From assembly GCA_016283095.1 (NCBI GenBank), contig JAEEMG010000058.1, forward strand, positions 40,252 to 104,251: a stretch of 64,000 bases of DNA. The letters are read 5' to 3'. This document shows, piece after piece, positions 1 to 64,000 of the stretch. Origin of the DNA: Paludibacteraceae bacterium. Its GTDB lineage: Bacteria; Bacteroidota; Bacteroidia; Bacteroidales; Paludibacteraceae. Below the pieces are notes generated by a model that saw only the letters and a program-made list of their open reading frames with translations, made no database searches and was not told where the DNA came from. Positions within the stretch are counted from its first letter, which is position 1. Every line of letters begins with the position of its first letter. A program made the translations under genes and the position numbers.

Positions 1-907
1 GGATCAACTGGATATTCCAGTTCTCTACCAAGTAGTCGACTGTCTCTGCCTTCCACCACTGTGGAGCTGAGCAACTCCAGAACCAGCTTGGTCCCATTAG
101 ACAAACTTTCTCTCCAGCTTCGTTGCGTACTGCACCGTTTTTAGTGTTAAGCTTTCCGTTTTTTGTCACAACGAAATCTTGTCTTTTTGAAGGTCTGGCA
201 ATCTTTACTTTCAACTCCTTGACAGTCTCTCCCATAGTGATTGTTATCACATCCGAACCTTCGCTGCTTGAAGCTGTGTAACGGCCATCTGTTGTGTTTG
301 ACGACCATTTTGTATTTGCTGCGACCAATTCGCCAGCGTTGTTGTATCCTCTTGCTATGATGTCCACTGTCTCATCAGGCATCAAATTAAGTTTGCTTGG
401 AGACGTAGTAATCTTAGTGACTTCGGCGTCAGTTGATGATGTCTTGATAAACTGGAAATAGTCGATGTTGACAGATTTGCCAGTACAGATGACGTAGAAT
501 TTCTGTTTTCCGGCTTTCAATGGGAACAAGGCACTCTCATCTTTTGGAAAATCTGGCCAATTGTTCATTGGCACTTCCCACCACTTCTCTGCATTGTTGG
601 CTTGTGTGTCGAAAATGTAATAGTTGCCATTGGCATCCTGTATCTTTACATTTCCGTCTTTTCCTGTAAGATAATGGAATGAGATCTGATATAAACCATC
701 TGATGGAATTTCAACTTCGTAAGTAAGTTTCTCACCTTCTTCGTCGAAGTATCCGATTGTCTTGCCACCATTTTCTGTGACAATTTTAGAGTTAAGACTT
801 TTAGCGTCGGTGAAGTCTTCTGCTTCAACCTTGATCTGGCCGTGTGCCGACGCTGATAAAAGTAGGGCGGCTGCAAGCCATCCGACTTTTGCGTAATTCT
901 TGTTCAT
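1..907 (-). CDS. Secreted GH5-family cellulase, 3' part beyond window edge; N-terminal signal peptide, CBM6/35-like domain, Ig-like linker, start of GH5 domain
   Basis: Own translation of the minus strand from ATG at 907: MNKNYAKVGWLAAALLLSASAHGQIKVEAEDFTD...; later ...NEAGEKVCLMGPSWFWSCSAPQWWKAETVDYLVENWNIQLI resembles the GH5 N-terminal segment. No stop before position 1; the listed ORFs here are other frames. Confidence 0.75.
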   Translation of the reverse strand, partial: MNKNYAKVGWLAAALLLSASAHGQIKVEAEDFTDAKSLNSKIVTENGGKTIGYFDEEGEKLTYEVEIPSDGLYQISFHYLTGKDGNVKIQDANGNYYIFDTQANNAEKWWEVPMNNWPDFPKDESALFPLKAGKQKFYVICTGKSVNIDYFQFIKTSSTDAEVTKITTSPSKLNLMPDETVDIIARGYNNAGELVAANTKWSSNTTDGRYTASSSEGSDVITITMGETVKELKVKIARPSKRQDFVVTKNGKLNTKNGAVRNEAGEKVCLMGPSWFWSCSAPQWWKAETVDYLVENWNIQLI

Positions 908-1168
908 GGTATTATGCATATTTTAGTTTTTATTTCCCTAAAAATATATGAATATGGCCTTTGCAAATTCAGAAAGGACAACATCTGAATGTCAAGTTGT
1001 TTTTGGTCATATTTCTGATAACCCAGTGTTTGCCGTCTAATAACATAAAGACGTAGGACTAACATTCGCAAAAGTAAAAATAAATTTGAATAACAACAAT
1101 AATTTGACCGCATTATGATTTTTTTCTCTTATTTTTCCCCTTTTCAAGACGTGATGATTCATCATATA

Positions 1169-1212
1169 TAAAAAATCCCGGCTGAATGAGTGACACCACA
1201 GTAGCCGGGATT
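1169..1212 (-). terminator. Rho-independent terminator of serpin 1
   Basis: Inverted repeat AATCCCGGCT...AGCCGGGATT followed by a T-run on the minus strand. Confidence 0.75.
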
Positions 1213-1236
1213 ATCTTGATCGTGAAAAAGATTTCG

Positions 1237-2814
1237 CTATTTTGCCGATGGGTCGTTGATCAATCCAATGAACAATACTTCGTGTTTGTGTGGGTTGTTG
1301 ATTGTCACGACAAACGGACGATTGACATCAACTTTTACAGACTTATATTCATGTATTGCTGCTCCTTCCATAGAAATGGTTGTTATTGCTGCACCTTTAG
1401 CACCGTCTTCATCAATTTCCAGATGTGTCAGTTGTTTAACATTAGTGACATGTGCTCCGTTTGCAATATTGTTGAAGTTTTTAGAGAAGACGTTTTCCAA
1501 TCCGATTTTTTTCAGACTCTCGTTCAATTCAATTTTATCGTTTAGATTGAATTTTGGCAGAGAAAGTGAAGGACAGTAGATTGTGTCCGGACCCATTTCT
1601 GTATGTCCACGTTTGTAGTGGATGCTGTCAAGATCAATTTCTGCAAGTGCCTTTTCTGGAGAAACACCTTCGTTTGGAAGGATGACATTCATGACGTATC
1701 CAGCGTGGAAGTTAAGCGTGACTAACTGATAGTTGTCTCCTTCCGCATAGCATCCTTCGTAGTGATTTTTCATCTTCTCAACTAACATTTTTTCTCCTGT
1801 CGCTGTGGTGAATGTGTCGGGGCTTGTATATGATGGATTAAATTTATTTGCCCATTCAGCTTGGAAACTCAATGCATTCGCCAATACTATCCATAGAGCT
1901 GGATTTTTAGGGATTTGCATTGAAGGGATCATTCCGTTTGTCGTTTCTTTCGCCCATTTATCCATTAATTTATATGTTGTGTCAAGTGCGAAATCAACGT
2001 TGTTAGCTGCCGCTTTATAGTAATCTTCAATGTTCTGCAAATAGTTTTTGCCGAAAGGTATGCCATTCTGTAGGAATGCGGCGTTTGCCACTCCGATTTC
2101 AACTTCCATTGGATTCTCTGTTATCAGAGTGTTCATACGCTTTTCGTACATGTTGTTCAGAAAGTCGAGTGGCATGTCTTGCTGGCCTAACATTTTTGTG
2201 ATCTCTGCGTAAGCACTGTCGTCGTCTGCTCCGTTCACCAACATGGCAAGAGCAAACTGTAGACTTGTTGGCGAGAAGATCAGATTCTTGTCTTTGTGCC
2301 CTTCTTCTTTGGATATTTCCCAGAATTGAGCTGTCGCAATTTTGTTGGCAGAACGGATTGCGTCAACCTCATTTCCATTGAGCGTTAGATTTAGTTTGTC
2401 TTTGGCTTTATATACACAATTGCTATATTCTTTTTGCGCATGGTATATAGCCTCTCTTATTTCCCATTCGCTTGCACCTCTTTCTCTCAAATCTTGTACA
2501 ATTGATGTGTCGTAGATGCAGTCGTTTTCCATTGCCGTTTTGATGTCCCAGTTGGCTACATCACCATCCATACGTGCTATCTCTTCGTCGAATGTCACTT
2601 CTGCTCCATTCGAGGAATAAAGAGTGGATGATCCATCTGTACGGGTGACTTTGATGAAAATTTCGTCGCCATCTTTCACATGGCTCACTCGGTCTGTCTT
2701 CTCTACCTTCACATCATATTCCTTGCCATCAGGCAAATTGATGTGCATATATTGCGTCGCAGACATTGTGCATGCCGCAAACAATCCGAGTGCTGTGAGT
2801 ATATGTTTCTTCAT
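1237..2814 (-). CDS. Serpin (serine protease inhibitor), putative lipoprotein
   Basis: LIFSPTSLQFALAMLVNGADDD; hinge DEDGAKGAAITT; C-terminal NRPFVVTINNPHKHEVLFIGLINDP serpin signature; N-terminal FAAC possible lipobox. Confidence 0.93.
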   Translation of the reverse strand: MKKHILTALGLFAACTMSATQYMHINLPDGKEYDVKVEKTDRVSHVKDGDEIFIKVTRTDGSSTLYSSNGAEVTFDEEIARMDGDVANWDIKTAMENDCIYDTSIVQDLRERGASEWEIREAIYHAQKEYSNCVYKAKDKLNLTLNGNEVDAIRSANKIATAQFWEISKEEGHKDKNLIFSPTSLQFALAMLVNGADDDSAYAEITKMLGQQDMPLDFLNNMYEKRMNTLITENPMEVEIGVANAAFLQNGIPFGKNYLQNIEDYYKAAANNVDFALDTTYKLMDKWAKETTNGMIPSMQIPKNPALWIVLANALSFQAEWANKFNPSYTSPDTFTTATGEKMLVEKMKNHYEGCYAEGDNYQLVTLNFHAGYVMNVILPNEGVSPEKALAEIDLDSIHYKRGHTEMGPDTIYCPSLSLPKFNLNDKIELNESLKKIGLENVFSKNFNNIANGAHVTNVKQLTHLEIDEDGAKGAAITTISMEGAAIHEYKSVKVDVNRPFVVTINNPHKHEVLFIGLINDPSAK

Positions 2815-2818
2815 AACC

Positions 2819-3289
2819 TTATTCTTTTATAAGTTTGACGGTTTGTGAGTCTGTTTTTAGAATGTAGACTCCTTTTGCTTGTGGCAATTTAATCTCTGCC
2901 ACACCTTCAGCTGACGCATTCACTTTTTGAATTGCAGATCCTGCTACTGAATAAAGAATCACTGAAGATTTCGGTTGCAATCCCTCTGCTTTGACGTGGC
3001 TGTTATCGGAATATGTGAAGCGGACTTCCTTGCTTCCCAAAACAGCGACGTTGCTTAAAGAACCGTCAGTGAAATGATACGAGTCGACTTTGCTGAGCTC
3101 GAATGCTGTCCTTGCTGATCCACTGACAATAAAACTGTCTGCCTGATAAGTGATTTTGGGAGATTCCGACAGAAGGTACGAAAACTTTGTTCCGTCGGTC
3201 AAATCAACTGTGACGTGCGTCGTCTCAGCGAATGCCGGAGCTGACGCCATTGTCATCAGGACTCCGATTGAACGTAATAGATTTTTCAT
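2819..3289 (-). CDS. Small secreted protein with T9SS-type C-terminal sorting domain
   Basis: Signal peptide MKNLLRSIGVLMTMASAPAFAE; small beta-domain; C-term SSVILYSVAGSAIQKVNASAEGVAEIKLPQAKGVYILKTDSQTVKLIKE. 4-nt gap to serpin 1. Confidence 0.75.
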   Translation of the reverse strand: MKNLLRSIGVLMTMASAPAFAETTHVTVDLTDGTKFSYLLSESPKITYQADSFIVSGSARTAFELSKVDSYHFTDGSLSNVAVLGSKEVRFTYSDNSHVKAEGLQPKSSVILYSVAGSAIQKVNASAEGVAEIKLPQAKGVYILKTDSQTVKLIKE

Positions 3290-3347
3290 GTTGTAAATTT
3301 TATGTTTATGTTTAATTTTAAGTGTAATGCTCGCAAGAAAATAAAAT

Positions 3348-3379
3348 CAGTAGAGACGAGATTATTCCCGTCGCTACTG
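3348..3379 (-). terminator. Terminator / REP-like palindrome downstream of serpin 2
   Basis: CAGTAGAGACGAGATTATTCCCGTCGCTACTG imperfect palindrome, T-rich tract on minus strand. Confidence 0.65.
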
Positions 3380-3391
3380 AAAAAATACTCT

Positions 3392-4954
3392 TTAATTTTT
3401 TAATGTCGGATCGTTGATCAATCCGATGAAAAGTACTTCGTGTGTCTTAGGATTGTTGATTGTCACTATGAACGGACGGTTGACATCAACGTTTACAACC
3501 TCATCCATATATGCACTTCCAGTTAACTCTACTAATGTCACAGCCGCACCTTTCGCACCGTCTTCATCAATTTCCAAATGTGCCAATTGTTTTACATTAG
3601 TCACCTCCGCATTTTCTACAATGTTGTTGAATTTAGCGATGAATGTCTTTTCTAATCCGATTTTCTTCAACATTTCATTTAACTTAATCTTTGAGTCTAT
3701 GTTGAATTTCGGCAATGAAAGTCTTGGGCTGTAAAGAATGTAGAAGGATCCCGCATCTTCGGTTTTGTGTTTTATGTTATCAAAATCGATTTCTGCAAGA
3801 ACTGCTTCTGGAGAAACACCTTCTGCTGGTAGAACCACATTCATCTGGAATCCCTCGTAAAATGGCAAAGTGACGAGTTGGTAGTTTTCTCCTTCTGCAT
3901 AATTGCCAACAAAGTAATGATTCATCTTCTCTACTTGCTTCACTTCTCCTGTCGATGTGGTGAATTTGCCAATCTCTGTTCTCATTGTGTCAAATTTCTC
4001 TTCCCATTCCGACTGGAAACTTAGGGCATTGGCTAATACAAGAATTAATGATGGATCTTTGTCAATGCCTAATTTTTTTATCATTTCATTTGTAGACTTT
4101 TCTGCCCAATTGTCCATTTTTGTATATGTGGAGTCTTCATTGAAGTCTACGTTGTTGGCTGCTGCTTTGTAGTATCCCTCAATGTTTTGCAAGAAGTTTT
4201 TTCCAATAGGAAGCCCTTTTTGGATGAAAGCCGCATTTGTTATTCCAATATTGACTTTTTGAGGATTTACCATTTTAAGATTAGTCAAACGCTTTGAATA
4301 CATGTCGTTCAACTCGTCGAGTGGTATGTTTTCTTTTCCTAAAGCGGTTGTGATTTCTGCGTATGCTTCGTCATCATCGGCTCCATTTGCCAACATGGCT
4401 AAGGCAAACTGCAAACTGGTAGGCGAGAAGATCAAGTTTTTGTCTTTGAAGTCTTTATCTTTAGAAATGTTGGTAAAGAGTTTTGTCGCGAATTTGTTTG
4501 CGGAACTTTGTGTCTCAATCTCTTTGTCAGAGAAGTTTATTTTTTTCTCATTTCTCTTTTCTTTGACACAATCGCTATAACTTTCTTGTATTTTGAATAT
4601 CTCCCAATCGTCAGCCCCAGACTCTTTTAATTCACGAATTCGGGCGGAGTCGTATTCACAACCTTCTACCATAGTAGATACAATGTCCCAGTTGGCGACA
4701 TCGCTATCCATGCGTGTGATTTTTTCGTCGAATGTCACTTCGGCTCCATCCAAAGGATAAAGAGAGTAGGAACTGTCTGTACGGGAAACTTTGATGAAAA
4801 CTTCGTCACCTTTTTTCACATGGCTCACACGATCTGTTTTCTCTACTTTCACATCATACTCCTTGCCGTTTGGCAGGTTGATGTGCATATATTGCGTCGC
4901 TGACATTGAGCATGCCGCAATAATTCCGATTGCTGATAGTAAATGTTTTTTCAT
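3392..4954 (-). CDS. Serpin paralog, putative lipoprotein
   Basis: Same architecture as the 1237-2814 protein; hinge DEDGAKGAAVTL; NRPFIVTINNPKTHEVLFIGLINDP; N-terminal IIAAC lipobox. Confidence 0.93.
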   Translation of the reverse strand: MKKHLLSAIGIIAACSMSATQYMHINLPNGKEYDVKVEKTDRVSHVKKGDEVFIKVSRTDSSYSLYPLDGAEVTFDEKITRMDSDVANWDIVSTMVEGCEYDSARIRELKESGADDWEIFKIQESYSDCVKEKRNEKKINFSDKEIETQSSANKFATKLFTNISKDKDFKDKNLIFSPTSLQFALAMLANGADDDEAYAEITTALGKENIPLDELNDMYSKRLTNLKMVNPQKVNIGITNAAFIQKGLPIGKNFLQNIEGYYKAAANNVDFNEDSTYTKMDNWAEKSTNEMIKKLGIDKDPSLILVLANALSFQSEWEEKFDTMRTEIGKFTTSTGEVKQVEKMNHYFVGNYAEGENYQLVTLPFYEGFQMNVVLPAEGVSPEAVLAEIDFDNIKHKTEDAGSFYILYSPRLSLPKFNIDSKIKLNEMLKKIGLEKTFIAKFNNIVENAEVTNVKQLAHLEIDEDGAKGAAVTLVELTGSAYMDEVVNVDVNRPFIVTINNPKTHEVLFIGLINDPTLKN

Positions 4955-5207
4955 AATAAATATTTTATCCTCATATCTCAGATAATCATGTTTGATTTTT
5001 TTCGCTATGCAAGATTGTCTTGCTACTTTGTAATTTAAAACTAACTAACTTTGGTTGTCTGAGACGTTGCAAATATAATGATAAAATTGAGTCGTTAAAC
5101 ATTCCGTCGCAAAATATTGACTTTAAGTATGCTATTTCTCAGTGATTTGGAAAATATAATTTTTTTTTGTTCTTGTTTATTTGATTTAGAAATATCAAGT
5201 AAAAAAT

Positions 5208-5245
5208 GACACGGATAAAACATTTGATTTTGTTGAATCCGTGTC
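5208..5245 (-). terminator. Terminator of the antiporter gene
   Basis: GACACGGAT...ATCCGTGTC stem, then ATTTTTTAC on the minus strand. Confidence 0.65.
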
Positions 5246-5294
5246 GAAGTGAACATGAAATATAAATGATATCCAAGGAATCAGATACAGAATA

Positions 5295-6749
5295 TCAGGA
5301 AATCACCTTTTTCTGACGCTCTATGGTCAACAATTTGTCTCCAACCTTCAGCTCCAGTTTGCCGTTTGGCACAATGAAACTATCGCCTCGCTTCACCATC
5401 ATCACCAGCATCCCATCTGGAAATTTCATATCAGAAAGACGATTGCCATTGATGAAATCTTCATCTGTCATTATCATTTCGGAGAGTTGAGATTCCAGTT
5501 TTTCAGGAAGTTCAATGCCAAAATCATTTCCGTCTTTTGGTTCGACTGTGGATAATCCCAACCAGTGGGCACATGCGGTAATTGTGGTTCCTTGCAGCAA
5601 CAGAGATAGAAGAGTGATGACAAAGACAACATTGAAAAGGAAATATGCGTTTTCAATTCCAGCGATCACTGGATAGGTCGCAAAGATTATCGGCACCGCG
5701 CCACGAAGCCCGACCCACGACAAAAACAGTTTTGCTTTCGCAGGTATGTTGAATGGGGTAAGACAAAGGAATATCGCAGCAGGACGTGATACGAACATCA
5801 TAAATAGTCCGATCGCAATGGCGACTGGCAGTACACTCCACATCTCATGCGGATTGACAAGCAGTCCAAGTGTGATAAACATCACGATCTGCAAAAGCCA
5901 TGTGACTCCTTGCATGAATGCGTTCATCTCTTTTTTGTATAACAACCTGCTGTTTCCTGCTACAAGTCCCGCTACGTAGACGGCCAGATACCCATTGCCT
6001 TTCAACTGGTCTGTAAGGGTGAATATGATGAAGATCATGCTCAACACCAATACAGAGTAGAGTGATGAGTTAGGCAGGTTGATATGGTTCACAATCCAAA
6101 CAGATGCATGGCCGAGTATGTAACCCAATAATCCTCCAACCACTAGTTGAATCAAGATTTCCAAAGCTAATCCCCATCCGGAAAACTGATCAGCAGATAT
6201 GATTGCCTGTACTAAAGCAATTGTGAGAACATATGCCATCGGGTCGTTCGATCCGCTTTCCAACTCAAGTGTTGGACGTAGATTATATTTCAGCCCAATA
6301 CGCTGCGAACGTAAGAGATTAAAAACAGATGCGGAATCTGTTGATGATACAGTGGCCGCCAGCAACATGGAAAGAGGCAACGATAATCCAATGTCCAGAC
6401 TTGTCCATTCCGACATCAGATAGATGAACAGACCGGTTATTCCCGTCGTCAGCATTACTCCTATTGTAGAAAGCACAAGCCCCTGTGATAATATCGGTTT
6501 TATATCGTGGAACTTAGTGTCCATTCCTCCTGAGAACAAGATGACACTGAGGGAGAGCATGCCGATTAACTGTGCATTCTCATGACTGTCAAATTCCAAT
6601 CCTAGTCCGTCAACACCGAAAAGCATGCCTGTGAAAAGAAACAGTAGGAGAGTAGGGATGCCAAAACGATATCCCCATTTGCTGATGAAAATACTTGCAA
6701 AGACGAGTATGGCTCCTATAAAAACAATATTCTCTGGTGTCAAAGTCAT
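5295..6749 (-). CDS. K+/H+ antiporter, CPA1 NhaP2/CvrA type with C-terminal TrkA-C-like domain
   Basis: Multi-TM protein with FISKWGYRFGIPTLLLFLFTGMLFGVDGLG, TDSASVFNLLR, LSWVGLRGAVPIIFATYPV; C-terminal MLVMMVKRGDSFIVPNGKLELKVGDKLLTI. Confidence 0.9.
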   Translation of the reverse strand: MTLTPENIVFIGAILVFASIFISKWGYRFGIPTLLLFLFTGMLFGVDGLGLEFDSHENAQLIGMLSLSVILFSGGMDTKFHDIKPILSQGLVLSTIGVMLTTGITGLFIYLMSEWTSLDIGLSLPLSMLLAATVSSTDSASVFNLLRSQRIGLKYNLRPTLELESGSNDPMAYVLTIALVQAIISADQFSGWGLALEILIQLVVGGLLGYILGHASVWIVNHINLPNSSLYSVLVLSMIFIIFTLTDQLKGNGYLAVYVAGLVAGNSRLLYKKEMNAFMQGVTWLLQIVMFITLGLLVNPHEMWSVLPVAIAIGLFMMFVSRPAAIFLCLTPFNIPAKAKLFLSWVGLRGAVPIIFATYPVIAGIENAYFLFNVVFVITLLSLLLQGTTITACAHWLGLSTVEPKDGNDFGIELPEKLESQLSEMIMTDEDFINGNRLSDMKFPDGMLVMMVKRGDSFIVPNGKLELKVGDKLLTIERQKKVIS

Positions 6750-6825
6750 AGTAAATAGTAATTAGAATTAAAGAGACGAGATTAAAAGCCCGCCGCCACG
6801 TATTGTCCGACGGCGGACTGTTTGT

Positions 6826-7224
6826 TTAGAATAACTGATTGATGATCTTCGCGTCTTCCCCCTCATAGATTATGACATCTGAGACGGGTTTATATTCGTA
6901 ATCTGATTGCTTATATTGCAATAAATGCATTACTGCATACGACGCGTCCTGCGAAACACAGGCCTCCAGCATATAATTGCCATTAGGAGTGTCATTGATA
7001 CGGAAGTTTTCTGCGACCTTTGATAGATTGTCACGAGTCGCTTGCAAAATACGGTGCAAACGTTGTCCGTCTGGGATACTTAATTTTACCCTTTTAGCTT
7101 CTATGACACTTCCTGTCGGTGCATATTTTACCGTGCTCAACAAGCCGAAGAACGACTTGCATACATTGATACGATTATCACTACAGATGTTTTCCCACAT
7201 CTGCAAACTTTTAATATTTGCCAT
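6826..7224 (-). CDS. Conserved hypothetical protein (Bacteroidales-type)
   Basis: 132 aa with coherent composition; strong inverted-repeat terminator immediately downstream (about 6785-6820). Confidence 0.65.
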   Translation of the reverse strand: MANIKSLQMWENICSDNRINVCKSFFGLLSTVKYAPTGSVIEAKRVKLSIPDGQRLHRILQATRDNLSKVAENFRINDTPNGNYMLEACVSQDASYAVMHLLQYKQSDYEYKPVSDVIIYEGEDAKIINQLF

Positions 7225-7365
7225 TTTGATTTTCTTTGATAGGTTTAATAATAATTCTCTTTTTTAAGAATCTGTTTTCTGTACGGCTGAATGTGATGTT
7301 TGTTTGATTGCCTTTTGTCTTATCATAGTCCACACTAAGGGGGTCGCAAAGAAGATCGAACAATG

Positions 7366-7413
7366 GTGTTCTGTCCTTTGTAATCCTCATGTTTCAATAG
7401 CTGGATAAGCTAT
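7366..7413. repeat. Copy 1 of a dispersed ~48-bp intergenic repeat
   Basis: GTGTTCTGTCCTTTGTAATCCTCATGTTTCAATAGCTGGATAAGCTAT aligns with 12429-12476. Confidence 0.5.
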
Positions 7414-7455
7414 GAAAAAACTAAACTGAACAGATTCTGAAATATGAAAGAGACC

Positions 7456-7911
7456 CTAACAAAGGATGCGTCTCAACGCAATGACATAGTAGAATCGTGG
7501 AGACGCAATTCCTCTTTGTACCAATATACAAGCACAAAGAAAGAATAAACAAAGAAAATATAAAAAGCAACAGGAGTCTGTCGGCTCCCAATAGTTGGCG
7601 AATCTTCCTGTTTTACCTCCGCCCAAGGTGTGCGGACGAGTAGGGCGGGAACTGCCCAGACTTTGGGTGTCTGGAGCATTTAATAACAGGCTGTATGGCA
7701 ACTGCTCTCCATCAAACAATATGCCATGCTCTTCTTCACATGATTTGACTACGCTTTCTTCTGTCTCATTCACAACAATGTTTTCTTGCCAGACACTTGT
7801 GGAAGTGTTGGATAATCCTAAAAACATTGTGATGACAAGCCAAATGTATGAGATCATATCTGTGTGAAATAGTCTTTGCCACAAAGATATGTTTTTTTGA
7901 TCCAACTGCAA
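7456..7911 (-). CDS. Hypothetical protein with N- and C-terminal hydrophobic segments
   Basis: 151-aa ORF in an otherwise empty gap; weak support. Confidence 0.4.
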   Translation of the reverse strand: MQLDQKNISLWQRLFHTDMISYIWLVITMFLGLSNTSTSVWQENIVVNETEESVVKSCEEEHGILFDGEQLPYSLLLNAPDTQSLGSSRPTRPHTLGGGKTGRFANYWEPTDSCCFLYFLCLFFLCACILVQRGIASPRFYYVIALRRILC

Positions 7912-8005
7912 AAATTACGCTGTTTTTGACAGAGCAAATGCAGATATTTGTTGCACTGTATGACTATTGGTTGTTTGGAATTGTTCTAAAAGGAATGTGA
8001 AAAAT

Positions 8006-8039
8006 ACGGACCATTCCACGCATTTGTGGAACAGCCCGT
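8006..8039 (-). terminator. Terminator-like hairpin downstream of the 1105-aa protein
   Basis: Minus-strand ACGGGCTGTTCCACAAATGCGTGGAATGGTCCGT followed by ATTTTT. Confidence 0.55.
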
Positions 8040-8113
8040 ATCGTAACACAAAACTTACGTCCAAGAACGTATAAAATCTTCTTGCATGAAGACGTACGTA
8101 TTCATTTTGCAAT

Positions 8114-8135
8114 GACACGCACGTCCGTGCGTCTC
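8114..8135. repeat. REP-like palindrome adjoining a stop codon
   Basis: GACACGCACGTCCGTGCGTCTC. Confidence 0.6.
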
Positions 8136-11100
8136 TATTTGACAATCACCTTTTGGTCGCCTACAATGTAAGAACCATTAGATAATCCTCTCAATGCTTC
8201 AGATTTCTTGACGTTGGCTTTTACCAATGCTCCTGAAACAGTGTAGACATTGACAATCTCGTCGTCGTTGTCTGTGGCAATAGATTTGATATTATCAAGT
8301 GGTGAGATTATTACTTCCACTTTGGATCTCTTACTGTAGCAGTATCCATCCTTGTAGGCGATATAGAACACATAAGGATTCGTTGTCGCTGCTGATCTGT
8401 CGATCTCGACAGAGTTGCTTCCCTTCGAATTTGGTTCGTCGACGGAATTAAACCATATCAGTTTCATTGATTCATCTAAAGTCTGGGCAAATTTCTCTGT
8501 CGTAAGAACCTCACTGCTGTCTCCATTGATTGTATACTGGATGTTTTCCTCCTTCGGAGCATCAGGAGTGGCATTTACAGTAACCTCAAAATTGTGAAAA
8601 TCACCAGCACATCCAGTCCTGTAGTCAACCAACTGGTATGTGAATATTCCACTATCTTCTGACTTCATTTCTTCAAAGAATTTCTCGTCCTTGTTGTCTC
8701 CCAACGGTGTTCCAGACAATGTGTCGGCTCCCTTCCACCAATGTATTATATAATTTGATGGAACTCCATTTGTCAAAGTCGTGTCTATCATACCATGGCC
8801 TTCTCCCTCACAGAACTCAGTATTTGGAGTTCTAAACTCTCCATCTGGAGCCTTATTAAATCTGATATAGATTGTATCTGCTGTTTTACATGAACCATTT
8901 GGATACTTCGCGTCAACAGCGTAAAGCAATACTGGTAGCTCAGTTCCTACAAGAGAGGAGTCGTCATAATTGATTGTCTTAGCCTCTACAACATCATTCA
9001 ACACGGTTTTTGCATCTGACATATCGCCTGGGTTTTCTGATTCAAACCATTTGATAGCGAAACCTTCGAAATTGTCAGACTGCCAATCTGCTTTGTCTGG
9101 TGTGATGTCTGCTGCCTGAGAAAGAGTGACACTTTCTCCATAACACAAATCTATCAAATTCTTTCCATGTTTATGGTATTTCGCATACTTGTCTGCTTTG
9201 ATCTTGATATTTGTCGCTGATGCAGTACACATATTACATTTTTTCAATGCCTCAATAGTTGAAGAAACAGAATATGCCGCACACATCTCATTTGGATTAT
9301 ATAAATGGGACAATCCTAAAGTCTCCAAAGTTTCTTTTGATCCAAGGATCGCACGGAAATATACCTTGTCGCCAGAATCAATTTCATTAAAGACAGCTGA
9401 TAAGTCTGTTAGTTTTACAGAGTCGGAAATGCCGCTTCCTGGAATTGGCTTCCATGTCTTGTTGTCTTCTGGATTACCTGTCGTGTATTGGAAAATATAG
9501 CCTTGGTTGTTTTGGTAGAATTTAGAAATCATGTTTGTTTCGCTTGCAACCAAATTCAAGTCTTTTCCTTCACAAGATGTGATGCTTTTATTTGACAGAT
9601 CGTCAAAATACAAATCCACATTAGGAACCGCACATGACCAGAGCTGAATGTCATCCAGAATCAAGTCGTTGCCTGTTTTATTCTGATCTGTTCCGCCAGC
9701 TTCTGAAATGATCTCAAGCTTAAGGCTGTCACCAGTCAAATCAAAAGAAATTGAGACCTCTTCCCATGCTGTAGTAACATCATATACAGTTTCATTGTCA
9801 TGTACAGAATATCTAGTTACTGTTTCTGAAGTGTATTCCTTTCCTGAACCATAGTCTGTAACACGGATTTTGACTTTAACAGGACCCTCTGAAGCAGACC
9901 AGTTGCTGATATAACATTTTGCAGTGTATCTTCTTTCACAAAGGTTCTTGATTGTTCTGCTATAAAGAACCTCATTAGCCTTATTGCCACAATTCAATAC
10001 CAACATGGCTCCATAACCATAACCATTATATGTGTGGTCTGGCACATATCCATTTGGCGTCTGATATGTGTTGGCACCACTAGCCATAGAATCAGAAGCT
10101 GGATACTTACCATAGAAAGTCTGGGCCTGCCATCCCCAGTGTGTACCCTCAGAATCAAAACTATTAGTTATATTAGCTGCGACGGAATATGTTCCTTCCA
10201 TATCAGGAGTTGAATTATATCTAGCTCCAGGAATAGAGTCTGACAGCTCGTATGACCAACCATCAGTTGTCCTGTTCGCTACTTTGATTGGGTTGCTTAT
10301 GTCAGAGTAATCCCATACCCAATAACTGCCTTTTTGTGTAAACGTACCAAAGTCATCCTGCCATATCAACTTTTCATCAGATGGATTTCCATTGCCATCT
10401 GTACAACAAACTTTATCTACAAACTTAAAACTCTTTGATCTGATTTTATATCTCTCTGCTGTAGTGATTTCACAATAAAATGTGTATTCCTGTCCATCTA
10501 CATTTCCTGTGGTGTGAGTATACGTTGTATTTGTTGCTCCAGAGATAGCGGTTCCATTTTTGTACCACTGATATTTACAATTCTTATATTTATAAGTGTC
10601 GTCCAATCTGAATGTGACATCCTTACCTCCGACACATTCAGAATTTTTTCCTAATATTACTGGCTCAACCTCTGCATAAACTTTGATGCTTTTGATCATA
10701 ATAGCTTCACCTTTAGCCATTTGCGAAATATAAAAGTTCACAGTCAATTTATTGTTATAAATTGGGCCATGGAAAGCTGTCGCTGATGATGGAGTTGTTA
10801 TTTCAAATACGTTACAAGAATCCTCTCTGAAGCCGGGACGAGAATCTATGCCTCCGGATAGAGTGTTGTTGACACCGATTTTTAATGCCGAATTATATCC
10901 GCTATTTAAATGTGGAGCTTTATTCGACCCTGAATTGTTTAGATAGGTTGAGGAATGTGGGTTGCAGACTTCTACAACAATTCTATATTTACCATTGTTC
11001 TTCAGCCCTTTAACTTCCATAGAAAAGACAGGAGTAGTTGGAGTTGATCTTTCACCATTAGAAATGATTACTCCCCACTCTCCAGAATTTTCATTGTCGT

Positions 11101-11422
11101 AAAATCGCAAAGAATCCAAATTGCTAGGATTGGATGTTATCGCATAGTGTTGCTCATTTAAAAAGGATGACATTTTTTCCGTTGAAACAATAGAATCAGG
11201 TAAAAGAAAATTTGTCCTGAAAGTAGGTGTGTTGATACCTTCAAAATCATTCAGTTCATCAAAAGAATGATAAGCGTCGTTTTCCCCACCAATAACTTTA
11301 AACTCTGTTGATGCCACCAAAGGTAGGTTTGTGGTTGGCGCAAATTGAGCATAAACATTGGAATTGCCCAACAAAAGCCCAATAACGAATAACCAAATGG
11401 TTAGTAAATGTTGTTTTTTCAT
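8135..11422 (-). CDS. Large secreted protein with Ig-like segments and T9SS-like C-terminus
   Basis: Probable start MKKQHLLTIWLFVIGLLLGNSNVYAQ (ORF extends to 11452); YQWYKNGTAISGATNTTYT Ig-like; C-terminal IVNVYTVSGALVKANVKKSEALRGLSNGSYIVGDQKVIVK. Confidence 0.8.
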   Translation of the reverse strand: MKKQHLLTIWLFVIGLLLGNSNVYAQFAPTTNLPLVASTEFKVIGGENDAYHSFDELNDFEGINTPTFRTNFLLPDSIVSTEKMSSFLNEQHYAITSNPSNLDSLRFYDNENSGEWGVIISNGERSTPTTPVFSMEVKGLKNNGKYRIVVEVCNPHSSTYLNNSGSNKAPHLNSGYNSALKIGVNNTLSGGIDSRPGFREDSCNVFEITTPSSATAFHGPIYNNKLTVNFYISQMAKGEAIMIKSIKVYAEVEPVILGKNSECVGGKDVTFRLDDTYKYKNCKYQWYKNGTAISGATNTTYTHTTGNVDGQEYTFYCEITTAERYKIRSKSFKFVDKVCCTDGNGNPSDEKLIWQDDFGTFTQKGSYWVWDYSDISNPIKVANRTTDGWSYELSDSIPGARYNSTPDMEGTYSVAANITNSFDSEGTHWGWQAQTFYGKYPASDSMASGANTYQTPNGYVPDHTYNGYGYGAMLVLNCGNKANEVLYSRTIKNLCERRYTAKCYISNWSASEGPVKVKIRVTDYGSGKEYTSETVTRYSVHDNETVYDVTTAWEEVSISFDLTGDSLKLEIISEAGGTDQNKTGNDLILDDIQLWSCAVPNVDLYFDDLSNKSITSCEGKDLNLVASETNMISKFYQNNQGYIFQYTTGNPEDNKTWKPIPGSGISDSVKLTDLSAVFNEIDSGDKVYFRAILGSKETLETLGLSHLYNPNEMCAAYSVSSTIEALKKCNMCTASATNIKIKADKYAKYHKHGKNLIDLCYGESVTLSQAADITPDKADWQSDNFEGFAIKWFESENPGDMSDAKTVLNDVVEAKTINYDDSSLVGTELPVLLYAVDAKYPNGSCKTADTIYIRFNKAPDGEFRTPNTEFCEGEGHGMIDTTLTNGVPSNYIIHWWKGADTLSGTPLGDNKDEKFFEEMKSEDSGIFTYQLVDYRTGCAGDFHNFEVTVNATPDAPKEENIQYTINGDSSEVLTTEKFAQTLDESMKLIWFNSVDEPNSKGSNSVEIDRSAATTNPYVFYIAYKDGYCYSKRSKVEVIISPLDNIKSIATDNDDEIVNVYTVSGALVKANVKKSEALRGLSNGSYIVGDQKVIVK

Positions 11423-11681
11423 ATTCGTAGACTTTAAAAATTCTAATAACATTTTTGTAGATTTGCTTTTTCTCTTTATTTCAATTTGATGAAAACTTTT
11501 ATCGTCATGGTTAAAGAATACTTTGCAAATGTAATGATTTTTGAACTAGGTATATATTGTCGCATTGATATTTAACTTTTTTTATATTTTTTCTGTAGCA
11601 ATAGTTGTGATAGTGTTCGTGATGTGCGAAAACAAAACCTAAAATTATAATATGAGTTTTCACAATGTCATTCTTTGACAT

Positions 11682-12317
11682 TTATGCGAAAATATGCGAA
11701 ACGATAGTGTAGATTAGAGTGCAGGCAGAAAGTATCATAAGTATGGATCCTGTCAACTTGTTCAAAATCACAAGACCACGTAGATTGAATCGACTGCGGA
11801 AAATGTCAGCTATGTTCACGATTAATAGCCACCATGCCAACGCTCCAGCCAATATGGATGCGATGCTAAGCACATTCTGTACAATATCCACGTCGCTGGT
11901 AAGGAATGAGAATCTTGAGAAGACTCCGATAAACAGGAACACCACCAATGGATTGGTGATTGTTAGTCCGAACGACGATAGAAAATCTTGTATCACACTG
12001 CCTTTCTTCGTCTCCATGTTTTTCAGTTTGGCGACGGGATTGTCTCTATATGTGTGTAATCCAAAGCAGAACACCACGATGCTGCCGATAATTTCGAGCG
12101 CGAATTTGTGGTCTTCAATGAATCCTATCACCATCGACATACTGAATCCGGCTATCAAGGCGTAGATCATATCCGACAGCATTGCCCCGAATCCAGTGGC
12201 AAAACCGTGGGCTTTTCCTCTGTTAAGTGTACGCTGAAGACATAAAACGCCTATCGGTCCGACTGGGGCCGATACTACAACGCCGATCAACATGCCTTTT
12301 ATTAGTGTGTACAACAT
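11682..12317 (-). CDS. LysE family translocator
   Basis: MLIGVVVSAPVGPIGVLCLQRTLNRGKAHGFATGFGAMLSDMIYA with multiple TM segments. Confidence 0.88.
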   Translation of the reverse strand: MLYTLIKGMLIGVVVSAPVGPIGVLCLQRTLNRGKAHGFATGFGAMLSDMIYALIAGFSMSMVIGFIEDHKFALEIIGSIVVFCFGLHTYRDNPVAKLKNMETKKGSVIQDFLSSFGLTITNPLVVFLFIGVFSRFSFLTSDVDIVQNVLSIASILAGALAWWLLIVNIADIFRSRFNLRGLVILNKLTGSILMILSACTLIYTIVSHIFA

Positions 12318-12338
12318 AATTGCAAAGATAGTAAAATT

Positions 12339-12373
12339 AAATTAGAAATTATAAATGTGAAATGCGAAATGAA
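12339..12373. repeat. Heptameric tandem array, (AAATNNN)x5
   Basis: AAATTAG AAATTAT AAATGTG AAATGCG AAATGAA. Confidence 0.85.
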
Positions 12374-12413
12374 TTCGAGACTGTTTAAAAATAAGGAATT
12401 GGCTATAATAGTA

Positions 12414-12452
12414 TGAGGATTGGTTAGGGCGTTCTGCCCTTAACAATCCTCA
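12414..12452. other. Intergenic hairpin
   Basis: TGAGGATTG-GTTAGGGC-GTTCT-GCCCTTAA-CAATCCTCA, 9-bp outer stem plus inner stem. Confidence 0.7.
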
Positions 12453-12476
12453 GTTTTAGTTGCTGAATGGGCGTAT
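12429..12476. repeat. Copy 2 of the dispersed ~48-bp intergenic repeat
   Basis: GCGTTCTGCCCTTAACAATCCTCAGTTTTAGTTGCTGAATGGGCGTAT aligns with 7366-7413. Confidence 0.5.
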
Positions 12477-12522
12477 ATAGCAAAATATTTTAAGCGAATT
12501 TGAACAGCATCTTTGCGTTTCA

Positions 12523-12564
12523 ATTTAGCATTTAGCATTTAGCATTTATAATTTATAATTTACT
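12523..12564. repeat. Heptameric tandem array, (ATTTNNN)x6, overlapping the stop codon of the A2M gene
   Basis: ATTTAGC x3, ATTTATA x2, ATTTACT. Confidence 0.88.
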
Positions 12565-15500
12565 CAACTCTCACTTTTCCTCCTTCTGAATTAGCACTGA
12601 ATGCCGGACAGTAGTGTGGAATCACTTTTGTGATGCCTTGTGTGTATTCTCCGCTCTGTGTCACATGCAATGTGTATTCAAACACTCGTGTGCCTTTGCT
12701 GATGTGGTCGAAGAACATGCTGTATTCGCTGTCTGTGATGCTCTGGTAGTAGAATCTGCCGTCGGCCCATTCCATGCCTGGACGTTTTCTGACAGGCTCA
12801 AGACATGCGGCACGTAGATCGAGCACCTGTACAAAGTCGATGTCTCTGTCGCTTCTCAATGTCATCACGATCTTCACTTTGTCTCCTTTCTTCAGCTTTT
12901 CTCCTTCTTTGATCTCCTGGAGCATCTCTTTATCGTCGTCTCCGTCGTTGCCGATCACCACTTTATACATCTTCTTTTTCACCTCTATGCCACTCTTTCC
13001 GCTTGTTATCTCGGAATATGGGGCGTCGTAGGCGATGTAGATGCCGCCGATACCTTCTTGTCCGGCTGGTTGCTCGACGTGGATGCTGTTGCACAGTTCT
13101 GGAGTGAAGTTTTCTTTGCCGTAATGGATCTTCACATATCCGTCGCCAGACAATCGTTTCTCGTCGATCTGCTTGCCTCCGATCTTTATCGTTGCGACGG
13201 TACGGTTTCCGCTCTTTCTCAAATCAGACGTTGCTTTTCCATCACCTACTAATGCGTCGATGGCGGCTAGTGTACCTTGTGTGTTGCTCCACTGTGTCGT
13301 CTCTTTCTTTGTGATGAGATGGAAACGTAGGTCTGCCAACTCTTTGGCATCACAACCTGTCTTCTGGAATGCTTTTGTCAACATTGCGTGGGTGCTGATG
13401 GAGTTTCCGTAGCGTCCCCAACTGTTTTGATTCTCTTTCCAGTACATACCGAGCTCCTCTGTCTCAGTAGCACTCTGACGTAATGATTCTACGATTGATT
13501 TGGCTTCTTTCTCGTCGCCCTTCATATTCAGGACGATAGCGAATGAAGCTTTGCCGTAGAGTGTCATATCTTTGATCTCTTTATGTGCCTTGCCGACGTA
13601 GTAATCGAGAATCTTTTGAGTGTTGTTGTCGAGATTCTTGTCGTATGATATCCTCATCTTGAATATGTCGAATATCCATTCTCTGTCTGCGTTCCATTTT
13701 TTCTCGATCTCATTCTTATATGCTTCCGCTAAAGCTTTGTCGATGTATTTCACCGCATCTTTCAGCATCTTCTCGCACTTCTTTGGCAAGACTCCGTGTT
13801 CACGCATATCCACCAAATATTTGGCTACATAAACTGTCACATATTCGCTTGGCTTGAACCCTGGGAACCATGCGAATCCTCCGTCTGCTTGCTGCAACTT
13901 CTGCAGTTTGCTGATCGCATCATTGTTGGCTTTGGCAATTCTGTCTTTGTCGTAAAGTTCCACGATTTTTGCTCTCTGCTCACTCTCGTCCTTAGCCTCA
14001 CACATCCATGGAGTCTGCTGCATCAACACGTTTTTCAGCTCCTGGTTTTGCTCAAGTGGCGACGTTGCGTGGATGCCTTCTTTTTTCCATTCCTCCACCA
14101 CACTCGGTATCTCCGGATAGATGTTGGCTATGCGTTGTGCCATCTGGTTGACATAAACGGTTGAAATCAATTCCGTCGCACAATCATATTTGGCTTCTTT
14201 CACTGATGGTAAAGCCATGAGTGCCTGCCATACAGCGTTGTCTGTATATTCCACGGTGAGTTCGGCGTCTTTCATCTCTTTCTCATTGTATGGGATTGAG
14301 AAATCTTTTGTTTCTCCGCCTCTCACGTGCATTGACTTGCTCTTCACTACGTGTGTGCCGTCAGCCAAAACTGGCAACTGGTGCACCTCACCGTCGGAGA
14401 AGGTTCCGCTTTTGCCCACCATCTTGACCTCTATCGCCGCCACTCCTGCTGGCACATCAAAACTCCATTCCTCAACTACTGAGGACTGTGCTGCCACATT
14501 GAATTCGTGTGACTGCTGCAGAAGTATTTTGTCTGTCGCTACATCTTTTACGATTATAGCGACGTCGCCTTTCATAATCTTCCGAATTTCGGACTTTCCG
14601 TGCGTCTTTATCTCATCGTTGTTTGTGATGGTAGTGGCGAATGAGCACTTGTCTCCTTTTCTCACGAATCTTGGCAAACTGGCCTTGACAGTGAACGGCA
14701 TCTTTGTCTGCAATTCCTCGCTGGTGATGCAGCTGTTGACTTTTTTGTCGTGTGCAAAAATGAACATTTTCCACGCTGTCAACGCATCTGGAGCTGTGTA
14801 TTCAAACTCCACACTGCCATCCGCATTGGTTGTCAACTGAGGATAGAAGAATGCCGTCTCCACAAAATTATTGCGGACTCTGACATCTGCGAATTTGTCT
14901 TTGGTATCAGCATCGTCAGAACCCATTGCTTCATTCTCAACTGAATCAGATTCTATTTTTGCACTCTCTATTGCGTCGTATGCTATGTCCATACTTCTCA
15001 ACATCTTTGGAGATGCTTTTATTGATGGACATACCCCAGGAACTCCATTAGCGTATGCGTACATGATGTTGACATTTGGCATATTGATGTTGTCCCATAA
15101 GAACTTGAAGTTTGGCAATTCTTGGTATGAACCTATATGAACGCCTTTGTGAATGCCGAAAGGACGCAAGTAGTTGTAGCGTGATTCGGTTTTGTATTCT
15201 GGATAATAGATAGAGTAGTGGTCTAACGTGCTCCATGATGGCAACATGCCACGAAGGCTTGCGTCTACCATGACTGCCGCGACCTCATAGTTGATGCTTG
15301 TCGGCTTGATTCTCATCTTCACTTTCTGTTTCTCACCGGGCACGATGTTGCGGACAATCTCTAAAATCTCGATCTTTTGTTCCTCTTTCGTCACTTTCCT
15401 TTCTATGTTCACATTACTGTGCTCTTTTATTAGTTCGTGTTGTCTGACAGTGACGAATTCCACAGACACCATGTTCAGATTGCTGTTGGCGAAGTATTTG

Positions 15501-18500
15501 TTGAATGGCACTTTGTAGATTTTCTGCTCATTATTGATCTTAATCCATTCGTCATGCAGTAGTTTCCCATCCTCACTTCTTACAATAGCCAATACAGCAG
15601 CATCTTTTTCAGAGGATCCGATCAGAATCTCAGCGTCTTTTTCTCGTGAACACTCTTGTCTTCTTCCGTCAAGACATGGAATCCAAAGTTTTGATTCAAA
15701 TCCTTCTGGCAATTTCGACGATGTCTTGTCGTATAATAAGAATTCTTGCCAGTCGATCACCTCTCCCGACAATGTTTCCAGGTGTAGCTCGTAGGAAGCT
15801 GGGGCAAGTGATGACAGATCCAAAGACTCCTCTGTCATAGATCCTTTGCCTTTGATCTTCTTGGAAATCAGAGCTTGGCTTGAAATATTTTTATCTTTAT
15901 TTCCTTTTGTGGTGACGGTGAGCATCACTTCTGCATCACTGTTGTATTTCGCAGCGTTTATAATGTTGAAACAGAACGCCAGTGGTGAATGCTTTTCTAT
16001 ATTGTAGTTGATGAAATTGCATAAGACTCCTTTCACAGATAGCTCTGCTAAATCCACATGATTATTTGCTGACACAGTCTCTCCACTTGGCAAAACAGCG
16101 TCGACGGTGATTTCAACTGCTTTTGTGTCATCTTTTGTGATGGCGGAATCTGTCACAATTGTGAACTTGCCGTCGTCTCCACATTTGGCTTCTCCAGAAA
16201 ACAATACTTTTCTTGTGTCAGAATAACCAGTTTTCACATTTTCAATGCGGTATTTGACAGTCGCTCCACCGATTGCTTCTCCTGAGAATGTTTTGACTTC
16301 GCCTTCAAACTCAAGTTTGCTGCCATACATTATCGAACTTCCGTCTTTCACGTTGATCTTGGCTTCTGCCACTGGCAGTTTGTACGACTCCACTGTGATT
16401 CGGTGGTTTTCGTAAACTCCGTTGTTTTTGTCATCATTACAGATCGCATTGATACAGAAACTTCCATTCAGACGGTCAGTCGGAATGTTGAATTTGAATG
16501 CAGCCGAGCCGAATCCGTTTGTGATGACCTCTTTTTCTTCTATCGTTTCGTAGTTCGCATCCTTAAAAATCAGTTTGATCTTTTTGCTTTCAACTACGTG
16601 CTCTTCATTTTTGCTCAGAGATGTCATCACTACTTTGCCTTCTATTGTTTGGCCTGGACGGTAGATGCTTCTGTCTGTTAATATAGATATTGATTGGCTC
16701 TCTTTTTCTGCTGCAGATTCATTTTTATAAATACTCATCCATTGTGGATAGATATCCTCGCCTTTTTGTGCGTGGATCTCATAATTGTGACTGTCAGACA
16801 GAGTGAATGTCACTTTGCCGTCTGCGGATGAGTTCTGAGTCTCTTTCAGATTATAATCATAGCCATGGATAAGGTATCTTTCGACTGTTGCTCCGTTTGC
16901 TGGATGTCCCGTCTCTCCGTCCACCACGAATATGTCTCTCTTGTCTCCTACAGTAGTGATGTCAAACAAAGAAAGGTCAGTGATGTTGATTGTTATATAG
17001 TTGTCTTTGTTTATTTCGTTTTTCTTGTTGCTGAAATAAATCAGATATTTTCCGTAGTCAAGATCGTTGCCGATATTAATGACGGTATCTTTCTTGAATA
17101 TGTAGTTAGACGGAGATAGTTTGAATTCTTTCTTTGCTATAAGTTTTGTTTTTACCGATTCTTCTCTGTCATTGTTTTTTTCTATTTCTATAGGAGTCAT
17201 CTCAACACGATAGATTTCTGCATAAAGCAAGTCAGTGTTGGCATAGCTGACATTGATCTCCACATCTTTGCCTTTACCGAAACATGCTCTTTTGGCAGAT
17301 CCGTTGACTTCAACGTTGTTGAGCCACTCTATATTTTTGATCAGCTCTTTGGTGCCGGGGTGTTTGGGATATTCCTTTTTGTATTTTTCCGCCTCATTTA
17401 TAATTAGAGTTGGAAAAGATTCGATGTTTTTCAGATCATCTTGTGAATTATAACCTGAGTTTCGTCTGTATAGGGCACGACACATTATCTCTTGCTTTTT
17501 CACAACAGCGTTTACAATGTTCGAAGTCTTTCCGTCGTATTGTTTGATGAGATCATCTAAAGCCTCTAGATTTTCCTTGTTCTGCGTTTTGCTCCAATTG
17601 ATAGATAATGATTGCAGACGGGAAAGTTCTGCGGATAGGGCTGCGGAATATTCCTTTTTGCTGTTGTGATAGTTTATCACATCGGCGAAGACAGAGTTTA
17701 GAAAATCTTTTTTCAAAAGCTCTTTCGGCACACGGATAATAGGCAGAAAAATGGATTTTGTAAATTCAATATCTGATAAGTCGTTGAAATAAAAAGATAT
17801 CAGCGACGGGAGCATCGCATCAAAAACCGATGGATGGACCTCTTTGTATTCATCTGTGATTGCGTCATTTTTGACAAACAGAGAGTGGTATTTTTCTGAT
17901 GATGTGGAAAGAAGAGTCTCTTTGTTTTTCACAATGTTGTCGACGTGGGTGCGTACGACATCACGTAGGTTTTCAAACGACATCTCACGGAAATCTTCAG
18001 CTGTAAACTGCTTGCCGGACTCATTCTTGACTGTTGAGACAGCACCTGGGTGTCTTCCCATCACATTAATGAAATCCTTCACCATTTTTGCCATGAACAG
18101 TTCACAGCATGCTTTCTCCACTGGCGATTTGAAAGAGCTCTTCAGTTCTGACACCTTTTTGTAGTGGCTGATTATGATATCCTCTCCCTCTTCACGGTTG
18201 GTGATGTGTGGCTTGGTTCTTGATCTATGTATAGGCAAGACGTTGGAATTTAAATCACTTACATCGTCGTTGATTGTGGATTTTTCTCCTGCAGATATAT
18301 CATATTCGCATCCCAAATCGATTGCGAAATCATAGATCTCACATTTCAGAAGGTTCAGTTCGTCTTTCTCCTTTTTTGCTGTCACACGTATTTCGTCAAC
18401 TTTCTTTTGGGCATCCTTGAGTAAAGGCTTGTCCATAAGCTTGTCTATCTCACTCCATTTAGAAGTGTAGTCGAATTTTGATGTTTTGTTGTTTCCCATA

Positions 18501-18556
18501 ATAGACAAAGAAAGAAAAGTTAGTATCAATGTTAATATGAGTTTCTTTTTGCTCAT
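12560..18556 (-). CDS. Alpha-2-macroglobulin family protein (large bacterial MG2/A2M)
   Basis: TDRSIYRPGQTIEGKVVMTSL (MG2); NFVETAFFYPQLTTNADGSVEFEYTAPDALTAWKMFIFAH (A2M domain); 1998 aa with signal peptide. Confidence 0.93.
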   Translation of the reverse strand: MSKKKLILTLILTFLSLSIMGNNKTSKFDYTSKWSEIDKLMDKPLLKDAQKKVDEIRVTAKKEKDELNLLKCEIYDFAIDLGCEYDISAGEKSTINDDVSDLNSNVLPIHRSRTKPHITNREEGEDIIISHYKKVSELKSSFKSPVEKACCELFMAKMVKDFINVMGRHPGAVSTVKNESGKQFTAEDFREMSFENLRDVVRTHVDNIVKNKETLLSTSSEKYHSLFVKNDAITDEYKEVHPSVFDAMLPSLISFYFNDLSDIEFTKSIFLPIIRVPKELLKKDFLNSVFADVINYHNSKKEYSAALSAELSRLQSLSINWSKTQNKENLEALDDLIKQYDGKTSNIVNAVVKKQEIMCRALYRRNSGYNSQDDLKNIESFPTLIINEAEKYKKEYPKHPGTKELIKNIEWLNNVEVNGSAKRACFGKGKDVEINVSYANTDLLYAEIYRVEMTPIEIEKNNDREESVKTKLIAKKEFKLSPSNYIFKKDTVINIGNDLDYGKYLIYFSNKKNEINKDNYITINITDLSLFDITTVGDKRDIFVVDGETGHPANGATVERYLIHGYDYNLKETQNSSADGKVTFTLSDSHNYEIHAQKGEDIYPQWMSIYKNESAAEKESQSISILTDRSIYRPGQTIEGKVVMTSLSKNEEHVVESKKIKLIFKDANYETIEEKEVITNGFGSAAFKFNIPTDRLNGSFCINAICNDDKNNGVYENHRITVESYKLPVAEAKINVKDGSSIMYGSKLEFEGEVKTFSGEAIGGATVKYRIENVKTGYSDTRKVLFSGEAKCGDDGKFTIVTDSAITKDDTKAVEITVDAVLPSGETVSANNHVDLAELSVKGVLCNFINYNIEKHSPLAFCFNIINAAKYNSDAEVMLTVTTKGNKDKNISSQALISKKIKGKGSMTEESLDLSSLAPASYELHLETLSGEVIDWQEFLLYDKTSSKLPEGFESKLWIPCLDGRRQECSREKDAEILIGSSEKDAAVLAIVRSEDGKLLHDEWIKINNEQKIYKVPFNKYFANSNLNMVSVEFVTVRQHELIKEHSNVNIERKVTKEEQKIEILEIVRNIVPGEKQKVKMRIKPTSINYEVAAVMVDASLRGMLPSWSTLDHYSIYYPEYKTESRYNYLRPFGIHKGVHIGSYQELPNFKFLWDNINMPNVNIMYAYANGVPGVCPSIKASPKMLRSMDIAYDAIESAKIESDSVENEAMGSDDADTKDKFADVRVRNNFVETAFFYPQLTTNADGSVEFEYTAPDALTAWKMFIFAHDKKVNSCITSEELQTKMPFTVKASLPRFVRKGDKCSFATTITNNDEIKTHGKSEIRKIMKGDVAIIVKDVATDKILLQQSHEFNVAAQSSVVEEWSFDVPAGVAAIEVKMVGKSGTFSDGEVHQLPVLADGTHVVKSKSMHVRGGETKDFSIPYNEKEMKDAELTVEYTDNAVWQALMALPSVKEAKYDCATELISTVYVNQMAQRIANIYPEIPSVVEEWKKEGIHATSPLEQNQELKNVLMQQTPWMCEAKDESEQRAKIVELYDKDRIAKANNDAISKLQKLQQADGGFAWFPGFKPSEYVTVYVAKYLVDMREHGVLPKKCEKMLKDAVKYIDKALAEAYKNEIEKKWNADREWIFDIFKMRISYDKNLDNNTQKILDYYVGKAHKEIKDMTLYGKASFAIVLNMKGDEKEAKSIVESLRQSATETEELGMYWKENQNSWGRYGNSISTHAMLTKAFQKTGCDAKELADLRFHLITKKETTQWSNTQGTLAAIDALVGDGKATSDLRKSGNRTVATIKIGGKQIDEKRLSGDGYVKIHYGKENFTPELCNSIHVEQPAGQEGIGGIYIAYDAPYSEITSGKSGIEVKKKMYKVVIGNDGDDDKEMLQEIKEGEKLKKGDKVKIVMTLRSDRDIDFVQVLDLRAACLEPVRKRPGMEWADGRFYYQSITDSEYSMFFDHISKGTRVFEYTLHVTQSGEYTQGITKVIPHYCPAFSANSEGGKVRVE

Positions 18557-18610
18557 GACAGTATCGATTTTGAAAATGTTGTGTACAGCAATGAATCTGA
18601 GTGACTAAAA

Positions 18611-18637
18611 CTGGGACGTGTCGCATTCACGTCGCCA
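18611..18637. repeat. REP-like palindrome between divergently numbered minus-strand genes
   Basis: CTGGGACGTGTCGCATTCACGTCGCCA. Confidence 0.5.
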
Positions 18638-18706
18638 CTAAATTTGAAAAAGCAAAAAGAAGGGAGAATTAGAAATCCCCCTTCTTTGATTATTTGTTGG
18701 AATAAA

Positions 18707-20038
18707 TTACTTCAATGGAGACTCAACGATTACGTAATCACCATTTGTAGTCTTGTCATACCAAGTGTTGTTGGCAAAATAATATTTTTTGCCGCTGATC
18801 TCCACTGTCTTGGCATTGGCTGGCAATGTCACTTTAGTGGCAGGTACGATTCCTCTTGTGGCAGGAGTTGAGTCTGCTTTTGTTTCTGTAGTTTCATTCT
18901 TTACCTCTGCCTTTGTCTCCTTCTGGATAGCGACAGGCTCTTCGATAAGCAGGTATCCGCCTTCTACTGGCATATACCATTTGTTGTCAGCGAAGAAGAA
19001 ATCCTGATTTGCGACCTCAATCTTCTTGTTTACTTCAGGTAGCTCCTCGATTATAGTAGCACCTTCTGTTGGAGCGTCAACCACCTGATAGCCATTGTCT
19101 GTAGCCACAAACCATGAGCCTTCACCCACATAGTAAGTCTTACCGTTCACTACGACAGCAGAACACTCGTATGGCAACTCAGCCACGTTAAGTGTCTCGT
19201 CTTCTGTGATTGGAGATTCGACAATCTCGTATCCTTCATTTTTAGGAGCGAACCATGTGCCTTGTCCGTAATAGTAAGTCACATTGCCAACATACACAGG
19301 GAAACAACGGTAAGGAAGGGTAGTGAAGTACCATCCGTAAGGGTAAGCCACCCACTCATAACCCCAGTATGGATCCCAGCGGTAATATCTTCCACAATGC
19401 ACATAGTATCTGCAGTTTCCATAGTAGAATGGATGATAGTGGTATCCTATATGTGAGTGGTAAGTGTGTCCATGACGTCTTGTGATGCGTGGGTTATTGC
19501 CATGCATTCTGCGTGTTGAACTTCCGACTCTTGAAGATCCGACTCTTGAAGCATTCACACTTGGAGCGTTAGGTCTGCGTGATGTCGCATTTACGCGTGA
19601 TCCTGTAGTTCGTACTGGACGTGCAGCGACTTCATGTCGTGTACGTGCAGCTGGTGCCGCCTTCTGTGTTGAAGGTGATGCAGCTGCGTGAACTGTCGAA
19701 CGTGAAGACGTTGGACGAGATGATGAGTATGAACGGCTGCGGACACCTGTCGAACTTGACGGACCGCTGTATGATCTGCTTGGTGCACTGCTGTATGATC
19801 TGGACGAACTTGTCGATGGTGAACTGTACGAACGACTTGAAGATCCACCGCTATAGCTTGAACCTGATGAAGAATGTCCACCGCTGTAGCTTGATCCAGA
19901 TGATGAGCGTCCACCGCTGTAGCTAGATGAACCGCCACTGCTGCTACCGCCTCCTCTTGATCTCTGCGCTGAGGCTGAGACTGAAAAGAGAAGGAACAAA
20001 AGTGAGAATAAAATCTCAATAAAACGCATTCTTTTCAT
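18707..20038 (-). CDS. Secreted DUF6515-like protein with Ser/Gly-rich repeats and about four YY-type repeats
   Basis: Signal peptide; SGGSSYSGGHSSSG low-complexity region; repeats such as VVVNGKTYYVGEGSWFVATDNGYQVVDAP. Confidence 0.75.
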   Translation of the reverse strand: MKRMRFIEILFSLLFLLFSVSASAQRSRGGGSSSGGSSSYSGGRSSSGSSYSGGHSSSGSSYSGGSSSRSYSSPSTSSSRSYSSAPSRSYSGPSSSTGVRSRSYSSSRPTSSRSTVHAAASPSTQKAAPAARTRHEVAARPVRTTGSRVNATSRRPNAPSVNASRVGSSRVGSSTRRMHGNNPRITRRHGHTYHSHIGYHYHPFYYGNCRYYVHCGRYYRWDPYWGYEWVAYPYGWYFTTLPYRCFPVYVGNVTYYYGQGTWFAPKNEGYEIVESPITEDETLNVAELPYECSAVVVNGKTYYVGEGSWFVATDNGYQVVDAPTEGATIIEELPEVNKKIEVANQDFFFADNKWYMPVEGGYLLIEEPVAIQKETKAEVKNETTETKADSTPATRGIVPATKVTLPANAKTVEISGKKYYFANNTWYDKTTNGDYVIVESPLK

Positions 20039-20158
20039 ATCCTTCTAAATTTTAGTTTGTGCAAATGTAAGATAACTCTTTGGTTTTTACATCATCTCAA
20101 AATTTAAAAAATGTTATAAAATGGGAAATAACGTGAAATATGTGTTGCATAATAGCAA

Positions 20159-20186
20159 AATTAAGAATTATGAATTAAGAATTAAT
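20159..20186. repeat. Heptameric tandem array, (AATTANN)x4
   Basis: AATTAAG AATTATG AATTAAG AATTAAT. Confidence 0.85.
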
Positions 20187-20242
20187 GTCTGATTTTTGGC
20201 GACCACAAGGAATACCCCCCCCACGGAGATGTATATCCCAAC

Positions 20243-20270
20243 AAATACGCATTACGAATTGTGAATTATT
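20243..20270. repeat. Degenerate heptameric array
   Basis: AAATACG CATTACG AATTGTG AATTATT. Confidence 0.6.
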
Positions 20271-20387
20271 TATTGTCTTTTGTGACTAAATTTCAATAAT
20301 TTCTATTTTGTTGACTCTTGTTTCCATATTTTTTGTATTTTCGTCGCATAATGTTTAAACATTGATGAAATAAAAACACTTTAATAT

Positions 20388-20879
20388 ATGAATAAGCATA
20401 AAATGAAAAGAGCAGTTGTTGCCTTCTTGACGGCTATTCTTTGTCAGGGTGCTTTTGCAGATCTAAAGACGGAATTGACAGTTGTTGAGTTTGACTCAAA
20501 GTCTCACGTCTATAGAATTGAGGAAAGCGGTGAATTGTCTTTTGAGGAGAAGACCCTTGTGATCAAAGAGAACGAGAAGTCGGAGGCAAAAATCCTAAGT
20601 TTAGGAAATATCTCAAAACTTTTGGTTAGAGATGTTACAGCTGTTAACGATTTGTCTTCTGATTCTCAGTCTATTACATTGTATCCAAACCCAGCGTCTT
20701 CTGAAATCTTTATCTCAGGATTTGAAGGCAGACAGACAGTGGAAATCTATTCTATCAGTGGTGTGCGTGTGATGAAGACTTCTGTTGAGAATGGTTCGGT
20801 GATCAATATTAGCAACCTTCGTCAGGGTATTTATATTGTGAAGGTTGATGGTAAAACGGTAAAACTTTGTAAGATATGA
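20388..20879 (+). CDS. Small secreted protein with T9SS type A sorting domain
   Basis: SITLYPNPASSEIFISGFEGRQTVEIYSISGVRVMKTSVENGSVINISNLRQGIYIVKVDGKTVKLCKI. Confidence 0.85.
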   Translation: MNKHKMKRAVVAFLTAILCQGAFADLKTELTVVEFDSKSHVYRIEESGELSFEEKTLVIKENEKSEAKILSLGNISKLLVRDVTAVNDLSSDSQSITLYPNPASSEIFISGFEGRQTVEIYSISGVRVMKTSVENGSVINISNLRQGIYIVKVDGKTVKLCKI

Positions 20880-22285
20880 TTAGAAGAAATATACTTTTTG
20901 CATCTGCAATGTTTTGCTCGATGGCCGCATTAGCAGATACAGAGATGTCAGTGTATCAGGGCTCGGATGTGAGTGTCCGCATAAAGAATCCTGACGCGAA
21001 GATGAAATTCAGCGGTAATAAATTCACTTATGGAGACAATGAGTTTGAGACATCAAAGGTGGATAGCATTATCTTGAAACATTATGTTTCAGTTGTCTTT
21101 GATGGTGATAAGGTATCTGTTTCCAATCCATTTGATAGTGTTGATGTCAAGGTAGACGGTGCGTCAGTTGAAATCAATTCTGAATTCGTGGGAAGAGAGA
21201 TTAAGTATAAGTTTTCTGGTAAAAGTACCAATGGAAATGTCATTTTCTCTTCTAAGTATAAGTCAGAATTTGAGTTGGACAGTCTTGACCTTACAAGCAC
21301 TGGTGTAAATCCGCCTATCTATGTTCTTACAAAGAAGAACACAGAAGTCCGTTTGGTTGGAAGCAACTCATTGAAAAACAGTAGTAAAGATACTGTCGGC
21401 GCTACAATGCGAGGACGTGGACAGTTTGAATTTAAGGGCAACGGTTCTCTTGACATCACAAGTGTTGTTGGACATGGAATTCAGAGCAGCGACTATGTGG
21501 AGGTGAAGAACGGAAAAATCTCTATCAATGCCGCTTCTGACGGTATCCACGTTAACGACTACTATTTGCAGTCTGGTGGAGAAGTTAATGTCACATGTAG
21601 CTCGGATGGAGTGGATGTCGGTGAGGGTTACGCAGAGATCAACGGTGGTTCACTTACGGTCAAGTCGGATGCAATAGAGGCAAGAGGTATCAGATGTGCA
21701 TTGGATACAGTAAAGAAAAACAGTGCAGACATCATTATCAATGGTGGAAATGTTGATATTCAGCTTTCTGGCGACGGTGCAAGAGGATTGAAAGCCGACG
21801 GTGCTGTGAAAATCGACGGTGGAGACGTCTTGATTGTATTGGCTGGTAAGGCTTACGACGATGGTGTTGAGTACAATTATCCTTGTGGTATCAAGGCAGA
21901 CAAGACTATCACAGTTGAGTCTGGAAATGTGGTTGTGATTTGCCAGTCTACAGCTGCAAGTTCACGTTGTGCTCAGGCAGACTTGTCACTTGATTTTAAT
22001 GGAGGCGTCACTACGCTATGTCAGAATAGTGTGAAAAGAGTGATAGGTGAAACCAAAGCGAAGAAGGCAAACGTTGTTAAGTCTGATGGTCCATTGAGAG
22101 TCAAGAAGGTAGGGTATCTGTATGTCTATGCTGATGCATCAGAGATCAAGCCATACAATGTCAGCGCGGTGGTTGTGGGGGATCATGAGTGTGATTTCGA
22201 TTACAGTTCTAGAGATTACGATGTCGATGAGTATATCATGGCGAGACCAAGCAATTGGGATGATTACGAGAAGTATGACAAGTAG
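20876..22285 (+). CDS. Secreted carbohydrate-binding domain protein (Cthe_2159/DUF4353-like beta-helix)
   Basis: Repeats EINGGSLTVKSDAIEARG, IIINGGNVDIQLSGDGARGLKADGAVKIDGGDVLIVLAGKAYDDG, CGIKADKTITVESGNVVV. ATGA overlap with the upstream gene. Confidence 0.8.
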   Translation: MIRRNILFASAMFCSMAALADTEMSVYQGSDVSVRIKNPDAKMKFSGNKFTYGDNEFETSKVDSIILKHYVSVVFDGDKVSVSNPFDSVDVKVDGASVEINSEFVGREIKYKFSGKSTNGNVIFSSKYKSEFELDSLDLTSTGVNPPIYVLTKKNTEVRLVGSNSLKNSSKDTVGATMRGRGQFEFKGNGSLDITSVVGHGIQSSDYVEVKNGKISINAASDGIHVNDYYLQSGGEVNVTCSSDGVDVGEGYAEINGGSLTVKSDAIEARGIRCALDTVKKNSADIIINGGNVDIQLSGDGARGLKADGAVKIDGGDVLIVLAGKAYDDGVEYNYPCGIKADKTITVESGNVVVICQSTAASSRCAQADLSLDFNGGVTTLCQNSVKRVIGETKAKKANVVKSDGPLRVKKVGYLYVYADASEIKPYNVSAVVVGDHECDFDYSSRDYDVDEYIMARPSNWDDYEKYDK

Positions 22286-22321
22286 GAATCAAGTCAAAAT
22301 AATCGTTTGACGGTAGATATG

Positions 22322-22356
22322 GAGACGGTGGAGATTTGTCCACCGTCTCTTTTTTT
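22322..22356 (+). terminator. Rho-independent terminator
   Basis: GAGACGGTGGA-GATTTG-TCCACCGTCTC-TTTTTTT. Confidence 0.9.
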
Positions 22357-22418
22357 CATCTCCTTTTTTCCCTATTTGACAAAATTCTTTAATTTTGTGG
22401 TCAACAAAGAATTCTGAT

Positions 22419-22751
22419 ATGAACGAATACGATATCCTAAAAAATTTCGGTCTTGTCGCATTGAAAAAATTGAAAGCAGTGGTTACCAACAAGTATCTGC
22501 TGGTTATCGCTATTTTCTTTGTGCTCTCTTTTTTCATCATGGAAAACACCTATATCGATAGGTTTGAAAACTATAATAAGATCCGTGAAATGAACGAGCA
22601 GATCGACTCTTATGACAAGCAGATTGAGACATGCCTGAAGAAAATTGATGAATTGAGCACAAATAAAGCCAATCTTGAACGTTTCGCGCGCGAGGAATAT
22701 TATATGAAGTGTAAGAATGAAGAGGTGTTTATTATTGCGGATGAGGATTAA
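22419..22751 (+). CDS. Septum formation initiator family protein (DivIC/FtsB-like)
   Basis: Single TM plus coiled coil: MNEYDILKNFGL...YLLVIAIFFVLSFF...LERFAREEYYMKCKNEEVFII. Confidence 0.8.
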   Translation: MNEYDILKNFGLVALKKLKAVVTNKYLLVIAIFFVLSFFIMENTYIDRFENYNKIREMNEQIDSYDKQIETCLKKIDELSTNKANLERFAREEYYMKCKNEEVFIIADED

Positions 22752-22802
22752 GAAGGACAAGATTCTTTTAACTTAAAGGAGACCAACCATAATTATAAAA
22801 GT

Positions 22803-23753
22803 ATGCCCAATTATAAAATCTGTTTGTTCTTGATGTTGTTTTCTTCATGTTCTTTGGGTGATAATCAAAATTTGGTAGGCGAATATGAGAAATTAGAGTT
22901 CTCTGAAAATATTTGGCTTTTGGAAACAGGATATATTAATGATTTTCCAGCAACAAAGCAAGGTGGATATTTAGATGAGGAAAAGGGGTCAATTGTGGAT
23001 ATTGATCTCCCAGACAGTTCATACAGATCGTATTGGTATGTGGAGGATTCTGTATCAGTCTTTACAGAACCTATAGATGAAGATATGTCAGAATTCAGAT
23101 GCTGTTTTTACGATGGTAAGAAATCGGTTAAGTTGTTTTATGTGGAAGAGACATCGATAGGCTCAGTGTCGATGTCAAAGACACATGATTTGCTTGCTGT
23201 AAGTATTGCGTCTAATAACTTTATTGAAGACTCTTATGATATGAATTTTATTCATCTTTTCAAGTTAAGTGATTTGAAAGATGGCAAGAAAAATGTACGT
23301 AAGGTTTCTTCCGATCTATGTCCTCATTTGCGTATAGTCGGGAATCGTCTATATTATTCCAAGTATCACGACGTCGATGCAGATTGCTTGGGTGATTATG
23401 GGCTTTATTATAGGGATCTTGATGATTTGGATAAGGAATTTTGTGTTGATGAGACGTTCAGGTTCTCTGCTATGTCTGATGATGGAAATTATGTGATTGG
23501 AAGCTTCTGTCCTATGACGGATGAAAATCAGGAAATTCGTGAGTCATCTCCTTTTGTGATATGGAATCTTAAAGAGAATAAGCTAGCTGTTGTTGCCAAA
23601 ACGGGATTTTATAAAGGAGTCTATTCCAGACGTAAAAGATGTTTTTATATTAAGGCTTCAGAACGGGAATTGTATAGAATAAATATCGACGGGGAGTACA
23701 AATATGACAGGAATGACAGTGTTTTGTATACTGTGAGTCGCAGTGGATGGTGA
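22803..23753 (+). CDS. Hypothetical lipoprotein
   Basis: MPNYKICLFLMLFSSCSLGD lipobox; 316 aa; no recognised domain. Confidence 0.65.
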   Translation: MPNYKICLFLMLFSSCSLGDNQNLVGEYEKLEFSENIWLLETGYINDFPATKQGGYLDEEKGSIVDIDLPDSSYRSYWYVEDSVSVFTEPIDEDMSEFRCCFYDGKKSVKLFYVEETSIGSVSMSKTHDLLAVSIASNNFIEDSYDMNFIHLFKLSDLKDGKKNVRKVSSDLCPHLRIVGNRLYYSKYHDVDADCLGDYGLYYRDLDDLDKEFCVDETFRFSAMSDDGNYVIGSFCPMTDENQEIRESSPFVIWNLKENKLAVVAKTGFYKGVYSRRKRCFYIKASERELYRINIDGEYKYDRNDSVLYTVSRSGW

Positions 23754-23820
23754 AGAACAGGCACTTTCATAGAGTCAGGAGAATATCCTATACTTGATTT
23801 AGAAACATAATAAAAAGAGT

Positions 23821-24129
23821 ATGAGTTATATACCAGTTCCATATATAAGATTAGGAATAGGCTTTTTTATTCTTATTCTTGTTATTTTATTTATTTATTA
23901 TGTCAAGAAGTGGAAGGTAGAAATGTCCCCAAAGGATTATCTTGGATTTTTTTTTGTTTTCCGCTTATGTGAATTCGCTTTTTTAGTAGATCCGATTCTT
24001 GAGTACAACAGCGTACATGGAGAATCTTCCATTTGGTATTCAGGATATGTTCCTACAGAAAGAAAATATAATAGTGTAAATAGTAGACTGTTGACTGAAT
24101 CAGATACCGTTTCTTATTTCTGCATGTGA
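23821..24129 (+). CDS. Hypothetical small membrane protein
   Basis: 102 aa with an N-terminal TM segment. Confidence 0.45.
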   Translation: MSYIPVPYIRLGIGFFILILVILFIYYVKKWKVEMSPKDYLGFFFVFRLCEFAFLVDPILEYNSVHGESSIWYSGYVPTERKYNSVNSRLLTESDTVSYFCM

Positions 24130-24188
24130 AATTTCCGGAAATTAGCATTTTTTTGTAATTTTGCGCCGTTTAAAAGAAATTTGTACAA

Positions 24189-25769
24189 ATGGCATTCATA
24201 GACGAAATCAAAAGAAGACGTACGTTTGCGGTAATCTCGCATCCCGACGCTGGTAAAACTACACTGACTGAAAAACTGTTGCTCTTTGGTGGTGCTATCC
24301 ATATCGCCGGAGCGGTGAAATCCAACAAAATCAAGAAGACAGCAACGTCGGACTGGATGGAAATTGAGAAGCAGCGTGGTATCTCCGTCGCTACATCTGT
24401 GATGGCATTTGAATACAACGGTTTCAAAATCAATATTCTTGATACTCCAGGTCACCAGGACTTCCAGGAGGATACTTTCCGTACTCTGACAGCTGTAGAC
24501 AGTGTTATTATCGTTGTCGACTGTGCTAAGGGAGTTGAGTCGCAGACACGTAAACTTATGAATGTCTGCCGTATGCGTAACACTCCTGTTATCGTGTTCG
24601 TCAATAAGATGGACCGTAATGGTAAGAATCCTTTCGACCTTATGGATGAGCTTGAAAATGAACTTAATATCAAGGTTCGTCCTCTCTCTTGGCCTATTAA
24701 CCAGGGTGAGAAATTCAAGGGCGTATACAACCTTTATGAGCATAGTTTGAACCTATATACTCCAAGCAAACAGACTATTTCGGAGAATGTGGCGATCGAC
24801 GATATCAATTCCAAACAGCTTGATGATATCGTAGGTGAGCAGGATGCTATGCAGCTTCGTGAGGATCTTGAGCTTTTGGATGGTGTATATCCAGAGTTTG
24901 ACAAGAGCACATACGAGGCTGGTGAAGTGGCTCCAGTGTTCTTCGGATCTGCGTTGAACAACTTCGGTATCAAGGAGTTGCTCGACTGTTTCTGTGAAAT
25001 CGCACCGTCTCCAGGAGAAATCCAGACTGAGGAGAGAATCGTCAAGCCAGAGGAAGAGAAATTCTCAGGATTTGTGTTCAAAATCCATGCGAATATGGAC
25101 CCTAACCACAGAAGCTGTATCGCTTTCGTGAAGGTCTGCTCTGGAAAATTCGAAAGAAATGTCAATTATAAGCATGTGCGTCTTGGAAAGAACTTCAAGT
25201 TCTCAAGCCCTACTTGTTTCATGGCTCAGAAGAAGGATATCGTAGACGAAGCTTATCCAGGCGATATCGTAGGTTTGCCAGACAGTGGAGGCACATTCAA
25301 AATCGGAGACACTTTGACATCTGGAGAGACAATCCATTTCAAGGGATTGCCAAGTTTCTCTCCTGAAATGTTCAAATATATCGAGAATGATGATCCGATG
25401 AAGGCAAAACAGCTTAATAAGGGTATTGAGCAGCTTACAGATGAAGGAGTTGCGCAGGTGTTCACAAACCAGTTCAACGGACGCAAGATCATCGGTACAG
25501 TCGGAGCATTGCAGTTTGAGGTTATTCAGTACCGTCTTCTTCATGAATATAACGCGCAGTGCCGTTGGGAGCCAATCTCGCTTTACAAGGCATGCTGGAT
25601 AGAGAGTGATGACGCTGAGGCGTTGGACACATTCAAGAAGAGGAAATACCAGTATATGGCTAAGGATAAGGAGGGTAGAGACGTCTTCCTTGCTGATTCC
25701 GGCTATATTTTGCAGATGGCGCAGAGTGATTTCCCTAAGATCCGTTTCCATTTCTCATCTGAGTTTTGA
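24189..25769 (+). CDS. prfC: Peptide chain release factor 3
   Basis: [58 protein letters not shown]. Confidence 0.97.
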
Positions 25770-25779
25770 TAATAGCAGT

Positions 25780-25799
25780 AGACGTGATGCATCACGTCT
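25780..25799. repeat. Perfect 20-nt REP-like palindrome
   Basis: AGACGTGATGCATCACGTCT. Confidence 0.85.
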
Positions 25800-25817
25800 G
25801 CTTTAGATATAAAAAGG

Positions 25818-25848
25818 AGACCGGCCATGCTGAGGCTGGTCTTTTTTT
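25818..25848 (+). terminator. Rho-independent terminator of prfC
   Basis: GACCGGCC-ATGCTGA-GGCTGGTC-TTTTTTTT. Confidence 0.9.
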
Positions 25849-25954
25849 TCGTTAAAAAAGCAAAGAAACGATTCATTGACTTGCATAAAAGATTTGTGAA
25901 AGTCAGCGAAAAGAAATAAATTTGTAAGAAAAAGTAAGAAGAACAAGCGTAGTA

Positions 25955-28771
25955 ATGCACTACAAGATAAAGCATATATTCTGTTTGTTGCTCACAATCC
26001 TATTGTTTTCAGATAGTTACGGGCAAAATACAGAGTCAAAAAATAACAGTATCGACAGAAAAGAGGTGACTCTATCTGCCGACACTTTGTCTTTCTCTTT
26101 ACCTAAAAAAGATACTTTATCGGCACAAAATGACTCAGTTGCCGTAAAAAAGAGAAAAAAACAGAAGAAAGATCCCAAAACATTTGTGTTCGAACCAAGT
26201 AAGGATGCTATTGAAAGTGAAATCACATATTCGGCATCCGACTCAATCGTGTTTATAGGCGGAGGAGATGCGTATCTGTATGGAAAAGCGTCTATCAATT
26301 ATCAGACTCTCGAGTTGAACAGTGATAATATCAGTCTCGATATTGAAAACAGCACAGTCAAGGCTCGTGGAAAGATAGACAGTACTGGAGCGTTGGTTGA
26401 GACACCGATATTCAAGGACGGCCCGGATGAATATGAGAGTGAGAGTATGGATTATAATTACAAATCGGGCAAGGGATTGATCCGAGGCGTGATCACTCAG
26501 CAGCAGGACGGATATATCACGAGTGATAAGGCAAGAAAGAATCCAGACAACACTTTTTTGATGAAAGATGGTAAGTATACGACTTGTGACAATCATGAAC
26601 ATCCACATTTCTATCTCAACTTGACTAAGGCCAAAGTTGTTCCGAAGAATTGTGTCGTTACAGGTCCAGCTTATTTCGTATTGCTTGATGTGCCGATTCC
26701 AGTGGTGATTCCATTCGCCTATTTCCCATTCTCAAGTGCCTATAAGTCAGGTCTTTTGATGCCGACATTCGGTGAGGATTCTCGTCAGGGATTCTATTTG
26801 CGTAATGGAGGTTACTATTTCGCGATCAACGACTATGTCGATTTGGCGGTACGTGGAGATATCTACACGAAAGGATCTTGGGGAGTGAATGGAACATCAC
26901 GTTATATCAGACGATACAAACATAGCGGAAACTTATTGTTTAGCTATCAGGTGACAGGTTCGGGAGAGAAGGGTATGCCGAACTATACGGAGATGAAGGA
27001 TATGAAGATCCGCTGGACACATAAGCAGGATTCCAAGGCTAATCCGTTCAGTACATTCTCCGCAAGTGTCAACTATTCGACATCTGCTTATAATAAGAAC
27101 AATACACGTTCATACTATAATGCTTCGTCATACGCTGAAAACAACAAATCCAGCAGTATCAACTACGCATATCAGTTTCCAGAGAGTGTGTTCTCTTTGC
27201 AGACCAACTTGACAATCAACCAAAGACAGAGCGACTCTACATTGTCTATCACCTTCCCGTCTTTGACTATCAGCATGAACCGTATTTATCCTTTCCAAAG
27301 AAAAGTGATGGTCGGAAGCAAGAAGTGGTATGAAAAGATATATTTCAACTATAATTTCAGCGCCGACAACAGCGTGTCGATGAAACAGGATAAACTGATG
27401 TGGAGCTCGGAAATCCAGACTGCAAATGATTTCTTCACTGATTTGGAAGCTGCCCACAGACTGTCTTTTGGAGCGTCGTACAATATTCTGAAGTATTTGG
27501 TTTTGAGTCCTAGCATCTCATATAATGAGAAATGGTATCATAAGACTCAGGATCTGAGCTGGGATGAGAATCTAGCGAAGGTAGATACGGTATATCATTA
27601 CGGACTGTTCTTCAAAAACGATTTTTCTGCAAGTGTCAATTTGAACACTACATTGTATGGTTTCTATAAACCGTTGAAATGGATGGGAGGAAAGAAGATC
27701 GCGGCTATTCGACACATGTGTCAGCCAACGGTCGGATTTTCATACAAGCCGGATTTTGACCACATGATCACGCCGTTCCCAGGAATGAGAGATCCGTATT
27801 ATGGCTCATATATCCGTCCAGTTGAAGGAATGGAGTTGTCGGATGTGAGACCTATAGATTACGCAAGAATGAGAGGTGGTGGCACCCGTTCAAATGGACC
27901 GAGTGGTAATGTGAATTTGTCGTTGAACAACAATATAGAGATGAAGGTGCGTACAGACAGGGATACAACTGGATATAAAAAGATATCGTTGATCGACAAT
28001 TTGTCGTTGAGCACTAGCTATAATGTGTTTGCTGATTCGTTGAATTGGTCGGATATCAGTGCAGGTGTCCGATTCAAATTGCCTGGTAACACATCATTCA
28101 GCGTCAATAGCCGTTGGACACCTTACACATATCAGTTGAATGATTATGGTAGTCCGACGAGAGTGGATGTCACAGAAATGGAGAAGAACCACCGTCTTGC
28201 CAGAATGACAAATGCGTCAACAAGTTTGAGCTATAACTTTAACAACAACACATTCAAGAGAAAGCAGGAAGACCAAATTAAAGGTGAGCCTACAAGCAGT
28301 GATGAATATGAGGATGCTGATCCTGATGTGTTAGACAAACAGGGTCCAAGACGTTTGAGAGACAAGAAAAAAGATGATTCAAAGAAGGATGACGAAGGTT
28401 ATGAAGCGTTCTCTTTGCCTTGGAGTTTGAACATCAGTGCCTCGGTCTCTTACGGAGACAAAAGGTTTAATAAAGAGAGATTGACATTCGATCAGGACTG
28501 GTCGTGTATGTTGAACTTCTCCGGAAGCTTCTCATTCACTCGCAATTGGAGTTTCAATTATAGTTCTGGTTACGACGTGATAAACAAAGAGATCAGTTAT
28601 ACGACCTGTGGAATATCCAGATCACTTCACTGTTGGAGTGCGTCTCTCAACTTGGTGCCATTCGGATACAACCAGTCGTTCAACTTCACAATCCATGCAA
28701 ACTCATCATTGCTTCAGGATTTGAAGTATGAGAAGAGCAGTTCTCCAAGCGATCATCCATCTTGGTATTGA
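25955..28771 (+). CDS. lptD: LptD-like outer-membrane LPS assembly protein
   Basis: OstA-like N-terminus (ARGKIDSTGALVETPIFKDGPDEYESESMDYNYKSGKGLI), VPIPVVIPFAYFPF, large beta-barrel. Confidence 0.85.
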   Translation: MHYKIKHIFCLLLTILLFSDSYGQNTESKNNSIDRKEVTLSADTLSFSLPKKDTLSAQNDSVAVKKRKKQKKDPKTFVFEPSKDAIESEITYSASDSIVFIGGGDAYLYGKASINYQTLELNSDNISLDIENSTVKARGKIDSTGALVETPIFKDGPDEYESESMDYNYKSGKGLIRGVITQQQDGYITSDKARKNPDNTFLMKDGKYTTCDNHEHPHFYLNLTKAKVVPKNCVVTGPAYFVLLDVPIPVVIPFAYFPFSSAYKSGLLMPTFGEDSRQGFYLRNGGYYFAINDYVDLAVRGDIYTKGSWGVNGTSRYIRRYKHSGNLLFSYQVTGSGEKGMPNYTEMKDMKIRWTHKQDSKANPFSTFSASVNYSTSAYNKNNTRSYYNASSYAENNKSSSINYAYQFPESVFSLQTNLTINQRQSDSTLSITFPSLTISMNRIYPFQRKVMVGSKKWYEKIYFNYNFSADNSVSMKQDKLMWSSEIQTANDFFTDLEAAHRLSFGASYNILKYLVLSPSISYNEKWYHKTQDLSWDENLAKVDTVYHYGLFFKNDFSASVNLNTTLYGFYKPLKWMGGKKIAAIRHMCQPTVGFSYKPDFDHMITPFPGMRDPYYGSYIRPVEGMELSDVRPIDYARMRGGGTRSNGPSGNVNLSLNNNIEMKVRTDRDTTGYKKISLIDNLSLSTSYNVFADSLNWSDISAGVRFKLPGNTSFSVNSRWTPYTYQLNDYGSPTRVDVTEMEKNHRLARMTNASTSLSYNFNNNTFKRKQEDQIKGEPTSSDEYEDADPDVLDKQGPRRLRDKKKDDSKKDDEGYEAFSLPWSLNISASVSYGDKRFNKERLTFDQDWSCMLNFSGSFSFTRNWSFNYSSGYDVINKEISYTTCGISRSLHCWSASLNLVPFGYNQSFNFTIHANSSLLQDLKYEKSSSPSDHPSWY

Positions 28772-28779
28772 TTTTGACA

Positions 28780-29046
28780 ATGAATATACTTTATATTTAT
28801 TTAGCGATCATAAATGTCGTCGCATTTGCTGCTTATGGTTGGGATAAATGGAAAGCCCAAAAGTCAAAGTGGCGTACCCCAGAGTCGACACTGATCCTTT
28901 TTGCCGCGATAGGTGGGGCATTGGGTGCGTATGCTGGCATGAAATGTTTCCGTCACAAGACACAGCATAAGAAGTTCACAATTTTGGTGCCGCTATTTTT
29001 GATTGTTTGGATAGTCGGGCTGGGGTGGTTGATGATGCAATTATAA
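28780..29046 (+). CDS. DUF1294 membrane protein
   Basis: NVVAFAAYGWDKWKAQKSKWRTPESTLILFAAIGGALGAYAGMKCFRHKTQHKKF. Confidence 0.88.
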   Translation: MNILYIYLAIINVVAFAAYGWDKWKAQKSKWRTPESTLILFAAIGGALGAYAGMKCFRHKTQHKKFTILVPLFLIVWIVGLGWLMMQL

Positions 29047-29054
29047 AAAACACT

Positions 29055-29462
29055 ATGAATTATATAGTGACAATTAAACAGATAGATTGGATAGATCAAG
29101 AAGCCAAAGAGGCAGACGTCTGTTTCATGTTGCGTGATTCACTGTATTGGGCGTTTTGTCATCCATGTGATTTCACCGAAGGTGAGGTTTGTGAGGTTGA
29201 AATTGATATGTTAGAAGGAGAAGACTCTTGGGAAACAATGTTTTCAGTGAACACAAAAAGAGATATGAAGATTCTACCATTTGAACGTGGCAGATGTTCT
29301 TATTATTGTTACGGGAGGATTGAGAGTATATGTTCTGTCATTGCGGACTGTGGAGATTTGCAGTTTGATCTTGGAAATTTCACTCATGATGAAAGGGTTG
29401 TGGGAGAGTACATTTATTTTTTCATTGGCCGTATGGATATAAAAAGATCCATTCGAGTTTGA
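29055..29462 (+). CDS. Hypothetical protein
   Basis: Probable start MNYIVTIKQIDWIDQEAKEADVCF; no recognised domain. Confidence 0.5.
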   Translation: MNYIVTIKQIDWIDQEAKEADVCFMLRDSLYWAFCHPCDFTEGEVCEVEIDMLEGEDSWETMFSVNTKRDMKILPFERGRCSYYCYGRIESICSVIADCGDLQFDLGNFTHDERVVGEYIYFFIGRMDIKRSIRV

Positions 29463-29612
29463 AAAGGGCAAATAAGCACTGCTAAATCTATAGAGTCAGC
29501 CAAAAACATATAGGGATACTATTCTTTTTGTACGATATTTGGCTATTTCTGTAAAAATATTCCGTAGGAATTTCTATCTTTGCAAAAAATTACAACAATA
29601 TCATCAAGAGTT

Positions 29613-30893
29613 ATGGTAAGAGATACAGAGATTTTCGACATTATCGAGAAAGAGCATCAGCGTCAGCTTAAGGGAATTGAGCTAATTGCTTCTGAAAACT
29701 TCGTTAGTGATCAGGTGATGCAGGCAATGGGAAGTTATCTAACAAACAAATATGCCGAGGGTTACATCGGACACCGTCACTATGGAGGTTGCGAGGTAGT
29801 CGACATGAGCGAAGGCTTGGCAATCGAACGTCTTTGTAAGCTATACGGCGCTGAGTACGCTAACGTACAGCCACACTCAGGAGCTCAGGCTAATGGAGCT
29901 GTTCTTCTTGCTGTACTTAATCCTGGTGACAAGTTCATGGGATTGGATTTGGCTCACGGTGGTCACCTTTCTCACGGATCTTTGGTAAACACATCTGGTT
30001 TGATCTACAAGCCAGTTCCTTACTTCTTGAACAAAGAGACAGGTCGTGTTGATTACGACGAGATGGAGAAGATCGCAAAGGCAGAGCGTCCTAAGTTGAT
30101 CATCGGTGGTGGTTCAGCTTATTCACGTGAGTGGGATTACGCACGTATGCGTAAGATCGCAGACGAGGTAGGCGCACTTCTTATGATTGATATGGCTCAC
30201 CCAGCTGGTCTTATCGCTGCTGGTTTGCTTGACAATCCATTGAAATATGCACATATCGTGACATCTACTACACATAAGACACTTCGTGGACCACGTGGTG
30301 GTATCATCTTGCTAGGTAAGGATTTCGATAATCCTTGGGGTAAGGTTACAAAGAAGGGTGTCATCCGTAAGATGTCTTCAATCTTGAATTCAGCAGTGTT
30401 CCCTGGTATGCAGGGTGGTCCGCTTGAGCACGTTATCGCAGCTAAGGCAGTCGCTTTCGGTGAGGCACTTCAGCCAGAGTTCAAAACATATCAGGCACAG
30501 GTAAAGAAGAATGCAGCTGTTATGGCTCAGGCATTCGTAGATAAGGGTTACGCAGTTGTATCTGGAGGTACAGACAACCACTCAATGTTGATCGACCTTC
30601 GTCCTAAGTTCCCTGAATTGACTGGTAAGATGGCTGAGACAGCTCTAGTTGCTGCTGACATCACTACAAACATGAACATGGTGCCATTCGACACTCGTTC
30701 AGCATTCCAGACTTCAGGTCTTCGTTTCGGTACTCCTGCTATCACAACTCGTGGTGCTAAGGAGGATATGATGGTTGAAATCGTAGAGATGATCGACACC
30801 GTTCTTTCAAATCCAGAGAGCGAAGCAAACATCAAGGCTGTTCGTGAGAAGGTAAATAGCATGATGGCTAATTATCCTTTGTTCGCTTGGTAA
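29613..30893 (+). CDS. glyA: Serine hydroxymethyltransferase
   Basis: [61 protein letters not shown] at 29613 preferred over the upstream alternative start. Confidence 0.98.
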
Positions 30894-30918
30894 TCTAAGC
30901 ATAAAGCAAAAATATAAG

Positions 30919-30950
30919 GCAAACGGAGTTCGCTCTGTTTGCCTTTTTTG
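30919..30950 (+). terminator. Rho-independent terminator of glyA
   Basis: AGGCAAACGGAG-TTCG-CTCTGTTTGCCT-TTTTTG. Confidence 0.9.
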
Positions 30951-31013
30951 TTTGTCTGAATAAAATGAATGATTGTGGAGTCGTATAGTGATGCCCCTTT
31001 TTATAAAAAGCAT

Positions 31014-31021
31014 TATCTTTG
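31014..31021 (+). promoter_or_regulatory. Putative -7 box upstream of the LOG/ribD genes
   Basis: TATCTTTG matches TAnnTTTG; -33 element not clear. Confidence 0.5.
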
Positions 31022-31115
31022 TATTCTGACTGATTAAATGGCAGTATCCGACAGAGATTTCTTGGATAGGGTATCGGATGCTTTTAGCTGTTGTTTCTGA
31101 AATTTGAGGTTTATT

Positions 31116-31649
31116 ATGATAAAAAGTGTTTGTGTGTATGGAGGATCAAACTCCAATTCTTCTGCCAAATATTCTGATGAGGCGTTCCGTGTGGGGGTGA
31201 CTCTTGCCAAACTTGGGATTACTGTCTATTATGGTGGCGGTGCTTGCGGTGTGATGGGATCTCTTGCCGACGGAGTGATGAGTGCAGGTGGCACAATCAA
31301 AGGTGTTATTCCACAGTTTATGGTGGAGCGAGGATGGGCCTACGATAAAGTGGAGCATATTGTGGTGGAAGACATGCATATCCGTAAGAAGACGATGCTT
31401 GATCTGGCTGATATGGCGATAGCTTTGCCTGGAAGCAACGGTACGTTTGAGGAGGTATTGGAAGCCATAACCTGGCGTCAACTTGGATTGTTTAGTGGCA
31501 AAGTCGTGATATACAACAGCTATGGCTATTACGACAATATGATAAAGATGTTCAGAAAGGCCACAGAAGATGGGTTTATGAACGTCGGTGTGGATTTCTT
31601 TACTGTCGCCGATAATATTGAAATTTTGACCTCTCTAATTGAAAAATAA
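31116..31649 (+). CDS. LOG family protein (TIGR00730 Rossmann fold)
   Basis: VCVYGGSNSNSS; YYGGGACGVMGSLADGV; ALPGSNGTFEEVLEAITWRQLG. Confidence 0.93.
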   Translation: MIKSVCVYGGSNSNSSAKYSDEAFRVGVTLAKLGITVYYGGGACGVMGSLADGVMSAGGTIKGVIPQFMVERGWAYDKVEHIVVEDMHIRKKTMLDLADMAIALPGSNGTFEEVLEAITWRQLGLFSGKVVIYNSYGYYDNMIKMFRKATEDGFMNVGVDFFTVADNIEILTSLIEK

Positions 31650-31655
31650 AGACAT

Positions 31656-32705
31656 ATGACTCTCGACGATATATATATGAAGCGATGCTTCCAACTTGCG
31701 GAATGCGGGAAAGGTCATGCCGCGCCTAATCCGATGGTTGGAGCAGTGATCGTGTGCGACGGTGAAATCATAGGCGAAGGTTATCATCGTAAGTGTGGCG
31801 GACCACATGCAGAAGTCAATGCGGTGGCGTCTGTCGCTGACAAATCTAAACTTTCGCGAAGCACTATGTATGTAAGTCTTGAACCGTGTGCCCATTGGGG
31901 AAAGACTCCTCCGTGTGCTGAATTGATCATCAAACACCATATCCCTAAGGTTGTGATATGCAATGTGGATCCGTTTCCTAAAGTAGACGGTAGGGGAGTG
32001 CAGATGTTGCAGGATGCAGGTATAGAAGTGAAGACGGGAGTGTTGGCCGACGAAGGATGGCATCTCAACCGTCGTTTCTTCACATTCCATTCCAAGCGTC
32101 GCCCTTATATCATATTGAAGTGGGCAGAGAGCGCAGACGGATTTGTCGCTGGAAAAAATGGCGGGCAGATATCAATATCTACCCCAGAAACGTTGAGATA
32201 TGTACATAAGATGCGTGCGGAAGAATCAGGCATTCTCGTCGGAACACAGACAGCATTGAATGACAATCCTAGTCTTACTGTGCGTCATTGGAGTGGAGAT
32301 AATCCCACACGAATAATTCTTGACAGAAGCCTAATTGTGCCTGTTGCCAATAAATGTTTTTCTTCGGATACCCAGACAATCGTTGTATCTGAGAAGGATG
32401 ACAATGGTAATTATCCATCCAATGTGAAGATTGTTAGTTTGCCATTTGACTCGAATGGAGTGAAGATGGACGCTTTGATGAAATATCTGTATGAGACGAA
32501 CATACAATCGCTAATTGTAGAAGGAGGAACAAAAACCTTACAATCGTTCATAGATACAAGTTTATGGGATGAGGCAAGGGTGGAGAAAAATCCACGTCTT
32601 CTTATAAACGAGGGTATTGAATCTCCTGATTTTGATTTGACACCAGACAGAATTGAAAATATAGATGGAAATGTGATTGCGTATTACAGAAACCAGAATG
32701 GCTGA
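31656..32705 (+). CDS. ribD: Bifunctional diaminohydroxyphosphoribosylaminopyrimidine deaminase / 5-amino-6-(5-phosphoribosylamino)uracil reductase
   Basis: APNPMVGAVIVCDGEIIGEGYHRKCGGPHAEVNAV; LEPCAHWGKTPPCAE; ILKWAESADGFVAG. Confidence 0.96.
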   Translation: MTLDDIYMKRCFQLAECGKGHAAPNPMVGAVIVCDGEIIGEGYHRKCGGPHAEVNAVASVADKSKLSRSTMYVSLEPCAHWGKTPPCAELIIKHHIPKVVICNVDPFPKVDGRGVQMLQDAGIEVKTGVLADEGWHLNRRFFTFHSKRRPYIILKWAESADGFVAGKNGGQISISTPETLRYVHKMRAEESGILVGTQTALNDNPSLTVRHWSGDNPTRIILDRSLIVPVANKCFSSDTQTIVVSEKDDNGNYPSNVKIVSLPFDSNGVKMDALMKYLYETNIQSLIVEGGTKTLQSFIDTSLWDEARVEKNPRLLINEGIESPDFDLTPDRIENIDGNVIAYYRNQNG

Positions 32706-32731
32706 TAAACAAAGACGTTTGTTTTGATAAG

Positions 32732-32757
32732 AAGGCATCACATTTAAGTGTTGCCTT
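32732..32757 (+). terminator. Probable terminator after ribD
   Basis: AAGGCATCACATTTAAGTGTTGCCTT. Confidence 0.5.
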
Positions 32758-32826
32758 CCCCTATTTAAAAAGCAATGAGCTCAGCTTCTCCCGAAACCAA
32801 GCCCATTATCATGAAAAACCTTACTA

Positions 32827-34269
32827 CTATTTCAAAATTAACTTTATTATGTTTATTCCTAATTCTGTCTTAACGACAGCATTGTAAATTCCTCTGTTTA
32901 GCATAGAGATTCCGATTTCCGCATTGTTTCCAGAAATCTCTTTGAACATTACTCTTGTTCCGCTAGTTGAGTAAATTGAGATATTTTGTAGCTCATTGTC
33001 AGACGAAACATAGATAGTGTTCGTCGCAGGGTTTGGTCCTATAGACAATGAATAGTCAATAGAGATATTTTCTACGCTTTCGATACCAAGCACATCCATG
33101 ATTTTTTGGATGAATTCCTGATCGTACCATGTTAATTCCTTACGGTTGAAATGTCCGTGGGCTTCTCCTCTGTTGCTCTTGTATACGTTGTTGTCCCACA
33201 ATATTGCTGGCATACCGTATTTTTTAGTTATAGTGTAGTATGCCTCTGCCCATTTCACTCTGTCTTCTTGGTTTGTTCTGTTGCTTCTGCTGAATCTGGC
33301 TGAGCATGATTCTTCTCCGATAATTACAGGAACGCCCATTCCTACGATGAATTTTTCATAGATTGGCTTGAAATAATCATCGATATCTTGCTTGTTGCTA
33401 TCTTTCCATGTAGAAGTGTTGCCTAAACATAGTTCATATGGTCGGTATGCGTGTAGAGATACAGCAAGACGGTTTGGTGTCTCGTCTGTTGGCAATTTGA
33501 AGTCAGGGGACATACATCCTTCGTAGCAAGCAGCGTAGCCAGGACACATGATGACACGGTCTTTGTTTTCAGCAGAACCATTTCCACGGATTTCGTCAAC
33601 TCCTATCTGGTTGAATTTGTTGATCATTTCAAGTGCAGTGGCGATTTCCTCGGATGGTTTGTTGATGTCGAACCACCACTCGCTTGAGTTTCCTACTAGA
33701 CGAGGTTCATTCATGATTTCAAAAATCAAGTGCTGGTCGTAATCTTTGAAAGCTTCTGCGATCTGACGCCAAACACCTTTTATGAAGAGAGCGTTGCTTT
33801 CATCTTCTTCCGGCATATAGTGGATATTGCCAGAATTGTTGTCGTGATGGATGTTGATGATAACGAACAAGTCTTCGTTGTAACAGTAGTCGACCACTTC
33901 TTTCACACGGGCCATCCACTCTTCACTGATGGTGAAGTTTTCGGGGTTTTCTTCGAAATCTGAATGGTTACCCCAAGATACAGGGATACGGATAGTGTTG
34001 AACCCGGCTTTTCTTACGGCAGTGATCATCTCTTGGGTTGTCTCAGGCTGTCCCCAAGAAGTTTCTGCGTCGAGACCATATCCTCCGTTCTTGCCTCCTG
34101 TTGCGTCGAAAGTGTTGCCAAGGTTCCATCCTGTGGTCATCATTCCTGCTATTTCAGAAGCGGTGTTTCCAGAAAGTTTTTCTGCAGATGCATTGATGGT
34201 CATTCCTGAAATAACCAAAGCGGCAATCGCAGATGTTGTTTTTTTAAGTGAAGTAAATGTTTTTTTCAT
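32827..34269 (-). CDS. Secreted GH5 endoglucanase with T9SS sorting domain
   Basis: TTGWNLGNTFDATGG; FNTIRIPVSWGNH; HLIFEIMNEPR; VIIGEES; C-term LSIGPNPATNTIYVSSDNELQNISIYSTSGTRVMF. Probable start MKKTFTSLKK at 34269. Confidence 0.93.
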   Translation of the reverse strand: MKKTFTSLKKTTSAIAALVISGMTINASAEKLSGNTASEIAGMMTTGWNLGNTFDATGGKNGGYGLDAETSWGQPETTQEMITAVRKAGFNTIRIPVSWGNHSDFEENPENFTISEEWMARVKEVVDYCYNEDLFVIINIHHDNNSGNIHYMPEEDESNALFIKGVWRQIAEAFKDYDQHLIFEIMNEPRLVGNSSEWWFDINKPSEEIATALEMINKFNQIGVDEIRGNGSAENKDRVIMCPGYAACYEGCMSPDFKLPTDETPNRLAVSLHAYRPYELCLGNTSTWKDSNKQDIDDYFKPIYEKFIVGMGVPVIIGEESCSARFSRSNRTNQEDRVKWAEAYYTITKKYGMPAILWDNNVYKSNRGEAHGHFNRKELTWYDQEFIQKIMDVLGIESVENISIDYSLSIGPNPATNTIYVSSDNELQNISIYSTSGTRVMFKEISGNNAEIGISMLNRGIYNAVVKTELGINIIKLILK

Positions 34270-34570
34270 ATGCTTACGATTTTTATGGTTGCTTGTAAAA
34301 GTGTCTGTTTTTGTGTTAGCCTTGATGTATCGACAAATCATGAATTTTTATCGACGAATCGATAATGCAAAGGTAATACTAAAATTTATATCTCCAACGT
34401 TGATATGGAAAAATTACATAATTTTTTTTGAATGAGAGGAAAAACCAGTAAAAAATCGCCAAAAAACATAGAAAAAAAAGTCATTGTATGTTGACGAGCA
34501 TGTTTAATAAAAAAACGTCAAAAAATAATTGTAATCACATTTTGCATTATCTAGCTTTAGAATAATATTG

Positions 34571-34600
34571 CAGACGTAAACGAGGATAAACTCACGTCTA
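34571..34600. repeat. REP-like imperfect palindrome
   Basis: CAGACGTAAACGAGGATAAACTCACGTCTA. Confidence 0.55.
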
Positions 34601-34637
34601 CACATTATTATTACTAACGAAAAAAAACGCTAAGCAT

Positions 34638-37600
34638 ATGAAACAGAATTTACTTTTAACAACGGCAATGGTGGCCTCGATGTCTTTTGTGCAGGCACAG
34701 GAGATAGCCACCTGGGAAGATTGGGCAAAGTCAGCGATTACGTTTACATTCGATGATGGAGCCAATGAGGTTAACTCACATTCGTGGGCTGCAGAACAAT
34801 TGGACAAATATGGCTTTAAGGCCACATTCTATGTTGTGACTGGATGGACAAGAGATTGGAGTCCATATAAAAGTATTGCACAAAAAGGTCATGAGATCGG
34901 AAGTCATACAGACTCGCATAGTGGTAATTCGGGCGAGTTGGCATCTTCAAAGGCTACTATTGAGCGACAGATTGGTCAACCTTGTTTGACAATAGCTTAT
35001 CCTAACTGTAATGAGATAAGCAACACACTTAGTTATTATATTGGTGGCCGTATTTGTGGTGGACAGACTAACAGTAAGTCGCCATCAAACTTGGCAAGAT
35101 TTGACTGCCAGATTTGTGGAACCCAGGGAGTCAATTCACAGAATCAATTTACAAGCAGATGTTCTGGAGCTAACGGAGGTTGGATGGTATTCCTAATCCA
35201 TGGTATCCAGGGTCGTGAAGCTAATGGCAGCTATTCTCCAACTAGTCCGGATGCATTCACTGGAACATTGCAGTGGTTGAACCAGAACAAGAAGGATTAT
35301 TGGGTATGTACTGCTCGTGACGCTATCATGTATTCTAAGGAGCGTGACAATTCTAAGTTCCAGAAAAAAAGTGGCGACTCATCCAGCGAGACATATACAT
35401 TGACTCATAGCTTGGACAATAAACTTTGTGATTGGAAATATCCATTGTCAGTGCGTGTGCCTATGAAGGACGGATGGTCTGATCTTAAAGTTACTCAAGA
35501 TGAAAAGGAGATTGAGTATGATATTCTTGATGGATATGTATACTTCAAGGCTGTGCCAAATGGTGGAGATATTGTTGTAGGTTCAGGCAAACCAGCTGTT
35601 CCAGATCCAGATTTTACAGTTTCGGCTTCTGCTTCTCAGTATTGCAAAGACTCTACTTACAAGGTGACTTGGACAATGAGTGGCGACGCTGCTGACAGAA
35701 CATATTCACTAAACTGGGGAACAGGTGCAAGCTCAACAGAGATCTCTGTATCTACTGTTAAGGCTTCTTCAGAGTGGGGTGAGACTGCAGATAATCCTTA
35801 TTGGACAGTCGATAATATCTTAACTGATGATGGCAACCATGGTGGAAACAGCCGTTGGGGTTCAATGGGTGGTTCTGACGAATGGGTGGAATTCAGTTTC
35901 GGAAAAACACAAACAGTTGGTGGCATCAAGATTGATGAGTGTACTGAGTATAGCACAATCACAAGTTTTGAGGTTCAATATGACGAGAGTGGTTCATGGA
36001 AGACTGCATATACAGGAAAAACAGTAGGTCATGACTTTAGCGCTACATTTGATCCTGTGTCAACAAGCAAGATGAGAGTATTTATCAAGTCTACTAATGA
36101 TGGCGCCGGATGTAATATCAATTATGTAGAGTTCAGTGGTGTTGCTGGTTATACAATTAAAGATGGTATCAATGCTGCAGGTTCTATTGATTGGAAACCA
36201 AAAGCTGCAGGTACTGGTATGTTGACAATCACAAACTCAAGAGGCAAGGTTTTGGCTCAGACTTCATCTATTAAAGTAGAAAATTGTGGTGGCGGTGGAG
36301 ATGAACCATGTACAGATTGTGGAGGATCTGATCCTCAACCAAATGCTGGAGGTGCTTTCTTTGATGAGAATGGAGCATATTTCGGTCCATCATGTGATGA
36401 TGGAAATGTACAGAAATCAGGTGCATACTATACTGGTGTTTACCCTTCTCCATTCAAAACTTATCTTGGAAAAACAGATGAGGAAATTCAGGGTAAACTA
36501 GATCAACTTTGGAATCACTACTTCAAAGGAAACGACAACAGCAAGGTTTACTATGAAAATGGAAATGAAGCTTACATCAAGGATATCAACAACAATGATG
36601 TACGTTCAGAGGGTCAGTCGTATGGTATGATGATCTGTGTTCAAACAAACCACAAGACAGAGTTCGACAAACTTTGGAAGTTCGCAAAGAATCACATGCT
36701 TCATACATCAGGACAATGGGATGGATATTTCAAGTGGAAATGTAACCCTGACGGTTCTGCTCAGGATGCCAACTGTGCACCTGATGGTGAAATGTACTTC
36801 GTGACTGCTTTGCTTTTGGCAGCAAACCGTTGGAATGAACCTTCTTACTTTAAGGATGCTCAATACAGCTTGTCAAGATTCTGGAAGAATGGCAATGGAT
36901 CATTGTTTAATGAGTCTTATAAGATCATCACATTCCAGCCATACAACTGCTCGAACTTCGGAGACCCTTCTTATGACCTTCCTGCATTTGTAGAATTGTT
37001 CTCAAGATGGTCAGAAAGCAACAATGACAAATGGGAGAGCTGCTTGGCTCCGACTCGTGGACACTTGGAGAAATCATGCCACTCTTCATCAGGTTTGTTC
37101 GCAGACTATTCAGAATTCAATGGTCAGCCAACAACTGGAGGATTCAGTGAAAACTCAAACAAATATATGTACGATGCAATGCGTTGCGCTATGAACGTAG
37201 GTATGGACTATTACTTGTTCGGTGCTGACAAGAAGACACAGAATGCTATGATGACTCGTTTGATCAATCATTTCGAGAAAGATGGTTATTCTCATGCTCG
37301 TTTCAACTGGGACGGAACTGGCGGTTCTGAGTCATACACTCTAGGAGAGTGCGGTGCAAATGCTGTAGGATGCTTCGCTTTGATGGACGATCCAGCAAAT
37401 GATGAAAAGGTTAAGACCAATTTGAAGAAGGCATGGAACGGACAATTGATGACTGGTCAGTATCGCTACTACGATGGTTTGGTTCACTACTTGGCAATGC
37501 TTCACTTGTGTGGAAGCTTCAAGATCTATAAGCCAGCTCCAAGTGTAGAATCGAAGACAATAGAGGTTGCGAAGGTTCCATTTGAGTACAATGGTAACAC

Positions 37601-37907
37601 TTATTCTGAGCAATCATTCTATTCTTTTGAGAAGTGTCAGTTATACAATGTAAAAGTTGTTCTTGCTGATGTTGACAATGTTGACGCAAATGGACTTGTA
37701 ATTGTGCCAAATCCAGCGTCTACACAGATTGAGATTGTGACAGGTGAGGAAATCAAGTCTGTTGAGATCATTGACATGATTGGTAATAAGGTCATTTCGA
37801 CAAGCGAGTCGGTTATCAATGTCTCAGCACTTCCTGCTGGAGTATATATGGCAGTGATTTCTACTGAAAAAGCTCAATTTATCAAGAAAGTTATGATCAA
37901 AAGATAA
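34638..37907 (+). CDS. Multimodular xylanolytic enzyme: CE4 deacetylase, F5/8C (CBM32-like), linker, GH8, T9SS sorting domain
   Basis: TFTFDDG and SHTDSH CE4 metal motifs; WGSMGGSDEWVEFSFGKTQTVGGIKI; NNDVRSEGQSYGMM and NCAPDGEMYFVTALLLAANRWNE (GH8); VPNPASTQIEIV. Confidence 0.92.
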   Translation: MKQNLLLTTAMVASMSFVQAQEIATWEDWAKSAITFTFDDGANEVNSHSWAAEQLDKYGFKATFYVVTGWTRDWSPYKSIAQKGHEIGSHTDSHSGNSGELASSKATIERQIGQPCLTIAYPNCNEISNTLSYYIGGRICGGQTNSKSPSNLARFDCQICGTQGVNSQNQFTSRCSGANGGWMVFLIHGIQGREANGSYSPTSPDAFTGTLQWLNQNKKDYWVCTARDAIMYSKERDNSKFQKKSGDSSSETYTLTHSLDNKLCDWKYPLSVRVPMKDGWSDLKVTQDEKEIEYDILDGYVYFKAVPNGGDIVVGSGKPAVPDPDFTVSASASQYCKDSTYKVTWTMSGDAADRTYSLNWGTGASSTEISVSTVKASSEWGETADNPYWTVDNILTDDGNHGGNSRWGSMGGSDEWVEFSFGKTQTVGGIKIDECTEYSTITSFEVQYDESGSWKTAYTGKTVGHDFSATFDPVSTSKMRVFIKSTNDGAGCNINYVEFSGVAGYTIKDGINAAGSIDWKPKAAGTGMLTITNSRGKVLAQTSSIKVENCGGGGDEPCTDCGGSDPQPNAGGAFFDENGAYFGPSCDDGNVQKSGAYYTGVYPSPFKTYLGKTDEEIQGKLDQLWNHYFKGNDNSKVYYENGNEAYIKDINNNDVRSEGQSYGMMICVQTNHKTEFDKLWKFAKNHMLHTSGQWDGYFKWKCNPDGSAQDANCAPDGEMYFVTALLLAANRWNEPSYFKDAQYSLSRFWKNGNGSLFNESYKIITFQPYNCSNFGDPSYDLPAFVELFSRWSESNNDKWESCLAPTRGHLEKSCHSSSGLFADYSEFNGQPTTGGFSENSNKYMYDAMRCAMNVGMDYYLFGADKKTQNAMMTRLINHFEKDGYSHARFNWDGTGGSESYTLGECGANAVGCFALMDDPANDEKVKTNLKKAWNGQLMTGQYRYYDGLVHYLAMLHLCGSFKIYKPAPSVESKTIEVAKVPFEYNGNTYSEQSFYSFEKCQLYNVKVVLADVDNVDANGLVIVPNPASTQIEIVTGEEIKSVEIIDMIGNKVISTSESVINVSALPAGVYMAVISTEKAQFIKKVMIKR

Positions 37908-37914
37908 AAAAAAT

Positions 37915-37946
37915 GTGTTATGACGGTGATATTACCGTCATAACAC
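37915..37946 (+). terminator. Terminator hairpin with perfect 13-bp stem
   Basis: GTGTTATGACGGT-GATATT-ACCGTCATAACAC. Confidence 0.8.
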
Positions 37947-37981
37947 TTATATTTGGAATTGAATCTATAACTTAAAACGCT

Positions 37982-39460
37982 ATGAGACCAATTCCAACAC
38001 TCATATTATTAACAGTATATCTTTTATCAAATGTGTTTTCTGCATTTGCAGTAGACCCATGTGATATGGATACGAAATTGAGTGGAGGAACAGTCTATAC
38101 AAAAAGTGATAATTACCCTCTCGACAATGGGTTCAACTGTGAACTCTGGTATAAAGGTAAAAATGGCAAGGTCACAGTTTATGATGATGCTGATTGCGCT
38201 TTCAAAGCGGAATGGAATGAGTCGGGTGATTTTATTGCGAGAGTCGGGTATTTTTGGGGAAAGGAGGAAGAGAATACTCCATCTTATAAAGATTTAGATG
38301 GTGATATTCATGCTGAATACTCTTATACGAAAACAGGTTCGAGCTACGACTATTCATTGATTGGTGTATATGGTTGGTCGAAGGACCCATTGGTTGAATT
38401 CTATATTTGTGATGACTCATACAATCGTATGACTGATCCTTGGAATACGACAAAAGTTGGCTCAGCCGTAATTGATGGCGCGACATATAACATCTACAAA
38501 GGTACGATGATGAACATGCCATCGGTTTTGAAAGACACCGATAATTTCACGCAGGTGTTTTCTATTCGTCAGGGTGGCACACGCAAATGTGGACATATTT
38601 CCGTCTCTGAACATTTCAGAGCATGGGAAAAACTGGGAATAAAGACTGGCCCTCTTTATGATTGCAAGATCGCAATTGAGACAGGAGGCGACAAAGGAAC
38701 CATTGATTATCATTATGCCACTATGTGGATTGGAGACGAGAATGGTCCTTTTATTCCAGAAGAGAGAGCTCCGTTCAAGGATACTATCGCAATTCCTGGT
38801 ATTGTTGAGGCCGAGGATTATGATAAGGGTGGTTATAACGTGGCTTATTATGATTCAGACCGTAAGAATGATGGGGCGGTTTACAGAAATGATGGTGTAG
38901 ACATTGTTGAAACTTCTGATGGTTATGCTGTCGGATACACAAAAAAAGGGGAGTGGTTGGAATACACCATAAATGTTGATGATGATGATGAGTATACCGT
39001 TGAGGCAAGTATGGCGAATGGAAACTCTGCTCCTAAGATTGATTTGATATTTGATGGTCAGGATACTTGCTCTTTGACTGGCAAAAGTATAAGGAATGAT
39101 TGGGACACTTATACGTTGGCTGAGGGTAAGGTGACATTGACAGAGGGAGTTCATACAATGAGATTGGTGTTCAATAATGATTATACGAATATTGATTTCG
39201 TTGATTTCAAATCGACAAAAACGATTCATGAAATGGATTCCTCAGTTCCTGCGTTTGAATTAGTTTACGATAACAACACTATTAAGGTGATCTCTTTGAA
39301 CGACGTTAAACGAATCAGATTGGTTGATATGACAGGATTGCTGATATCTGATGTGGAGGGAGACGTCTTGAATGTAGAATTTGTAAGGACTGGTGTTTAC
39401 GTTGTAGTTGCTGCCACTTCAAATGGAGAGCATTACAAGAAGGTAAACATAGTGAAATAA
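37982..39460 (+). CDS. Secreted GH11 xylanase with CBM6 and T9SS-like C-terminus
   Basis: SYDYSLIGVYGWSKDPLVEFYICDDSYN; CGHISVSEHFRAWEKLGIKTG; IAIPGIVEAEDYDKGGYNVAYYD (CBM6). Confidence 0.93.
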   Translation: MRPIPTLILLTVYLLSNVFSAFAVDPCDMDTKLSGGTVYTKSDNYPLDNGFNCELWYKGKNGKVTVYDDADCAFKAEWNESGDFIARVGYFWGKEEENTPSYKDLDGDIHAEYSYTKTGSSYDYSLIGVYGWSKDPLVEFYICDDSYNRMTDPWNTTKVGSAVIDGATYNIYKGTMMNMPSVLKDTDNFTQVFSIRQGGTRKCGHISVSEHFRAWEKLGIKTGPLYDCKIAIETGGDKGTIDYHYATMWIGDENGPFIPEERAPFKDTIAIPGIVEAEDYDKGGYNVAYYDSDRKNDGAVYRNDGVDIVETSDGYAVGYTKKGEWLEYTINVDDDDEYTVEASMANGNSAPKIDLIFDGQDTCSLTGKSIRNDWDTYTLAEGKVTLTEGVHTMRLVFNNDYTNIDFVDFKSTKTIHEMDSSVPAFELVYDNNTIKVISLNDVKRIRLVDMTGLLISDVEGDVLNVEFVRTGVYVVVAATSNGEHYKKVNIVK

Positions 39461-39565
39461 AACTCTTTAATTGCCAAACAGAAATATATTGTCTGTTTGA
39501 GGATACAACTTGAATTAAAATGATAGTCAGCGGACTATCCTCTAAACTCTAAATAAAAAAACACA

Positions 39566-42500
39566 ATGAAAATCAATTCTAAACGATTGTTTGGCGCAAT
39601 TGTGGCATCTCTTATGCTGGCGCCGAACTCAGCTTTTGCGGTTGATCCATGTAGCCAGACTACCCAGTTGAGCGGTGGAACAACCATTAGCAACCAGAAT
39701 AAGACTGGTAATACCAGTACTGGTTACCAATATGAAATTTGGCGTGATGGTAATGGCGGTTCATTGACATTGTATCCTAAAGATGCTTGCTTCAAGGCAG
39801 AATGGAACAATGCTGGAGACTATCTTGGCCGAGTTGGTAAAACTTTCAACAATCCTTCTTGGAACAATCTAGGTGGTGATCTTGTGGCTGAATATGCCTA
39901 CAAGAAGAGCGGAAACGATGGTGGTTCTTATTCTTACATTGGAGTTTATGGTTGGATGGACAATCCTCAGATTGAATACTATGTCGTAGACGACTGGTTG
40001 CATGACAGAGGTAATCCAGGTGGTTCTTATATTGGTAAGAACTACGGTACTATCACAGTGGATGGTGATGAGTATGTGGTTTGGTCAGGAACTCGTACAG
40101 GAGCATCTAAGTGGGGAAACTCTACATTTACACAGATTTTCAGTATACGTAAAACACGTCGCCAGTGTGGTACAATCAATGTTTCTGAACACTTCAGACA
40201 GTGGAGCAAGTTGGGCTTGAAACTTGGTAACTTGATGGAGGCTCAAATCTTGGCTGAAGCTGGTGGTGGTTCTGGTTATGTTGATTTTACTTATGCAACT
40301 GTTGAAATTGTTAAGGGAGGTACAAACAATAACGGTGGCAATACAAACAACGGTGGTAACACCAATAATGGTGGCAATAACAACAATGGTGGTGACATCA
40401 ACAATGGTGGCACAAACAATGGTGGTTCGTCTAGTTCAGAGCCTATTGATCCATGCTCAAAGAAAGACAAATACACTGGTGGTACAAAAGTCACAAAAAA
40501 TGGAATCCAGAACATAGGAAACGGATACAACTATGAGCTTTGGAGAGAAAATGAAGGTCAGGGTTCAATGACATTCTTCGGAGGTGACGCTGATTGTGCT
40601 TTCAAGGCTGAGTGGGGTAATTCGGGAGACTATCTAGCTCGTGTGGGTTACTATGATGGTAGCGCAAAAAAGAGCTATAAGGATCTTGGTGACATCACTG
40701 CTGATTACAACTATACTAAGACTGGTAATGCTGGTGGATACTCATACATCGGTGTTTATGGTTGGACAAAAGAGCCATTGATTGAGTACTATATTGTAGA
40801 TGACTCATACAATGGAATGGGCACTCCATATGGTTCACAGCAGGTTGGTAGCTATACGGTCGACGGTGCTACTTATAAATTGTATAAGGGTATGCGTTAC
40901 AATGCAGCCAACATTACTGGTACAAATTGTGACTTCCCTCAGGTGTTCGCAGTACGTTCTTCTGCTCGTACTTGTGGCCACATTTCAGTAAGTGAACACT
41001 TCAAGAATTGGGAACGCAATGGCATCAACCTAGGTGGTGTATACGATTGTAAGATTGTGTGTGAAGCTGGTGGTGGTCAAGGTTCAATCGAGTACACTTA
41101 CGCAACTATGACATGGAAAGGACAGTCTGGTCATGGAGGTTCTTCTACTCCTGCAGAACCAACTGAGCCAGAAGAGCCATACAAGGGAGCAATTGCAATA
41201 CCTGGCAAACTTGAGTGTGAGAATTACGATAAGGGAGGTAATGGATTTGGTTACTATGACACTGATGATGAGAACGAAGGCAGTCAGTATCGTGAAGATG
41301 GTGTTGATATCGTAAAGGTTTCAGGTGGATATGCAGTAGGTTATACTGCAGCTTCTGAGTGGTTGAAGTATACAATCAATGTTGAGGAGGATGGTGAGTA
41401 TAATTTTGGCGCATATATGGCAAACGGAAGCACTGATCCTGAGGTTTCTATAGAGATTGACGGAAAGAAGGCCGTTTCTTTCACAGGTACAGGAAAGGGT
41501 GATTGGGATACTTATACATTGACTAAGGGTAAAATCACACTATCAAAGGGTGCGCATACTCTAAAAATAAAGTTTGATAACGATTACACTAATATCGATT
41601 ATATCGAATTCTCTAAGGGTGATATTGGTGGAGATGAACCATGCACAGATTGTGGTGGAGATGATCCTCAGCCTATAACTGGAGGAACAACATTCTTCGA
41701 TGAGAATGGAGCTTATTTCGGACCTTCATGTGATAATGGCAATGTACAGAAATCAGGTGCATACTATACTGGTGTTTACCCTTCTCCTTTCAAAACTTAT
41801 CTTGGTAAAACAGATGAGGAGATTCAGAAAAAACTTGATCAACTTTGGGATCACTACTTCAAAGGCGACAACAACAGTAAAGTCTACTATGAAAATGGTA
41901 ACGAAGCTTATATCAAAGACATCAACAATAATGATGTCCGTTCAGAGGGTCAGTCATATGGTATGATGATCTGTGTTCAGACAAACCATAAGACAGAGTT
42001 CGATAAACTTTGGAAGTTCGCTAAGAGCCATATGCTTCACACTTCAGGACAGTGGGAAGGCTACTTCAAGTGGAAGTGTAACCCAGACGGTTCTGCACAG
42101 GATGCTAACTGTGCTCCTGACGGTGAAATGTATTTCGTGACTTCATTGCTTTTGGCTGCAAACCGTTGGAATGAGCCTTCTTACTTGAAGGACGCTCAAT
42201 ACTGTCTGTCAAGATTCTGGAAGAATGGCAATGGATCATTGTTTAACGAATCATACAAGATCATCACATTCCAGCCTTATAACTGTTCGAACTTTGGAGA
42301 CCCTTCTTACGACCTTCCTGCTTTCATTGAGTTGTTCGCAAGATGGTCTGACACGAACAACGATAAATGGGAGAGCTGCTTGGCACCGACTCGTGGACAC
42401 TTGGAGAAATCATGCCACTCTTCATCAGGTTTGTTTGCTGATTACTCTGAATTTAATGGTCAGCCAACAACTGGAGGATTCAGTTCAAACTCTAACAAGT

Positions 42501-43249
42501 ACATGTATGATGCGATGCGTTGCGCTATGAACGTAGGTATGGACTATTACTTGTTCGGTGCTGACAAGAAGACACAGAATGCTATGATGACTCGTTTGAT
42601 CAATCATTTCGAGAAAGATGGTTACTCTCACGCTCGTTTCAACTGGGACGGTACTGGAGGTTCTGAGTCGTACACTCTAGGAGAGTGCGGTGCAAATGCT
42701 GTAGGATGCTTTGCTTTGATGGACGACCCTGCAAATGATGAAAAGGTTAAGACCAATTTGAAGAAGGCATGGAACGGACAATTGATGACTGGTCAGTACC
42801 GTTACTACGATGGATTGGTTCACTACTTGGCAATGCTTCACTTGTGTGGAAGCTTCAAGATCTATAAGCCAACACCAGAATTTACAGAGAAAGAGGTTGT
42901 TCTTAACAAGTCTCCATATGAATACAATGGCGTAGCTTATACAGAGAACACTACAATTGATTCATTCGAGGATTGTAAGTTGTTCAAGGTTAATATCGTA
43001 GTAGATCCATCAGATGTTGAGGATGTCAATGCAAATGGTGTTGTTATCGCTCCTAATCCAGCAAGTGATGCAATCAATGTAATTGCTGAGGATCTTGAGT
43101 CTGTTAAGATTGTTGACATGTTAGGCCGCACAGTTGCAGTTTCAACTGAGGCTACTGTTAATGTATCTAATCTTCCTGCTGGTACTTACGCAGTTGTTGT
43201 TAAGACTTCTGCTGCAGAGGTAGTGAAGAAAATCAATGTATTGAAATAG
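39566..43249 (+). CDS. Multimodular xylanase: GH11-(GGTNNN)n-GH11-CBM6-GH8-T9SS
   Basis: Two GH11 domains (PQIEYYVVDDW...; PLIEYYIVDDSYN...), CBM6 (IAIPGKLECENYDKGG), GH8 (VRSEGQSYGMM), C-term APNPASDAINVI. Confidence 0.94.
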   Translation: MKINSKRLFGAIVASLMLAPNSAFAVDPCSQTTQLSGGTTISNQNKTGNTSTGYQYEIWRDGNGGSLTLYPKDACFKAEWNNAGDYLGRVGKTFNNPSWNNLGGDLVAEYAYKKSGNDGGSYSYIGVYGWMDNPQIEYYVVDDWLHDRGNPGGSYIGKNYGTITVDGDEYVVWSGTRTGASKWGNSTFTQIFSIRKTRRQCGTINVSEHFRQWSKLGLKLGNLMEAQILAEAGGGSGYVDFTYATVEIVKGGTNNNGGNTNNGGNTNNGGNNNNGGDINNGGTNNGGSSSSEPIDPCSKKDKYTGGTKVTKNGIQNIGNGYNYELWRENEGQGSMTFFGGDADCAFKAEWGNSGDYLARVGYYDGSAKKSYKDLGDITADYNYTKTGNAGGYSYIGVYGWTKEPLIEYYIVDDSYNGMGTPYGSQQVGSYTVDGATYKLYKGMRYNAANITGTNCDFPQVFAVRSSARTCGHISVSEHFKNWERNGINLGGVYDCKIVCEAGGGQGSIEYTYATMTWKGQSGHGGSSTPAEPTEPEEPYKGAIAIPGKLECENYDKGGNGFGYYDTDDENEGSQYREDGVDIVKVSGGYAVGYTAASEWLKYTINVEEDGEYNFGAYMANGSTDPEVSIEIDGKKAVSFTGTGKGDWDTYTLTKGKITLSKGAHTLKIKFDNDYTNIDYIEFSKGDIGGDEPCTDCGGDDPQPITGGTTFFDENGAYFGPSCDNGNVQKSGAYYTGVYPSPFKTYLGKTDEEIQKKLDQLWDHYFKGDNNSKVYYENGNEAYIKDINNNDVRSEGQSYGMMICVQTNHKTEFDKLWKFAKSHMLHTSGQWEGYFKWKCNPDGSAQDANCAPDGEMYFVTSLLLAANRWNEPSYLKDAQYCLSRFWKNGNGSLFNESYKIITFQPYNCSNFGDPSYDLPAFIELFARWSDTNNDKWESCLAPTRGHLEKSCHSSSGLFADYSEFNGQPTTGGFSSNSNKYMYDAMRCAMNVGMDYYLFGADKKTQNAMMTRLINHFEKDGYSHARFNWDGTGGSESYTLGECGANAVGCFALMDDPANDEKVKTNLKKAWNGQLMTGQYRYYDGLVHYLAMLHLCGSFKIYKPTPEFTEKEVVLNKSPYEYNGVAYTENTTIDSFEDCKLFKVNIVVDPSDVEDVNANGVVIAPNPASDAINVIAEDLESVKIVDMLGRTVAVSTEATVNVSNLPAGTYAVVVKTSAAEVVKKINVLK
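40318..40432 (+). repeat. In-frame ~18-bp tandem repeat encoding a Gly/Asn/Thr linker
   Basis: Units similar to GGTGGCAATACAAACAAC; translates to GGTNNNGGNTNNGGNTNNGGNNNNGGDINNGGTNNGG. Confidence 0.8.
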
Positions 43250-43319
43250 AATGCGTTTTTGACATAGAAACAATCTTACAAACACGTTGTTTCAAAAGTC
43301 TAGTTAGTTTTAGATTGAT

Positions 43320-43355
43320 AGAGTGCGTTTTCGGAGAGAAAGCGCACTCTTCTTT
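43320..43355 (+). terminator. Terminator of the GH11-GH8 gene
   Basis: GAGTGCG...CGCACTC followed by TTCTTTTTT. Confidence 0.75.
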
Positions 43356-43414
43356 TTTGAAAATAGATTAATTCGTATTTTTGTCTGTATATATTTTATC
43401 TTATTTGTTGAAGT

Positions 43415-44074
43415 ATGAAAAAACTCTTTAATGCAATACGCTCGGAAAGTTTTGATGAAGTGAAAAAGATAATTGATTCTAAACCTGATTTGGTGAACTG
43501 CATAGCAAAACAACCGCCAAAAAAGGATGACGGACAATCTCCATTACAGGTGGCATTGAAAGTTGGTGCTTTTGACATTTGTGACTATCTTATTGATAAC
43601 GGTGCGGATTTGAATTTTATGGAATATGAATCTTGTAATGAGTGGAGAACTCCTGTTATACATGATGCCATAAATGCGGCTGTTATGTGTAGCAGAAGGA
43701 ATGCTTATGAAAGTGACAATGGAGTTCACAAGTTGAAGCTTTTCTCTACAGAAGAGAAAGCCGACACGGCATTCTCGATATTAAAACGAATGTTGGAACT
43801 AGGAGCGGATGTAAATAAGGTAGATTCTTATGGAAATTCTGCTATTTGGAGATTCTGTTTGCAGGCAAATCAGATCCTGCCGACATATAATTATAACACT
43901 CATGTTGAGGATAACAACAGATTGTTTACTCCAGAATTACAGTCAGATCTGTTTAGAATTCTAAAAGCATTATGTGATCATGGAGCGGATTTGAATTATG
44001 TACGTCCTAAAATAGAAAAAACTGTAAAAGAACATTTCTGTGGTGGATCAATGGCTAAATTATTGGCAATGTGA
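43415..44074 (+). CDS. Ankyrin repeat protein
   Basis: SPLQVALKVGAFDICDYLIDNGADLNF; MLELGADVNKVDSYGNSAIW; LCDHGADLNYV. Confidence 0.85.
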   Translation: MKKLFNAIRSESFDEVKKIIDSKPDLVNCIAKQPPKKDDGQSPLQVALKVGAFDICDYLIDNGADLNFMEYESCNEWRTPVIHDAINAAVMCSRRNAYESDNGVHKLKLFSTEEKADTAFSILKRMLELGADVNKVDSYGNSAIWRFCLQANQILPTYNYNTHVEDNNRLFTPELQSDLFRILKALCDHGADLNYVRPKIEKTVKEHFCGGSMAKLLAM

Positions 44075-44082
44075 GTAAAAAA

Positions 44083-44114
44083 ACGGTCGGAACGAATGTC
44101 CCGACCGTTTTTGT
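44083..44114. terminator. Bidirectional terminator between ankyrin and groEL genes
   Basis: AAAAACGGTCGG-AACGAATGTC-CCGACCGTTTTT. Confidence 0.85.
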
Positions 44115-44127
44115 TTATGTGGTTGCT

Positions 44128-44161
44128 AATTCAGCATTATGCATTTTTCATTTTGCATTCA

Positions 44162-44162
<1 letters not shown>
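44128..44162. repeat. Heptameric array (NATTNNN)x5 abutting the groEL stop codon
   Basis: AATTCAG CATTATG CATTTTT CATTTTG CATTCAT. Confidence 0.8.
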
Positions 44163-45811
<1,649 letters not shown>

Positions 45812-45823
45812 TTAATGATTATA

Positions 45824-46096
45824 TTATCCAATTACTGCCAAAATATCGCTCTGGCGCATGATCAAATACTTATCACCGTCAAGTTCAAGTTCTGTGCCGG
45901 CGTACTTTCCGTAAAGAACAGTATCGCCAACTTTCACTACCATCTCTTCATCTTTAGTGCCATTTCCTATAGCAAGGACCTGACCCTTCAATGGTTTCTC
46001 TTTTGCAGTGTCTGGAATGATGATTCCAGCCGCTGTCTTCTCTTCTGCTGCGACAGGCTTTACAAGCACTCTGTCTGCTAATGGCTTAATGTTCAT
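45824..46096 (-). CDS. groS: 10 kDa co-chaperonin GroES
   Basis: [47 protein letters not shown] at 46096 is the realistic start. Confidence 0.98.
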
Positions 46097-46158
46097 GATA
46101 TATAATTTTTTGTTTATATAACTTTTTTTTCTTTTTTCCTCTATATAATAATCAAAAG

Positions 46159-46197
46159 CTGTGCCAATCTGCAATATCTGCATATTTGGCACAGCCT
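46159..46197 (-). terminator. Terminator of the DegT-family gene
   Basis: Minus-strand GGCTGTGCCAA...TTGGCACAGC-TTTTG. Confidence 0.75.
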
Positions 46198-46245
46198 TTA
46201 TATATACTCTTTTATGATATGCCAAAATGGCGTATCTATGTCGTC

Positions 46246-47376
46246 TTATTTGAAGAATTCTTTTATAGTAGACGTGATTGTCTGGATGATTTTTTCGTCC
46301 AGTTCAGTATGCATCGGCAGACTCAGAACCTCTTTGCATAGCATTTCTGTGTTGGATAATTTGCCTGCTATACGATGTGGCGATTCAAGGTATGCTTTCT
46401 GCTGGTGGATAGGGTAGGGATAGTATATCATAGACGGAATACCTTTCTCTTCCAGGTAACTCTTCAATTCATCACGCTTGCCATTTTTCACTCTGATTGT
46501 GAATTGGTTATATGTGTGGCGACAACCGTCTTGTTCTGTCGGGATGATTATTCCGTCGACGTCGGCAAGCATTCTTCTGTATGCAGACGCTGCGTTTCTT
46601 CTACATTCCAGATAAGAGTCCACATGCTTTATTTTGACGTTAAGTATGCCTGCTTGCATTGCGTCAAGACGTGAGTTGACTCCTACACTGTCGTATGTGT
46701 ATTTCACTCTCATTCCATGGTTGGCGAATGCTCTGGCATTGTCTGCGATTGTATCATCGTCTGTGAATATTGCTCCACCGTCGCCAAAGCATCCGAGATT
46801 TTTTGATGGGAAGAAAGATGTGCAACCGATTCTTCCGATTGATCCTGCTTTCTTAGTTTTTCCTTCTATCTCACATTCTGCTCCAAACGACTGACAGAAA
46901 TCCTCAATGATTTCGACGGAATGTTTTTTCGCTACTTTCATGATCGACTCCATTTCCGCGCTTTGTCCGAACAAGTGCACGATAATCGCAGCTTTGGTGT
47001 CTTTCGTGATTGCGGCTTCGAATGTTTTGGCGTCTATGTTGAATGTGGAATCTGATATGTCCACAAAAACTGGCTTTAATCCTGCACGTAATATGGCTTC
47101 TGCAGTGGCGACGAATGTGAAACTTGGAGTTATCACTTCACTGCCAGGTGCAAGGTCGAGCATCATAAGAGCTATATATAATGCGTCTGTGCCGTTGCCC
47201 ACTGAAATACAATGCTTTGTGTCAATATACTCAGCCGCATTCTTTTCGAATTCAGCTACTTTGGCTCCTTTTATGAATGCTGAGGATTCAATTGCCTCTG
47301 CGATTGCACCATCAAGTTCACTGCGTATTTTTGCAGTTTGATGCTTCAAATCGCACATCTCTACTATTTTTTGCAT
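46246..47376 (-). CDS. DegT/DnrJ/EryC1/StrS family aminotransferase
   Basis: [57 protein letters not shown]. Confidence 0.95.
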
Positions 47377-47377
47377 G

Positions 47378-47749
47378 CTAAATAACTGAACTGTCTTCTA
47401 AATCAAATCCGAAAAGAGAATTGCAAATGTTTTGCAACTGATGGATATATGTGAATGGCTTTCCTATTTCTGCACGAGACTGGGCACAAATAAGATGAGA
47501 TCCACTTTTTTTGTAGCTGATGTAGATCTCTCCCAAACCAAACAGTGTATGGTCTGTCGTCTCTGCAAGTTTTGAGAATTTGTATTTCTTCAAAGTCTCT
47601 TCTGTGATGAGTATTGGTCGAAATCCATCAAGAGGCAAACCGAATCGTTCTGCCTGTTTGATGGTCTGTATGTCTGATGCGGTAATTTTCTGTATCTTGT
47701 TGCCGATATAGAATAATGAACCTACATGTAATTCTTCTATTTTTGTCAT
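47378..47749 (-). CDS. Conserved hypothetical protein
   Basis: 123 aa; ITEETLKKYKF...FTYIHQLQNICNSLFG pattern seen in Bacteroidota hypothetical proteins; tightly packed between neighbours. Confidence 0.65.
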   Translation of the reverse strand: MTKIEELHVGSLFYIGNKIQKITASDIQTIKQAERFGLPLDGFRPILITEETLKKYKFSKLAETTDHTLFGLGEIYISYKKSGSHLICAQSRAEIGKPFTYIHQLQNICNSLFGFDLEDSSVI

Positions 47750-47760
47750 GAGTGTTCTGT

Positions 47761-49665
47761 TTAGAAGACAGGTATATCTGCGACATTGTCTTTGTCCTGC
47801 ACGTTGTTGAAATCGCCGACTGGATCATTGCCATCCAATCCATAACCAACCTGCATGAATTGTGAGAATTCTCTCTCTTTGTCAGTCGCGATCATCTTTG
47901 CAAGAGTGTTTTCTGCTGTTTCGCCTTCGCTGATGATATCAGCAATTGCGTCTGCAGATATGGCAGTTTCAATGTTGCCGTTGAATCTTTGTTCGAGTAT
48001 AAATTTCAATCCCCACATTTTTTTCTCTTCCTCGTATCCGTTTTTCAGATCAGAAAGGAAGTTTGTGATGACGCTACTGTAATCTTTGCTGTTTGCTACT
48101 TTGTCGATGAATCCAAACAATTTTTTTCTGCTGCAGTAAGCTCCGGCAATATCAGCCCATTTGTCTATCTCATAGCTGGATGCTTTTTCATACAGAGCTT
48201 TCAAATTTGTTGTGTCGCACGATTTCAGCAAACGAACTGCGAATGTGGAAAGAAACATTGCGTATAGGTCAACACCTTCGTCGACTGCCACTGAATGCAT
48301 TTTAGCTCGTCCGTATTTATGATAGTTCACACCTGCACGACGTTGGTGGTGTTGTTTTTCTGTAAGAAATTCGAAACCTTCTGCCACTTCAGCCACAATA
48401 AACGGACTCATTACGTCGAAGTTGATGATGTCGCTGCTATCATCAATAGTCTTTCTCTTGTCACGTTTTTTCCATTTGTTGATGTCGCGCATTGTTCCGC
48501 ACGACTTCATGCTTGAACCTGGATAAATCCAAGTTTCGGAATTCTGTTCTATCAGATATGAGAATGGCAATTTACGAGTGTCAAGATTGCCTCCGTGTTT
48601 TCCTTTAACTAGAGTGAACACACCTGTCACAGCAGGCCACAACACGTAAGAGCCACTCGCTGTTTTGCTTCCACGCTGAAGAACTCCTTCATGGTTTGGT
48701 CCAAGACGGTAATAGTGGTTGCTTTGGTTTGTCGCACTACCTGCGTTCATGAAGCTGAACATTGCGGCAATAAGTAAAGTTGATTTATGATGCGACACTG
48801 TGAATGGACCGGCAAACAGTGAACACGACTCTCCGTGGAATGCCTGACAGTTTGCACTGAAGAATGTGTCTGTCGCAGAGAATCCTAGACCCACCTCTGT
48901 GTTCTGGCCGACGAATGTGTTGCGGATAATCGCTCCGTCCATCACTTTTGCTCCGTTGCAGAGAATGAAGTTGTTGGCCAATACATCTGTTGTGATTGAA
49001 GAAGGGTCAGAAGCAGACGATTTAACAATACCGTTTTCAAGAGAAGCACAATCTTTAACTGTCGCATTCTCTCCAATCCATACGTTTGCGATCTTCTTGT
49101 TTCCAATTACAACCGCATCCTTTCCGATATATCCTCGTGGAGCATCTGCAGGACGAGAGGTATATTCTTTTGATTTTTCATCAAGATAGGTGCAGATTCT
49201 TTCAGTAAACACTTTATAGTCGCGGAACATTACAGCCAAATATGCGAGTTGAGCAGTCAATGCTGGAGACAATGGAATTGATCGTCCTCCGTTCTCGTTG
49301 AGCACTGCTATTTTTGTATCTGTACCGAATGCAGTAGATCCGTTGCAGAAAATTTCACAGTTGTCGACCAATATCGCACCGTCGGCAATCTCATAATTGG
49401 AAATATATCTGCTTATTCCATCGATCACAACGTCGTTGCCGACAACACAATTATGCAGGCGGGCATTGTTGATTCCTCTTTGGAATGGAACGCTGTTGAT
49501 TTCAGTGACTCCTGAATATGTTCCTAGTTGGCATTTGCCAGAGAATGAAGTTTTGCTGACTGAATTTGCATTGAATCCGTCTGCAACAGATATGTTTTTC
49601 CAATCGTCCGCATAGCAACCATTTGCTTGCAAAGACTCGATTTCTTTCGATGTTAATTGTCGCAT
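47761..49665 (-). CDS. DUF4954 family protein (left-handed beta-helix, acyl/nucleotidyltransferase-like)
   Basis: MRQLTSKEIESLQANGCYADDWKNISVADGF; hexapeptide-like region VVIGNKKIANVWIGENATVKDCASLENG. Confidence 0.85.
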   Translation of the reverse strand: MRQLTSKEIESLQANGCYADDWKNISVADGFNANSVSKTSFSGKCQLGTYSGVTEINSVPFQRGINNARLHNCVVGNDVVIDGISRYISNYEIADGAILVDNCEIFCNGSTAFGTDTKIAVLNENGGRSIPLSPALTAQLAYLAVMFRDYKVFTERICTYLDEKSKEYTSRPADAPRGYIGKDAVVIGNKKIANVWIGENATVKDCASLENGIVKSSASDPSSITTDVLANNFILCNGAKVMDGAIIRNTFVGQNTEVGLGFSATDTFFSANCQAFHGESCSLFAGPFTVSHHKSTLLIAAMFSFMNAGSATNQSNHYYRLGPNHEGVLQRGSKTASGSYVLWPAVTGVFTLVKGKHGGNLDTRKLPFSYLIEQNSETWIYPGSSMKSCGTMRDINKWKKRDKRKTIDDSSDIINFDVMSPFIVAEVAEGFEFLTEKQHHQRRAGVNYHKYGRAKMHSVAVDEGVDLYAMFLSTFAVRLLKSCDTTNLKALYEKASSYEIDKWADIAGAYCSRKKLFGFIDKVANSKDYSSVITNFLSDLKNGYEEEKKMWGLKFILEQRFNGNIETAISADAIADIISEGETAENTLAKMIATDKEREFSQFMQVGYGLDGNDPVGDFNNVQDKDNVADIPVF

Positions 49666-49710
49666 ACTTGTAAAACTTTAATTACCGCGAATTTCCTGAT
49701 TTAACATTAA

Positions 49711-49742
49711 CAAAGATAAAGAATAAGGTTTGTAAATGCAAA
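49711..49742 (-). promoter_or_regulatory. Promoter of the DUF4954 gene
   Basis: Minus strand TTTG (49742-49739), 20 bp, TATCTTTG (49718-49711). Confidence 0.6.
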
Positions 49743-49796
49743 ATTTTACAAATACGAATTTTGTTATAAACTATATAATAAAAACTGTGCAACACC

Positions 49797-49919
49797 GACG
49801 GATATGCTTCGAATGCAGACGGATTTAACAAGCCTAAAAGGAAAAGTCGACGGATTATATGTGAAAAGTGACGGATTATTTTGAAAATAAGAAAAAAAGA
49901 AATAGATTTGTGACGGATT
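49797..49919 (+). promoter_or_regulatory. Array of five direct GACGGAT sites, putative operators
   Basis: GACGGATA 49797; GACGGATT 49818, 49849, 49870, 49912; spacing 21, 31, 21, 42 bp. Confidence 0.75.
49880..49910 (+). promoter_or_regulatory. -33/-7 promoter of the AlbA_2 regulator gene
   Basis: TTTG (49880-49883), 19 bp, TAGATTTG (49903-49910); fits the Bacteroidota TTTG/TAnnTTTG consensus. Confidence 0.75.
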
Positions 49920-49934
49920 TATAGCAGAAAGATT

Positions 49935-51623
49935 ATGGGAACAGAACAAACAAAAGTAAAATTCGACTGGAACAAACTTTCGGATTATAGAGAAAACCTA
50001 CATATAGAAGCTAAGAAAGCGCTTGGCGGAATTCCAGGAAGCATTTGGGAAACATATTCTTCGTTTGCAAATACAGACGGAGGTGTCATATTGTTAGGGG
50101 TGGAAGAAGCTGAAGACCTTTCGCTACGTGCGGTTGGCCTAAAAGATATATATAAAATTGAAAAAGACTTTTGGAACCAAATCAACAACAAACAGGTGGT
50201 GAGTGTAAATCTTCTGACAGAAAGAATGGTACATGCTGAATGTGTTGATGGAAAAGATATACTTGTGATTGAAGTTCCTCGTGCAGAACGTATGCTCAAG
50301 CCTGTTTACAAAGGATTAAACCCAAAATCTGGAACTTATAGAAGAAACGGTGAGGGTGATTACCTATGTTCCGTGGAGGAAATGGCAGCGATGTATAGAG
50401 ACGCTTCGTCATCTACAGTCGATATGAAGGTGCTTACACAGATGGATTTTTCTGTGTTTTGTAAAGAGACCGTACGCTCTTATCGTCAGATGTTCAAGAC
50501 AACACATCCATCCCATATTTGGTGTGATCTTGATGATGAGTTGTTTCTGCGTCGATTGGGAGCTATAGGGCTTGGCGAAGACGGTGCATTGCATCCGACA
50601 GCAGCTGGATTGCTAATGTTTGGCTATGAATATGAGATACTGCGTGAGTTTCCTCAATATTTTCTTGACTATCAAGAGAACAGGCAAATGGCGACCACAC
50701 GTTGGACAGACCGTATCGTCTCTTCGTCGGGAGATTGGAGTGGCAACGTCTTTGATTTTATATATAGAGTGGTGCCTCGTCTTTGTGATTCGCTGAAAGT
50801 GCCGTTTGTGATGAAGGGAATGCAACGAGTGGATGATACTCCATTACACAAACTTTTACGTGAGGCGATTACCAATACTTGTGTACATGCAGATTTCTAT
50901 GGCAGACGTGGATTGGTAATCCAAAAAATGCAGGATAAATTTGTTTTTGCAAACCCTGGTGGCCTTCGTTTGTCTTGCTCGGAAGCGATAGGAGGGGGAG
51001 TGTCAGATCCTCGTAATGGAGTGATGCTAAAAATGTTGTCGATGATTGAGTATGGAGAACGTGCAGGAAGTGGATTGAACGGAATTTTTCATGTATGGCG
51101 TCATGTGTATAAATGTTCGCCTATATTGGAGGAAATGGGAGGAGTCGACCGTACAATCTTGACTCTCGACACTCATGGTCAACAACCAGATATAGATGCT
51201 ATGATCAAACTGTACGGTAGTGACGGATTAAATGTCATGGGCGACGGATTTGCAGATAAGTGCGACGGATTTGTCGCAGAATCCGACGGCACAGATAAAA
51301 AATCCGACGGATCGCAATCGACTGCCGTTAAAAAAGAATATGATTGGTCGATGGTGTTAAATGAGCCTGTTTTTCATTATCGCACAAGTGTTCCCCAAAA
51401 TAAAGTCAGTGATTTTCCTGAGTTACCTCCAAAGGAACGCACTCTGATGAATGTTTTGGTGAAATTGGGAGCGTCGCAAGTTTCTGTGATTGCATCTGAA
51501 ATGGGCCTGGGAATTTCACAAACAAAATGTTACTTGCAGAAATTGATATCCAAGGGATATGTTTGTGCTCAAGGCTCAACTCGTGACCGTACTTATATGT
51601 ATGTTAAGGATGTCCGTTACTGA
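49935..51623 (+). CDS. Schlafen/AlbA_2 putative DNA-binding domain protein with HATPase_c_4-like region and C-terminal winged HTH
   Basis: ENLHIEAKKALGGIPGSIWETYSSFANTDGGVILLGVEE; LLREAITNTCVHADFYGRRGLVIQKMQDKFVFANPGGL; VSVIASEMGLGISQTKCYLQKLISKGYV. Confidence 0.9.
   Translation: MGTEQTKVKFDWNKLSDYRENLHIEAKKALGGIPGSIWETYSSFANTDGGVILLGVEEAEDLSLRAVGLKDIYKIEKDFWNQINNKQVVSVNLLTERMVHAECVDGKDILVIEVPRAERMLKPVYKGLNPKSGTYRRNGEGDYLCSVEEMAAMYRDASSSTVDMKVLTQMDFSVFCKETVRSYRQMFKTTHPSHIWCDLDDELFLRRLGAIGLGEDGALHPTAAGLLMFGYEYEILREFPQYFLDYQENRQMATTRWTDRIVSSSGDWSGNVFDFIYRVVPRLCDSLKVPFVMKGMQRVDDTPLHKLLREAITNTCVHADFYGRRGLVIQKMQDKFVFANPGGLRLSCSEAIGGGVSDPRNGVMLKMLSMIEYGERAGSGLNGIFHVWRHVYKCSPILEEMGGVDRTILTLDTHGQQPDIDAMIKLYGSDGLNVMGDGFADKCDGFVAESDGTDKKSDGSQSTAVKKEYDWSMVLNEPVFHYRTSVPQNKVSDFPELPPKERTLMNVLVKLGASQVSVIASEMGLGISQTKCYLQKLISKGYVCAQGSTRDRTYMYVKDVRY
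51222..51326 (+). repeat. Intragenic 21-bp (7-codon) tandem array with the same GACGG core as the promoter
   Basis: GACGG at 51222, 51243, 51264, 51285, 51306; encodes DGLNVMG DGFADKC DGFVAES DGTDKKS DGSQSTA. Confidence 0.9.
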
Positions 51624-51646
51624 TTAGGAATTCTAAAATTTTTCAT

Positions 51647-51684
51647 AAATAGGGTTTATCAAAATGATAAGCCCTATTTTTTTA
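51647..51684 (+). terminator. Terminator of the AlbA_2 gene
   Basis: AAATAGGGTTTATC-AAAAT-GATAAGCCCTATTTTTTT. Confidence 0.85.
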
Positions 51685-51718
51685 CATATGGTGTACAGTA
51701 ATGTCTATAAATAAAAAT

Positions 51719-51752
51719 CCCAAGCCGGTGTACACCGACTTGAGATTACCAA
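51719..51752 (-). terminator. Terminator of the WG-repeat gene
   Basis: Minus-strand AATCTCAAGTCGGTGTACACCGGCTTGGGATTTTTA. Confidence 0.7.
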
Positions 51753-51778
51753 CTTAAAAAATAAAAGATATGAGAATA

Positions 51779-53140
51779 TTAGAATTTCACAGCTACATAT
51801 TTTCCATTTACTTTTGCCCACAACTGACCTTCTTTGTCAATGTAAACTTCTAGGTTGGAACGTTTAGCCAACGCATATCCGTCTGCCTTGAACTCAGAGA
51901 TATAGTCGTAGTCGCAGCAAGTGATTGGAGAGCCGAATCTGTCAACAAGTCCGTATTTGCCGTTTGTCTTTACACGGGCAACACCACCTTGGAAGTCTTT
52001 TGCCTCATCATACAAGAAGTCGCACAATTGATTACCCTTGTTGTCGATATAACCATAAAGTGTCTTGCCATTTATATTCTTACCTACAGCGCAAATGCCT
52101 TCGTTGAACCAACCTACAGTGTTGTATTTGTGCTGAACAACCAATCTGCCCTTGTTGTCAACGAATCCATATAGGTAATTCTCATCCTGGCATGCAGCCA
52201 AACCTTCTTTGAAGCTCTTTGTGTCAAGGTAAGTGGCGTCCTGAAGACGTGCACCTGAAGGAAGGATGAAATATGCATCTCCGTTCTGATCCTTAACAGC
52301 TGCCACACCGTAGTTGAATGATGACGCTGCTGTATACTGCAATGGAACTACCTCTTCGCCCATTTCATTGACGTATCCATACTTGCCATCCTTACCTACG
52401 CGAGCAACACCGTCGCTGAAATCTGTAGCATACTCATACTTTGGCTTTACAACGAATTTGCCGTTAGCTGTGTATCCATACTTTCCGTTCTTAAGTGTAC
52501 GGACTGGTGAAGGCCATTTCTTGTTCATCTCTCTCTTAGCCTCTGCCACTTTCTTGCCATAAGGATAGTCGTAGATGAACTCCTGGTAAGCGGCTTTTGT
52601 TCCTGTCTTTTGCGCATTTGCATAAGCCTCAGCCTCACGCTTGTCTTTTGCCTCAAGCTCACTTGCGTAAGCAGCTCTTTTTTCAGCAGCTGCTTTCATC
52701 TGAGCCTGACGTGATGCCTCTTCAGCTGCCTCACGTGCTTTTCTGTCGGCTTCCTGAGCTTCCCAAGCTGCAGCGTCTTCCTGTCTCTTCTTCATCTGAG
52801 CCTGGAAGTATGACATTAGGCTTTCTTTGATGGTAACCATCTCGTAGTATCCTTTGTCTTGCTTTGGCATTGATTCGAAGTATGCCTTACAAGCAGTCTG
52901 TGCCAAATTGTAATCGTTAAGAGCGTAAGCAGCCTTTGTACGAAGATAGTTTGTACGGGCGTTACCCTTACCTAACAATTTGTCAATCTCGTTAATTTTG
53001 TTGATAGTTGCCTTATACTCCTTAGCATTGAATAGCTCCATTGCCTTTGGATAAAGTTCACGCGCTTTTGCATCATTATTCTGAGCGCATACAGAAAGAC
53101 TTAAACTGCTTGCTAGCAGTAGATATATTGCTCTTTTCAT
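51779..53140 (-). CDS. Secreted WG-repeat protein
   Basis: Repeats GKYGYVNEMGEEVVPLQYTAASSFNYGVAAVK, YLYGFVDNKGRLVVQHKYNTVGWFNEGICAVG; signal peptide. Confidence 0.9.
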   Translation of the reverse strand: MKRAIYLLLASSLSLSVCAQNNDAKARELYPKAMELFNAKEYKATINKINEIDKLLGKGNARTNYLRTKAAYALNDYNLAQTACKAYFESMPKQDKGYYEMVTIKESLMSYFQAQMKKRQEDAAAWEAQEADRKAREAAEEASRQAQMKAAAEKRAAYASELEAKDKREAEAYANAQKTGTKAAYQEFIYDYPYGKKVAEAKREMNKKWPSPVRTLKNGKYGYTANGKFVVKPKYEYATDFSDGVARVGKDGKYGYVNEMGEEVVPLQYTAASSFNYGVAAVKDQNGDAYFILPSGARLQDATYLDTKSFKEGLAACQDENYLYGFVDNKGRLVVQHKYNTVGWFNEGICAVGKNINGKTLYGYIDNKGNQLCDFLYDEAKDFQGGVARVKTNGKYGLVDRFGSPITCCDYDYISEFKADGYALAKRSNLEVYIDKEGQLWAKVNGKYVAVKF

Positions 53141-53154
53141 TTTGCTTATCTTTA

Positions 53155-54753
53155 TTATTCATCCTGGCAGATACGGAAACCTACACTATTGCTTTTGTAA
53201 TCTGGTTTTAACTTCTCTTTTGCTTCGATAGCACAGTTAGAGGCTTCGTCTGCAAATGAACCTCCTTTGACGAAACGAGTTGTCTTGTCATACTGGTTGT
53301 TCACCCACTCAGCTACGTTTCCTGTCATATCGTAGATTCCAAGTTCATTTGGAGCTTTCTCGCCTACACCGTGAGTTGTCTGCTCTGCGTTGTATGCGTT
53401 CCAAGAAACCTCTGTTAGGTTGTCACCACCAGCGAATGCTGATTTTGAACCGTTCTTTCCGCCCTTAGCTGCGTACTCCCACTCTTTCTCGCTCATTAGA
53501 CGGTACTTAAGTCCAGTCTGCTCGTTAAGTTTCTTGATGAACTGCTGAACCTCATCCCAAGATACGTTCTCTACAGGACAAGTTCTACAACCCTTGAAGT
53601 TTGATGGGTTTGTTCCCATAACTCGAGCCCACTGCTGCTGAGTGACCTCTGTCTTGCCAATGTAGAAACTCTTCACTTCGTGATTTCCTTCTACGTAAAC
53701 CATATCGATAAGGCCAGTTACATTTCTGTTGTTCTTGTAGTCGATATACTCCTGAATCTTGATGGCTTGCTGTTTAGGGTAGGCCATTGTTGAATCATAG
53801 TTGTATGCTTGGTTGTAGTAGATACCAGCCTCGTTCCACTGTTTTTTCTTGTAGTATGTGTCAGCCTGGTTAAGTGCCTTGTCGAAAATCTCACATGGAG
53901 CACCTGTAGTCTTCCAGTATGTAGGAGACTTCATGCTGATGATTGGCTCGTATTTTCTGTTTGAATAGTAAACCTCACTTGCCTTCATAGAGTCACCCTT
54001 TGCCATAAGTGCAAGAGATTCCTTACGCTTTGTAGCCTCGTATACAAGGAAGTCGTAGTCGTCATCGTTCCAATCTACAGAAACGATCTTTGCGTCAACA
54101 ACGTCAATTTTATCTGCATTTGTGAAAATGTTACGTAGACGGTAGTTGTAACCACGCTGTGAAGGATCCATCTTAGTTGTGCTCTCTGTCAAACGCATAA
54201 GATCCAAGAATTCCTTCATAGACTTGTCTGGAGTGACTACTCCTGGCTTCGATTGCTTACCTACGTATATGTCAGTAAGTTTGTCTGACCAATCGTTTAT
54301 TGTGTATGTCTCTGGAGAAACGGTTGCACCAGCCTTTTCCAAATAGTTGACTTCGATAGTTGTCTTTGCAGAAGCAAAATATGTCTTGGCTCTGTCGCTG
54401 TAGAACATCAATGTCACTGCGAATGTCGCCTTCTTAGGAGTGATCATGTCAAATCTCGACACTAGCTCCTGATAGTTCTTGTCTCCGTTTAGTTGGGCTC
54501 TGTCAACCTTGACTTTGTTGTAAGTGAAATCTGGGCGTGATGTCCATTCTACATCAGTGTGAACTCCCATTTTTCCTACGATCTTTTTGATGGTGTAGTT
54601 TACCTTACAAGAATCCATCAAATAGATGTTTTTTCCTTTCGGATAAGTGGCCTTGCAAGTGAAACTTGTAGACAACTTCTCTGTTTGCTGAGCACTGACA
54701 CTCGCTACAGAAGTAAGACCGAAAGCAAAAGCCATTAGAAATAACTTTCTCAT
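53155..54753 (-). CDS. Secreted protein with SUMF1/formylglycine-generating-enzyme-like domain
   Basis: FYIGKTEVTQQQWARVMGTNPSNFKGCRTCPVENVSWDEVQQFIKKLNEQTGLKYRLMSEKEWEYAAKGG; GNVAEWVNN. Confidence 0.92.
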   Translation of the reverse strand: MRKLFLMAFAFGLTSVASVSAQQTEKLSTSFTCKATYPKGKNIYLMDSCKVNYTIKKIVGKMGVHTDVEWTSRPDFTYNKVKVDRAQLNGDKNYQELVSRFDMITPKKATFAVTLMFYSDRAKTYFASAKTTIEVNYLEKAGATVSPETYTINDWSDKLTDIYVGKQSKPGVVTPDKSMKEFLDLMRLTESTTKMDPSQRGYNYRLRNIFTNADKIDVVDAKIVSVDWNDDDYDFLVYEATKRKESLALMAKGDSMKASEVYYSNRKYEPIISMKSPTYWKTTGAPCEIFDKALNQADTYYKKKQWNEAGIYYNQAYNYDSTMAYPKQQAIKIQEYIDYKNNRNVTGLIDMVYVEGNHEVKSFYIGKTEVTQQQWARVMGTNPSNFKGCRTCPVENVSWDEVQQFIKKLNEQTGLKYRLMSEKEWEYAAKGGKNGSKSAFAGGDNLTEVSWNAYNAEQTTHGVGEKAPNELGIYDMTGNVAEWVNNQYDKTTRFVKGGSFADEASNCAIEAKEKLKPDYKSNSVGFRICQDE

Positions 54754-54952
54754 TGTCTTTTATATTATATGTCTTATTTTATTTTGTTTATTCAAACCAA
54801 AACCAAGTATGCCGTGGACTATTCTTCAACCTTTTACGGCATACTAAGGGATACACATTGCAAAACTATAATTTTTTAATTAAAAAGCAAAAAAGTGACA
54901 CTATTTTTCAACATTTTTGTGTTGAAAAATGGATTTTATCAACAAACGTTCT

Positions 54953-55046
54953 GTTTTGGCTGGCTTTGCTTGATTCTTAACAATTGAGTATGTCGCGTTT
55001 TGTTCTATACTTCAGATGTTTTAGCTGGTTTTGCTTGATTCTTAAT
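54953..55046. repeat. Direct repeat pair, 28 bp at 65-bp spacing
   Basis: GTTTTGGCTGGCTTTGCTTGATTCTTAA (54953-54980) and GTTTTAGCTGGTTTTGCTTGATTCTTAA (from 55018). Confidence 0.8.
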
Positions 55047-55066
55047 TTTTAACTCTTAATTCTTAA
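55032..55066. repeat. Heptameric array (NNCTTNA)x5 containing the stop codon of the DnaJ-domain gene
   Basis: TGCTTGA TTCTTAA TTTTTAA CTCTTAA TTCTTAA. Confidence 0.75.
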
Positions 55067-55628
55067 CTATTTTATTATAGGCTTCATTAATTTTAGCCAT
55101 AATCTCCTCGCATTCTTGGATGCGGTCTGCATTCTTTGGTAAATCAGGATGGTGAGTCAATGCCAAACTATGATATGCTTTTTTTATCTCTTCGTATGAT
55201 GCGTTGGTATCGACACCTAAAATAGAATAATATGGATTCAAATCAAAGTCGGACTTTTGTGTCGTCGACGAACTGGATTTTGAATCTTCAAATTCTGTGC
55301 GTAGGGCGTAATATCGGTTTATGAAAAAATTAATAAAACTGTTGCTGAATCTCAGTTGAGACATAAGGTTAATCATGAATTTCCATTCGTCGTTGTGGAT
55401 TCCGTCTTCCAATATTGTTAGTTTATAGAGATAGTTCACAAATATTTTCTTATCAGAGAAATCCCTCCTCTTCCAATATTGGATAGCCTCATTGAATTGA
55501 GAATCAGAGAAATTAGTTTCAAATACATCTTTTATTCTGTCAGCAGGGTAAATGTTCTGTAAAAAAATCTTTTGTGCGTTTCTTGCATCAAGATTCATTA
55601 TACATAATCTTTGGATTATGGGTGACAC
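55056..55628 (-). CDS. J-domain protein (TerB-like N-terminus, C-terminal DnaJ)
   Basis: [57 protein letters not shown]. Confidence 0.85.
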
Positions 55629-55692
55629 AAATTGTTTGGAGGCATTAGCAAGAATACGTTTCTCTTCTTTAAGATATATGATTCTCTTTAAT

Positions 55693-56031
55693 TCAGCTTT
55701 TACACGACTTTATGTATTCTTTAATTTGTGATTCAGTCATTCCCCATTTCTTTTTGTAATTTAAGAAGAATCGTTTTGTCAAAAAAGCGGTTGGAGTGTA
55801 CTTTTCAAAGAATTCGAAGTATCCATTCATCAAAGTAATAAGAGATATGTAAAGATATGCACTATAAATCATCAAAAGTATAAATGGCACATTGCTTTTT
55901 AATATCACTGAAAAAAGTATTGCAATTATAATAGGCAGAATAATCCAAAGTACGCAAATTTCCAAAAATTTAAGAATCGGACGCAATATTAACATCAATT
56001 TATATTGCTTTACTATTTTGTCTATATCCAT
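55693..56031 (-). CDS. Hypothetical membrane protein
   Basis: 112 aa with TM segments. Confidence 0.55.
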
Positions 56032-56078
56032 ATGGGGTTTTATTGCAAATATAGGGAATGTTATGATAACTAATGAAA

Positions 56079-56103
56079 AAAGGAGACCGAAGCCTCCTTT
56101 TTT
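56079..56103 (-). terminator. Terminator of the lipoprotein-side operon
   Basis: Minus-strand AAAGGAGGCTTCGGTCTCCTTTTTT. Confidence 0.75.
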
Positions 56104-56119
56104 TGATTGATAATAGAAT

Positions 56120-58945
56120 TTAGTTTGCTACCGTTGGACCGTTTCCTGTGGAGCAACCGCATTTCTGTTCTGTTATGTCTGTTTTAGTAAACTTGATTCC
56201 CATAATCGGACCGAACATGACAAGCTGTGCAATATCAGCCTCGTTCTTCCACATGTAATCCACTGATTTCCCTTTGCCTTTTAGTGACGAGTTTTTGAAA
56301 TCTACCTTCCAACACTGGTATAGAGGCTGTTTGTCAATTCCCTCACGCTTCAAGATAGATACCTCAGAAGTGTTGTCTTTGTTGCGATGCAACAATGCTT
56401 CGGTGTTTTCTTTTAGAAAAATTGTCGAGATTCTCTTCTCGTCATCCATAAAAGTTGAATTCTCTTTGAATCCCTTTGATATCAATGATTTCTCCAATTC
56501 TTTAGTGTTTTCCTTTGATACTTTAAGTGAGTAGAACTTTGTTGAATTATTAACTCCGATAAGTAGGTTGCTGTAGTTGTCTGGAAGAATGTCATTATCT
56601 ATATTTTCATAACAATCTTTGTATTTGATTGTGGCTGAACCATATAGATAAATCTCTCCATCATTTCCTTTGCCTTCAACGTTAAGATCACAGTCTGTAT
56701 TGAACTTGTATTCTTCTTCTTTATTAGCTTTTGTATATTCCAAAGTTTTTAGGGCTGATATGTCATCAGAAAGCAGGTATGCAGAAAGCTGACGCGATTC
56801 TCCCCACGATTTGATTTCAAGAATTAAAATTCCGTCGAAATCTGAATTTTTGTACCACACCTGGTACTTGTTTGACATTGTACTCTGGAACAACTCTGTA
56901 TGTTTGTCTTTCTTTGTGTCGAACTTTACTGTTTTATCTCCAATAATTGCATAGATGCAGTTTGGCTCAATCTTTGTCTTTGAACACAAAGAAATAGTTC
57001 CAAAATCAATGTCTTTCTTGTCCAATTCAGCCTTCTTAGTGAATTTCTTTCCACAACAAACTATTGACATCTTTAGCTTTGATCCTTTTAGTGAAATAGG
57101 TAAATCAAAGTCGAAGTCTCCGAATCTTGTGTATTTTGTTAATGAGGTCTTGTTCTTTCCTTTTCCGACTTCAATTATCACCTTTGCTTTGGACGGACCA
57201 CACGTGTTGATTATAGAACCTTTTACTAAATATCCAGATGGAATCTTGATGTATGGCATGTTAATCCATCTATAATCATCGCCCGATATTTTTTTAGTAC
57301 TCTTGGTAGATTCTATACCATATCCATTTTCTGCTTTGACATAAGTTGAAATCTCCTTTGTTCCTGCAGAAGCTTTGAAAAGATAATGTCCTGACTCTGA
57401 TGTCTTGATTTTATACTCTTTGTTGTCTAGTACAGCAGTAACTGTTACCGGACTGGTTATGCTTCTGCAACTATAATATCCGGATTGTTGATTATTAGAT
57501 ACATAAACATTACCATAGATGTATATAGGACGAGATATTATAAAATCGTAGCTGGCATTCAGATCTATTTCTGCTGGATCATCGAATGTATATTCTTTTT
57601 GATTGTTGTATTCTTTATAATTTGTTTTAGACATATTCGCATCTTCGTTTAGAGCATTTGCATATTCTTTGATTGAAAATGATATTGGTTCATTTCCATT
57701 ATAAAATATGAAATATTCTCCATTGACGTTGGTTATTGTACGTACATTTGTGATTGTTGAATTTATTGCGACACCACTCAATAATCGACCATCTGGATCT
57801 GTCACTTTTCCATGAATACATGGCATGGTAGGAAGTACCAGGTCTTGTTTGAATGTTGTTCTAGCTTTCAAACCGCTCACATTATGGATCGGACAATTAG
57901 GACAATTCGCATAATCTGAAGATTTGACAGTCACAAACACGTCTGTTAATTGAGGCACAAATGCACAGTAATTACCATTTGCATCTGTGTATGCATATGT
58001 CTGTGATATTGTCACTTTTATTCCAGACAATGGCTTTCCTTCTTGGTTGGTTACTCGTCCGCAAATAGTCGCTCTTTTATTAGGATAATCAAGGTTGTGC
58101 CAAGAGAAATGTTTGACTTTTCCTGTATAGTGGTCGCCCTCTTTTGTCGCTATACCTTCTTCTACCCATGTGCCTTTGTTTTCATCGAAATACCAAAGAG
58201 GAATTTTATCGTATGATTTTAATCCTTCTGTCGACGGGAATGTTAACGTACTCTCAGATCCATCTTTCAACTGAAGTTTTCGATTGACAGAGTCCTTAAG
58301 TGTGACTTCTACCATGCCATATGATAGGAGAATGACACTTTTGCCTGTTGAATCAACTCCACTCATGTCGCCTCCAGGCATCTCATTTACGAAGTTTTCT
58401 GATTTTGGATTCAAATAATATGTGCTTGCAAACACAGATCCGTTGAATGGCTTTCCATCTTCATAAACCAATGAGTTGGCTGGGATGTCAACTGTCATCT
58501 TTCCAACATTTATTGTGGCACCCTGACTGTTGTAGAATCGAGAGACGTCGGTAACTCCATCTTTGATATCCTGTAGCATCAACATCGCGTCGAGTCTTGC
58601 ATCTCCGTCGTCCACATTGGCTGTACGGATCACTGTGAAATAATCTCGTGATTCAAATTTCACCACGCATCTTCCGTTCACAGCACGGCATTTCTCAAGA
58701 TAGTAGGCTCCACTTTCGCTTGTAAGCACTGTGTCGTTTCCTGTTGTCACCAACACATTTGCCAAAGCTCTGCCGTCGCCATCAGTTACATAACCATAGA
58801 CGTGATTGTCTGAGACTGATTCGGATAATGTGTAATCCTCACCGTCATTCAAATTGTCAGAATTATTTTGAGTGTTGCAACTGCTAAAGAATGTCAATCC
58901 AGTCGCAACTGATCCGAATATCCAGTTTTTTATTCTCATATGCAT
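56120..58945 (-). CDS. Lipoprotein with repeated carboxypeptidase-regulatory-like domains (CILP-like)
   Basis: FFSSCNTQN lipobox; VYGYVTDGDGRALANVLVTTGNDTVLTSESGAYYL; ATICGRVTNQEGKPLSGIKVTISQTYAYTDANGNYCA; CIHGKVTDPDGRLLSGVAI. Confidence 0.85.
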   Translation of the reverse strand: MHMRIKNWIFGSVATGLTFFSSCNTQNNSDNLNDGEDYTLSESVSDNHVYGYVTDGDGRALANVLVTTGNDTVLTSESGAYYLEKCRAVNGRCVVKFESRDYFTVIRTANVDDGDARLDAMLMLQDIKDGVTDVSRFYNSQGATINVGKMTVDIPANSLVYEDGKPFNGSVFASTYYLNPKSENFVNEMPGGDMSGVDSTGKSVILLSYGMVEVTLKDSVNRKLQLKDGSESTLTFPSTEGLKSYDKIPLWYFDENKGTWVEEGIATKEGDHYTGKVKHFSWHNLDYPNKRATICGRVTNQEGKPLSGIKVTISQTYAYTDANGNYCAFVPQLTDVFVTVKSSDYANCPNCPIHNVSGLKARTTFKQDLVLPTMPCIHGKVTDPDGRLLSGVAINSTITNVRTITNVNGEYFIFYNGNEPISFSIKEYANALNEDANMSKTNYKEYNNQKEYTFDDPAEIDLNASYDFIISRPIYIYGNVYVSNNQQSGYYSCRSITSPVTVTAVLDNKEYKIKTSESGHYLFKASAGTKEISTYVKAENGYGIESTKSTKKISGDDYRWINMPYIKIPSGYLVKGSIINTCGPSKAKVIIEVGKGKNKTSLTKYTRFGDFDFDLPISLKGSKLKMSIVCCGKKFTKKAELDKKDIDFGTISLCSKTKIEPNCIYAIIGDKTVKFDTKKDKHTELFQSTMSNKYQVWYKNSDFDGILILEIKSWGESRQLSAYLLSDDISALKTLEYTKANKEEEYKFNTDCDLNVEGKGNDGEIYLYGSATIKYKDCYENIDNDILPDNYSNLLIGVNNSTKFYSLKVSKENTKELEKSLISKGFKENSTFMDDEKRISTIFLKENTEALLHRNKDNTSEVSILKREGIDKQPLYQCWKVDFKNSSLKGKGKSVDYMWKNEADIAQLVMFGPIMGIKFTKTDITEQKCGCSTGNGPTVAN

Positions 58946-58964
58946 TTATATTTATGTTGTTTCT

Positions 58965-60119
58965 TTAGAATCCGAATACTTTCTTCAAGTCCTTCATCTT
59001 TCTGTTGATGTTTTCCTCTCTTTCTTTTGCGGCTCTCTTCTCTTTGACCTCTTCGGGTGTGTGGACCTGTAGACCAAAAGGATCCTTGCCGTCGTTGTCA
59101 ATCAAGCTTTCTGTATTTGTTATCGGTTTACCGTCCAATGTGTAATATTTATAGTCAGTGCCTTTCTTTAATCTGAATAAAGACTCGTTCATGATAAACT
59201 CATCGTAGACTCCTTTCTCATATGTGTAGGGGTTCCAGAATTGATACTCGCAAGGAGCAATCATGTCTATATCGGTCTTTGTCTTCTCAAATTTCTTACA
59301 CTTTTTGATCGTGATTGTCGGTATCTTGTTCTCATTGTAGACACCTGATGAATACAAAGTATTGAAAGAATTGTCTTTAGTTGAATGGATAGAAGAAATT
59401 CTAAATTTTACATTGGATTCGATATAATCCTTGCCGAATTCTCCATTCATGGCAATCCATTTATTATAGATGTTTTTACCTATAGTGCAAAGCGACTTCT
59501 TATCGATCCCCTCAGCCTGAGTGCTGTATATTCCATGATAGATGTATATGTCTGGCTGTTCTTCTTTGGAATCAAATGTCTTATCGAAAAAGATAGGGGT
59601 AGTGGAAGAGTAAGTCAGATTTGTCAATAGCACTTTGGCTTTCACTCCGTCGAACATGCCTTTCCTCATTCTTTTAGCAGGAGGCAGTACCAAAACTCCA
59701 CTTTTCAATTCTAGATTATGAAAGGCTTGCTCTCCATAAAACAGTAATCCGAATGGTATGATAAGTTTGTCCAACTTTGCATCCTCGAATGCTCTTGCTC
59801 CGATTCCTAACACATTATATGTAGCGGTTACCGCTGAATCTTTTCTGCAGTAATGGGATTTGTTAGTCACACGTGTCGGAATTGTTATGCAGCTTTTCGT
59901 ACCAGAGACACCACTTACATACACTTCTCCTTCGTTCTGGATCAGGTATGCTGGATCATTGGCTGATCTGCCGATGTTATGCTTCTTGATTATATATTCT
60001 GAAGCTATTGTGTATATCAAACCGTCTTTCTCGAATGTGACTCCTCTCTGGCTTTGATCAGCAGAGGCAATTACGAAGAATGTAAGACTGGCTAATAGTA
60101 ATAGAATCTTTTTCATCAT
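58965..60119 (-). CDS. Secreted LRR/BspA-like hypothetical protein
   Basis: Signal peptide; AFEDAKLDKLIIPFGLLFYGEQAFHNLELKSGVLVLP; paralogous to the next gene. Confidence 0.65.
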   Translation of the reverse strand: MMKKILLLLASLTFFVIASADQSQRGVTFEKDGLIYTIASEYIIKKHNIGRSANDPAYLIQNEGEVYVSGVSGTKSCITIPTRVTNKSHYCRKDSAVTATYNVLGIGARAFEDAKLDKLIIPFGLLFYGEQAFHNLELKSGVLVLPPAKRMRKGMFDGVKAKVLLTNLTYSSTTPIFFDKTFDSKEEQPDIYIYHGIYSTQAEGIDKKSLCTIGKNIYNKWIAMNGEFGKDYIESNVKFRISSIHSTKDNSFNTLYSSGVYNENKIPTITIKKCKKFEKTKTDIDMIAPCEYQFWNPYTYEKGVYDEFIMNESLFRLKKGTDYKYYTLDGKPITNTESLIDNDGKDPFGLQVHTPEEVKEKRAAKEREENINRKMKDLKKVFGF

Positions 60120-61126
60120 TTAATCAATTTGCCATTCAACGTATATTTCACCTCTCCTTCATCCCCAATGAATTTGACGTACCAACCTTCTTTCAACGTT
60201 GCGTCTGCCACTGGTATGAATTCATTATAATGACTGGTAGTGCCACTTTTCTTGTTAGAAACGGTGTATCTTGCCTGACGACGGAATTCCTGAGTCAAAT
60301 TGCCCCATGGGTATTCAAATGGTTTCACTTTTCCTGTCTTTTCATCAAACAATTTCACATTCACAGCTCCAGAGTTGATTTTCAATCCTCTCTTCTTCAT
60401 TCTTGATGTGGTTGTGTATCCTCTTTTACTTAGATATGACATTTTATCAGTAAGATCATGCTTCATGAATTCCTCATCATCGTTGAATGCTTTGCTGACC
60501 CATCTTTTGAATCTGTTGCCTTGTGCTGTATAACAATCATCATAAACAAGACTGTACTTGATATATCTTAACATCTTGGTGTTGAACTTGATAGCTCCTT
60601 TTGGTCTACTTGTGACTACTAGAGTATCGTTCTTCTTTTCAAAGGTTTTCCCCCATGATATAGCTCTTGGTGTATCGAAGATCAAATCGCCTGCCAACTC
60701 ATCAAAAACTCCTGTGCCAAGAAAGTCAAGTCCGTGGATAACTAAAGCACCACTTCTGACCTTGAGCTTTGAGAAACAATGATTGCCGGCAAATACAAGG
60801 TCTGGAAGCCATATCCTGTTATGTTCATGTCTGTAGAACAGGCTGTCTGTAAGACCGACAACCTTGAATCTTCCAACAGCAGAAGGAATGACCACGTCAG
60901 TCAAATTCTCGTCGACTTTTATTGCCATTATTTCTCCTGCCTGATAGAATTTGTCAGGTCCTGTTATGGCGTCCGGAGATTCTTTGGGGTTTGTCACAAG
61001 GTATGTGACCAGAACCTTGTATGAGATTCCGTCTTTTTCAATGACATCACCTGTCGAGTATTCTTGAGCGAATAGGTTAATTGCATTTAAGATGAAGGCA
61101 ATAATAATATAAATTTTGCGTGTCAT
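60116..61126 (-). CDS. Secreted LRR/BspA-like hypothetical protein, paralog
   Basis: IKVDENLTDVVIPSAVGRFKVVGLTDSLFYRHEHNRIWLPDLVFAGNHCFSKLKVRSGALVIHG; ATGA overlap with the downstream gene. Confidence 0.65.
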   Translation of the reverse strand: MTRKIYIIIAFILNAINLFAQEYSTGDVIEKDGISYKVLVTYLVTNPKESPDAITGPDKFYQAGEIMAIKVDENLTDVVIPSAVGRFKVVGLTDSLFYRHEHNRIWLPDLVFAGNHCFSKLKVRSGALVIHGLDFLGTGVFDELAGDLIFDTPRAISWGKTFEKKNDTLVVTSRPKGAIKFNTKMLRYIKYSLVYDDCYTAQGNRFKRWVSKAFNDDEEFMKHDLTDKMSYLSKRGYTTTSRMKKRGLKINSGAVNVKLFDEKTGKVKPFEYPWGNLTQEFRRQARYTVSNKKSGTTSHYNEFIPVADATLKEGWYVKFIGDEGEVKYTLNGKLIK

Positions 61127-61335
61127 TCTTCAGATATCGTTTATTTCATAATACGGTACAAAGTTAGTTATTTTCTTAATGCTCTATTTTTAAATTTCTT
61201 TTAATTATGTTAAAAAAACAAATTTGTTGGACTACAATATGGGGCGAAAATGGAGTTTCAGGAAACTCCCAAAAGAGTTTTCATCTTTTGTTTTATTTGG
61301 ATTATGCAAATAGAGGGAGACTGTAGCCCAAATTT

Positions 61336-61905
61336 TTAATTATGATGGAATTTGATTGGCGTTTTTCTCAATTTATACAGGAGCCAAAACAAAAAGACTG
61401 AATATACAAGTAAAGACAGCATAAAAGTTGTCATATACTGATATGGCAGTAATCCGGATATGACCAACATTATTATTGTCGGTATTGTGATAAACCAAGT
61501 TGTCAAAGAGTTTCTAAACTCAGAGATGAATTGTATAAGACTACATATACACCATACAGTAAAGTTGGCATATGTCATATAATGAAAAAAAGTCGGAAAC
61601 AGATCTGTGAAGTAGAGAATTACTGCGATTAAATTACTGAATATAGTTAGTTTAAAGCCGCAAAATGAAGCTTCTTCTATAAATTGGAATATTCTTTTTA
61701 TGGAAGCATATCTGTCAACTTTATTCTTGCAATTTTTGCCGTCGACGATGACTTCGTTTTCTTTTATTGGCTCTTTGTTTCCCATGTTTATATACACTAA
61801 TTTAGTAATTATAGAATCGCCTCTGTCAATTTTATCCAAACGGAGAAAGCTTAATTCGAGAAGGATGACGATAATATTAACGTTTTTCTGCGTTATATTC
61901 CTCAA
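61336..61905 (-). CDS. Hypothetical membrane protein
   Basis: Multiple TM segments; overlaps the end of the upstream ORF by 29 bp. Confidence 0.5.
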   Translation of the reverse strand: MRNITQKNVNIIVILLELSFLRLDKIDRGDSIITKLVYINMGNKEPIKENEVIVDGKNCKNKVDRYASIKRIFQFIEEASFCGFKLTIFSNLIAVILYFTDLFPTFFHYMTYANFTVWCICSLIQFISEFRNSLTTWFITIPTIIMLVISGLLPYQYMTTFMLSLLVYSVFLFWLLYKLRKTPIKFHHN

Positions 61906-63178
61906 TAGAGTATGATATCCTTTCCCCGTCAGCTTTTTCGATAATCACACTGTCTGTTGTCACTGAATATTTTGTTTTTAGTAATAGAGAATCGAAATCG
62001 TATGTGAAGCATTTTAACGAAAAAAGTTTTTCTCTATTATCCATGAATTCTTGAAAATCAGGATCTTTCAACGCTTCAATAGGAATTTTTGGGGTCCTTT
62101 TTATTTTCCCAGAAAAGGAAGATCTTGTCAATTCATATTTCTCAGCAAAGTTTTTGACTTTTTCTTTGTATATGTTTATGTAGATATCGTAGCATGCTGA
62201 ACAGATTATGAATGCAGAAACGATTGCAAAGGTTGACACAAGGAACGATTTCCTCACATCTCTGTTTGACTTGATGAAAATAAAGAAATGAGCAATAAGC
62301 AGAGCACATGCAAATAATATTCTCCATATAAGATCATGATAAACCTCTTCTTTGTTTAATATGATGGAGAAGTATACTAATGCGATGATGGCGATCAAAT
62401 TGGCAATCTGTGAGATAATCTTAAAAACTTTTTTATTGTATGGAGTGCTGATTAGCAGGCAATGAAGCGATACAATGAAAAGGAATACAGAGTCATCCAA
62501 GTATGAATAGAAACGATTTCTATATCGACGCATGGGAATTTGATCAGCCAAATTATTAGCTTCGTCAATTACTAACCATAAAAGTCCGATCATTGCAATG
62601 ACACTGATTAAAATATTTAGTATGAAAATGAGTTTGTTCCAACGTTGGTCGGGATTGTCTTCTTCTTCTTTTTTCTGGAAAAAACAAAATAATAGAATGA
62701 ATATGCATGTTGGTGGAATAAAATTGGAACCAAAAAATATTATATTTGTAAGCCCCAAGCATATGATTGTTACCAGCCCGCAAACATATGTCTTTATGAT
62801 GTTGTTTGTCAGAGTTGTATATGAATTGAAAAAGTTATCTTGTTTGCAACAGCTTAAAACACAGGCAAATCCTAAAAATGGAAGTGATAAAATTGTGTTT
62901 CTGCTTAAAATGTGAATCATTGGACATAATGCATACAGAAGAGGACAAAGTATACCAACCGACACATACCAATAAAGCCGGTGCTTCTTGAAATATTCCG
63001 CATTTCTAGCTGTATATGCTAATGCACAACTGAATGTTAACCAAGATTCTCCATAGTCTCCTTTCCCAAATAGAAACGAACAGTCAGGGAAAATATAAGA
63101 CAATATTGCAATAATGCAAAATATTATTTCAATTGGGAATTGTAACAGAATTTTGAATTTCTCATTTCCATTTTTCAT
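61877..63178 (-). CDS. Hypothetical polytopic membrane protein
   Basis: 433 aa; many TM helices; first codons lie inside a heptameric array. Confidence 0.65.
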   Translation of the reverse strand: MKNGNEKFKILLQFPIEIIFCIIAILSYIFPDCSFLFGKGDYGESWLTFSCALAYTARNAEYFKKHRLYWYVSVGILCPLLYALCPMIHILSRNTILSLPFLGFACVLSCCKQDNFFNSYTTLTNNIIKTYVCGLVTIICLGLTNIIFFGSNFIPPTCIFILLFCFFQKKEEEDNPDQRWNKLIFILNILISVIAMIGLLWLVIDEANNLADQIPMRRYRNRFYSYLDDSVFLFIVSLHCLLISTPYNKKVFKIISQIANLIAIIALVYFSIILNKEEVYHDLIWRILFACALLIAHFFIFIKSNRDVRKSFLVSTFAIVSAFIICSACYDIYINIYKEKVKNFAEKYELTRSSFSGKIKRTPKIPIEALKDPDFQEFMDNREKLFSLKCFTYDFDSLLLKTKYSVTTDSVIIEKADGERISYSIEEYNAEKR

Positions 63179-63204
63179 TTCTAATTTCGCATTTTTAATT
63201 TACT
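63157..63204. repeat. Heptameric array (ATTTNNN)x7, one unit 6 bp, spanning the GH9 stop and next start codon
   Basis: ATTTCTC ATTTCC ATTTTTC ATTTCTA ATTTCGC ATTTTTA ATTTACT. Confidence 0.85.
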
Positions 63205-64000
63205 TATACTCTCCTCTGATGAATGCTGTCAAGAATACTAACGGGGCATTCCAGTTGATGGCAGGCTCGTTAGTAGAGTAGCTGCACTCTTCGTCAAGAT
63301 AGGCTCTTGCCGCAAACCTGTTTGTGGGGTACATCGATCTTCCACAGTCTGTTGTCTGCTTCACATTTGGTCCGCCTACCATGTAGCCAGGAATTGGTTC
63401 TTCGATGCCGTCAGTCGCACAGCGTCTGTCGTGGATGTAGTGGGGCGACAAACTGCCGAATCCAGTCACGAAACAGTATCCTGTGCTGTTGCAGCCAAGG
63501 ATGTAGTCAAGACAGTATTGTGCGGCTTCTGTATATTTGTCGGCTTTCATCACCTTCTTGCCCAATGCAAGTATCATTCCGCTGTTGGCGATTTGTCCGT
63601 TGCTTCCCCAAACAAATTCTCTTAATGGCACTTTTCCTGTTTGGTATTTGTACATTGCTAACAGGTTGTCCGCCAATGCTTTGAATCTTTTCTCTACAGC
63701 GTTGATATCAAGTGCTCCGGATATTGCATCCCTGTTGAGCATCAGAGAGATGAGGCCGAGTGTCGCAACGTCGCCCCAGTATGGTACATTGAAAATTTGG
63801 AACAGATTGATGTTCTCCGCATATTTTTTGTCTCCTGTGAGAATCAACAATTCACATGATGCCCAGAATCTTTCGTCGTCTACGCTTTCTGAATCGTATG
63901 TTCCTGTGTTGCAGTCTGGTGGATTGACAAATGGTCGATATTCAGAATGTTTAGACGCGAATTTGTATGCGTATAATGCAGCGTTTTTGGCTTTCTCTGA
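63200..64000 (-). CDS. GH9 endoglucanase, C-terminal part (5' end beyond window)
   Basis: YCLDYILGCNSTGYCFVTGFGSLSPHYIHDRRCATDGIEEPIPGYMVGGPN; EECSYSTNEPAINWNAPLVFLTAF. Frame stays open to position 64000. Confidence 0.93.
   Translation of the reverse strand, partial: SEKAKNAALYAYKFASKHSEYRPFVNPPDCNTGTYDSESVDDERFWASCELLILTGDKKYAENINLFQIFNVPYWGDVATLGLISLMLNRDAISGALDINAVEKRFKALADNLLAMYKYQTGKVPLREFVWGSNGQIANSGMILALGKKVMKADKYTEAAQYCLDYILGCNSTGYCFVTGFGSLSPHYIHDRRCATDGIEEPIPGYMVGGPNVKQTTDCGRSMYPTNRFAARAYLDEECSYSTNEPAINWNAPLVFLTAFIRGEYK

Follow-up and report, generated by a model that had tools for sequence, protein, structure and literature searches.

The Schlafen-type gene of the window (the whole stretch of 64,000 nucleotides of Paludibacteraceae DNA that was analysed) carries two arrays of the short sequence GACGGAT, one upstream of the gene and one inside it. 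Judged from sequence, these arrays are probably bound, as private sites, by the protein that the gene encodes, through its winged helix-turn-helix (wHTH) domain, so that the gene would be autoregulated; repression is the most likely consequence of such binding. The findings in relatives point to a mode of self-regulation that has not been recognised before. No prior description of such arrays was found in the open-access literature, although an earlier one may exist.

The GACGGAT Arrays of the Window

The window contains 17 copies of GACGGAT where 4.85 would be expected, and at least 17 copies were reached in 0 of 100 shuffles. Nine of the 17 copies fall into two clusters. The upstream cluster, located by motif search of the window and kept in congeners, consists of five sites on the forward strand, at 49797..49803 (followed by A) and at 49818..49824, 49849..49855, 49870..49876 and 49912..49918 (each followed by T); 16 nt separate the end of the last site from the ATG. 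The steps are 21, 31, 21 and 42 bp, and none of the five sites deviates from a 10.5-bp grid by more than about 0.5 bp, which confirms the five phased sites of uniform orientation given in the preliminary description. Five same-strand copies per 123 bp are expected at less than 1e-8 per window, by arithmetic from the shuffle rate. The sites are probably located in the 5′ leader and not in the core promoter, directly after a conserved AT-rich block. A divergent DUF4954/DUF6819 gene (47761-49665, reverse strand) lies on the other side of this intergenic region; the upstream array might control it as well.

The motif listing of the preliminary description was right for the upstream sites and overlooked the second array, inside the gene. 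This array, also found by motif search on the forward strand, has sites at 51222..51228, 51243..51249, 51264..51270 and 51306..51312, and a degenerate site, GACGGCA, is seen in the sequence at 51285..51291 (forward strand) on the same grid. When it is counted, every step is exactly 21 bp. The array corresponds to codons 430-459 and therefore lies wholly within a disordered linker. The isolated copy reported on the complementary strand is also present, its coordinate being 49575-49581 and not 49574.

Both arrays are confined to this gene. Pairs of GACGGAT 3-40 bp apart in the 3.69-Mb genome form a four-step chain upstream of the gene and a three-step chain inside it, and no other array of at least three sites was found across the 3.69 Mb, the seven other matches being isolated pairs. 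The same privacy is seen elsewhere. One paralogue in the window genome contains four in-gene copies of AGATGTCC, 12 bp apart, an array found nowhere else in that genome, and another paralogue has an array containing CACAGAAAACGT. In two other genomes, GCCCCAAT arrays are confined to their gene and TACTACCC arrays to theirs, and the downstream array GCGATTCG was found solely beside its own gene.

The Encoded Protein

The gene (49935..51623, forward strand) encodes a protein of 562 aa that combines a Schlafen AlbA_2 domain, a GHKL ATPase (HATPase_c_4) and a wHTH, as assigned with Pfam, AlphaFold and Foldseek; we take it to be of the COG2865 type. The AlbA_2 domain (residues 20-144; 49992..50366, forward strand) matches PF04326 over the cut-off with an E-value of 3e-12, and profile matches to 2kyy and Schlafen structures were also obtained. 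Its residues E20, E25, K27 and E58 are invariant across 47 relatives, in a pattern of the Schlafen kind that may correspond to the acidic active site of a Schlafen-type RNase. The HATPase_c_4/GHKL segment (residues 329-391; 50919..51107, forward strand; PF13749) scores 25.3 bits in Pfam, slightly below the cut-off of 26, and 29.1 bits in the genome search, which exceeds the cut-off; its fold matches 3lmm.

The AlphaFold model is confident for most of residues 9-429 and for residues 499-556. Residues 430-492 have pLDDT below 50 and form the disordered linker that holds the in-gene array (51222..51410, forward strand). The C-terminal segment (residues 499-556; 51429..51602, forward strand; pLDDT about 86) is a winged helix by fold and by sequence match, with wHTH-like Pfam matches around residues 507-555. 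Together with Foldseek and covariation, these data make it the proposed reader of the array. PADLOC and NCBIfam yielded partial matches only (pAgo, CasR).

Conservation among Congeners

The locus of the window gene was compared with those of four relatives (L001-L005, protein identity 83-98%). Motif and phasing persist in the upstream regions of the four congeners, with 26/35 site positions invariant against 25/87 inter-site positions (p = 5e-6), and both the upstream and the in-gene arrays are kept. In one congener, a shortening of about 32 bp, or three turns, removed two upstream sites, and the remaining sites are still in phase. Of the Asp-Gly pairs in the linker, 20/27 are written as GACGGAT, compared with 6/123 in the window's other ORFs, and the following residue varies between F, L and S despite the constant GACGGAT. 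The preliminary description had proposed a candidate operator array for a multimeric DNA-binding protein, with the gene's own product as a plausible binder. At the level of sequence this reading is supported by the two checks that could be computed, namely the persistence of motif and phasing in orthologues and the lack of other arrays of three or more sites in the genome.

In another congener, G068, the locus lies between the same two neighbours (DUF4954 and WG-repeat genes, 84-85% DNA identity). Its AlbA_2/GHKL part is deleted; the deletion ends in or adjoining the two arrays, and four GACGGAT sites and the wHTH region are kept. The deletion seems to have been mediated by the two arrays, acting as direct repeats. 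This locus (L130, contig G068:C33, reverse strand 3183-3592) retains an array together with a wHTH reading frame of 88 aa. Congener G085 has neither gene nor array.

Arrays across the Family

Eighty relatives were fetched, many of them from metagenome-assembled loci. An array was defined by a fixed rule as at least three exact 8-mers per 160 nt, in the linker or at most 300 nt from the gene. By this rule, 69/74 relatives have an array, compared with 3/78 neighbouring control ORFs. The best repeated linker 8-mer also beats all 100 codon shuffles in 62/75 relatives, and the sequence of the motif varies gene by gene. The same rule detects an array in 37/58 PF13749 genes of a phylum-wide draw, which is not strictly random because it includes members from the window genome and mostly better-scoring matches, and which comes with almost no control ORFs. 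Of these genes, 22 have the array in the linker and 16 have it in the 300 nt past the stop codon; none has both. Arrays past the stop codon are equally compatible with regulation of the neighbouring gene and of the gene itself.

In members carried by plasmids or satellite phages of Lactobacillus, Staphylococcus and Streptococcus, the arrays are located upstream instead and are of the 11- or 22-bp type. An upstream array alongside an in-gene one is found in few chromosomal relatives outside the window's genus. On a Lactobacillus iners plasmid (L124, 1942-2489), a Schlafen-type gene is preceded by 11-bp TAATCGTGAGT repeats that extend over about 550 bp; they are clustered with a higher-order period of 87 bp, and further copies occur at 4193-4213. 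In locus L195, an 11-bp unit (GAAGCGATTCG or GAAGTGATTCG) is repeated twelve times immediately past the end of a PF13749 gene. The downstream arrays of L229 and L232 contain the motif in both orientations (CGACAT/ATGTCG and TTGGACA/TGTCCAA), and elsewhere the arrays are pure direct repeats.

The gene neighbourhoods are varied. Schlafen-type genes occur in or beside type I restriction-modification genes (hsdM/hsdS/hsdR), as annotated in L123 and as read from translated flanks in L189, L191 and L198. On a Parabacteroides distasonis plasmid (L121), two Schlafen-type genes are interleaved with glycosyltransferase genes.

Reading Frames and Helical Phase

More than one reading frame is used in 18 of the set-A arrays with at least four copies. 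Units of the GCGATAAA type, spaced 13/14 nt apart, encode SGDK and AAIK in alternation, and the arrays of L141 and L144 span three frames. Since many arrays cross frames in this way, selection acts on the DNA. Array spacings also lie near multiples of 10.5 bp, both in frame (R 0.64, 0/5000 null draws) and off frame (R 0.44, p = 4e-4), with set-A relatives that are not independent of each other; a non-redundant set of spacings, and in the comparison below a Mantel test, lessen this dependence and do not remove it. Clostridial arrays of 13/14 bp are an exception and fall off the 10.5-bp grid.

Joint Change of Array and Winged Helix

Motif similarity follows wHTH identity when the N-terminus is controlled (partial Mantel r 0.51, compared with a maximum of 0.19 in 300 permutations), and it does not follow N-terminal identity when the wHTH is controlled (partial r 0.015). 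Among pairs whose N-termini are at least 90% identical, motif 6-mers are shared by 98% if the winged helices are at least 70% identical and by 19% if these are less than 45% identical. Even an N-terminal identity of 97-99% is compatible with a different wHTH and a different array.

A replacement of this kind can be followed at one chromosomal locus (L006, L007, L009 and L011), whose flanks are mostly about 92-94% identical. Nucleotides 1350-1765 of the L006 gene contain a remnant of the old array (GATACCC type), then a new array, TGTCGATAAA, and then a new wHTH. Exact units of the old array number 6/16 in L006 against 10/21, 14/21 and 11/17, which suggests, too weakly to count as evidence here, that the orphaned array decays after the wHTH has been swapped. 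A Fibrobacteraceae gene, 55% identical N-terminally, shares its CTACCCAGAAA array with Muribaculaceae genes, and the recognition helix (DGIKYH) is nearly identical between them.

Covariation among the phylum-wide genes is positive but weak, with 6-mers shared in some pairs of similar wHTH (mean 0.12 vs 0.01 background); L215, L225 and L226, which have similar winged helices, have no array 6-mers in common. A candidate pair with opposite motif orientation, L016/L021, was dropped because the motif is ambiguous in L021.

Proposed Mechanism and Alternative Explanations

Recognition of its own arrays by the window protein is better supported because of the second array inside the gene, the private arrays across the family, and the covariation of motif and wHTH. 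In the proposed mechanism, the C-terminal winged helix would recognise the 7-8 bp motif, and the 10.5-bp phasing would align several protein molecules along one face of the DNA. Protein bound to the upstream array, in the 5′ leader/promoter region, would block initiation, and protein bound to the in-gene array would hold up RNA polymerase. Release might follow once the AlbA_2/GHKL part senses a signal. Array and wHTH, being adjacent, would be inherited and exchanged as a single cassette, and the control of each member would thereby stay private.

The arrays might instead be sites of nucleation or tethering, at which the Schlafen/GHKL protein is parked or polymerised on its own gene, as initiators or centromere proteins are on iterons. 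This would keep an RNase effector switched off, or would label the element for partition, replication or the licensing of defence. A parallel is offered by pSK41, whose RepA_N plasmid gene has in-gene repeats beside a DNA-binding domain; the wHTH of the window protein resembles, among other wHTHs, the centromere-binding protein AspA; family members are present on plasmids and satellite phages; and the Schlafen-kinase-wHTH architecture is described near BREX loci as an RNase-type defence module. The window gene, however, is chromosomal and flanked by a DUF4954 gene and a WG-repeat gene, and no replication or partition partner was seen adjoining it, so that this explanation is considered unlikely. 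Autoregulation at the RNA level, with the protein binding repeats in the leader and coding region of its own mRNA, seems more doubtful still. Both window arrays are probably part of the transcript and read in the sense direction; AlbA_2 domains are nucleic-acid binders, and some relatives carry the annotation RNA-binding domain-containing protein. Yet the spacing follows the DNA helix and the motif covaries with the winged helix; the arrays on the L. iners plasmid reach out to about 550 bp from the gene on its upstream side, and the L229 and L232 downstream arrays present the motif in both orientations.

Tandem duplications without function, tolerated by a disordered linker and sometimes spilling into the flanks, would account for some perfect short tandems (L062, L231) and for the different copy numbers of close relatives. 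Such minisatellites are very improbable as a general explanation, because spacers diverge while the core is kept, two or three reading frames are used, the window gene has two separate arrays of one motif, the array is found in the linker, upstream or downstream according to the member, and motif and wHTH covary. A repeat selected in the protein, where the linker would encode a short motif (DGF, TQK, SDK) and the DNA repeat would be secondary, deserves almost no credence. Many in-gene arrays are in frame (21 or 12 bp) and do give regular peptide repeats, but the non-coding upstream and downstream arrays, the multi-frame arrays and the strict codon choice are left unexplained. The peptide-repeat and pure minisatellite readings were therefore rejected, given the reading frames, the arrays in non-coding DNA and the covariation.

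For private autoregulation as a property of the family, the balance tips slightly towards a broad claim. The Schlafen/GHKL/wHTH genes would form a widespread family with private addresses, in which each gene has its own multi-copy binding array, within the coding sequence or next to it, and array and winged helix are swapped as a cassette between otherwise near-identical genes. Paralogues and incoming copies would then not cross-regulate, according to the logic of plasmid iterons and incompatibility, here chromosomal and probably linked to defence. For most members of this large and poorly understood family of regulators or defence proteins, the likely recognition sequence of the wHTH can be read directly from the gene, which makes the function of the protein testable. 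The family also supplies many natural wHTH-motif pairs for studies of recognition, as well as likely DNA-binding arrays that are embedded in coding DNA in several reading frames.

Comparison with Known Systems

C proteins and WYL-type BrxR are likewise DNA-binding regulators which are encoded beside defence genes and control their own expression. They bind one or two palindromic operators in the promoter, and we know of no private multi-copy direct-repeat array inside their genes.

In overall structure, the best whole-chain fold match of the window protein is DIP2311 of Corynebacterium diphtheriae (PDB 3lmm; Foldseek E 1e-19), which also matches in part of its sequence; the two are compared as structures only. 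Schlafen RNase-minimal histidine kinase-wHTH proteins found with BREX have been described as an RNase-type defence component (PMC12839542, 2026), and their domain order is identical to that of the window protein. The text compared mentions no operator or repeat array for them, and the immediate neighbours of the window gene are not BREX genes.

The closest parallel in gene organisation is given by RepA_N initiators. In the pSK41-type rep gene, the binding and origin repeats lie within the DNA that encodes a dispensable linker, next to the DNA-binding domain, and in the chimeric pPR9 rep the DNA-binding domain and the origin have been replaced together, giving compatibility (PMC5703833). The window gene likewise has in-gene repeats beside its DNA-binding domain, with which they covary in relatives. 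It differs in encoding a Schlafen AlbA_2/GHKL/wHTH protein on a chromosome without sign of a replicon, and in that the array of relatives may also be upstream or downstream of the gene. RepA_N is absent from the Pfam matches of the window protein, in which AlbA_2 and HATPase_c_4 were matched. The Schlafen/GHKL/wHTH family has this architecture in common with pSK41-type rep and lacks both the RepA_N domain and a replicon; it would therefore work like an in-gene iteron system and is not a member of that group.
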